DNA of 38,868 nt, taken from assembly GCA_016871775.1 (NCBI GenBank), contig VHCI01000020.1, positions 1 through 38,868 of the forward strand, given 5' to 3'. This document shows positions 1 through 38,868 of the stretch, piece by piece (within the stretch, counting starts at the first letter, position 1; each line of letters starts with the position of its first letter). The stretch comes from Verrucomicrobiota bacterium (lineage in GTDB: Bacteria; Verrucomicrobiota; Verrucomicrobiia; Opitutales; Opitutaceae). The position numbers and the translations under genes were made by a program. The notes beneath the pieces were generated by a model, which worked only from the letters and a program-made list of their open reading frames with translations, did no database searches and was not told the origin of the DNA.

Positions 1-595
1 CGGGGTAATGCGGGCCGCACGCCGCGACGCGAATGGGGAGGGGCTTGAAGCGGACCCGGCCCTTCCACAACCGCAGCTGAAAATCGTAGTCGGCGGCGAG
101 CGGCAGATCCGGGTCGAACGGGCCGTTCTCCGCGAACAGCGAGCGCCGGTAGAAAGTGCCGGCGGGTGGCGCAAACTCCCCGGCGAGCGCGTTCACCCGC
201 GCCGGCAGCCGCCGCAACTCCCCCTCGTCGGAGGCCGTTTCGCCCACGACGACCCCCGCCTCGGTCTTACCCGCCCAGACCAGCACCTCGGCCACGACGC
301 CATCCCCGGCCAAACGGTCCCCGGGCCGCAGGAAATGGACCCACTCGCCCCGCGCCCGCTCGATGCCGGCGTTCGCCGCCGCGACCCGAGCCGCACCGGG
401 CAAATTCACCACCGCAGCAAACTCCCCGCGGCGCGCCTCCAGCCAGGCCAGCGTCCCGTCGGTCGACCCCTGGTCCACCACGATCACTTCCACCGCCGCC
501 CGCCGCTGCTCGAGGGCGCTGGCCAGCGTGGGTCCCAGCCGCATTCCGGGGTTGCGGCAGGTCACGATGAGGCTGCAGGCGGGTTCGGCGGGCAT
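1..595 (-). CDS. Family 2 glycosyltransferase, C-terminus cut by window edge
   Basis: The minus strand is open from an ATG at 595 to the window edge (198 codons). The protein starts MPAEPACSLIVTCRN and shows the GT-A opening beta strand, then VIVVDQGSTDGT at about residues 39-50 (nucleotide-sugar binding region of GT2 enzymes), then an AANAGIERARGEWVHFLRPGD segment that corresponds to the GT2 'N-G-G...D-D' region. A later stretch, PFDPDLPLAADYDFQLRL, matches the acceptor-side 'E-D-x-D-L' region. It probably transfers a sugar to a surface polysaccharide or lipid. Donor and acceptor cannot be told. It is divergent from the VTT membrane protein gene, with 110 bases between. Confidence 0.8.
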   Translation of the reverse strand, partial: MPAEPACSLIVTCRNPGMRLGPTLASALEQRRAAVEVIVVDQGSTDGTLAWLEARRGEFAAVVNLPGAARVAAANAGIERARGEWVHFLRPGDRLAGDGVVAEVLVWAGKTEAGVVVGETASDEGELRRLPARVNALAGEFAPPAGTFYRRSLFAENGPFDPDLPLAADYDFQLRLWKGRVRFKPLPIRVAACGPHYP

Positions 596-705
596 CGGCA
601 GGAGCTCCCTAGGATCGAGGCGCGAGGCGGGGTGTCGAATCCGGAAACCGCCCGGCGCGGCGTGGCGCTTGACCGCCCGGTGGCGCCGGGGGCAGCCTGC
701 GATTG

Positions 706-1413
706 ATGCCCGAATCCGCGCCCGCCCCGTCTCCCATCCGCCCACGTTGGCTGCCCGCGCTCTTGACCGCGGTGGTGATCGGCGGGGCGCTGGTGGCGGC
801 AGGGCTCTACTTTCTCGGCGGCGCGCGGCTCATCGCCGAGGCGCGGCAGGCGTGGGCGACGGCGTTTGCCGCGTTCGGCGCGGCGGGTCCGACGGCTTTC
901 TTCGGGGCGATGGCAGTGCTGCCGCTGTTCGGATTTCCCATCTCACCCTTCAGCCTCGCTGCCGGGCCGCTGTTCGGCGCCAGTCTCGGGACCCCGCTGG
1001 TCCTCGCCTGCGGGATCACCGCCATCGCGACCAACCTGACCCTCGCCTACTGGCTCGCACGCCGCGCGCTCCGCCCCTTGCTCGCCCGCCTCGTCGCGCA
1101 CCTCGGTTACCGGCTCCCCGCCGCCTCTGGTGAGGACGCGGCTGGCCTGATCGTCCTCGTGCGCGTGACGCCCGGCCCCCCGTTCTTCGTGCAGAACTAC
1201 CTCCTCGGTTTGGCCGATGTTCCTTTCGGCCGCTACCTCGCTTGGTCCACGCTGGTCCAGGGCGCCTTCGGCACGGCGGTGATGCTGTTCGGCGACGCCC
1301 TCGCGCAGGGGCGCGGCCGGATCGCGTTCCTCGCCCTCGGGCTCCTCGCCGGCCTCGTGGTCGCCACTCGACTCGTGCGCCGGCATCTCAGCCGCGGGAA
1401 GGCCACCCCGTGA
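706..1413 (+). CDS. VTT/TVP38-TMEM64 (DedA-like, SNARE-associated) membrane protein
   Basis: A 235-residue integral membrane protein. The N-terminal helix (about residues 17-40) is followed by a VTT domain: the segment around AVLPLFGFPISPFSLAAGPLFGA, a helical pair, and the signature RVTPGPPFFVQNYLLGLADV near residue 150 that resembles the F-x-x-x-P-G-P-P motif of this family. A final hydrophobic helix ends in a basic tail. TVP38/DedA-type proteins are membrane lipid scramblases or flippases in the cases studied; the substrate here is unknown. A TTG immediately precedes the ATG; I chose the ATG at 706. The stop codon overlaps the GTG start of xseA (GTGA), which suggests translational coupling. 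Confidence 0.85.
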   Translation: MPESAPAPSPIRPRWLPALLTAVVIGGALVAAGLYFLGGARLIAEARQAWATAFAAFGAAGPTAFFGAMAVLPLFGFPISPFSLAAGPLFGASLGTPLVLACGITAIATNLTLAYWLARRALRPLLARLVAHLGYRLPAASGEDAAGLIVLVRVTPGPPFFVQNYLLGLADVPFGRYLAWSTLVQGAFGTAVMLFGDALAQGRGRIAFLALGLLAGLVVATRLVRRHLSRGKATP

Positions 1414-2714
1414 GCGGCCGCGGCGCTGCGCCGGCGGCCGAAGCGACGGACGGTGGACCACGCCCGGAGAGCGTCACCTCCTTCACCCGCCGGGTGAAGC
1501 AGCTGCTGGAGGGCACCCTCGGCAGCGTCTGGATTCGCGGGGAGATCTCCAATCTGCGGGCGCAGGCCAGCGGCCACACTTACTTCTCGCTCAAGGACGC
1601 GGGCGCCCAGCTGGCGGCGGTGCTGTTCCGCGCGGACGCGGCCCGCCAGACCGTGCGGCTGCGGGACGGCCTGCAGGTGATCGTGCACGGCGACGTCTCC
1701 GTCTACGAAGCGCGCGGCCAGCACCAGCTCATCGTGCGGGTGGTGGTGGACGACGGCGTGGGTCGCCTGCAGCGGGAATTCGAGGCCCTCAAGGCGCGGC
1801 TGGCGGACGAGGGTCTGTTCGCCCGCGAGCGCAAGCGGCTCCTGCCTTCGCTGCCGCGAACGGTGGGCTTCATCACTTCGCCGACCGGCGCCGCGGTGCA
1901 GGATTTTCTCCGCATCCTGCAGCGCCGCGGCTGGCGCGGGCGCGTGGTGATCCTGCCCGCACGCGTGCAGGGCGAGGGCGCAGCGGCGGAGCTCGCGGCC
2001 CAGCTGGCGCTCGCGGCGGAGGTCGGCGGCTTTGACCTGCTCGTGATCGGCCGGGGCGGCGGCAGCCTCGAGGACCTCTGGGCCTTCAATGAGGAGCCGC
2101 TGGTGCGCGCCGTGGCATCATCGCCCATCCCGGTACTTTCGGCGGTAGGCCACGAGATTGACTACACCCTCTGCGACTTCGCGGCCGATCACCGCGCCGA
2201 GACGCCCAGCGCCGCCGCCGAGCTGCTCACCAGCGGCTTTATCGCGGCCCTCGAGCGGGCCCGCCAAGCGGGCGATCGCCTTGGGGAGCGCGTCGGCGCC
2301 TCCCTCGAGCGCCACGGCACCACGCTCGACCACGCCCGGGCCCGGCTGCGGCTGCTGGCCCCGGCCGCGCGCGTTGAGCAGGCGTGGCAGCGGGCCGACG
2401 AGTTGCGCGGACGCCTGGGCGCCGCCCTGCGGCACCTTGCCCAGCTCCGGCGCCAGGAACTGGCCGACGCCCGCGGTCGCCTCCTGCGGGCCTCCCCTGA
2501 GCCGCGCATCGAGCTCGCCTCCCACCAGCTGCTCTCCCTCTGGAAGCGCCTCCAGGCCGCCAGCCCGGCGTCCGTCCTGAACCGCGGGTTCGTCATCCTC
2601 CGCGACGCGTCCGGCCAGCCGGTGACCCGCCGGGCTGGAACCGGGCCCGGCGCGCCGCTTGAGGCCGAGTTTGCCGACGGCCGCCTCCGCCTCCGGGCCG
2701 AGCCGGGAAAATGA
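1410..2714 (+). CDS. xseA: Exodeoxyribonuclease VII large subunit
   Basis: A 434-residue XseA homologue of normal length. It has an N-terminal OB-fold ([15 protein letters not shown]...[23 protein letters not shown]), the catalytic-domain motifs [15 protein letters not shown] (residues about 153-167), [11 protein letters not shown] (214-224) and [19 protein letters not shown] with His248, then a long helical C-terminal region. With XseB it degrades single-stranded DNA in both directions and acts in mismatch repair and recombination. The small subunit xseB is not adjacent. The reading frame is open further upstream, but that part is a shadow of the VTT gene. The GTG at 1410 overlapping the upstream stop is the sensible start because it puts the OB-fold at the usual distance. 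Confidence 0.95.
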
Positions 2715-2757
2715 ACCTTTTCCCGCGGCTGGCCGTCGTTACGGTGCCTCCCGGCGC

Positions 2758-3450
2758 ATGAAGCTATCTGTCGTCATCCCCTGCTACAACGAGGTCCGCA
2801 CCATCCGGCACATCGTGGACCGCGTGCGCGCCGCACCGGTGGCCGAGCGGGAGATCATCATCGTCGACGACTGCTCACGCGACGGCACGCGGGACCTCCT
2901 GCGCACCGAGATCGCGCCGCTGGTGGACCAAGTGCTGTTCCACGAGGTGAACCAGGGCAAGGGCGCGGCCCTGCGCACGGGATTCCGCGCGGTGACGGGC
3001 GACGTTGTGGTGGTGCAGGACGCGGACCTGGAGTACGACCCCCAGGATTATCCGCGCCTGCTGCAGCCGATCCTCGAGGGGAAGGCGGACGTCGTGTTCG
3101 GCTCGCGGTTTCAGGGCGGCCAGCCGCACCGGGTGGTCTATTTCTGGCATATGGTGGGCAACAAGGTCCTCACCCTGCTCTCGAATATGGCCACGAACAT
3201 CAACCTCACGGATATGGAGACCTGCTATAAGGTATTCCGCCGCGAGGTGCTGCAGCGGATCGAGATCGAGGAGAACCGTTTCGGCTTCGAGCCTGAGATT
3301 ACCGCGAAGGTCGCCCGCCTCGGCGTGGTGATCTACGAGGTGGGCATCAGCTACTACGGCCGCACTTACGCCGAGGGGAAAAAGATTGGCTGGCGCGACG
3401 GCTTCCGCGCGCTCTGGGCGATCGCGAAGTACAACCTGCTGCGCCGCTGA
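2758..3450 (+). CDS. DPM1-like family 2 glycosyltransferase
   Basis: A 230-residue soluble GT-A enzyme. [16 protein letters not shown] is the first beta strand, [12 protein letters not shown] the nucleotide-binding region, QDADLEYDP carries the D88-x-D90 metal site, and VVFGSRF and the region around [17 protein letters not shown]-like sequence match the dolichyl-phosphate mannose synthase and polyprenyl-phosphate glycosyltransferase group. No membrane anchor is present, as in the short DPM1 forms. It probably loads a sugar onto a polyprenyl phosphate for cell-surface glycan assembly. The frame is open upstream into xseA, but the ATG at 2758 begins exactly at the GT-A fold. The gene ends 13 bases from the convergent oxidoreductase. 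Confidence 0.9.
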
Positions 3451-3463
3451 AGCGCGCGCGGTT

Positions 3464-4594
3464 TCAGACCTTGACCTCGGCGCGCGCGCCGCCGGCCGCG
3501 GCCGAGCGGTAGATGGCCTCGAGAATGACCAGATCGCGGCGCCCCATCTCGCCGGGCACGGGAGATTCGCGCCCCTCGCGCACGCAGCGCGCGAAATCGT
3601 CCATCTGCAGGGCCTGCTGGCTCTCCGGCGCTGCGCCGATCCGGGGCGCGCCCGCGCTGGTGCGGATCTGGATGCCGCCGTACGAGAACGCCGGGGCGAA
3701 CTCGATCCAGCCGCGCTCCCCCTCCGCCCGGAAACGGTCCTCGCCGCCGTTGTAACTGGTGCTGAACTCACCCGAAGCGCCGTTGGCGAACTCCATCGCC
3801 CATGTGATCCCCTCCTCGACGTCCCGGAAAAGATCGGCCCGCCGCTTCGGGTGCTCGCGGGCCCGCACCGCCACCGGCGCGAAGGTGGCGTGCGCCGCCC
3901 CGTCCGCATCGGCCGCGAGGCACGCCGCCTGCACGCAGTAGATGCCGATGTCCATCAGTGGCCCCCCGCCGGCGAGGGCCTTCTCCACCCGCCAGACGCG
4001 GCGGTTGATGGTGAAGGCGAGCCCGCCCGACAGGCGCCGCAGGGGCCCAAAGTCCCCCTCGCGCGCCAGCCGCCGCAGCTCGCGGTGGTGGGGCTCGAAA
4101 TGCAGCCGGTAACCGATCGACAGCCGCACCCGCGCCGCGCGGCAAGCCGCGAGCATCGCATTACAGTCCGCCGCGGTGTTAGCCATGGGCTTCTCGCAGA
4201 TGACGTGCTTGCCGGCCCACGCCGCCGCGATCACATGCTCGGGGTGCAGGGCGTTAGGGGTGACGACGTAGACGATGTCGATGTCCGGGTTGTCCACCAG
4301 CCGCGCCATCGTCGCGTAGGCATAGACGTTGCGCTCCGGGAACCCGAACTCGCGCGCCCACGCAAGGCCCTTGTCGCGGTTGCCGGTGATCACGCCCCGC
4401 AAGGCGCACGCGCGGGTGAGGCGCAGGGCGGGAGCGAGCTGGCCGCGGCTGTAATTGCCGAGGCCACAAAGGGCGACGCCGAGCGGGCGTTCGGGTTCGC
4501 CGGCCGTCCCGCGCGCGGGCCAGCCGAGGGTCGCGGCCCCTGCGGTTAGGCCGCCGAGGAAACTGCGCCGCGTCGCCAAGGGGAGGGGGTTCAT
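3464..4594 (-). CDS. Tat-exported Gfo/Idh/MocA oxidoreductase, GFOR-like
   Basis: A 376-residue protein beginning with a twin-arginine signal (ATRRSFLGGLTAGAATLG, residues 7-24), so it is probably folded with its cofactor and exported to the periplasm. The Rossmann motif GLGNYSRGQ follows (44-52), then the family signature VICEKPMANT (131-140, Lys135 catalytic in the family) and SIGYRLHFEPHHRELR, which resembles glucose-fructose oxidoreductase of Zymomonas. The likely activity is NAD(P)-linked oxidation or reduction of a sugar. The substrate is not predictable from sequence. An in-frame extension of 15 residues upstream exists, but the ATG at 4594 places the Tat motif at the normal distance from the N-terminus. 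Confidence 0.88.
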   Translation of the reverse strand: MNPLPLATRRSFLGGLTAGAATLGWPARGTAGEPERPLGVALCGLGNYSRGQLAPALRLTRACALRGVITGNRDKGLAWAREFGFPERNVYAYATMARLVDNPDIDIVYVVTPNALHPEHVIAAAWAGKHVICEKPMANTAADCNAMLAACRAARVRLSIGYRLHFEPHHRELRRLAREGDFGPLRRLSGGLAFTINRRVWRVEKALAGGGPLMDIGIYCVQAACLAADADGAAHATFAPVAVRAREHPKRRADLFRDVEEGITWAMEFANGASGEFSTSYNGGEDRFRAEGERGWIEFAPAFSYGGIQIRTSAGAPRIGAAPESQQALQMDDFARCVREGRESPVPGEMGRRDLVILEAIYRSAAAGGARAEVKV

Positions 4595-4696
4595 GCGCGG
4601 AACGAGCGTTGGCCCTTGGCCCCGCCCGACGCAAGCCACGGCCGCTTTCCCGCTCGAAAGCCCTCGCGCCTCCCGCCACGGCCGCGGCCGCCGGCG

Positions 4697-5268
4697 ATGA
4701 TCCCCCGCGTCCAGCTCGTCCTGCTGCTCACCCGGCGCGTCCCCGCCCTCCGGGGCAAGGTGCGGGTCAAGCGCGTGCTCCTCCCGGAAGGGGCCCCCCA
4801 GGCAGCTCCGCCGTCGTGCTGCCCGGCGGGGCCAACTTCTGCTCCGACCCGACCCGCAGCGGGTTGAGCTACGCCAAGGCCAGCGGGTTCCTCGACCTCA
4901 CTCCGGCGCGTCCGCGCCCGGGCAAATTTATCGCCGCCGACCGGCTCCTCGGGCCCATCGTCGACCCCAAGGAAGACCCCGCGGCGGACCTGCGCGCGCC
5001 CGGCGCCCTCTGCGCGGCCGGGGCGGAGGTTCAACAGCTTTACTGCGCCGGCTGCCACCAGCTGGACGACCGGGGCATCCCGGGCGAAGCGGCCAACTTC
5101 GCCGAGGATCAATCTCGCCTCGCCAAGCCGGATCGGAAACTCCTCGCCATCATCGAGCAGGGCGACGAGGCGCGCGCGATGCCCGCCTTCGGCGCAATCC
5201 TCTCCCCGCTGCAGCAGCAGGCCGTGCTGGCCTACCTGCGCTCGGCGTTCGGCGCACCCGCCCGCTGA
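4697..5268 (+). pseudogene. c-type cytochrome fragment, apparently frameshifted
   Basis: The 3' part encodes a small class I cytochrome c domain: QLYCAGCHQLDD supplies CxxCH for covalent haem, and ARAMPAFG supplies a distal Met, ending in LSPLQQQAVLAYLRSAF. Upstream in the same frame there is no ATG and no signal peptide, which a c-type cytochrome needs; only a TTG at 4609 and a GTG at 4816 are in frame. In another frame an ATG at 4697 opens VQLVLLL... and KVRVKRVLLPEG, which runs into SSAVVLPGGANFC of the haem frame if one base is added to the C-run at 4794-4799. I therefore read it as one gene broken by a single-base loss, and probably short at the N-terminus. A sequencing error, or a live short gene, remains possible. 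Confidence 0.5.
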
Positions 5269-5272
5269 GAGG

Positions 5273-5893
5273 TCAGCGGCCGGCGCCAGAGGCCGGGGGC
5301 GTCGCGGGCCGGCTCGGCACGCGTACCCACCGCATCCCGGCCGCCTCCGCCGCCCGGATGCCCGGCTCGGCATCCTCGAAGACGAGGCAATCGGCCGGGG
5401 CCACCCCCATCCGCCGGGCAGCCAGCAGGAACATATCGGGCGAGGGCTTGCCGTGGGTCACATCATCCGCCGTCACCACCACGGGGAACAGCGGGGCCAG
5501 GCCGGTGATCGCCAACGAGCGCTCGACGATGGGGCGCGGGCCACCGGAGGCGATGGCGACGGCCCGAGCCCCGGCCGCGCGTCGGGCGATGGCGGCAACG
5601 GCCTCGATCACGCGGATCTCCGCCTGCAGTTCCAAGAAGAGCGCCTCCTTGCGGTGAAAGACCGCCTCGGGGTCGATCGTCAGCCGGTAATGTGCCGCGA
5701 AAAGTTCGGCCACCTTGCGTGTCGGCACACCCCCGAGCGCATAGAACAGGTCCTCGTCCAGGGCCTCGCGCAGCCCCGCCTCGCGCATCGCGGCCGCCCA
5801 CGCGCGGAGATGCAGGGGCATCGTGTCCACGAGCGTCCCGTCGAGGTCGAAGATGTAGCCTGCGAATTCGCCCGGCGGCAGTTCCAGCAGCAT
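5273..5893 (-). CDS. HAD-family sugar-phosphate phosphatase (YqaB/beta-PGM-like)
   Basis: A 206-residue haloacid dehalogenase-type phosphatase. It shows motif I IFDLDGTLVDT near residue 16 (nucleophile and general-acid Asp), a helical cap, motif II in AIASGG, and motifs III/IV in HGKPSPDMFLLAARRMGVAPADCLVFEDAEPGI. The final part resembles E. coli YqaB (fructose-1-phosphate phosphatase) closely in layout, so a small phosphorylated sugar is the likely substrate; a beta-phosphoglucomutase activity cannot be excluded. An upstream in-frame extension exists, but the ATG at 5893 gives the expected short N-terminus. It is convergent with the cytochrome remnant, 4 bases away. Confidence 0.88.
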   Translation of the reverse strand: MLLELPPGEFAGYIFDLDGTLVDTMPLHLRAWAAAMREAGLREALDEDLFYALGGVPTRKVAELFAAHYRLTIDPEAVFHRKEALFLELQAEIRVIEAVAAIARRAAGARAVAIASGGPRPIVERSLAITGLAPLFPVVVTADDVTHGKPSPDMFLLAARRMGVAPADCLVFEDAEPGIRAAEAAGMRWVRVPSRPATPPASGAGR

Positions 5894-6214
5894 AGGGGTC
5901 GGGACGCTGCGTCCGCGGCCCCCGCGAGGCAAAGCGAAAGCGGCCGCCGCTCAGCCGTCCGCGGCCCGCCGGGGCGAGGCCCGGGGTGCGCACGGCGCGA
6001 GATCCCGGCCCACCGGCCGCTCGCCCAAGTGCTCGGGCGCGAGGCACGCGCAGTGCGTCCAGGCCGCGATCGCGCGCGGGCCCTCGGCGAGGAACGCGTG
6101 CGTGCCTTCGGCCCTGCTGACCCCCAGCCGGGCCACCAGCAGCCCCGCGGAAACGGTTCGCCGCGCCCCGACTCCGGGGCTAACTCTTCCGCCGCCAGCG
6201 CGTCCCCGCCCCTT
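5894..6214. other. Spacer without a supported gene
   Basis: This 321-base, very GC-rich stretch separates the starts of the HAD phosphatase and the histidine kinase. Both strands have open frames, including a 61-codon minus-strand one at 5951-6136 that opens further upstream, but none has a recognisable protein signature. It should hold the promoters of the two divergent genes; I could not identify -35/-10 elements. Confidence 0.4.
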
Positions 6215-7780
6215 GTGCCCAAGGTCACCTATCCTCTCTCGCTCAAGGTCTCGCTCTGGCTCGCCGCGAACCTGCTACTGCTCGCGATCCTCGGGGCCGG
6301 TTTTTTCCTCACCCAGGGCGGCGTCGGCTGGAGCGCGCTCGTCGCCGGGCCCAGCGGGGACCGCGTGCACGCGCTGTTCAACGTTATCGCGGGCGAAGCG
6401 GCGGCCGCCGCGCCCGGACCCGCCCGCGACGCGGTCCTCGCCCGCTTCGGCGGTGCGTACGGCGCGCAGTTCTCCCTCCACGGCCCGGGCGAGCTTGCCC
6501 TCGCCGGCAGCGGGTCCGCGCTGCCCCCCGCTCTGCGGGAGCGCCTGGAGTTCCGCGGGCCACCCCGACCCTTCCCCGGCGGGCGCCCGCGCGACCGCGG
6601 CGAGCGGATAGACGGCGGCCAACCCGGCGCGCGTCCCGGGGCCGGCGAACCGGCGGATCCCCGCGCCTCGCCGCGCCCCCGGCTGGAACGCGAGGGTCCG
6701 TTCCGCGGTGAGGTCTCACTCTTTCCCGCGGCGGAGCTCCGCCCGTTCCGCTTCATCTCCCGCACGCAGGACCCGCCCGCCTACTGGCTAGGAATGCGCG
6801 TGAACTTCGCTCCGGCCGACCGCGAACGGCCCGGGCGGCCGCCCTTCGCGATCCTGCTCGCCCGCCTCGACACGCTCCCGGGGCTCCTTCACCTGCTCAA
6901 CCTCCAGTCGTGGCTCCTCGGCGCGGGCGCCGTCCTCGCGCTCTCCATCCTTTTCTGGCTGCCCTTGGTGCGCGGCATCACGCGATCCCTCCGCGACCTC
7001 ACCGCCGCCACCGGCCGCATTGCCGAGGGCCGCCTCGACACCCGCGTCGACACCCGCCGCCGCGACGAGCTCGGCCACCTTGGGGAATCCGTCAACCGGA
7101 TGGCCACGCGCCTCGAGGCCCAGCAGCACAGCCAGAAACGCTTCCTCGGCGACGTCGCCCACGAGCTTTGCTCGCCCCTCGCCCGCCTCCAGCTCGCGAC
7201 CGGGATCCTCGCCGACCAAGCGCCCGCGGGCCTCCGCGACACCGTCGGCGACGCGCGCGAGGAGGTGCAGCAGATCAGCACCCTCGTGAACGAGCTGCTC
7301 GCCTTCACCAAGGCGGGGCTGCATCCGCGCACGGTCACGCTGACGCCGGTCGCCGTCGAGCCGCTCGCGCGCGAGGTCGTGGCCCGCGAGGCGCCGGGCC
7401 ATCCGGTCGAGTTCGCGTTCCCGCCGGACCTGCGCGCGGCCGCTGACAACGATCTGCTGCGCCGCGCCCTCGCCAACTTGGTGCGCAACGCCGCGCGCTA
7501 CGGCGGGCCGGGCAACCCGGTCACGCTCTCCGGCGCCACCGCCGCGGGCCGGGTCACGCTCGCGGTGGAAGACGAGGGCCCAGGCGTGCCGGCGGCCGAC
7601 CTGGACCGCCTGGGGGAACCCTTCTTCCGGCCCGAGCTAGCGCGCACGCGCGAGGGGGGCGGGGTCGGGCTCGGCCTCGCGATCGTCCGCACGAGCGTCG
7701 CCGCCTGCGGGGGCGAGGTGCGCTTCGCCAACCGCAGGCCGCGGGGCTTCCGCGCGGAGCTGACGCTCGGCGCGGCCTGA
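6215..7780 (+). CDS. Membrane sensor histidine kinase, orphan
   Basis: A 521-residue kinase read from the GTG at 6215. Transmembrane helix 1 lies at about residues 12-32, a periplasmic sensor at 33-232, and helix 2 at 233-253. A HAMP linker is followed by the phospho-acceptor His316 in FLGDVAHELCSPLARLQ, and then the ATPase boxes: LANLVRNAARY (N), VEDEGPGVP (G1) and GGGVGLGLAIV (G2). It would autophosphorylate and signal through a response regulator, but none is encoded beside it. Residues about 113-163 of the sensor are a Pro/Arg/Gly-rich, probably disordered insert. The frame is open far upstream without meaningful protein; the chosen start sits just before the first membrane helix. CpxA-like layout is only a resemblance. 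Confidence 0.88.
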   Translation: MPKVTYPLSLKVSLWLAANLLLLAILGAGFFLTQGGVGWSALVAGPSGDRVHALFNVIAGEAAAAAPGPARDAVLARFGGAYGAQFSLHGPGELALAGSGSALPPALRERLEFRGPPRPFPGGRPRDRGERIDGGQPGARPGAGEPADPRASPRPRLEREGPFRGEVSLFPAAELRPFRFISRTQDPPAYWLGMRVNFAPADRERPGRPPFAILLARLDTLPGLLHLLNLQSWLLGAGAVLALSILFWLPLVRGITRSLRDLTAATGRIAEGRLDTRVDTRRRDELGHLGESVNRMATRLEAQQHSQKRFLGDVAHELCSPLARLQLATGILADQAPAGLRDTVGDAREEVQQISTLVNELLAFTKAGLHPRTVTLTPVAVEPLAREVVAREAPGHPVEFAFPPDLRAAADNDLLRRALANLVRNAARYGGPGNPVTLSGATAAGRVTLAVEDEGPGVPAADLDRLGEPFFRPELARTREGGGVGLGLAIVRTSVAACGGEVRFANRRPRGFRAELTLGAA

Positions 7781-7804
7781 CCGGCCCCCGCCACCGGCTG
7801 GCGC

Positions 7805-9493
7805 CTAGCGTTCGAGACGCCGGTACTTGATCCGCCGCGGCTGGTCGGCCTCGCGCCCGCGGCGGCGCCGGAAGTCCTCGAGGTAGCTCGAGTAGTTCCC
7901 GTTGTGCCAGAACACGGTGCTGTCGCCCTCGAACGCGAGGATGTGCGTCGCCACCCGGTCGAGGAACCAGCGGTCGTGCGAGACCACGACCGCGCAGCCC
8001 GCGAACTGCCCGAGGCCCTCCTCGAGCGCGCGGATCGAGTTCACGTCGAGGTCGTTGGTCGGCTCGTCGAGCAGCAACACGTTCGCGCCGCCGCGCAGCA
8101 GCCGGGCGAGGTGGACGCGGTGGCGCTCGCCGCCGGAGAGGATCCCAACCTTCTTCTGCTGGTCGGCCCCGGTAAACCCGAACTGGGCGCAGTACGCGCG
8201 CGCGTTCACCTCGCGCCCGCCCAAGCGCAGGAGTTCCTCGCCACCGCTGATCGCCTCAAAGATCGTGGCCCCGTCCGGCAGGCCGTCGCGCGACTGGTCA
8301 ACGTGCGCCAGCTTCACGGTGTCACCTAGCCGGAGCGTCCCCTGGTCGGGTTGCTCGGCGCCCGTGATGAGCCGGAAAAGAGTGGTCTTGCCGGAGCCGT
8401 TGGGCCCGATGACGCCGACGATCCCGCCCGGCGGGAGGGCGAAGGAGACGTCCGTGAACAGGAGCCGGTCGCCGTAGGCCTTCGCGAGGCCGCGCGCCTC
8501 CACCACCAGTGTGCCGAGCCGCGGGCCGGGCGGGATCACCAGCTCGTACTCGCGCTCCTGGGTGGCGACGTCCTCGCGCAGCATCGCCTCGTACGCGTTG
8601 ATGCGGGCCTGAGACTTGGCCTGGCGCGCGCGCGCCGACTGGCGGATCCAATCCAGCTCGCGGGCCATCGCTTTGCGCCGGCGATCCTCGGTGCGCTGCT
8701 CCACCGCGAGGCGCCGCTGCTTCTGTTCCAGCCACAAAGAATAATTGCCCTGCCACGGGATCCCGTGGCCTCGGTCCAGCTCAAGGATCCACTGCGCCAC
8801 GTTGTCGAGGAAGTAGCGGTCGTGGGTCACCGCGATCACGGTGCCAGAGTAACGCGCGAGGTGCTGTTCGAGCCAGTGGACGCTCTCGGCGTCGAGGTGG
8901 TTGGTGGGCTCGTCCAAGAGCAGAATGGACGGTTTGCGGAGCAGGAGCCGGGCGAGGGCGACGCGGCGGCGCTCGCCGCCGGAGAGGGCGTCGACGGGCT
9001 GGTCCCCGGGCGGGCAACGCAGGGCCTCCATCGCCATCTCGACCTGCGGCGTGGTGTCCCAAGCGTCGAGGGCGTCGATCTTCTCCTGCAGTTCCCCCTG
9101 GCGCGTGAGGATGGCGTCCTTGGCCGCGTCGTCGGAAGCGGCGGCGAGCTCGTCCCAAGTGGCGTCGTAGGCGGCGACCAGGTCGGCGAGGGGCCGCACC
9201 CCCTCCTCGACGCAGGCGCGGACGGTGGCGCCGGGGGTGAGGCGGGGTTCCTGCTCGAGGAGGCCGAGGGTGTAGCCGGGCTCGAAGTGGAGGCGGCCCT
9301 CGATCTCGGTGTCCTCGCCGGCGAGGATGCGGAGGAGGGAGGACTTGCCGGAGCCGTTGAGGCCGAGCACCCCGATCTTGGCCCCGAGGTAAAAGGACAG
9401 GGAGATGTCGCGCAGGATCTCCTTGCGCTCGATCTTCTTGGAGACGCCGAGCATCGAGAAGATGATCGTCGGGGCGGCTTCGGGTTTGGGCAC
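7805..9493 (-). CDS. ettA: Energy-dependent translational throttle protein EttA (ABC-F)
   Basis: A 562-residue ABC-F ATPase of standard length with two nucleotide-binding domains and no membrane part. Walker A motifs are GLNGSGKS (residues 44-51) and GPNGSGKT; the signatures are LSGGERRRV and LSGGERHRV; Walker B motifs are ILLLDEPTNHLD and VLLLDEPTNDLD. The arm insertion of EttA lies in the first domain and a charged linker (EQKQRRLAVEQRTEDRRRKA) joins the two. EttA binds the ribosomal E site and gates the first elongation step according to ATP/ADP level. The start is a GTG at 9493: the next ATG would remove the strand TIIFSM that aligns with the E. coli N-terminus. Confidence 0.95.
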   Translation of the reverse strand: MPKPEAAPTIIFSMLGVSKKIERKEILRDISLSFYLGAKIGVLGLNGSGKSSLLRILAGEDTEIEGRLHFEPGYTLGLLEQEPRLTPGATVRACVEEGVRPLADLVAAYDATWDELAAASDDAAKDAILTRQGELQEKIDALDAWDTTPQVEMAMEALRCPPGDQPVDALSGGERRRVALARLLLRKPSILLLDEPTNHLDAESVHWLEQHLARYSGTVIAVTHDRYFLDNVAQWILELDRGHGIPWQGNYSLWLEQKQRRLAVEQRTEDRRRKAMARELDWIRQSARARQAKSQARINAYEAMLREDVATQEREYELVIPPGPRLGTLVVEARGLAKAYGDRLLFTDVSFALPPGGIVGVIGPNGSGKTTLFRLITGAEQPDQGTLRLGDTVKLAHVDQSRDGLPDGATIFEAISGGEELLRLGGREVNARAYCAQFGFTGADQQKKVGILSGGERHRVHLARLLRGGANVLLLDEPTNDLDVNSIRALEEGLGQFAGCAVVVSHDRWFLDRVATHILAFEGDSTVFWHNGNYSSYLEDFRRRRGREADQPRRIKYRRLER

Positions 9494-9610
9494 GCGGAGC
9501 GCTTACCGGGGTCCCGGGGGCAAGAGAAGCGGAAACTCGCGGAACTAGGGCGTTGCCTGCGCCGGCAGAGGCCGCCATCGGCCCAGATCCTCCCGTTCCC
9601 GCCCGGAAAC

Positions 9611-10679
9611 CCCTCCCCCGCGAATCCGCTGCTGCGCTCGCTCGTGCCCGTCCCAGGCCTCCGCCTGGCCCCCAAGGGCCTCTGGCGGGCGCCCGGGCTG
9701 GTACCGACGGCGACGCTCTTCGCGCTGGTCCGGAGCAACAGTCACGACTGGGGCGGCGTGCTGACTTATGCCGCCTAACTGCTGGCCTGCGAGCCTCTGC
9801 CGGGCGCGGTGGTGCTGGCCTGGGTCGCACGACGCCCAGTGGGTGGGGGGGCTGCTGGCCCTCGCGCTGCCGGCGGGCTTCGCCCTCGAGGGGCGCAGGG
9901 AGACTTCGCTGACGAACCCGAGGCGGAGCGTGCGGTGGCTGTTCGTCAGCCCGACGTTCTTCCTCGGGATGGTCTACTGCTGAGCCCTAGAGCTCGCCAA
10001 GCACCGCTGGCACCGCGCGCCCGCCGGTGACCTGCGCCGCTACGCTTGGGTGGGCCGCGGCGAGGCCAGCGGTCTCGTTCCCCTCATCTGGACGCGGCGC
10101 CCCGCGATCACTCGCGGCTGCTGGCCTCCGGCGCCCTCGTGCTGCTGCTCACCGCGGGGATGCAGGGCTCACTCTGGTGGCGCCCAAACTTGCCGGGCTT
10201 CGTCGAATGGGCCCGCGCCGCCAGCGACCTCCGCCCCGACCCAGATATGCAGGACCTGCGGGAGACGCGCCTGTGGATCCGCCAGCACACGGAATCGGAC
10301 GCGGTGCTGGTCCTCAATGCCTTCACTCCGGAGAACATGCGCCGCGACCACTGGGGCGCTCGACCGCACGCTGCTGGGGGTGCACTTCTATTACCCCGCC
10401 CTCGCGGAGCGCCGCCTCTGGTTTGAGGGGCCGAACTACATCCTCGACACGACCAAGGCCTGGATCCGCGCCTACCTCGCGGCCAACTTCTTCTACGGCG
10501 GCCAGCCCCTCGAGTCGGGCATCGTCGCCAACGCCCCCAGTTACGCGCTCATCGACCGCCACCTCTGCGACGAGGCGGCCGTCACGCTGCCCGTGGGCGC
10601 CAGCGTCTTCGCCAGCGACCGCTTCGAGGTCTACCGCCTGTCCCGGACGAAGCCCGAGAGCGGCGGCGGCGGCCTCTAA
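9611..10679 (+). pseudogene. Decayed polytopic membrane protein with C-terminal soluble domain (GT-C-like)
   Basis: Coherent protein segments appear in succession but in different frames. 9611-9778 ends ...SNSHDWGGVLTYAA and a TAA; the same frame continues as LLACEPLPGAVVLAWVARRP; a shift in the G-run near 9844-9850 leads to WVGGLLALALPAGFALEG...FLGMVYC and a TGA at 9981-9983; the frame continues LELAKHRWHRAPAGDLRRY. After another shift near 10,080-10,105 comes SGALVLLLTAGMQGSLWW...QHTESDAVLVLNAFTPEN. A third shift near 10,350-10,370 gives LLGVHFYYPALAERRLWFEG to the stop at 10,679. Hydrophobic segments followed by a soluble tail resemble large membrane glycosyltransferases with a C-terminal domain. 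At least three shifts and two stops make this a genuine relic; the N-terminal part is missing. Confidence 0.7.
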
Positions 10680-10694
10680 CCGCCGCGCCGACCG

Positions 10695-12152
10695 TCAGGC
10701 CCGCGGCCGGGCCGGCTGATACACCGTCTGGTCGAGGTCCGCGGCGAGCAGGCGCCGGAAGGTGGGCAGGTCGCGCACCGCCCGCAGCGCGATCAATTGC
10801 CGCGCAAGGTTGCCGACCGCCGTGCCCTCCAAGGCGAAACTCACCACCGGCACGCCCGCGGCGTCGGCCGTGGCTTCGCACAGCAGGCGGTTGCGGGAGC
10901 CGCCACCCACCATCAGGATCCGCCGGAAAAGGCGGCCGGTCATCCGCTCGAACGCCCTCAGGGCATCCGCGTGGCCGCGTCCCAGAGAGTCGCAGATCAA
11001 GCGCACGTAACCCGGCAACCCGGCCGGAACCTTCAGCCGGCGCGCGCGCAGGTGGGCGTCGATCGCCGCGCGCATCGAGGTGGGATTGGTGAAGACCGCA
11101 TCGGTCACCTGCAGCAACCCCGCCGGGGCGGGCAGCCGGCCCGCCGCGTTGATCAGGGCCGCCCATTCGCGGTCGTTGCCCGGCCGCCGGGCGAAATCCT
11201 TCAGCGTGCCCTCGAGGAGCCACAGGCCCGGCACATTGGTCAGCGGCCGGTAACGGCCGTCGGCGATGCGCTCGTTGGCCACCCGGGCCGCAAGCGCCTC
11301 GGGCCCGAGCACCGGGGTTTCACTCTCGAAGCCCAGGAGCGACCAGGTGCCGGAACTAAGGAAGGCGTCCCCGCCGGCCGGATCGGCCGGCATCGCGTCG
11401 TAGGCGCAGGCGGTGTCGTGCCCGGGCACGGCGATCACCTTGGTCCGGCGCAGCTGCGGCGCGGTCCCGGCAACCGCGGGCAGGAGCCGGCCGAGGGAGG
11501 CGCCCAGCGGCAGCGGCGGGGTGAACCAACCGGGGGGCAGACGGAAGTGGTCGAGCGTGGCCCGGGACCAATCGCGCGCGCGGACATCGATCAGCTGCGA
11601 GGTGCTCGCCACGGTGAACTCGTTCTCCATCCGGCCCGAGAGCAGGAAGTTGAAGTAGTCCGGGAGCAGCAGGCAGCGCGTGGCCAGGTCAGTGATGGCG
11701 GGGCAGCGCGCCACGGTCTCCGCCAGCTGCAGGGAGGTGTTGTAGAAGACGTTCGGGATGCCCGTGGCGGCGTAGATCCGCTGCAGGGCAGCAGGGGTCC
11801 GCGCCAGGCGGCCGAGCCCTTCCTGAGTGCGGGCATCGCGGTAGGCGTGCACCGGGAAGACGAGGCGGCCCGCGTCGTTCACCAGCGCGTAGTCCACGCC
11901 CCAGCAGTCGACGCCCACCGAGGACAGGACGGCCCCGCGGGGCAGGGCCGCGGCGGCCGCGCGGAGGCCCGCCTGCGCCTCGTGCCAGAGCGTTCCGAGG
12001 TCCCAGTAGTCGTGCCCCGCGAGGCTGTGGAAGGCGTTGGGAAAGCGGTGGACCTCGGTGAGGCCGAGCCGGCGGCCGTCCCAACGGCCGAGGATCACGC
12101 GGCCGCTGGTGGCGCCGAAGTCGAGGGCGGCGGAGTAGACGGTCCGGGGCAT
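10695..12152 (-). CDS. rhaB: Rhamnulokinase
   Basis: A 485-residue FGGY-family kinase. Evidence for RhaB over other FGGY sugars: LDFGATSGRVILGRW at the N-terminus (phosphate-binding), VGVDCWGVDYALV, AYRDARTQ, LPDYFNFLLSGRMENEFT, PGHDTACAYDAMPA, then FLSSGTWSLLGFE and ILMVGGGSRNRLLCE; these segments align in order with E. coli RhaB. It phosphorylates L-rhamnulose to L-rhamnulose-1-phosphate. Aldolase cleavage would then give lactaldehyde and DHAP. No other rha gene is in the window. The frame is open upstream across the divergent lutA gene, but the ATG at 12,152 starts right at the kinase fold. Divergent lutABC begins 123 bases away. Confidence 0.93.
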   Translation of the reverse strand: MPRTVYSAALDFGATSGRVILGRWDGRRLGLTEVHRFPNAFHSLAGHDYWDLGTLWHEAQAGLRAAAAALPRGAVLSSVGVDCWGVDYALVNDAGRLVFPVHAYRDARTQEGLGRLARTPAALQRIYAATGIPNVFYNTSLQLAETVARCPAITDLATRCLLLPDYFNFLLSGRMENEFTVASTSQLIDVRARDWSRATLDHFRLPPGWFTPPLPLGASLGRLLPAVAGTAPQLRRTKVIAVPGHDTACAYDAMPADPAGGDAFLSSGTWSLLGFESETPVLGPEALAARVANERIADGRYRPLTNVPGLWLLEGTLKDFARRPGNDREWAALINAAGRLPAPAGLLQVTDAVFTNPTSMRAAIDAHLRARRLKVPAGLPGYVRLICDSLGRGHADALRAFERMTGRLFRRILMVGGGSRNRLLCEATADAAGVPVVSFALEGTAVGNLARQLIALRAVRDLPTFRRLLAADLDQTVYQPARPRA

Positions 12153-12275
12153 CGCCCGGAGTAAAGCTGCCGCCGGGGCGGCGTCACATAAAATTCGCGG
12201 GCGCCGGCCGGCCGGGAAAATCCGAGGAATCCCGTTGCCAGCGCCCCGCCGCGGCGCAGATTCCCTGCCTTCTCC

Positions 12276-13046
12276 ATGCTCAACCGCGAGCGCACTCCCC
12301 CCACCGGCCGCCGGGTCCAGCTGATGGCCACCTGCCTCTGCGACGCCTTCTATGACGAAGTGGCCGCCGCCACAGTCGAGGTGCTGGAACACGCCGGAGT
12401 TGAGGTCGCCTTTCCGGAGGGCCAGACCTGCTGCGGCCAGCCCGCGTTCAACGGCGGCGACTGGCCCGCCTCCCGCCGCGTCGTGCGCCACACGGTCCGA
12501 ACTTTCGCTGGGGAGGACCCGGTCGTCGTACCCAGTGCCTCCTGCGCTGCGATGCTGTTTCACGGGGCGGTGCTGGAATTCGAGCGCGAACCCGACGCCT
12601 CCGCGGTCGAGGCCCTCGGCCGCCGCACTTGGGAACTCGCCGACTATCTCGTCAACGGCCTCGGCGTCCGCACCTGGCCCGGCCGCTACCCGGCGAAGGT
12701 CGCCCTGCACCGCTCCTGCCACTCCCGCGGCACCGACAGCGTCGCCGCCGCCCTCACGCTCCTCCGCTCGATCGCCGGGGCCGAGCTGATCGAGTTCGGC
12801 GAGGCCGAGCAATGCTGCGGCTTCGGCGGCACCTTCGCCGTGACCTTCCCGCACCTCTCCGGCGCGATGGGCCAGCTGAAGCTGGAGCAAGTCCGCGCCG
12901 CCCAGCCCGACGTCTACGTCTCGGCCGATATGAGCTGCCTGATGCACCTCGGCGGCCTCGCCGCCCGTGAGGGCCGGCCGATCCGTACGCTCCACCTCGC
13001 CCAGGTGCTCCGCGACGCCCTCCGGGGCGGGGAGGCCCAGCCGTGA
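12276..13046 (+). CDS. lutA: L-lactate oxidation iron-sulfur protein LutA
   Basis: A 256-residue member of the LutA/YkgE family, with two CCG-type cysteine-rich domains: TCCGQPAFNGG (Cys52-Cys53) and EQCCGFGGTFAV (Cys180-Cys181), which bind an iron-sulfur cluster in relatives. LutA works with LutB and LutC to oxidise L-lactate to pyruvate. The ATG at 12,276 is the first; an ATG at residue 17 (MATCLCDAFYDEV) is also at the usual family start, so the first 16 residues are uncertain. The stop overlaps the GTG of lutB by 4 bases. Confidence 0.92.
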   Translation: MLNRERTPPTGRRVQLMATCLCDAFYDEVAAATVEVLEHAGVEVAFPEGQTCCGQPAFNGGDWPASRRVVRHTVRTFAGEDPVVVPSASCAAMLFHGAVLEFEREPDASAVEALGRRTWELADYLVNGLGVRTWPGRYPAKVALHRSCHSRGTDSVAAALTLLRSIAGAELIEFGEAEQCCGFGGTFAVTFPHLSGAMGQLKLEQVRAAQPDVYVSADMSCLMHLGGLAAREGRPIRTLHLAQVLRDALRGGEAQP

Positions 13047-14446
13047 GCGTCCAGGCCATCGACCGCTTTGCGGCCGCCCTCCCCGCGGACAAGCGCGCCT
13101 CGGTCTACCAGAGCACCAAGACCACCCACGAGAAACGCACGCGCCTGCTCTTCGACCAGTTCGCCGATCCGGACCGCCTCCGGGTCCTCGCCGGCGAGAT
13201 CAAGCAGCACGCGATCGAGAACCTCGACACCTACCTGCCGCAGGCCGAGGCCCGCCTCCGCGCGAACGGCGCCCAAGTCCACTGGGCCGGCACCGGCGAG
13301 GCCGCCTGCGCCCTTGTACTCCGCATCATGCGCGAGCGCGGCGCCACCAAAATGGTGAAGGCCAAGACGATGGTCAGCGAGGAGATCGAGCTCGCCGACT
13401 ACCTCGGCCGGCACGGGGTGGAGGCGGTCGAGACCGACCTCGGCGAGTTCATCGTCCAGATCGACCACGACCACCCCAGCCACATCGTCCGGCCGATCAT
13501 CCACAAGAACCGCCGCGAGATCGCCACCAGCTTCGAGCGCGAGGGGCTGGGCGCCTACAACGACGATCCCGCGACGATCACCCGCCGCGCCCGCCACCAC
13601 CTCCGGCACAAGTATCTCGCGGCCGACGTCGGCCTCACCGGGGCGAACTTCCTTTCCGCCGAGAGCGGCCGCATCGCCCTCGTCACCAACGAGGGCAACT
13701 CCCGCTTCAGCGTCGCCGCCACCCGCTGCCACATCGTCCTCGTCGGGGTCGAGAAGATCGTCCCGCGCGACCGCGACCTCGGCATCCTGCTGAACCTGCT
13801 GGGCCGCTCCGCCACCGCTCAGGACCTCACGGTCTACACCGAGTTCATCTCCGGCCCCCGCGATCCCGCCCAGCCCGACGGACCCGAGGAGATGCACGTC
13901 ATCTTCGTCGACAACGGCCGAACCGAGGTGTTGGCCGGGGAGTGCCGGGAGATCCTCCGCTGCATCCGCTGCGGCGCCTGCCTGAACGTCTGCCCGATCT
14001 ACCGTCAAGCCAGCGGCCACGCCTACCGCAGCGTCTATCCCGGGCCCGTGGGCGCCGTGCTCTCGCCGCTGCTGCTCAAGGAGAACTTCCCGCAGAAGGC
14101 GGACCTGCCCAAAGCCTCGTCGCTCTGCGGCGCGTGCCACGAGGTCTGCCCGGTCAACATCCCCATCCCCGACCTGCTCCTGCGGCTCCGCGCCCGCGCC
14201 AAGGAGGAGAACGTCCCCTCCCCCGGCACGCCGCCGATGGCGCCCTGGGCCCTGCTCGCCTCCCAACCGACCGCGTGGCGCACCGCCCTCGTCGCCGGCC
14301 GCGCCCTCAACGTGCTCCCCACCCGGCTGATCCCTGTCCCCGCCCTGCAGGCTTGGACCGCCTCGCGCGAGCTGCCCGCGTGGCGCGGGGGGGAATTCCG
14401 CCGCTGGCTCAAGGCCCGCCGACGCCCCGCGCCCCCCGCCCGATGA
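13043..14446 (+). CDS. lutB: L-lactate oxidation iron-sulfur protein LutB
   Basis: A 467-residue LutB/YkgF homologue. The N-terminal two thirds form a LUD-type domain (HWAGTGEAACAL, KAKTMVSEEIEL, NSRFSVAATRCHIVLVG). Near the C-terminus come two ferredoxin-type cluster motifs: CIRCGACLNVCP (Cys307, 310, 313, 317) and CGACHEVCP (Cys362, 365, 369). It is the electron-transfer subunit of the LutABC lactate-oxidising system. The GTG start at 13,043 overlaps the lutA stop (GTGA), and its own stop overlaps the lutC ATG (ATGA), so the three genes are almost certainly one coupled transcript. Confidence 0.95.
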   Translation: MSVQAIDRFAAALPADKRASVYQSTKTTHEKRTRLLFDQFADPDRLRVLAGEIKQHAIENLDTYLPQAEARLRANGAQVHWAGTGEAACALVLRIMRERGATKMVKAKTMVSEEIELADYLGRHGVEAVETDLGEFIVQIDHDHPSHIVRPIIHKNRREIATSFEREGLGAYNDDPATITRRARHHLRHKYLAADVGLTGANFLSAESGRIALVTNEGNSRFSVAATRCHIVLVGVEKIVPRDRDLGILLNLLGRSATAQDLTVYTEFISGPRDPAQPDGPEEMHVIFVDNGRTEVLAGECREILRCIRCGACLNVCPIYRQASGHAYRSVYPGPVGAVLSPLLLKENFPQKADLPKASSLCGACHEVCPVNIPIPDLLLRLRARAKEENVPSPGTPPMAPWALLASQPTAWRTALVAGRALNVLPTRLIPVPALQAWTASRELPAWRGGEFRRWLKARRRPAPPAR

Positions 14447-15057
14447 CCGACGACCGCGAGTCCATCCTCTCCCGCGTCCGCGGCGCCCTCGCCCCGCTGC
14501 ACCAGCGCGCCCCGCTCCCCGCCTACGATTCCGAGATCGCCGTGCTGCGCAGCCTCCTCGCCGGCCGCGACCTCGCCGAGCTGTTCGCGGAACGGCTGCG
14601 TCGCGTGAACGGCCTCGCCCTCACCTCGCCCGCCGCGGTGGTCGCGCACCTCCGCGCCGGCGGCCACCGCCACGGCTACTGCGATCCCGCCCTCTGGCCG
14701 GAGCTCGCCCCGCATTTCGCGGACGGCTTCACCGTCGAGACCACCTTTGACCGCACCCGCGTGGACGATTACGGCTTCGGCATCACTCGCGCCGCCGGTG
14801 CCATCGCCGAGTCCGGGACCATCATCCTCCACGACCGCTCCACCTCCAGCCGCCTCGGGGCGCTCGCCCCCTGGGTGCACATCGCGGTGGTCGCCCGGGC
14901 GGACATCTTCGGCGATGTGACGCAGGCCGTCGCGGCTCTGGGGGACGACCGCAATGTGGTCTGGTGCACCGGCCCGTCCAAGACGGCCGACGTCGAGGGC
15001 ATTTTGATCGAGGGCGTCCACGGCCCCGGCGAACAGCTCGCGCTGATCGTGCCGTAG
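14443..15057 (+). CDS. lutC: L-lactate oxidation protein LutC (LUD domain)
   Basis: A 204-residue LutC/YkgG homologue with a single LUD domain. Visible signatures are GFGITRAAGAIAESGTIIL, WVHIAVVARADIFGDV and CTGPSKTADVEGILIEGVHGPG, the last being the characteristic glycine- and serine-rich C-terminal motif of the family. It is the third partner for L-lactate use. The ATG at 14,443 overlaps the stop of lutB; the same frame is open far upstream inside lutB, but that is a shadow. The gene is followed by a 6-bp hairpin (15,061-15,066 with 15,078-15,083) without a clear U-run. Confidence 0.93.
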   Translation: MTDDRESILSRVRGALAPLHQRAPLPAYDSEIAVLRSLLAGRDLAELFAERLRRVNGLALTSPAAVVAHLRAGGHRHGYCDPALWPELAPHFADGFTVETTFDRTRVDDYGFGITRAAGAIAESGTIILHDRSTSSRLGALAPWVHIAVVARADIFGDVTQAVAALGDDRNVVWCTGPSKTADVEGILIEGVHGPGEQLALIVP

Positions 15058-15537
15058 GCGGGACGACGGCCACCGCATCGTCCGTGCGCGTGCCGCGCGG
15101 CGGCGCTCGGCAAGCGACAGAGCGCGAACCCGGCTTGGGAGCTTGCCTTCGATTCACCATCGATGCTCGTTCGCCCGTAGACCCGTGATCGCCGCTGCGG
15201 AATCAAGGCGGCGGTCCGCGGCTGATTGCTTCCGACGGTCGCGCGCTGGGACGGAGGCCACACTCGCTCTTCACCCCGGGCCAAGATGCCCCGGCTACAT
15301 CGGACGAGAGTGATTCGGCAGGCGATGAAGTCCGAAAGACCGGGGCGACGCGCCCCAGCTACATCGAGCCCCGGCCGCTCCAGCCCAAAGTTCAGTCCGC
15401 AATGGAGCGGCTTGGTGTAGCTGGGGCACGCCACCCGGTCGTGCCTAACGAAAACCAATCCCGACCCCAGGCAGGGACTGCTCCGCGGAAGCGGGTGCGG
15501 ACAAGAACCGAGGCCGCAAGCCTCCCCCACAAGCAAA
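15058..15537. other. Spacer between lutC and TonB receptor 1, with short repeats
   Basis: About 480 bases lie between two convergent transcription units, with no gene I can support. It contains the small repeat described separately and short GC-rich inverted repeats, for example at 15,061-15,083. Short open frames on both strands have no recognisable content. Confidence 0.5.
15288..15427. repeat. Three copies of a GCCCCRGCTACAYC element, one inverted
   Basis: GCCCCGGCTACATCG occurs at 15,288-15,302 and GCCCCAGCTACATCG at 15,352-15,366; an inverted copy, GGTGTAGCTGGGGC, is at 15,414-15,427. Copies two and three face each other and could form a long hairpin. The arrangement looks like a dispersed intergenic (REP-like) repeat. 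I cannot test whether it occurs elsewhere in the genome. Confidence 0.5.
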
Positions 15538-15568
15538 CCGGCGCGCCCCCCGCAGGGAAGCGCGCCGG
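15538..15568 (-). terminator. Intrinsic terminator of TonB receptor 1
   Basis: A perfect 9-bp stem (CCGGCGCGC at 15,538-15,546 with 15,560-15,568) and a 13-base loop; on the minus strand it is followed by TTTGCTT. It lies about 26 bases after the receptor stop. A second small hairpin (GGGCGG-AACT-CCGCCC, 15,575-15,590) lies between stop and stem. Confidence 0.6.
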
Positions 15569-15593
15569 CGCAAAGGGCGGAACTCCGCCCGGG

Positions 15594-18500
15594 TCAGAAC
15601 ATCCCGCGGAGGCCGAACACCCAGTTCGCCCCGTACTCCTGCAGCTGCCGCAGGGCCCGCTGCTGGCCCTCCACCACGCCCGGCGCGGTGTGATACCAAC
15701 GCACCGGCATGCCTGTGATATTGCGAACCTGCGTGTACAGGGTCAGCCGCGGGGTGAGGCGCCAGTTGAGCGAAAGGTCGAACTGGGTCCGCTCACCCTG
15801 ATACTGGCCATAGGTGGTGCTGTCCGGGGTGTCCGGGCGCCACACCATCCCGACGGCGCCATTGAACTTCTTGTACGCGTAGCCGAGGCGCGAGGACACG
15901 CGGTACGGCGCTAGGTTGGCCCGGCGGCGGTCCGCGTAGGCCCGCGAGAAGGCCACGTTGAAGTTCAGGCCCCGCAGGTACTCGCTCGGCAGGAACCCGA
16001 GGGTCTGGTTGTACGCCAGGTCCATCGAACGGAAGGTCTGCTCGTCCGGACTATTGACCGTCGTGCGGAAGGTGTACGACGCGAAGTCGGGATCATCCAC
16101 GCCGAAGTCCGCGGCCGAGAAGTCGAAGGTCTGGCGGAAGTTGGTCGCCTTCACCTGGGTCAGGTCGAGGGTCAACTGGCCCGGCGAGCGCCCGCGGAAG
16201 TAGTACGCGAGGCGGGACTGGAACTTCTTGTGGTACTCGGGCTGCAGCGCCGCGTTCGGCGCCGAGACGCGCAGGTTGACCTCGTCGATGCCCCACACGC
16301 CCGTGATGCTGTCGATCGGCGGCCGGGAGATCGACTTGTTGAAGCCGATCTGGAACTCGAAGTCCGGCAGGATGTAGTACTTGAACATGATCGACGGGAA
16401 GTAATTCCGGTACACCGAGGAGCGGGTGACCCGCGGGTTGTGGGTGTACTGGTAGATCATCCCCGGCAGGGTCAGCGCCCGGCCGCCGTTGGTGCCCGGC
16501 GCGTTCACCGGATACCCGGCCGCCAGCACCTGCGCACGCGTCAGCGGATCGAACTCCCGCACGTCGTTCTGGGTCTCCTCAACCCGGACGCCCCCCAGCA
16601 TCGTCAGCTTGGGCGACAGCCGCACGGTCGCCTGGGCGTAACCCGAGGTCACCGTCTGCTGGAAGTCCCGCGGGTTGGCGAAGAACGACGAGTAATAGTT
16701 TTCCGGCGTGCCCATATGCGTGAACCAGCCCGGCTGATCGCGGAACAACAGCGCCACCGCCTGCCGGTTAACGCGCTGCGGCATCCCCTGCCGGCCGTTC
16801 ACATTGAACACCGTCAGGCCGTTCGTCGTCCCCATATCAAACGGGTGCGGCGAGATGAACTTGGGCCCGAGGTTGGACCAGTTGCCAAAGGCGGTGCTGA
16901 TGTTGGCGCCGTTGGTCGGGTTCACGGCCACGGTGTTGCCGCCGGGGCCGGTGTACGACCAGATGTTCCAGTCGCTCACGCTGTTGTTGTTACGGTCCTC
17001 GACCGCGACCTTGCCGCCGACCTTCAGCGAGGTCGGGAAGCGCTCGAGGAACGGCACCGCCCAGCGGGCGTTCAACTGCGCGCTCTGAATCTCGGTAATC
17101 CAGGTGCGGTCGTCGTTGTTCGCCCGCGTGCCACCGGAACGGTTGTTGGTGTCGACGTAGTTCGCCCGGTCGAACCAGTCCGGGCCCGAGGTCTGGCGGA
17201 TCGACCACTCCCAGGACTCCTGATGCGGCCGGGTCGCGGTGAAGCCCGCTGGGACGCTGCCGCCCTCGCTATTGAGGAAGCCGCGCTCCAGCGACTCGTA
17301 ATTGTTGACCGAGCGGGAATAGCCCAGCGCGCCGTCCACCACCCAACGCCCTTCCTTATACTCGAAGCGCGGGGAGAAGGTGCGGGTGTAGGTCAGCTTC
17401 GCGGAGGTGCCGCCACCGTTGTTCAACTGGGCCGCGTTGGCCGTGCCCTCGCGCTGCGCGATGACGTTCGTGAGGCCGTCCCCTCCAACCGAATTGCGGC
17501 CGTTGTTGACGTTCGCGTTGTCGTTAGCCGCGACAAAGGTGAAGTTGCGGTTCCAGAATTCACCCTCGGTGTAGGTGTAGATGCCGGTCAGGGACACCAC
17601 CAGTCTTGGGGTGACCTTCCAGTCCGCGGTCATCGTCACCGCGTCCTTCAAAATGGTCTTGTTGCCGTCCTTGAAGTCGATCTGGCGGATGACCATCGGG
17701 CGCGGGTCGGTCGCGTTGGGCGAGCGGTTGTAGCCGTTGTTCACCACGTACTGCTCGGTGTAGGAGTGCGCGTGGCTGGCGGAGAGCAGGATGCCCAGGC
17801 GCTGGTTGAAGAACGACTCGGCGTAGTCGATGGAGTAGTTGGGCTTCCACTTGTAGGATTCTCCGTCCCGCGGACCGGCGGTCTTGCGCCAAGTGAACTC
17901 CTCGGCGTTGAAGTTGAGGCTCGTGTTGTAGGCGAGCGTGCGGCCCCTCCGGTCGAAGGCTCGCTTGGTACGCATGTTGATCGTGCCGGCCGGGCTGTCG
18001 GCGTCGGAATCCGGCGCCGTGGTGCGGTTGATCTCGATGGACTCGATGGCGGTGATCGAAAAGCCCTCGAAGGAGGTTGCCCGGGAGTTGGTGCCGCCAC
18101 CGCGGTTGGCGTCGGCGCTCGCCGAGCGGATGCCGTCGAAAGAAACGCCCACGTACTGGGAATCCATGCCTCCCAGGCGCGGGCCGCGAGCCTCGGACTC
18201 GACGTAGTCGAGGTCGACGCCTGGCAGATACTTGAGGAACTCGCCGACGTTGCCGTCGGTCACGTCGCCGAAGATGTCGGACGCCACCGAAGTCGTGATG
18301 CTCATCGAGCGACGCTGCGCCATGATGGCCTTGGCGTTGCCCTCACGCTCGGAGGACACGGTGAAAGCCTGCAACTGCACGACCCCGCCCCCGGCCGCAG
18401 TGCTGGTCAGGCGGATGTCCCGCACGGCCGCCTGGCCGGCCGCCACGGTGAAGGTCTCCTTCACGGTGGTGTAGCCCGCGTAATCGACGGTGATCGAGGC

Positions 18501-18740
18501 TGAGCCGGCCGGCACCTCGATGAACTGGAACGAGCCATCGCCCTCGGAGAAGGTGACCTTGTTGGTCCCATCGAGGGTGATCTGCGCATTGCGCACATAC
18601 TCCTGGCTAACGGGGTTGAAGATGCGCCCCTGGATGATGCCCGTGGCTTGGGCGCGGAGGGCCGCGGGTAGGGCGAACAGGGTGGTGAGCACGACGAGGG
18701 TTCGCAGCCAGGTCGGGAGCGGGTCGGGGTTTGTTGTCAT
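15594..18740 (-). CDS. TonB-dependent receptor 1 with carboxypeptidase-like N-domain
   Basis: A 1,048-residue outer-membrane receptor. A signal peptide (TLVVLTTLFALPAALRAQA, cleaved near residue 31) is followed by a CarboxypepD_reg-like beta-sandwich (GIIQGRIFNPVSQEYVRNAQITL to about 115) and the linker VQLQAFTVSSEREGNAKA, which probably contains the TonB box. The plug domain follows (SITTSVASDIFGDVTDGNVGEFLKYLPGVD; SPAGTINMRTKRAF), then a long barrel that ends in the typical terminal aromatic strand NWVFGLRGMF. Proteins of this form import large or scarce substrates, often oligosaccharides, using the proton motive force. The ligand is unknown. No inner-membrane partner genes are adjacent. 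It is a paralogue of the receptor at the right edge. Confidence 0.93.
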   Translation of the reverse strand: MTTNPDPLPTWLRTLVVLTTLFALPAALRAQATGIIQGRIFNPVSQEYVRNAQITLDGTNKVTFSEGDGSFQFIEVPAGSASITVDYAGYTTVKETFTVAAGQAAVRDIRLTSTAAGGGVVQLQAFTVSSEREGNAKAIMAQRRSMSITTSVASDIFGDVTDGNVGEFLKYLPGVDLDYVESEARGPRLGGMDSQYVGVSFDGIRSASADANRGGGTNSRATSFEGFSITAIESIEINRTTAPDSDADSPAGTINMRTKRAFDRRGRTLAYNTSLNFNAEEFTWRKTAGPRDGESYKWKPNYSIDYAESFFNQRLGILLSASHAHSYTEQYVVNNGYNRSPNATDPRPMVIRQIDFKDGNKTILKDAVTMTADWKVTPRLVVSLTGIYTYTEGEFWNRNFTFVAANDNANVNNGRNSVGGDGLTNVIAQREGTANAAQLNNGGGTSAKLTYTRTFSPRFEYKEGRWVVDGALGYSRSVNNYESLERGFLNSEGGSVPAGFTATRPHQESWEWSIRQTSGPDWFDRANYVDTNNRSGGTRANNDDRTWITEIQSAQLNARWAVPFLERFPTSLKVGGKVAVEDRNNNSVSDWNIWSYTGPGGNTVAVNPTNGANISTAFGNWSNLGPKFISPHPFDMGTTNGLTVFNVNGRQGMPQRVNRQAVALLFRDQPGWFTHMGTPENYYSSFFANPRDFQQTVTSGYAQATVRLSPKLTMLGGVRVEETQNDVREFDPLTRAQVLAAGYPVNAPGTNGGRALTLPGMIYQYTHNPRVTRSSVYRNYFPSIMFKYYILPDFEFQIGFNKSISRPPIDSITGVWGIDEVNLRVSAPNAALQPEYHKKFQSRLAYYFRGRSPGQLTLDLTQVKATNFRQTFDFSAADFGVDDPDFASYTFRTTVNSPDEQTFRSMDLAYNQTLGFLPSEYLRGLNFNVAFSRAYADRRRANLAPYRVSSRLGYAYKKFNGAVGMVWRPDTPDSTTYGQYQGERTQFDLSLNWRLTPRLTLYTQVRNITGMPVRWYHTAPGVVEGQQRALRQLQEYGANWVFGLRGMF

Positions 18741-18855
18741 GTTGAAAACGGGGATTTCCAGCGGGAAGCCGGAGGGAAGGAAACTGCCGCGCTCGGTTTC
18801 AAGAAATCCCTCGGCGGCGTCAAGCCGTCGGGGAAAAGGCCTCCGGCCGGGATGG

Positions 18856-19238
18856 TCAGACTAGATCCAAGCCACGCATCGTGCCGGTGGAGGAGGCGAA
18901 CTTGTCCGCCGTTAGGCCCATCCGCTGAAGCATCGAGACAAACAGGTTCGGCAAGGGGTTATTGTGCACGCGGTCGCAGCCCAAGAGCTGGCCGCGGCAG
19001 AACCCGCCGCCTGCGAGGAGCGTGGGCAGGTTGCTGAGGCCAAGGTTGTTGCAGATCCGCATCCGCCGCGGCTTGGCCGGCGCTGCCGTCCGCGCGAAGG
19101 CGGGGCGCATCGCGTCCAAAACGGGCGCGCCATCCCGAGGCCTGCCGCCCGGAGGAAGCCGCGGGGCGACACGCTCCGCTGGGTCGAGACACGGGCGGAG
19201 GGCGAAGCGGGGCGAGCAACCGGGATAGGGGTGGCCAT
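18856..19238 (-). pseudogene. DUF1552 protein collapsed by internal deletion and frameshift
   Basis: The N-terminal part in one frame reads [18 protein letters not shown], like the signal-bearing start of DUF1552 proteins. A one-base shift then gives [10 protein letters not shown]...[13 protein letters not shown], the conserved early segment of that family. This is joined without a break to [40 protein letters not shown] and [12 protein letters not shown], which are the C-terminal end of the family. From memory full-length members have about 430-450 residues, so roughly 300 central residues are gone. DUF1552 has no known reaction. It sits just upstream of TonB receptor 1 on the same strand and is unlikely to be functional. 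Confidence 0.7.
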
Positions 19239-19740
19239 CGGGGTCAGGGTTCAGGTGGGGCGGACTCGCCGGCGGAGCGGGCCCCGGGGCGGGGACAGGA
19301 AACCTTCCCGCGACCCGCCGAAAAAATGGCGAAGTGGCGAAAATCTCGTGCTTTTGCATCCGCCCGCGGGCCGGATCTGGAACCGCTGCGGGAAGGCGCA
19401 AAACAGAAGCCACGGCGCCAACGCCACCGCACTCCTAGGCCAGCGCCAACGCCAACCTCAGGTACATCGAGTTCCGCGTCCACGCGTACACCCCGTCCCC
19501 ACCGTGACGCTCACGCCCGCCCCGGCGAACGGGATCAAACTGGTCGCCGCCCGGCGGAATCGCCACCCCCTCGGCCTCGCGAACCCGCCTCCCGCGCCCA
19601 CCCACAGTCCGGCCGCGACGGGCGCCCCGGGCCACCCCATCCCGGCGCCCGGACGACACCCGCCGCCAACGCCTACGGCAGCAGCGGCGGCACGCGGCGC
19701 TCCCACGCCTCACCCCAGTTCCGCGCCCGGCCGGGAGCGC
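19239..19740. other. Spacer with possible remnant of a membrane or barrel protein
   Basis: About 500 bases without an intact gene. On the minus strand, two frames between about 19,433 and 19,700 give LWVGAGGGFARP, then AATSLIPFAGAGVSVTVGTG, then in a neighbouring frame GVYAWTRNSMYLRLALALA and a stop. This could be the decayed third gene of the SCO operon just upstream, but the match is to no family I can name. Confidence 0.3.
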
Positions 19741-20691
19741 TCATTTCACTTCCAACTGAAACGGGACGAACATCTCGAGGCCCTCGAGGCTCAGTTGCGC
19801 CCAGATGGTGTAACGGCCGGCGCGCGGGATGGTCAGCTTGAAGTCGAGTTCCGTCCGCGGGGCCGGCCCGGGCCGCGCCGGTCCGGTTACGACCGGATGC
19901 AGGTGAGCGAAGCCGGAGCGCTCCGCGTCGAAGGCTACGAGGTGCGCGAACGCGTCCATCACCTCGCCGAGCGCGAACACCGCCCCGTCGACCCGCTCCA
20001 CGCCAAAGCGCAGGTCCAGCGGCTGGCCCGCCCGCGCGGGCGCCGGGCGCGCGGCCAGCGTAAAACGGTGGCCCTTCCGCGTGAGCTGCTCGCCGGCGGC
20101 GACGGGGGCGGGCGCCAGCGGCGCGGAAGCGATGGCGGCGGGCGCCACCTCGACGTCCGCGCTCGCGTAGAGCCCGCGACCGGTGGCGGTCGGGGTGAAG
20201 TCCGCGAAGATTCGGTAGGGGCCCGGCCGCGCCGGGGTGAAGGTGAAGGCCCACTCCCCGGGTTGCGCGCCGGGCGCCGGGTGCAAGTGCTGGTAATCGG
20301 CCAAGGTGGGGTCGACGGCCAGCAGGTGCAGGCGGCGGGTGTGGGTCACCTGCAAGTCTTCCGGGCCGATCGCCTTGCCGCGCGCGGTCCGCAGGGTGAC
20401 CACCGCCGCCACGGCGCGCCCGGCGACCGGCGGGGTGGCGGATGCGACCTCCATCACCACGGGCGACTTGACGGCGACCACCGGGATGAACTGCGGGTTG
20501 AGCGGGTCGCAGAATTCGATCGCTTGGCCGCCCTTCGCATCGACCCGGAAATCCATATGGTTGAGATCGCTACCCGTCGGGATCAGTCGCAGCAGCGCGA
20601 ACACCACGGCGGCCCCCGCGGTGAGCGCGAGGAACTGGCCCCAGGCGAAGGGCGGGCGGGCGAGCGGCGGGGCGGAGGCGGCGGTGGACAT
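19741..20691 (-). CDS. Membrane-anchored FixH/YtkA-like protein of SCO locus
   Basis: A 316-residue protein with one N-terminal membrane helix (about residues 17-37) and an extracytoplasmic part made of two beta-rich repeats. The first contains YQHLHPAPGAQPGEWAFTFTPARPGPYRIFADF, the second AFAHLVAFDAERSGFAHLHPV and FKLTIPRAGRYTIWAQL. Such 'AHLV...HLHP...AGRY' domains resemble YtkA/FixH-like modules often found with copper and oxidase-assembly genes; the His pairs could bind metal. Its ATG overlaps the stop of the SCO-like gene (TGATG), so the two are translationally coupled. I infer a role in copper delivery or oxidase maturation. The exact function is not known. Confidence 0.75.
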   Translation of the reverse strand: MSTAASAPPLARPPFAWGQFLALTAGAAVVFALLRLIPTGSDLNHMDFRVDAKGGQAIEFCDPLNPQFIPVVAVKSPVVMEVASATPPVAGRAVAAVVTLRTARGKAIGPEDLQVTHTRRLHLLAVDPTLADYQHLHPAPGAQPGEWAFTFTPARPGPYRIFADFTPTATGRGLYASADVEVAPAAIASAPLAPAPVAAGEQLTRKGHRFTLAARPAPARAGQPLDLRFGVERVDGAVFALGEVMDAFAHLVAFDAERSGFAHLHPVVTGPARPGPAPRTELDFKLTIPRAGRYTIWAQLSLEGLEMFVPFQLEVK

Positions 20692-21578
20692 CAGCGGGAA
20701 AGGCGGCGGACGAATTCCTCAGGGTCCCACTGGCTCCCATCCGTGCGGTGCGCGATCCGCCCGTCCGGAGCGATCAGCACCGTGGCCAGAGTGTGCTGGA
20801 GGATATCCCCTTGGAACTGGGTGCTGACCCCGAACTGGGCCAGCAAGTCGCGGATCGCCTGCGTCGGGCCGGTGAGGAAGGAGAAGTTCGCGGTGTCGAT
20901 CCCCCGGATCGCCGCGTAGGCGTGCAGCACCCCCGGCGTGTCGTGGGTGGGGTCCAGCGTGATCGAGACCAGCTCGAGATTAACGACCCCCGCCTCCCGC
21001 GCGAGGCGCTGCGCGGTGATCATCTTCGCGGTTGCCGCCGGGCACATCGTGGCGAGGGGACAGCGGGTGAAGATGAAGTTGAGCAACACGTGCTTCCCGC
21101 GGAACCGCGCCATCTGCACGACGCGGCCGTCCTGGTCCAGCAGCGCGAAGTCCGGGGTGACCTCCCCGACCTCGCGGTAGGCGTGGCGCCCCCGCGTGTG
21201 CGTGTCCTGGCGCAACTGGAGCGCCGCCGCCGCGACCGCCTTGGCCTCGGTGGAAGCCTCGTCCGGCCAGATCCGCTCCAACCGGGGGACCCCGTCCCCG
21301 CCCTCTACCAGATCCGCCCGGATGCGTCGGCCCGCGCGCGCCACCGCCAACTCCTCCGGGCCCACGGCCAGCTCCATCGTCATCGCCGGCATATAGCCCT
21401 TGATTTCCTCGTGTTGGACGATCAAGGCGCCCCTCTCCGCCTCGACCTTCAGGATGACGCCGGTCAGCGGGTGCCGGACCTCGGCGGGGCGCGCGGCCGG
21501 AGCCTCGGCGTCCCGGCGGCAACCGGCCAGCGCCCCCACGAGGAGGCCCAGGAAGACAAATAGGGTACCCGCAGTCAT
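20691..21578 (-). CDS. SCO1/SenC-like lipoprotein with N-terminal CusF-like domain
   Basis: A 295-residue protein. The signal ends in a lipobox, LAGC (Cys20), so it is a lipoprotein. Residues 37-108 form a CusF-like copper-binding module (HPLTGVILKVEAERGALIV, KGYMPAMTMEL with Met63, Met66 and Met68). Residues about 136-295 are a thioredoxin-fold SCO domain: TPDFALLDQDGRVVQMARFRGK, then FTRCPLATMCP with Cys173 and Cys179 (spacing five, instead of the usual three in SCO1), and LDPTHDTPGVLHAY with a candidate His ligand. SCO proteins pass copper to the CuA site of cytochrome c oxidase. It is divergent from ctaA-ctaB, which supports that role. Confidence 0.87.
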   Translation of the reverse strand: MTAGTLFVFLGLLVGALAGCRRDAEAPAARPAEVRHPLTGVILKVEAERGALIVQHEEIKGYMPAMTMELAVGPEELAVARAGRRIRADLVEGGDGVPRLERIWPDEASTEAKAVAAAALQLRQDTHTRGRHAYREVGEVTPDFALLDQDGRVVQMARFRGKHVLLNFIFTRCPLATMCPAATAKMITAQRLAREAGVVNLELVSITLDPTHDTPGVLHAYAAIRGIDTANFSFLTGPTQAIRDLLAQFGVSTQFQGDILQHTLATVLIAPDGRIAHRTDGSQWDPEEFVRRLSR

Positions 21579-21600
21579 CTACTAAACCGATCCGGCGGGA

Positions 21601-21612
21601 GACAAAATTGTC
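21601..21612. promoter_or_regulatory. Candidate operator GACAA-AA-TTGTC in divergent SCO/ctaA region
   Basis: GACAAAATTGTC is a 5-bp inverted repeat around AA, in an AT-rich island between two divergent assembly operons, 23 bases upstream of the SCO-like start and 53 upstream of ctaA. It could be a repressor site or part of a promoter (TTGTCA could be a -35). No regulator gene is adjacent. Confidence 0.35.
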
Positions 21613-21664
21613 AAAGGGTTTGCGGCGCGGGCGCGCCCCGCTTCATCTCCCCGACCGCACCCAT

Positions 21665-22669
21665 ATGGCCACCAAAACGGAAGCCCACCGCACCACCATC
21701 CACCAGCCCGGGCTCGCCGCGTTCGCGGCCGCAGGTTCGGTGTGGGTCTTCCTGCTGGTCACGCTCGGAGCGTTCACCACCAGCATCAACGCGGGGATGG
21801 CGTTCCCCGACTGGCCGTTGTCCAACGGCTCGATCAACCCAGAGGGCTGGCTCTCGGACCTCTCGATGTTCGCGGAGCACTCGCATCGCCTGACGGGCGC
21901 CGTGATGGGCCTGATCACGGTCGGGCTGGCGTTCTGGCTATGGCGGCGCGAGGAGCGGGCGTGGCTGCGCCGCCTCGGCTTCTGGGCGCTGGGCATCGTG
22001 GTCCTGCAGGGGATCATCGGCGGCAAGCGGGTGCTCCTGCACGAGCTTCAGGTGCCGGGCATCACGATGTCGGTCGGCGAGATGCTGCGGATCCCCCACG
22101 GCATCCTCGCGCAGGTCTACGTCTGCCTGTTGATCGGGATCGCGGTCGGGCTGACGCGCCGCTGGATCGAGACCTCCGCCCCATTCGGCCCGCGGGTGCG
22201 CCGCGCGGGCATCGTCTGCTGCCTGCTGCTGCTGGCCCAGCTGGCGATCGCCGCGACGATGCGGCACAACAATGCGGGCCTAGCCATCGGCAGCTTCCCG
22301 TTCTCAACCCCGCCACCGGAAAACGCGCTGCTGCCCGCGGTGTGGGATTTCCGCATCGGCATCCATTTCGCTCATCGGGTGATGGCCGTGGTCCTTGCGG
22401 GGGCGCTCACTTGGTTCGCCTGGACCATCCGCCGCGACCCGGCCTCCGGCGCGGCGATGCGCGCCGGCGCCGCGGCCCTCGTCACCCTGCTGGTGCTGCA
22501 GATCCTGCTCGGGGCGATGGTGATCTGGACCCTGCGGCGCCCCGAGATGACGACCGCCCACGTCGTGATCGGCGCCCTCACGCTGGCCGTGACCTTCTGG
22601 CTCACCTGGTTCGCGCACCGCGACCAGCTGGACGGCCCCGCCCCGCTGGCCACCCCAGCCCGCGGATGA
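21665..22669 (+). CDS. ctaA: Haem A synthase, COX15/CtaA family
   Basis: A 334-residue polytopic membrane protein with about eight helices. The haem-ligand His motifs are in place: FAEHSHRLTGAVMGL, HNNAGLAIGSFPF, HFAHRVMAVVLAG and TAHVVIGALTLAV. It oxidises haem O to haem A in the membrane for aa3-type cytochrome oxidase. A TTG gives an in-frame extension of 19 residues, but the ATG at 21,665 leaves a normal cytoplasmic N-terminus. The stop overlaps the ctaB ATG by 4 bases (ATGA). Confidence 0.93.
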   Translation: MATKTEAHRTTIHQPGLAAFAAAGSVWVFLLVTLGAFTTSINAGMAFPDWPLSNGSINPEGWLSDLSMFAEHSHRLTGAVMGLITVGLAFWLWRREERAWLRRLGFWALGIVVLQGIIGGKRVLLHELQVPGITMSVGEMLRIPHGILAQVYVCLLIGIAVGLTRRWIETSAPFGPRVRRAGIVCCLLLLAQLAIAATMRHNNAGLAIGSFPFSTPPPENALLPAVWDFRIGIHFAHRVMAVVLAGALTWFAWTIRRDPASGAAMRAGAAALVTLLVLQILLGAMVIWTLRRPEMTTAHVVIGALTLAVTFWLTWFAHRDQLDGPAPLATPARG

Positions 22670-23544
22670 GTGCGCCGGACGCCGCGACGTTCCGCGATTA
22701 CCTCGCCCTCACCAAACCGCGGCTGAGCCTGCTCTCGGTCCTGACGGCTCTGATCGGGTATTACGCGGCGCGCCCAGCGTCCGACCTCGCGGAAGTCTGC
22801 TGGCTGCTGTTGGGGACCGCCCTTGCCGCCGGCGGGGTGGCGGTGCTGAACCAATGGCTGGAACACGAGACGGACGCGCGGATGGCGCGGACCGCGGACC
22901 GGCCGATCCCGACCGGTAAGGTGCCAACCGGCTCGGCTTTCGTCCTCGGCTCGCTGATGTGCATCGTCGCCCTGTTCCTGCTGTTTGGGCGGGTGGACCG
23001 GCTGGCAGCGCTGTTCACGCTGCTCACGCTCGTTTCCTACTTGGCGTGGTACACCCCGGCCAAGCGCTGGTCGGTCTGGAGCACGGAGATCGGCGCGGTG
23101 GCGGGCGCCTTTCCGCCGCTCATCGGCTGGAGCGCCGGCGAGGGCCGAGTGAGCACGCTGGGCTGGATCCTGTTCGCGATCCTCTACTTCTGGCAGATCC
23201 CCCACTTCATGGCCGTGGCGTGGACCTACCGGCGAGACTACTCCGCGGTCAACTTCCCGATGCTGCCGGTGCGCGACGAGGCCGGGGGCAAAGTGGCGCT
23301 CTGGGCTCTGATCAACACGGTCGCCCTGGGCGTGGTCAGCCTGCTCCCCCTCTACTGGGGCCTGGCGACCTGGGTCTACGGGAGCGTGGCGGCCCTGGGT
23401 GGCGGCTGGTTCCTGTGGCGCGCGATCGTCTTCCTCCGCCCCGAGGGCCGGGACCGCGCGGCGCGCCGGCTCTTTTTGACCTCGATCCTTTACCTTCCGC
23501 TGGTTCTGGGTTCGCTCGTCGCGGACCGCCTGATCTTCCGATGA
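22666..23544 (+). CDS. ctaB: Protohaem IX farnesyltransferase
   Basis: A 292-residue UbiA-superfamily membrane enzyme. The prenyl-diphosphate/Mg site is in LNQWLEHETDARMARTADRPIPTG (N-x3-D-x3-D and RTxxRP), with the second polar loop YTPAKRWSVWSTEIGAVAGAFPPLIGW and FWQIPHFMAVAWTYRRDY. It makes haem O from protohaem, the step before CtaA. It overlaps ctaA upstream and the DUF420 gene downstream, each by 4 bases, so haem O and haem A synthesis are made from one transcript. Confidence 0.95.
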   Translation: MSAPDAATFRDYLALTKPRLSLLSVLTALIGYYAARPASDLAEVCWLLLGTALAAGGVAVLNQWLEHETDARMARTADRPIPTGKVPTGSAFVLGSLMCIVALFLLFGRVDRLAALFTLLTLVSYLAWYTPAKRWSVWSTEIGAVAGAFPPLIGWSAGEGRVSTLGWILFAILYFWQIPHFMAVAWTYRRDYSAVNFPMLPVRDEAGGKVALWALINTVALGVVSLLPLYWGLATWVYGSVAALGGGWFLWRAIVFLRPEGRDRAARRLFLTSILYLPLVLGSLVADRLIFR

Positions 23545-24020
23545 GCCTCCACGACATCCCCGCCCTCAACGCCGGCCTAAATGCGCTGGCCACGGTCCTG
23601 ATGACCTGCGGCTTCGTCTTTGTCCGCCACGCGCTGCGTCAACCACCGGGGCCGGGGCGGACTGCGGCGCTGGGTCGCCACCGGGCGGCGATGCTCTCGG
23701 CGGGGGCGGTGTCGGCGGTGTTCCTCATCGGCTACGTCGCCCACAAGATTCTGGTGCGGGGCGTGCACACGCCCTTCGGGGGCACCGGGGCGATCGCGAC
23801 CCTCTACTACACGATGCTGATCAGCCACATCCTGCTGGCGATCGCGATCGCCTACCTAGTGCCGCGCACCTTCTGGCTGGCGCTCCAGGGGAATTTCGAG
23901 CGGCACCGCCGCTGGGCGCGCTGGACCTTCCCGATTTGGTACTACGTGAGCGTGACCGGCGTGCTGGTGTACTTCTTCCTCTACCAGTGGTGGCCGGCGG
24001 CGCCGCGGGCCGCGGCCTGA
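23541..24020 (+). CDS. DUF420 membrane protein (YozB/CtaM-like)
   Basis: A 159-residue protein with four predicted helices. The family pattern is visible: LNALATVLMTCGFVFVRHALR, HRAAMLSAGAVSAVFLIGYVAHKI, LYYTMLISHILLAIAIAYLVPRTFWLAL, and ERHRRWARWTFPIWYYVSVTGVLVYFFLYQW. DUF420 proteins are encoded with cytochrome oxidase genes in many bacteria, and the Staphylococcus relative CtaM is needed for aa3 oxidase activity. Conserved His residues may act with haem. The overlap with ctaB (ATGA) ties it to oxidase assembly. Confidence 0.88.
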   Translation: MSLHDIPALNAGLNALATVLMTCGFVFVRHALRQPPGPGRTAALGRHRAAMLSAGAVSAVFLIGYVAHKILVRGVHTPFGGTGAIATLYYTMLISHILLAIAIAYLVPRTFWLALQGNFERHRRWARWTFPIWYYVSVTGVLVYFFLYQWWPAAPRAAA

Positions 24021-24263
24021 GCCCACCCGCGCCCCGGCAGGCTCAGGGTGCGGGAAAAGAGAATCCCTCGCATTCGGCCACCTCGCGCAGGAAGGACAAG
24101 CGAGTCGGCCCGGACTGGTGGTCCGCCGGATCGCCCAGCAGCGCCCGCAGCATCCCGGGGGCGGAACGCGGCGCGGCGAGGGTGGTCAGGGCGGAGGGCG
24201 AGGGGGGCGGCGGGAACGGAGGCAAAGGGCCGTCGGCGGATTGGGAGCGCCCAGAGCGAAGCT

Positions 24264-24548
24264 TCAGGCTGCACGCTGCGCCAAGGCCTGGACGCCCGTC
24301 CGGGCCGTCCGCATTTCCCCAAGGATCACATCCGCCCGCTCTGCGAGGTAGCGGCCCCCCGAGGTGAGACGCACCGCTCTTCCCTCCCGTCGGAACAGGG
24401 CGACGCCCAATTCGTCCTCGAGCCCGCGAATGGCGTGGCTGACCGCCGACTGGGTCAGGCTCAGTTCCCGCGCCGCCTGGGTGAAACTGCCTACCTTCAC
24501 CACGGTGGCGAAGGCGAGCAGGCGACGGCTATCGAGGATGGGCGGCAT
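24264..24548 (-). CDS. Short LysR-type DNA-binding protein lacking effector domain
   Basis: A 94-residue protein that is only the LysR N-terminal winged helix-turn-helix plus the start of the linker helix: LLAFATVVKVGSFTQAARELSLTQSAVSHAIRGLEDELGVALFRR. Normal LysR regulators have about 300 residues with a substrate-binding domain. It ends at a proper stop, and I find no effector-domain remnant in the 240 bases downstream. It is either a standalone dimeric DNA-binding protein or a truncated gene. A GTG directly precedes the chosen ATG. It is divergent from the S46 peptidase, 144 bases away, which may be its target. Confidence 0.75.
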   Translation of the reverse strand: MPPILDSRRLLAFATVVKVGSFTQAARELSLTQSAVSHAIRGLEDELGVALFRREGRAVRLTSGGRYLAERADVILGEMRTARTGVQALAQRAA

Positions 24549-24692
24549 CACGCGGGGGGCCCGCTAGGCGCTGCTAGCAAATCCCATGCCCCGCATGTTT
24601 CTCGGCGGTCGGTATGAAAAAAATTCGCCTTCGCCGGAACCCAACCCCGCCCCGGACTTTACGCGCGGCTCCGGCGCGCTAGGGTCCGCGCC

Positions 24693-26891
24693 TTGAACCC
24701 GAAGTCGCTTCCCCGCCCCCTCGCCCGGTTGCTCCTCGCCGCCGCCCTCGCCACCCCCTCCGTCAGCGCTGACGAGGGGATGTGGCTCCCGCGCCAGATG
24801 CCCGACCTCGCCGGCCCACTCGCGGCCCTCGGCTTCACGGGCGATGCCGGGGCCTTCGCCGACGTCACTGCCTTCCCCCTCGGCGCAGTCGTCTCGCTCG
24901 GGGGTTGCAGCGCCTCCTTCGTCTCCCCGGATGGCCTGATCGTGACCAACCACCACTGCATCCAGGGCCCCCTGCAGTTCAATTCGCGGCCCGACCGCAA
25001 CTTGATGGTCGGCGGCTTCCTGGCCCGGGAACGCGCCGCGGAGCTGCCGGGCGGACCCGGCTCGCGGGTGTTCGTGACCGTCGCGGTGGAGGACGTGACC
25101 GCCGCGGTGAAGGGCAACATCCCGCCGGACGTGACCGGCCGGACCTACTTTGACCTGCTCGAGCGGCGGCAGAAGGAGCTGACGGCGGCGCGCGAGCGGG
25201 AGCCCGGGTACCGCTGCACCGTGAGCTCCTTCTTCGAAGGCCTGCAGTACCTAGCGATCACCCAGCTGGAGATCCGGGACGTGCGGCTGGTGTACGCGCC
25301 GGCCGCGGGGATCGGCAACTTCGGGGGCGAGACCGACAACTGGCGGTGGCCGCGGCACACGGGCGACTTCGGCTTCCTGCGGGCGTACGTGGGTCCGGAC
25401 GGCCGGCCCGCGGCACCGGCACCGGGCAACGTGCCCTATCGCCCGAAGCACTGGCTGAAAGTCTCGGCCGCCGGCGCGTCGCCCGGCGACCTAGTGTTCG
25501 TGGCAGGTTACCCGGGCCGCACCGCGCGGTTCCCGTCGTTCGACACTATCCGGGAGACAGTCGAATTCAGCCTGCCGAGGCTGCTGCAGCGCTCCCCGGA
25601 ACAGATTGCCTTGCTCGAACGCGTGGGCGCCGAGGACCCGGAGACGGCGCTGCGAGTGTCGACGCGGATCCGCGGCCTGAACAACACGCTCACCAAGACC
25701 CGGGGCGTTCAAGAGGCGATGGTCCGGGGTGGCGTGCTGGCGCAGAAGGAGGCGGCAGAAAGGGAACTGCTGGCGTGGATCGAGGCCAATCCCGTGCGGC
25801 GCGCTGAGTACGGGGACGCGATCCCCGGGATTCGCACCCTGCAGGCCGAGCGGGCCCGCCTGCGCGAGCGCAACCTGCTCCTCGGGGAATTCACCGGCGC
25901 CGGCACGGCTCTCGGCGCAGCCGAGAGCCTGCATCGCCTCGCTGTCGAGGCCGCCAAGCCCGACGCCGAGCGCGATCCCCAATTTCAGGAACGCAACTGG
26001 CCCCGCCTGCGCGAGGGCCTCGAACGGCTCCAGCGCAGCCTCGACCGCCGCGCCGACCGCGCGCTCCTCGCCTACCACCTCGAGTCCATCGCGAAACTGC
26101 CCGCGGACGCCCGCCTCACCGTGCTCGACCGCCTGGTCGGCCTGACCCCCGGCCAGGAGCCCGCGGCCGCGACCGCCGCCATCTCGTCGTGGGTCGAGCG
26201 CCACGTCACCGCCTCGCGCCTCTACGAGCGGGACTTCCGCCTCGGTCTGTTCGGTCAGGACCCCGCGGCCCTCGCGGCGGCGGCGGATCCGCTGCTGCAG
26301 CTGGCCGCGGCCCTTTTCCCGGTGCAGGAACAGGTGCGCACCGAGGCGAAGGACTACAGCGGCCGCCTCGCCCGCCTCAGCCCGGTGCACGCGAAGGCGG
26401 TGTTGGCCCACGCTGGCGGACGCGTTGCCCCGGACGCCAACGGCACCCTGCGGATAACCTACGGGACCGTGAAAGGCGTCGAGAGCCGCGATGGCCTCTT
26501 CTACCTGCCGCAGACCACCCTGAGGGGCATCGCGGCCAAGGCCACCGGCACGGGCGACTTCCAGGCCCCCGAGGCCCAGCTGGCGGCCATCCGCGCCCTC
26601 CGCGCGGGCACGGCATCCCCCTACGTGGACCCGCGCTTGAAGGACGTGCCGGTGAACTTCCTCTCCAACGTTGACACCACCGGCGGCAATTCCGGCTCCC
26701 CCACCCTCAACGCCCGCGGCGAGCTCGTGGGGCTCCTCTTCGATGGCACCTACGACACCGTGGCCTCGGACTATTTCCACGACCGCGAGCGGACCCGCAG
26801 CATCCACTGCGATTCCCGCTACCTGCTCTGGGTCCTGACCGCGGTCGAGCGCGCGGACGAGCTCCTGGGCGAGCTTACTCAAGTACCTTGA
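24693..26891 (+). CDS. S46-family dipeptidyl peptidase (DPP7-like)
   Basis: A 732-residue secreted serine peptidase. Signal peptide PLARLLLAAALATPSVSA is followed by DEGMWLPRQMP, the usual mature start. The trypsin-like half carries the catalytic His in IVTNHHCI (His87-His88) and the nucleophile Ser667 in TTGGNSGSPT; the helical S46 insert lies between. S46 enzymes remove dipeptides from N-termini in the periplasm. From memory, the residue 18 after the catalytic Ser decides specificity: Arg in DPP11 (Asp/Glu), Gly in DPP7 (hydrophobic or broad). Here it is Gly685 (LLFDGTYD), so DPP7-like. The start codon is TTG at 24,693, chosen because it gives a full signal peptide. Confidence 0.92.
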   Translation: MNPKSLPRPLARLLLAAALATPSVSADEGMWLPRQMPDLAGPLAALGFTGDAGAFADVTAFPLGAVVSLGGCSASFVSPDGLIVTNHHCIQGPLQFNSRPDRNLMVGGFLARERAAELPGGPGSRVFVTVAVEDVTAAVKGNIPPDVTGRTYFDLLERRQKELTAAREREPGYRCTVSSFFEGLQYLAITQLEIRDVRLVYAPAAGIGNFGGETDNWRWPRHTGDFGFLRAYVGPDGRPAAPAPGNVPYRPKHWLKVSAAGASPGDLVFVAGYPGRTARFPSFDTIRETVEFSLPRLLQRSPEQIALLERVGAEDPETALRVSTRIRGLNNTLTKTRGVQEAMVRGGVLAQKEAAERELLAWIEANPVRRAEYGDAIPGIRTLQAERARLRERNLLLGEFTGAGTALGAAESLHRLAVEAAKPDAERDPQFQERNWPRLREGLERLQRSLDRRADRALLAYHLESIAKLPADARLTVLDRLVGLTPGQEPAAATAAISSWVERHVTASRLYERDFRLGLFGQDPAALAAAADPLLQLAAALFPVQEQVRTEAKDYSGRLARLSPVHAKAVLAHAGGRVAPDANGTLRITYGTVKGVESRDGLFYLPQTTLRGIAAKATGTGDFQAPEAQLAAIRALRAGTASPYVDPRLKDVPVNFLSNVDTTGGNSGSPTLNARGELVGLLFDGTYDTVASDYFHDRERTRSIHCDSRYLLWVLTAVERADELLGELTQVP

Positions 26892-26948
26892 TGCCGGGCG
26901 CGCCGCGGCGGCGTCAGCCGGGCCTCAGGGCCAAGGCCGACTTCCGGC

Positions 26949-28112
26949 TCAGCGGCGGAAGGACTTCGTGAAGTCCTCCGCCACCTGCTGGACGACCTTC
27001 TTCTCGTGGCGGGAATTGGCGATCAGCTCGTTGAGCTTCTTTTCCCACGCGGCGCTGTTCATCGGGAGCTCCACGTTCTGGCCGAGCAGCGAGGAGAAGA
27101 GCAGCACATTGGCGAGCTCGACCGAGCCCATCCCCTCAGCGCCGGGGGCAATGAGGGGGGTGCCATCGAGGATCGAATCGACGAAGTTCTGGATCAACGT
27201 GCAGTGCGCGTTCGGGGCATTGTCGAAGGGAATCTCGACATTCCAGACCTCGGGCTTGGCGAAGCCGCTCTTGGAGGTCTGGGAGAACTGGACCATATCC
27301 GCGTCGTTGCGGGTGAAGTGGATCTTGTTGTTCTCGAGGACCACCTTGCCGCGGGTGCCGCAGAGCTCAAAGCGGTTGGTGCCGGGGGCCTCGCCGGTCG
27401 AGGAGATGAACACACCCGTGGCGCCGCTGGCCCACTCCAGGTAGGTGGTGATGTTGTCCTCGACCTCGATCTTGTGAAAGCGGCCGAGCTGGCAGAAGCC
27501 TCGGACGCGGGTGGGCATCCCGCAGAGCCACTGCAGCATATCGAGCTGGTGGAGGCACTGGTTGAGGAGGACGCCGCCGCCCTCGCCCTTCCAAGTGGCC
27601 CGCCAGCCGCCGCTGGCGTAGTAAGCCTCGGTGCGGAACCAGTCGGTGATGATCCAGTTCATCCGCACCAGCTCCCCCAGCTCGCCGCTCCGGATCAGCT
27701 GGCGCAGCTTCAGGTAGCGGGGCTCCACGCGCATCTGGAACATCCCGGCAAACACCTGCTTCGGCCGCGCCGCAGCGCAGGCGATGAGGCGTTCGGCATC
27801 GGCCTTGTGGGCGGAGATCGGTTTCTCGACCATCACATGGAGGCCGTTCTGGAGCGCGTCGATGCCGAGCGAAGTGTGCAGGAAATGCGGGGTGGCGATG
27901 ACGAGCGCGTCGATTTCCCCGGAACGAATCATCTCCTCGGCGCTGGTGAAGGTCTTCAGCCCGGGACGGCCTTTGTAGGCCTCGAGGCCGGGGGCAAAGG
28001 CGTCGCTAACGGCCGTCAAGGTGCAGCGAGAGACCTTGTTCTCGAGCAGGTAACCGGCGTGGAACCGGCCGATGTTGCCCAGACCGACGATGCCGAGACG
28101 AACGTTTTTCAT
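26949..28112 (-). CDS. Gfo/Idh/MocA family oxidoreductase, cytoplasmic
   Basis: A 387-residue NAD(P)-dependent oxidoreductase. The Rossmann motif GIVGLGNIGRFHAG (8-20) is followed by HVMVEKPISAHKADA (Lys97 catalytic in the family) and a C-terminal alpha/beta domain with GGGVLLNQCLHQLDMLQWL, the usual His/Asp substrate region. There is no signal peptide, unlike the paralogue at 3.5 kb. It probably oxidises or epimerises a sugar, inositol or sugar acid. The gene is 85 bases downstream of the PfkB kinase on the same strand, so it may be the third gene of the permease-kinase operon. The frame is open 51 codons upstream, but the ATG at 28,112 begins the fold. Confidence 0.9.
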   Translation of the reverse strand: MKNVRLGIVGLGNIGRFHAGYLLENKVSRCTLTAVSDAFAPGLEAYKGRPGLKTFTSAEEMIRSGEIDALVIATPHFLHTSLGIDALQNGLHVMVEKPISAHKADAERLIACAAARPKQVFAGMFQMRVEPRYLKLRQLIRSGELGELVRMNWIITDWFRTEAYYASGGWRATWKGEGGGVLLNQCLHQLDMLQWLCGMPTRVRGFCQLGRFHKIEVEDNITTYLEWASGATGVFISSTGEAPGTNRFELCGTRGKVVLENNKIHFTRNDADMVQFSQTSKSGFAKPEVWNVEIPFDNAPNAHCTLIQNFVDSILDGTPLIAPGAEGMGSVELANVLLFSSLLGQNVELPMNSAAWEKKLNELIANSRHEKKVVQQVAEDFTKSFRR

Positions 28113-28197
28113 TGGGGGAAGGTAACGCGGACTATCCGCGGAGGGAAACTGCCGCAGCAACCACATTCTCCGGCCGGCGCACCTCCGCGCGCCCGCG

Positions 28198-29085
28198 TCA
28201 GCCGCGGAACGGGGCCGATAACGCGGGCGGCAACTCCGGCGTGGCCCCGCGCTGCGTGCAGACAAAGGCTGCCACCGCGGTCGCCCGCTCCAAGATCATC
28301 GCCGGCGCCCAACCCCGGAGCAGCCCCAGCGCGAAGGCCGCCGTGAACGCATCGCCCGCGCCCACGGTGTCCGCCACCTCAACCCGCTCCCCCGGATGCT
28401 CCGCCCACGCGCCGTCGACCAGCGCGAGACAGCCGCGCTCGCCCCGGGTGTGGATCACTACCCGCAAGGGATACGCCGCGGCTAAGGCCGCCACCGCTTC
28501 CCGTTCCCCGGCGGGCAACCCCAGCTGCGCCCCCAGGACGGACAGCTCGGTCTCGTTCACCTTGAGCACGTTGGCCCGGGCCAGGGACGAACGGAGCACC
28601 TCCGGGGAATGGTAGTGCTGGCGAAGGTTGACGTCGAAGATCCGCAGCACCGCCGCCGGGGTCGCTTCCAGCAGCGCCGCGATCGCGGCCCGTGCCCCGG
28701 GTGTCCGCTGGGCCAGCGAGCCGAAACACACCGCGTCCGCCCTTGCCACCACGGCGTGGCCGACGGACCCGGCCTCAAGATGATCCCACGCCACGCCCTC
28801 GTGGATGGTGTAGCGCGGATGCCCGCCCACCTCCACCGCCACCGAGACCGTACCGGTGGGCGCGGTCGGATCGACCGCGATCGCATCGACGGGTAGGCCG
28901 ATTTCGCGGAGCCGGGCGAGCAGGGCGCGGCCGGGTTCGTCGTCCCCTACCCGCGAGACCACTCGGCCCTCGGCTCCAAGGGCGGCCGCGTGGTAGGCGA
29001 AATTAGCCGGGGCGCCCCCGAGCTGCCGCCCGGAAGGCAGCAAATCCCAGAGCACCTCGCCGAGGCCGACACAGCGCAAGGGCAT
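28198..29085 (-). CDS. PfkB-family sugar kinase (fructokinase-like)
   Basis: A 295-residue ribokinase-fold enzyme. It shows VGLGEVLWDLLPSGRQLGGAPANFAYHAAAL at the N-terminus, typical of fructokinases, DVNLRQHYHS, KVNETEL, VIHTRGERG and the C-terminal signature VADTVGAGDAFTAAFALGLL containing the catalytic Asp. It should phosphorylate the sugar brought in by the adjacent permease; fructose is the best guess but is not proven. Start choice: a GTG at 29,106 overlapping the permease stop (GTGA) would add seven residues; I prefer the ATG at 29,085, but the GTG is in keeping with other gene pairs here. Confidence 0.9.
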   Translation of the reverse strand: MPLRCVGLGEVLWDLLPSGRQLGGAPANFAYHAAALGAEGRVVSRVGDDEPGRALLARLREIGLPVDAIAVDPTAPTGTVSVAVEVGGHPRYTIHEGVAWDHLEAGSVGHAVVARADAVCFGSLAQRTPGARAAIAALLEATPAAVLRIFDVNLRQHYHSPEVLRSSLARANVLKVNETELSVLGAQLGLPAGEREAVAALAAAYPLRVVIHTRGERGCLALVDGAWAEHPGERVEVADTVGAGDAFTAAFALGLLRGWAPAMILERATAVAAFVCTQRGATPELPPALSAPFRG

Positions 29086-29102
29086 CGCGGACTGGCGGCG
29101 GA

Positions 29103-30623
29103 TCACTCTTTCTCGGCCTCGGGCTTCGGTTCCGGCAGGAACTGCGTCAGCAGCGCGCCGGCGAGCACGTAAACTCCGGCCACGCAGGCACCAACCAAAG
29201 CGACCCGAGCTGGATCCGGTCTGTCGGAAGCGGAGAGGGTGAGGGTGATCCAAGCGGCGGCGGTGCCGATAACGCGGCCGCCGATGTTGGCCGCGAAGCT
29301 CTCGCCGGTGCCGCGCAGGTGCACCGGGAAGACGAGGGGGATGTAGTTTCCCCAGAAGCTGAACTGCGCCACGGTGAGGAACCCGGCCACGAAAATTCCG
29401 ACCTTGATCAGCGTCAGGCTGCCCGGGTCCCCAAGCTGGGTGGAGACCCACCAGAAATAGAGCGGCACGAAGATCAGCGCGGGTATCTGGAACACCCGCA
29501 GCAGCATCCTCCGGGAAACAATCGCGACCGCGAGCAGCGCGAGCGCGAAGCGGCCAGCGAGGCCGCCGATCTCCTGCCAGAGCGTGACCCCAGCCACAAG
29601 CTGATCGCTGGCGTTGCCGGCCGCCTGCCGCTGCTCGCGCTGCGCCACGGGGTCGGGTTTGCCCGCGGTCTTGGCCCCGGCGAGGGCCGCGGCACCCTTT
29701 TCCTTCGCGGCCGCGATCACGGCCGCGTGACCGGCCTCCGCCGGGGTGCCGAGCCGCTGGGCGCCGAGGATCTGCGGGAGTTGCTGGATCGCGCCGAACG
29801 CGATGCCGTAGCTCGAGGCGAACACCAGCGTGGTGAGGATCGTGGTCTTGCGCAGCTCGGGGGCGAAGAGCGCCGCGAGGCTCGGACGGCGCAGCGAGCC
29901 GCTCTCGCGCTTGCGCTGCCAGACGGGCGATTCGGGCAGGAACGGGCGGATCAGAATCAGCGGCAGCGCGGGGAAGACGCCCGAGATCAGAGTGTAGCGC
30001 CACGCCTCGTGACCGCCGTGGATCGCGGGCAGGTCCAGCGCCCACTTCGCGGCGAGAATGTTCGCGCCCGCCACCAGCAGGCCACCGAAGGACGAGAACG
30101 CCTGGGTGTACCCCAGCACCTTCTCGCGCTGCACCGGATTGGCGAACAGCTCCGCCAGCCACGCCACCGCCGCCACGAACTCCACGCACACCCCGATGAA
30201 GACCAGGCAGCGGAAGAACAGCAATTGCTCAAGGGAGGTCGCGAACCCTGCCGCAAACGCCGCGAAGGCATAGAGGAGGATGCTGAAGGTGAGCACCCGT
30301 CGCCGCCCAAGCAGATCCGTAAGATACCCGCCCAGCAGGCCAAACACGCCCCCCGCGATCGCCGGAACAAAGAAGAGCGTCCGCGCCCACTTCACGTACT
30401 CCTCGCCGCCGGGCGACCAGAGCGCCGCGGCCCGGGCCCGCTCCATCCCGCCCGCCACCAGCTGCTCCACCAGCGGAGCGCTCAGCGAAGCCATCGCCGG
30501 CTTGATGATCAGCGGAAGCATCAGCAGCTCGTAAATGTCGAAAGCGAAACCAAGCGCGGCGATGATGCAGATGAGCCACGCGGTGCGATTCAGCGGACTG
30601 GGGGCAGGGGCGCCGGGATTCAT
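29103..30623 (-). CDS. MFS sugar transporter
   Basis: A 506-residue permease with about twelve helices. MFS signatures include GGYLTDLLGRRRVLTF after helix 2 and FLPESPVW near the central loop, as in sugar and sialate porters. Two features are odd: a 45-residue loop after helix 1, and an Ala/Lys-rich insert of about 55 residues (KEKGAAALAGAKTAGKPD region) between helices 7 and 8. Its stop overlaps a possible kinase start, and the oxidoreductase follows, so uptake, phosphorylation and oxidation of one sugar look linked. A near-perfect palindrome 39 bases upstream is the likely operator. The ATG at 30,623 begins just ahead of helix 1. Confidence 0.9.
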   Translation of the reverse strand: MNPGAPAPSPLNRTAWLICIIAALGFAFDIYELLMLPLIIKPAMASLSAPLVEQLVAGGMERARAAALWSPGGEEYVKWARTLFFVPAIAGGVFGLLGGYLTDLLGRRRVLTFSILLYAFAAFAAGFATSLEQLLFFRCLVFIGVCVEFVAAVAWLAELFANPVQREKVLGYTQAFSSFGGLLVAGANILAAKWALDLPAIHGGHEAWRYTLISGVFPALPLILIRPFLPESPVWQRKRESGSLRRPSLAALFAPELRKTTILTTLVFASSYGIAFGAIQQLPQILGAQRLGTPAEAGHAAVIAAAKEKGAAALAGAKTAGKPDPVAQREQRQAAGNASDQLVAGVTLWQEIGGLAGRFALALLAVAIVSRRMLLRVFQIPALIFVPLYFWWVSTQLGDPGSLTLIKVGIFVAGFLTVAQFSFWGNYIPLVFPVHLRGTGESFAANIGGRVIGTAAAWITLTLSASDRPDPARVALVGACVAGVYVLAGALLTQFLPEPKPEAEKE

Positions 30624-30662
30624 AAAAATCAAACCCTGCGGGCAACCGTGACCCCACTCAAG

Positions 30663-30681
30663 CGGGGAAACGGTTTCCCCG
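30663..30681. promoter_or_regulatory. 19-bp palindromic operator, LacI-type in look
   Basis: CGGGGAAACGGTTTCCCCG is perfectly symmetric about the central G (30,672). AAAC-GTTT half-sites are typical of LacI-family operators. It lies 39 bases before the MFS start and 68 before the divergent propeller gene, so it could control both. No LacI-type regulator gene is in the window. Confidence 0.65.
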
Positions 30682-30749
30682 GCGATTCCCTCCGCCGGAT
30701 TTGACCCGGGCCCCCGCGACCCCACGCTCTTTTTTTCCCACCTCCGCCG

Positions 30750-32114
30750 ATGCGCCCCGCCCCCCTCCTAGCCGCCCTCGCCACCTTCGCCCCCGCCCTC
30801 GCCGCCGCCCCCCACTGGCCCGCTTGGCGCGGCCCCGCCAACGACGGCACCGCCCCCGGCGCCACCCCGCCCCTCGTCTGGAGTGAAACCCGCAACGTCG
30901 CTTGGAAGATCCCCGTCGCCGGCCTCGGGTTTTCCACCCCGATCGTCTGGGGAGATCACCTCTATCTCCTCACGGCCGTCGAGACAACAGAGGAGAGCCC
31001 CGCCCGTAGCGCCGCCGCCGAGCCCGCCTCGCCGCCCCCGGGGAAGGGCCCCGGCCGCGACGGCAAGGGCAAGCGTGGCGGACCTCCGAGCTTCGGCGGC
31101 GGCCCCAACCCGACCCGCTTCCACGAGTTCAACATCCTCGCCCTCGACCGCGCCTCCGGCGCCACGGTCTGGCAACGCACCGCCCGCCGCGAGGTCCCCC
31201 ACGAGGGCAAGCACGCCACCAACAGCTTCGCCTCCGCCTCGCCGGTGACCGACGGCACCCGCCTCTACGCCTCCTTTGGGTCCCGCGGGATTTACTGCTA
31301 CGACCTGCAAGGGGAAAGGGTCTGGGAAAAGGACCTCGGCGATATGCGCACTCGCGGCATGTTCGGCGAGGGGGCCTCGCCCGCCCTCGCCGGGGACACG
31401 CTCCTCGTCACTTGGGACCACGAAGAGAACTCGTTCATCGTCGGTCTCGATGCCCGCACCGGGGCCGAGCGCTGGCGCCGGCCCCGCGAGGAGCGCTCGT
31501 CCTGGTCCACCCCCGTCATCGTCACGGTCGCGGGCCGGCTGCAGGCCATCGTGGCCGCCGCTGGCCGGACGCGCTGCTACGACCCCGCGACCGGCGAGGT
31601 GATCTGGGTGGCCGCCGGTCTGACCGAGAACGTGATTCCAACGCCGGTGATCGGCCACGGGATGGTCTACCTCGCAAGCGGTTTCCGCGGGAACGCGATC
31701 CAGGCGGTGAAGCTGACCGCGCGCGGGGACGTCACGGACACGCCCGCCGTCGTCTGGAGCGTGCGCAAGAGCGCGCCCTACGTGCCCTCGCCGGTGCTCT
31801 CGGGCGAGCGGCTGTACGTGGGCAAGAGCAATGACGCCTTCCTGTCCTGCCTCAACGCGCTCACCGGCGAGGTCCACTACCAGGACCAGCGCCTCGAGGG
31901 CGTCCGCGGGCTGTACGCCTCGCCTGTCGCCGCACGCGGGCACGTGTTCATCGTTGGCCGCGAGGGCACGACGCTCGTGATTCGCGATGACCCGCGCTAC
32001 GAGGTGATCTCCGCGAACGTGCTGGACGACCGCTTCGATGCCTCGCCCGTGATGCTGGGGCGCGACCTCTATCTGCGCGGTCATCGCCACCTGTACTGCC
32101 TGCGCGAGGGCTAA
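30750..32114 (+). CDS. Secreted PQQ-binding-like beta-propeller protein
   Basis: A 454-residue protein with a signal peptide (PLLAALATFAPALAAA) and repeated propeller blades: WPAWRGPANDGTAPG at the start, then LALDRASGATVWQRTA, CYDLQGERVWEKDL, GLDARTGAERWRRP, CYDPATGEVIWVAAG and CLNALTGEVHYQD, with the A-x-D-x-x-T-G-x-x-x-W pattern of PQQ enzyme repeats. Such proteins are common in Verrucomicrobia and Planctomycetes and mostly lack PQQ-dependent catalytic residues, so an enzyme activity is not implied. A low-complexity Pro/Gly/Lys-rich insert sits at about residues 85-122. It is divergent from the MFS gene, with the operator between. Confidence 0.85.
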   Translation: MRPAPLLAALATFAPALAAAPHWPAWRGPANDGTAPGATPPLVWSETRNVAWKIPVAGLGFSTPIVWGDHLYLLTAVETTEESPARSAAAEPASPPPGKGPGRDGKGKRGGPPSFGGGPNPTRFHEFNILALDRASGATVWQRTARREVPHEGKHATNSFASASPVTDGTRLYASFGSRGIYCYDLQGERVWEKDLGDMRTRGMFGEGASPALAGDTLLVTWDHEENSFIVGLDARTGAERWRRPREERSSWSTPVIVTVAGRLQAIVAAAGRTRCYDPATGEVIWVAAGLTENVIPTPVIGHGMVYLASGFRGNAIQAVKLTARGDVTDTPAVVWSVRKSAPYVPSPVLSGERLYVGKSNDAFLSCLNALTGEVHYQDQRLEGVRGLYASPVAARGHVFIVGREGTTLVIRDDPRYEVISANVLDDRFDASPVMLGRDLYLRGHRHLYCLREG

Positions 32115-32509
32115 GAACCGGATCCGGCTGATGCCTGCCGGGCTGCGCCGCGTCCGCCGCCTCCTCCTTGGCGAGAACGCCCCGGCCCGCTCGGCACGGA
32201 CCTTCGCGGAGTTGTTGACCATCCTTGCCTCGGAACTCGACGCTGCCCTGCGGGGGGCTGAACCCCGCCTCCGCGGCCCGCCGCCGCACCGGCAACATCT
32301 CCGCCCTTGTCGCAGGCCTCGTGATGCCGGGCGTTTTCGCCATTTGGCTCCGCGCCGGCGGCCGGAAGGACGGCTTTCGCCGCGTGCCGCGGTCGACCAA
32401 CGGTCTCCGCTGCGCCACCCCGCTCGCCCGCCTCCCCCTTTTCGCCGACCGAAGCCGGGCCGAAGTGCGCCGGCATCAATGCAAAGGTTTCATCAGCCCA
32501 CCGCCGGGC
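32115..32509. other. Spacer upstream of candidate small RNA
   Basis: About 395 bases with no supported gene. A short hairpin (GCGGGG at 32,250-32,255 with 32,263-32,268) may end the propeller transcript, although no U-run follows. Open frames on both strands read as Arg/Pro/Ala-rich shadow protein. Confidence 0.4.
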
Positions 32510-32525
32510 TGGCACGGAGGCTGCT
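32510..32525 (+). promoter_or_regulatory. Candidate sigma-54 (RpoN) promoter
   Basis: TGGCACG-GAGG-CTGCT matches the -24/-12 consensus TGGCACG-N4-TTGCW at all fixed bases except the first T of TTGC. GG (32,511-32,512) and GC (32,523-32,524) are ten bases apart, the required spacing. Transcription would start near 32,536, at the foot of the first hairpin. Confidence 0.55.
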
Positions 32526-32535
32526 TCATCGCTGA

Positions 32536-32640
32536 TGTCACCCGTGCAGGGTTAGGGTGACATCGCTCCGGCTGAGAAGCTGGAAGAGCAGAAAAAACTG
32601 GGGCCGGCGTTAAGGGGTTATCGCCGGCCCCTTCTGCTGC
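32536..32640 (+). ncRNA. Candidate structured small RNA with three hairpins
   Basis: About 105 nucleotides beyond the sigma-54-like promoter fold into three successive stems. Hairpin 1 pairs GATGTCACCC (32,534-32,543) with GGGTGACATC (32,555-32,564), 10 bp, loop 11. Hairpin 2 pairs CCGGCT (32,568-32,573) with AGCTGG (32,578-32,583) and closes with the GNRA tetraloop GAGA. Hairpin 3 pairs GGGGCCGGCG (32,600-32,609) with CGCCGGCCCC (32,622-32,631), and its base can extend through AGCAGAA (32,587-32,593) with TTCTGCT (32,632-32,638). No frame across it encodes a plausible protein. I know of no RNA family with this layout. The ends are estimates; a weak U-content follows hairpin 3 on this strand. 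Confidence 0.5.
32592..32631 (-). terminator. Intrinsic terminator of the TlpA-like gene
   Basis: On the minus strand the 10-bp GC-rich stem at 32,600-32,631 (12-base loop) is followed by AG and a run of six T (32,597 down to 32,592), a classic rho-independent terminator, 40 bases after the thioredoxin stop. The same stem could end the plus-strand RNA. Confidence 0.75.
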
Positions 32641-32670
32641 CCAGACACGTTGCAGGCCGCCCGGGACGGA

Positions 32671-33189
32671 TCACTTCAGGATCGCGAGGATCTTCTTCTC
32701 GTACTCGGCCGTCGCCATCATCCCCACTTTTTTGTCGCGGATGCGGCCGTCGCGATCGATGAGGAAGGTGGTCGGGATGCCCTCGACCCCGCCAAAGGCG
32801 GCCACCGTGGCGTCATCGCCCATCACGATCGGGTAGTTGATGCCAGACTTGGCAGCGAAGGGCCGCACGACCCCGGGACCGCCCTGGTCCAGCGAGATGC
32901 CGATGATGACGAGGCCGTCCTTGCCGTACTTCTTGGTCAGCTCGATGTACCCGGGGATCTCCTCTCGGCAGGGCGGGCACCAGGTGGCCCAGAAGTCGAT
33001 CACGACTACCTTACCCTTGAAATCGGCAAAGCGGACGGGGTTGCCGGCGACGTCCTTAAGGGTCCACGCCGGCGCCTCGCGGAGCAACGGCAGGGAGGCG
33101 CCGCCCTTGGCCGCGGCGAAGGCAGCGGGCAGCGCGCAGGCAAGGCCGGCGCAGGCGGCGAGGGCGAGGAGGGAGCGGGGGGTCTTCAT
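32671..33189 (-). CDS. TlpA-like periplasmic thioredoxin
   Basis: A 172-residue exported thiol-disulfide protein. It has a signal peptide (LLALAACAGLACALPAAFAA, cleaved near residue 27), AWTLKDVAGNPVRFADFKGKVVVIDFWATW, and the active site CPPC (Cys71 and Cys74) followed by REE, then the cis-Pro region GIPTTFLIDRDGRI. TlpA/ResA-type proteins reduce disulfides in apocytochrome c, CuA sites or other exported targets. It could serve the oxidase locus at 20-24 kb, but is not adjacent to it. An upstream TTG adds two residues; I chose the ATG at 33,189. The transcript ends at the strong terminator at 32.6 kb. Confidence 0.92.
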   Translation of the reverse strand: MKTPRSLLALAACAGLACALPAAFAAAKGGASLPLLREAPAWTLKDVAGNPVRFADFKGKVVVIDFWATWCPPCREEIPGYIELTKKYGKDGLVIIGISLDQGGPGVVRPFAAKSGINYPIVMGDDATVAAFGGVEGIPTTFLIDRDGRIRDKKVGMMATAEYEKKILAILK

Positions 33190-33240
33190 TGGCAATGGGA
33201 CAAGGAGGGAAGGGGGATTAGCGCCCGGCGCGAGCAGAGC

Positions 33241-34140
33241 TTAGCGCGCCGGTCCTTCCTGCAGGGTGAGGCCGAGCACCTCGATGAACTTCTTCATCGC
33301 CGGGGTAAGGACGCGCCCGCGCCGGTGCAAGATGGCGAGGGGACGGGTGAACTCCTTCCCCTCAAGGGGTACGACCGCGAGCGTGCCCTGCTTCTGCTCC
33401 TGCGCCACGGTCGCCAGCGGGACCACCGCCACGCCGTGGTCGATCTCCACCGCGCGCTTCACCGTCTCAATATTGTCAAACTCCATCACTGGTTCGAGCT
33501 CCAGCCGGTGGTCCCGGAAGATCGCGTCGACCGCCTTGCGCGTCGGGATGTCCGGGTCGAAGCCGATGAAGCGCTGCCCGGCGAGGTCCTTCACCTCCAC
33601 CTTCGCCCGCCGCGCCAGCGCGTGCTGGGGATGCGTGATCAGCACCAACTGATCATCTCGGAACGGTAGGATCTCGATCTGCCGCTGCTTCACCGGGAAG
33701 GCCACCAGGCCGAAGTCCACCGAGTTGTGCAGTAGATCCTCGTACACCAGATTCGAGCGCCGGTACTCCACCCGCACGTTCACCGAGGGGAAATCGTGCA
33801 GGAACCGCTTGATGAACGGCGGCAGCTCGTGGAGGCCGATCGAATAGATGGTCGAGATCCGGATCGTCCCGCTGATCACTTTCTTCATCTCCTGCAGCTC
33901 CGACTGCAGCTTATCGTAATTGTGCAAAATCTCCTTCGCCGCCTCGTACACCCGCTGCCCCTCCCGCGTCAGCTGGAACTGCTTTTGGCTCCGGTCAATC
34001 AGCAACGTCTTGAAGTGCCGCTCCATCGCCCGCGCCTGCTGGCTCACCGCCGATTGGGTGATGCCATTCAGCTTCGCCGACTTCGAGAAACTCCTAGTCT
34101 CGACGAGGTCCGCGAAGATTTTGAAGTTCTCAAGCTGCAT
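33241..34140 (-). CDS. LysR-family transcriptional regulator
   Basis: A 299-residue, full-length LysR protein. The winged helix-turn-helix is at residues 1-60 (NFKIFADLVETRSFSKSAKLNGITQSAVSQQARAME), followed by a linker helix and the effector domain (GTIRISTIYSIGLHELPPFI, VDFGLVAFPVKQRQIEILPF, GVAVVPLATVAQE). It resembles the CysL/CbbR branch; the inducer is unknown. It is divergent from yggS with 74 bases between, which contain a TTA-N11-TAA site. The thioredoxin gene lies 51 bases downstream on the same strand and could be read through. Confidence 0.92.
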   Translation of the reverse strand: MQLENFKIFADLVETRSFSKSAKLNGITQSAVSQQARAMERHFKTLLIDRSQKQFQLTREGQRVYEAAKEILHNYDKLQSELQEMKKVISGTIRISTIYSIGLHELPPFIKRFLHDFPSVNVRVEYRRSNLVYEDLLHNSVDFGLVAFPVKQRQIEILPFRDDQLVLITHPQHALARRAKVEVKDLAGQRFIGFDPDIPTRKAVDAIFRDHRLELEPVMEFDNIETVKRAVEIDHGVAVVPLATVAQEQKQGTLAVVPLEGKEFTRPLAILHRRGRVLTPAMKKFIEVLGLTLQEGPAR

Positions 34141-34193
34141 GATAGTCTCACCTTTACACCATTGAAGCGACGATCCAGCGCCCGCGCAAACCC

Positions 34194-34210
34194 TTATTAG
34201 AAAGGCTTAA
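34194..34210. promoter_or_regulatory. Candidate LysR box TTA-N11-TAA
   Basis: TTATTAGAAAGGCTTAA has the T-N11-A symmetric form of LysR-regulator sites, in an AT-rich patch within otherwise very GC-rich DNA. It lies 4 bases before the yggS start and 54 before the divergent LysR gene. The position would allow repression of yggS; autoregulation is equally possible. Confidence 0.35.
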
Positions 34211-34214
34211 CCCA

Positions 34215-34922
34215 ATGACCTGTTCCTACGAGGAGTTCGCCGCCCGCGCCGACGCTGTCCGCGCCCGCATCGCCTCTGCCTGCGCCCAGGCCGGGCGTGA
34301 CCCGGCCGGGGTCGAACTGCTGGCGGTCACGAAAACGCACCCGATCGAGGCCGCCGCCTATGCCGCCCGCTACGGGCTTCGCGGGGTGGGCGAAAACCGC
34401 GTACAGGAAGGGGTCGCGAAGCGCGCCGAGACCCCCGACCTGCCGTTACGCTGGGAGCTGATCGGCCACCTCCAATCGAACAAGGCGCGCGCCGCCGCCG
34501 CCGGCTTCGACCGTATCCAGAGCGTGGACCGCGAGAAACTGCTCGCCGCCCTCGACCGCGCCGCCGCCGAGGAGGGCCGCCCCCTCGCAATCCTGCTTCA
34601 GGTGAACGCCGGTCACGACCCCGCGAAGTTCGGTGCCGACCCCGCCGAGGCCCCTCGCCTCCTCGACCTCGCCCTCGCCTGCCCCCACCTCCGAGTCGAC
34701 GGACTGATGACCATCGCCCCGCTCGGCCAGACCCCCGCCGAGACGCTCGACCTCGCCATCCGCACCTTTCAGGCGCTGCGGGAACTGCGCGACACCCTTG
34801 CCTCCCGCACCAGCCGCCCCCTCACGGAACTCTCGATGGGCATGACCGGGGACCTAGAACCCGCCGTCGCCGCCGGGAGCACACAAGTGCGCGTCGGCAC
34901 CGCCCTCTACGGCACCCGTTGA
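34215..34922 (+). CDS. yggS: YggS/PLPBP family PLP-homeostasis protein
   Basis: A 235-residue single-domain TIM-barrel protein of the alanine-racemase-like fold. The PLP-binding Lys40 lies in LLAVTKTHP, followed by YGLRGVGENRVQEG, LRWELIGHLQSNKAR, the segment IQSVDREKL, LLQVNAGHDPAKFG, VDGLMTIAP and the phosphate-binding end LSMGMTGDLEPAVAAGSTQVRVGTALYGTR. It buffers pyridoxal phosphate and is not an enzyme in known cases. It is divergent from the LysR gene and 53 bases ahead of aroE on the same strand. Confidence 0.95.
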   Translation: MTCSYEEFAARADAVRARIASACAQAGRDPAGVELLAVTKTHPIEAAAYAARYGLRGVGENRVQEGVAKRAETPDLPLRWELIGHLQSNKARAAAAGFDRIQSVDREKLLAALDRAAAEEGRPLAILLQVNAGHDPAKFGADPAEAPRLLDLALACPHLRVDGLMTIAPLGQTPAETLDLAIRTFQALRELRDTLASRTSRPLTELSMGMTGDLEPAVAAGSTQVRVGTALYGTR

Positions 34923-34975
34923 GCGGCGGTGCCCGCCGTTGACATCCCCGGCCCTCCCGCCGTGATCCGCCGGCG

Positions 34976-35887
34976 ATGTCCGCCGAACCCGTCCTGACCC
35001 TCGCCGACCTCGCCGCCTGGGCGCGCCCGGGCACTTCCCTCGCGGTGCTCGGCCACCCGATCAAGCACTCGGTCAGCCCGGCGATGCACAATGCCGCCCT
35101 CGCGCAGCTGGCGGCGGTCGACCGGCGCTACGCGCACTGGCACTACTTCCGCTTCGAGGTGCCCCCAGACGACCTCCCGCGCGCCCTCAAACTCCTCCAG
35201 GCGGCACGTTTCCACGGGGTCAACCTGACCGTCCCACACAAGGTGATCGCCTTCGGCCGGTTGGCGCGCGTGGACGCCGCGGCGCAACCGGCCGGGGCCG
35301 TGAACACGCTGCGGCTCGAGCCGGCGGGCTGGCACGGGTTCAACACCGACGGCTACGGCCTCGCGACGGCCATCCGCGCCGAGCTCGGGCTGCCGCTGGC
35401 GGGCGCCCACGTGCTGCTGCTGGGCGCGGGCGGGGCCGCCCGGGGAGCCGCCGTCGAATGCCTCCGCCAAGGCTGCGCCTCGCTCGCGATCGCCAACCGC
35501 TCCGCCGAGAACCTGCGGGCCCTGCTGGACATCGTGCGGCCCCTCGCGGGTGCGATTCCGGTGCGCGGCTTCGCGCCCGCCGAAGCCCCGGCGGATCTGC
35601 CCGCCGGGATGATCGTGATCAATGCCACCAGTGCCGGGCTCCGGTCAGGCGATCCGGCGCCGGTGGACCTCGCCGCCCTGCCCCGGCCGGCCGCCGTCTA
35701 CGATATGATCTACAATCCCCCGCGCACGCCCCTGCTGCAGGCGGCGGCCGCCCTCGGGCTGACGCACGCCCACGGCCTCGGGATGCTGGTGCATCAGGGG
35801 GCCAAGGCCCTCGAGCTCTGGACCGGGGTCCCGGCCCACTGCACCGCCCCGGCGATGGCCGCCGCCGCGCGGGCCGCGCTCGCTTGA
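34976..35887 (+). CDS. aroE: Shikimate dehydrogenase
   Basis: A 303-residue AroE. Shikimate-binding region: LGHPIKHSVSPAMHNAAL; catalytic VNLTVPHK with Lys89; NTDGYG; NADP-binding LLLGAGGAARGA and ANRSAENL; INATSAGL; and the C-terminal GLGMLVHQGAKALELWTG. It reduces 3-dehydroshikimate to shikimate in aromatic amino-acid synthesis. An extra 20 residues precede the usual start (LTLADLAAWARPGTS); the first ATG is in frame and I keep it. It lies between yggS and the prepilin peptidase, all on the plus strand with gaps of about 50 bases. Confidence 0.95.
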   Translation: MSAEPVLTLADLAAWARPGTSLAVLGHPIKHSVSPAMHNAALAQLAAVDRRYAHWHYFRFEVPPDDLPRALKLLQAARFHGVNLTVPHKVIAFGRLARVDAAAQPAGAVNTLRLEPAGWHGFNTDGYGLATAIRAELGLPLAGAHVLLLGAGGAARGAAVECLRQGCASLAIANRSAENLRALLDIVRPLAGAIPVRGFAPAEAPADLPAGMIVINATSAGLRSGDPAPVDLAALPRPAAVYDMIYNPPRTPLLQAAAALGLTHAHGLGMLVHQGAKALELWTGVPAHCTAPAMAAAARAALA

Positions 35888-35939
35888 CTGGCGGAGGCCC
35901 GGCGGAAGACTCCCCCTCGACGCCGGCGCGCCCCACCCG

Positions 35940-36851
35940 ATGCTGCACGAATTCTCCACCCTGCAGGCCGCGCTGCCGTGGTTTTTCCCGCTGGCGGCGT
36001 TCCTGTTCGGCACCTGCGTCGGCAGCTTTCTGAACGTGGTGGTCCACCGCCTGCCGCGGAAGGAATCGGTGGTCGCGCCCGGCTCCCACTGCGGCTGCGG
36101 CCAGCCGATCCGCTGGTTCGACAACGTGCCGGTGCTCTCGTGGTTCCTCCTCCGCGGCCGCGCGCGGTGCTGCGGGCGGCCCTTCTCGTTCCGCTACCCG
36201 GCGGTTGAACTCCTCACCGGGCTGCTCTTCGCGGCCTGCGCCCTGCGCCATCCGCCCGCCGTGGCGGCCGCGGGCTGGGTGTTCCTCGCCGGCCTGATCG
36301 GAGCCAGCGGGATCGACCTCGAACACTTTGAGATCCCGGACCTGTTCACGCTGGGCCTCGGCTCGATCGGCGTTGTCCTCTCGGCCTTGGTTCCGGCCCT
36401 CCACGGGCACGCGGGGGAGCTGGCGCTCGCGGATGGCTTCCGCGGCGTGCTGTCGGCCCTGCTCGGGATCTGCGTGGGCTCCGGGCTGCTGCTCTGGATC
36501 GCGCTGGGGGCGGAGGCGCTGCTGCGGCGCGAGGCGATGGGATTTGGCGACGTGCTGTTCCTCGGGGCGATTGGGGCCTTCTGCGGCTGGCAGGGGGCCG
36601 TGTTCAGCCTCTTCGGGGGCGCGGTGGTCGGCGTGATCTGGTTCGGCATCGCGGCAGTCTGGACGCGCCTCGCGGGCCGGTCCGCGCCCGTCGCCCTGCC
36701 GGCGCAATCCGCCGAGGGCGCCGCGACCCCGCTGGGCTTCGGGGCGCAGGTGCCCTTCGGGCCGATGCTGGCAGTGGCGGCGGCGGCCCACTTCCTGATC
36801 TTCCGCGGACCGGTGAACGCCTGGTTCGCCGAACTCGCGAGCATCCTCTGA
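35940..36851 (+). CDS. Prepilin peptidase (A24 family, PilD/GspO-type)
   Basis: A 303-residue membrane peptidase and methyltransferase. The N-terminal half has GTCVGSFLNVVVHRLPR, the zinc-binding cysteines Cys51 and Cys53 with Cys77 and Cys78, and FRYPAVELLTGLLF. The C-terminal half has the aspartate-peptidase motifs GIDLEHFEIPD (Asp126, Asp134) and MGFGDVLFLGAIGAF (Asp204). It cleaves and N-methylates type IV pilins or type II secretion pseudopilins. No pilin gene is in the window. The second aspartate motif is GFGDV instead of the common GxGDxK, a minor variation. Confidence 0.93.
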   Translation: MLHEFSTLQAALPWFFPLAAFLFGTCVGSFLNVVVHRLPRKESVVAPGSHCGCGQPIRWFDNVPVLSWFLLRGRARCCGRPFSFRYPAVELLTGLLFAACALRHPPAVAAAGWVFLAGLIGASGIDLEHFEIPDLFTLGLGSIGVVLSALVPALHGHAGELALADGFRGVLSALLGICVGSGLLLWIALGAEALLRREAMGFGDVLFLGAIGAFCGWQGAVFSLFGGAVVGVIWFGIAAVWTRLAGRSAPVALPAQSAEGAATPLGFGAQVPFGPMLAVAAAAHFLIFRGPVNAWFAELASIL

Positions 36852-36953
36852 CGAGCGCCCTGGCGCGGGGACCACGCTGGCGCCTCCAAGGCCCGCGACC
36901 CCGGGGTTGCCAAGCCCCGGCCAATCCGGCACCTCCCTTACCCCTACCCCACC

Positions 36954-38868
36954 GTGCCGCTCGCGCCCGTCCTCCGTCGTCTCCTCGCGTCGTCCCTGAT
37001 GCTCCTCGCCCTCGCCGCGCCCGGCTTCGCCGCCGTCCCCGCGGCCTCCGGTGCGATCCAGGGCCGGGTGCTCAACCCGCTCTCCGGCGAATACGTCGGC
37101 AACGCCGAGGTCCGCCTCACCGGCACCGAACGCGTGACCTTCACCGAAAACGACGGCAGCTTCGCCTTCGAGGGCGTCCCCGCCGGGCCCGCCGCGGTCA
37201 CCGTCACCTTCTCCGGCTACCCGCCCGCGACCGACACGATCACACTCGCCGCCGGCCAGACCGCCGTGCGCGAGATCAACCTCACCCCCGCCACCACCGC
37301 CGCACCCAAGGTCAAGGACGGCCGCGTGCAACTTCAGGCCTTCACCGTCTCCTCCGAGCGCGAGGGTAACGCCAAGGCCGTGCAGGCCCAGCGGCGGAAT
37401 ATGGACATCACCACCTCGGTCTCGTCGGACGTCTTCGGCGACATCACCGACGGCAATATGGGCGAGTTCCTGAAGTACCTGCCCGGCGTGGACATCGATT
37501 ATGTCGAGTCCGAGGCGCGCGGGCCGCGGCTCGGCGGGATGGACGGGCAGTACGTGGGGGTGACGGTCGACGGGATGCGCAGCGCGAGCGCCGACTCGAA
37601 CCGGGGGGCGGCGACGCCTCCCGGGCCACCAGCTTCGAGAGCATCCTCATCACCGGCATCGAATCGATCGAGATCAGCCGCACCACCAGCGCGGAGTCGG
37701 ACGCCGATTCGCCCTCGGGCACCATCAATATGAAGACCCGGCGCGCGTTCGAACGGCGCGGCCGCGTCCTCGGCTACAACTTCAGCCTGAACTTCAACGC
37801 CGAGGAGTTCACCCTGCGCAAGACCCTCGGTCCCGCCGAGCGCGAGCGCTACAAGTGGCGGCCCAACGCCCAGCTCGAGTACTCGGACACGTTCCTCGAC
37901 CGCCGCCTCGGCCTCATCCTCACCGCCAGCCGCGCCAATTCCTACACCGAGCAGTACTCCTTCTCCCAGGACTACAACCGCACGCCCACCGCCGCGGACC
38001 CGCGGCCGATCGTTATCCGCCAGCTCGATTTCAAGGACGGCCCCAAGATGATCTGGAAGGACGCCTTTTCGCTCGCGGCCGATTACAAGGCCGGACCGCG
38101 CCTCATCCTCTCCCTCAACGCCAGCTACACCTACGTCGAAGGCGAGTTCTGGAACCGGAACTTCACCTTTGTCGCGGCCAACTCGAACGCCAACGTCAAC
38201 AACGGCCGCGGGACCGTCGGCGGCGACGGAATCCTCACTCTCAGCACCCGCCGCAGCACGGCCAACACCGTCCCCGCCATCAACAACGGCGGGGGCACCG
38301 CGGCGGCCGAGAACTACACCCGCACCGTCTCCCCGCGCTTCGAGTACAAGCTCCCCACCCTCACCTTCGAGGGCGGCTTTAATTACTCCCGCGCGGTCAA
38401 TAGCTACGTTTCTCTCGAGCGCGGGATCTCCCAGTCCGAGACCCTTTCCCTCCCCGCCGACTGGACCGCGTCGCGGCCGCGCGCCGACTCCCACGAGTGG
38501 ATCATCCGCCAGACCTCCGGCCCCGACCCCTTCGACCTCCGCAACTGGACCGGCGGCACCCGCATCCAAAGCGCCAACAGCCGCTGGATCACGGAGGTCT
38601 ACCTCGCTTCCGCCAACGCGCGCTGGACCTTCCCGCTGCTGGGCCGCCTACCGGCGGTGCTCAAGTTCGGCGGCAAATGGACCGAGGAGAACCGGAAGAA
38701 TAACAACTACGCGCCCTGGCAGCTCTGGCGGTACATCGGAACCGGCGGCGACACGCTCACCGGCACCAACGCCACCACCGGCCTGCCCGTGATCACGACC
38801 AACGGCAGCTGGGCGAACTTGGGCTACCTCGCCGTCCATCCCTTCGAGACCGGGACCACCAACGCCCT
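36954..38868 (+). pseudogene. TonB-dependent receptor 2, frameshifted, cut by window edge
   Basis: The GTG at 36,954 starts a signal peptide (LLASSLMLLALAAPGFAAV), a CarboxypepD_reg-like domain (AIQGRVLNPLSGEYVGNAEV), the linker VQLQAFTVSSEREGNAKA and the plug (DVFGDITDGNMGEFLKYLPGVD). After SADSNRG the frame turns to non-homologous sequence and stops at 37,733, but the homologous barrel (SRATSFESILITGIESIEISR, then EGEFWNRNFTFVAANSNA) continues in another frame to the edge with no stop. Adding one G to the six-G run at 37,603-37,608 would restore the reading frame and the Gly-rich segment seen in receptor 1. It is either a recent pseudogene, a slippage-controlled gene or a sequencing error. 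The 3' end is outside the window. Confidence 0.8.

Follow-up and report, generated by a model that had tools for sequence, protein, structure and literature searches.

Here, we analysed a 38,868-nucleotide stretch of DNA from a bacterium of the Opitutaceae (Verrucomicrobiota), referred to below as the window. In and around the spacer between a decayed gene and a convergent gene, the following features were recognised:

32219–32446, + strand: decayed remnant of a GH3-family gene (tblastn, 37–41% identity over 63–76 aa, E 1e-7 to 3e-7)
32510–32525, + strand: sigma-54 promoter, TGGCACG-N4-CTGCT (-24/-12), recognised by its sequence and by the same element in relatives
32534–32564, + strand: hairpin 1, 10 bp plus 2 below (RNA fold)
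32567–32584, + strand: hairpin 2, 7 bp with a GAGA tetraloop (RNA fold)
32586–32599, + strand: A-rich linker 5' of hairpin 3 (A-richness shared by 117 of 133 elements)
32600–32631, + strand: hairpin 3, 10 bp around a 12-nt loop (RNA fold)
32671–33195, - strand: convergent tlpA-like thioredoxin gene (Pfam AhpC-TSA/Redoxin)

The GH3 remnant is a C-terminal fragment with an LVMPGVF motif, whose intact relative at another locus (L132) is assigned to GH3 by Pfam. The promoter sequence, TGGCACGGAGGCTGCT (bases 32510–32525), has GG-N10-GC spacing and is close to the sigma-54 consensus. Transcription from promoters of this class starts approximately 12 nt after the GC, and with this spacing the start is predicted near 32536, in the first bases of hairpin 1. 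A search for rpoN gave a single Sigma54_DBD match in this genome (E 1.3e-56), and of 273 genomes of the order 245 have the gene. A consensus scan of positions 31500–33500, with loops limited to 3–8 nt, gave neither a sigma-70 promoter nor a terminator.

The fold energy of the element is -65.5 kcal/mol, in comparison to a mean of -42.6 for dinucleotide shuffles (z -6.23), and none of 200 shuffles folded as well. The conserved loop of hairpin 3, TTAAGGGGTTAT at 32610–32621, allows 3 further pairs, and an outer extension adds 7 more between 32587–32593 and 32632–32638. The original prediction, made from sequence alone, had claimed a TGGCACG-N4-CTGCT promoter with correct GG/GC spacing, a start at the foot of hairpin 1, and three hairpins, the second of 6 bp with a GNRA tetraloop and the third of 10 bp extendable by 7. 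Promoter and hairpins held, with hairpin 2 one pair longer than claimed and its GNRA loop being GAGA, and the fold bears out the extension of hairpin 3. The position of the start held in the window; its exact juxtaposition with hairpin 1 is not general, as in some other genera a leader of about 20 nt comes first (e.g., L100).

It had also been held that the evidence from this single locus is only fair, and this proved correct. The promoter pattern matched the genome 5 times on the forward and 0 times on the reverse strand, in comparison to 6 and 4 times for the reversed control pattern. As the pattern occurs at chance level, we rejected it as evidence on its own, and the support coming from one genome only remains fair.

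Conservation of promoter and structure

The distribution of the element was assessed by DNA and covariance-model searches. A search with 151 bases of DNA found matches in 75 of 200 family genomes at E ≤ 1e-5 (own genome counted); the looser limit of E ≤ 0.1 gave 109 of 200, with numerous short chance matches among them. A covariance model of the RNA alone, built from 10 sequences (R1), matched 166 of 252 family genomes, covering 41 of 49 genera, and gave nothing in the other 86 genomes; some of its matches, e.g., in G006 and G049, rest only on a shorter sister copy, a form described below. Within the order, other families included, R1 matched 67 of 273 genomes.

A second model (R2), built from 17 sequences of the order, matched 83 of 387 phylum genomes: 37 family genomes, 21 other genomes of the order and 25, weakly, beyond the order. 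We read this as 37/37 family genomes and 21/26 others of the order, both figures being inferred from the kinship-ordered list of misses, which begins with five genomes of the order; the counts pool the longer and shorter forms of the RNA. The weak places beyond the order were taken as chance, the hairpin with the AGGGGU loop being absent from all 12 places read (11 of the 25 genomes). An exact 20-mer of hairpin 3 was found in 50 stretches of a collection holding one genome per species (84,980 species), and all 50 are titled Opitutaceae, Opitutae, Opitutia, Opitutus, Verrucomicrobia or Verrucomicrobiota.

The promoter lies outside both covariance models. The pattern TGGCA(C/T)(G/A)-N5-TGCT was found 91–111 nt 5' of the hairpin 3 core at 30 of 30 fetched loci, the window counted. 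For a wider comparison, hairpins were located by script. The first version failed at 15 of 87 loci; the wider run found the hairpin at 165 of 177 loci, 134 of them unique, and one was dropped for its short flank, which left 133 elements, sister copies included. The sigma-54 pattern was correctly placed in 106 of these 133 nonredundant elements, in comparison to 54 of 8614 control windows taken at random from the same loci. The 27 elements without it are mostly shorter copies or come from other families. It is this conservation across relatives that lifts the joint occurrence of promoter and hairpins above chance; the conservation and the promoter sequence are shown, and transcription from this promoter is inferred. 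No convincing activator site was found in a search for a shared one upstream of 76 nonredundant loci. In the upstream regions of three loci of one family (L118, L123 and L126) the -12 element reads GT, not GC, within TGGCAYG-N5-TGTT.

Covariation was assessed in alignments of relatives. Alignment A1, folded automatically, missed hairpin 1 owing to misaligned 5' arms. A2, which remedied this, was a trimmed, chosen subset (10 of 30 sequences) with the structure set by the analyst. Here, 3 of 7 pairs of hairpin 1 vary on both sides, and the covariation of hairpin 2 is mainly one-sided, with 92.5% of cells paired. For the whole structure, both-side changes occur in 13 cells, and none of 500 shuffles attained the covariation score. 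However, 73 of 500 shuffles had as many pairs with both-side changes (5), and 291 of 500 as many further pair types; since shuffles often reach those pair counts, hairpins 2 and 3 contribute little in A2.

Hairpin 3 was assessed in alignment A4, which comprised 17 sequences of the order with hairpins 1 and 2 left unpaired. In this alignment 8 of 11 stem pairs vary on both sides, and the covariation score was 0.480 versus 0.128, with 0 of 500 shuffles reaching it and every slid version scoring lower. Thus, the pairs of hairpin 3 change compensatorily, so that the stem is rewritten while the loop UU(A/U)AGGGGU is kept, and such a pattern across an order indicates a strong constraint on the loop. 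How universal the loop is, and how often pairs are broken, could not be measured with the hairpin-count scripts, which seek a GGGG loop and maximise pairing. Compensatory changes were found in both A2 and A4, and they make the element a conserved structured RNA.

The surroundings of hairpin 3 are also characteristic. At least six A were counted in the 14 nt 5' of its stem in the 117 elements noted above, and at least six T in the 14 nt 3' of it in 99 of 133. Such an A-rich 5' flank and T-rich 3' flank fit a terminator, and hairpin 3 likely serves as one; termination itself is inferred, and the T-run is poor in the genome of the window.

We also compared the RNA with known families, and it is not catalogued in Rfam 15. 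Neither the window nor any of 13 further loci (relatives and sister copies) gave a match at gathering, and 11 relatives gave none up to E 1; the best sub-threshold match of the element, at E 0.062, was far below gathering. The closest system in anatomy is Pxr of Myxococcus (RF01812), for which a predicted sigma-54 promoter and three stem-loops have been described (PMC5684412), the two traits common to both RNAs. However, there is no evidence of homology: the RF01812 model scored 12.6 bits on the window (gathering 80; E 4.5), and Myxococcus belongs to a different phylum. In the open-licence literature searched, we found no sRNA described for this order.

Neighbouring genes

Genes near the element were compared at 20 context loci from relatives, with their names taken from Pfam. 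A GH3-family gene was present at 11 of these loci, a tlpA relative at 10, and relatives of the window's LysR and alanine-racemase-like gene at 11. None of these four was found at the four loci examined from other families of the order (L143–L146). Since the neighbours vary between families, the RNA is not tied to any of them and looks free-standing.

One rival reading takes the element as part of a neighbouring mRNA (its leader or its 3' end) or as a short coding RNA. It is supported by the frequent GH3 gene, which mostly lies upstream in the same direction as the RNA (10 of 21 contexts). However, the element has a promoter sequence of its own, the neighbours change from family to family, and the stems change compensatorily. 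No conserved reading frame was noticed either, by reading without a dedicated coding test. We consider this reading very unlikely.

According to another rival, hairpin 3 merely terminates the convergent tlpA gene, with the remainder being unrelated. In its favour, the minus strand folds into the hairpin 3 stem followed by AGTTTTTT, just beyond the tlpA stop. Against it, the element and the best tlpA match are on separate contigs at three loci (L013, L014 and L026), and a tlpA relative is present in only half of the context loci and in 0 of 4 from other families. Moreover, a sigma-54 promoter at a nearly fixed distance, a conserved loop and hairpin 1 would all be superfluous for a terminator. 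This explanation is thus also very unlikely, and it remains possible that hairpin 3 on the minus strand could in addition end the tlpA-like gene. It seems that the element is, very probably, a real and conserved sigma-54-promoted gene for a structured RNA, with its transcription being inferred.

Shorter sister RNAs

Many genomes gave two to six covariance-model matches, a few of which are the same element read on the opposite strand. The sister copies thus revealed are shorter, about 84 nt, and lack hairpin 2; their common form is UUUUGGGGUAACUAAGAAAGC, followed by a hairpin with the loop CUUAGGGGUAG. The genome of the window has one such copy (G000:C80:5429-5511, L292, minus strand), which was detected only through the covariance models. 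A DNA search of this genome gave no further copy, the other matches being of 14–32 nt and at chance level. Tandem RNA copies within a few hundred bases of each other were seen in another family of the order (L115, 1501–1589 and 1667–1757; G298:C87; G336:C1).

The shorter copies also differ in their promoter. TTGAC stands at the position of a -35 box in 24 of 36 elements collected by a script for the shorter form, in comparison to 232 of 8560 control windows, and the sigma-54 pattern occurs in 6 of the 36, a set that includes a few elements of the sigma-54 form. These counts point to one loop under two promoter types. Thus, the existence of sister copies is shown, and the locus RNA likely belongs to a paralogous sRNA family as its sigma-54 branch, with the shorter branch mostly using TTGAC instead. 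Upstream of two copies (L421 and L238) TTGAC overlaps a sigma-54-like TGGCA-N7-GC box, as if such copies were switching promoter type.

The shorter copy of the window's genome directly precedes an EamA gene and diverges from a gene with an aminomethyltransferase domain. A relative of the latter was found near shorter copies at 13 of 20 loci, which indicates that one shorter copy has a conserved place; EamA was found at 1 of 20.

Sister sRNAs are known from other systems. Paralogues of Pxr have been reported (PMC5568312). GlmY and GlmZ of enterobacteria, like the locus RNA, are homologous sRNAs, and work on GlmY showed that one sRNA can be served by both sigma-54 and sigma-70 (PMC3162934). These two act on glmS via an adaptor protein and Hfq; unlike them, the locus RNA has no Rfam match. 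The Qrr1–5 sRNAs of Vibrio, which are sigma-54 dependent and use Hfq, resemble the locus family in the presence of several sister sRNAs per genome. However, Hfq was not found in relatives of the locus, and most of the shorter copies here have no sigma-54 pattern.

Possible mode of action

In the reading that we prefer, the locus is a free-standing gene for a sigma-54-dependent sRNA of about 105 nt, spanning about 32536–32640. Transcription by RNA polymerase, with RpoN and an unidentified enhancer-binding protein, would begin at the foot of hairpin 1, and hairpin 3 with its tail would end the transcript. The loop UU(A/U)AGGGGU sits on a drifting stem whose pairing is kept, and most likely the G-rich loops would base-pair or kiss with C-rich mRNA leaders and so block ribosome entry, without canonical Hfq. 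In the absence of transcript data we give this reading, mode of action included, a probability of roughly 0.62. The proposal of a regulated sRNA in the original prediction is supported, with sister copies, the conserved GGGG loop and the order-wide range added to it. Two of the three conditions under which it was to fall, a lack of compensatory changes and a lack of rpoN, did not hold.

The original prediction had also drawn an analogy to CrcZ of Pseudomonas, an sRNA which is transcribed from a sigma-54 promoter and sequesters Hfq with CA-rich repeats. This held only in part, i.e., for the promoter class: the locus RNA carries a GGGG motif, and a search for canonical Hfq, whose control rings in 5 of 14 known genomes, found none in 38 relatives (own genome counted). 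With canonical Hfq not found, a CrcZ-like Hfq sponge is unlikely.

The main rival is a protein sponge of another kind, in which the AGGGG motifs would hold an RNA-binding protein, as CsrB/RsmZ hold CsrA. The motif is indeed displayed in a loop, several sister copies per genome are common, and about half of the elements (65 of 133) have a further copy of the GGGGTAA type (GGGGUAA in the RNA) after hairpin 1. However, the core recognised by CsrA is GGA, from which AGGGG differs, and the loops do not show the repeated GGA motifs of CsrB/RsmZ-type RNAs, the hairpin 3 loops having AGGGGU. In the window's genus the first motif copy is degenerate and paired, lying inside hairpin 1 in the window's own genome, and the failure to find canonical Hfq in the relatives likewise speaks against a sponge. 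CsrA was outside our searches, and we regard the sponge as unlikely.

Coming back to pairing with mRNA, we searched for the target motif TACCCCWAA, the complement of the two G-rich motifs; it suits the sister RNA and the wider family more than the own loop of the locus RNA. The genome of the window has 7 sites, 2 of them inside the sister RNA. A rhodanese gene has one site 10 nt before its ATG, where 13 nt are complementary to the sister RNA loop, and the gene of a TonB-receptor plug protein has another 15 nt before its GTG. These two make up 2 of the 5 sites outside the sister RNA, and both products look exported by eye.

In relatives, 9 of 74 sites lie 2–25 nt before an ATG with an open frame, in comparison to 101 of 2715 composition-matched controls (p 0.002) and to 0 of 48 in a further control of small size. 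The test was framed post hoc, with the sites already seen, and several of the nine frames look spurious. Three cases are plausible, namely a TonB-receptor plug protein, a family 2 glycoside hydrolase and a ubiquitin-like domain protein, whose N-termini look signal-like by eye. The 74 sites were drawn from 160 in 21 genomes. Copies of the sister RNA were removed by hand (one of those, L336, is possibly no such copy, and is near no start), and the sites of G012, most of those of G078, part of those of G048 and G018 and a few others were also left out.

The near-start rate did not rise with the length of complementarity, being 2 of 11 for sites with at least 12 paired nt and 10 of 77 overall. The motif is not enriched in whole genomes either, with 7 sites versus 15 for the reversed pattern in the window's genome and varying results in relatives. 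Pairing with C-rich mRNA leaders is thus our best guess, inferred from weak and post hoc evidence. We lean towards the view that the G-rich loops act in trans on mRNAs, which is an inference, and we are more hesitant about envelope and exported proteins, outer-membrane proteins among them, being the main targets, which is likewise inferred and which we would rather doubt than assert.

A bolder reading, which we hold only tentatively and for which the odds seem somewhat unfavourable, is that of an order-wide set of sister sRNAs, missing from Rfam 15, that would adjust the amounts of envelope and exported proteins through a single GGGG loop code and without canonical Hfq, the members with this shared loop being split between regulated sigma-54 promoters and housekeeping promoters of the TTGAC type. 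The locus offers a handle on sRNA regulation in bacteria without recognisable Hfq and on sigma-54 control in Verrucomicrobiota, and a sigma-54 member beside sisters that differ in promoter can serve to test if promoter swapping rewires one targeting sequence. At one locus of a relative (L373, 614–1210, + strand), the gene of a ubiquitin-domain protein (Pfam E 2.8e-26) that looks exported has TTACCCCTAA directly before its start.
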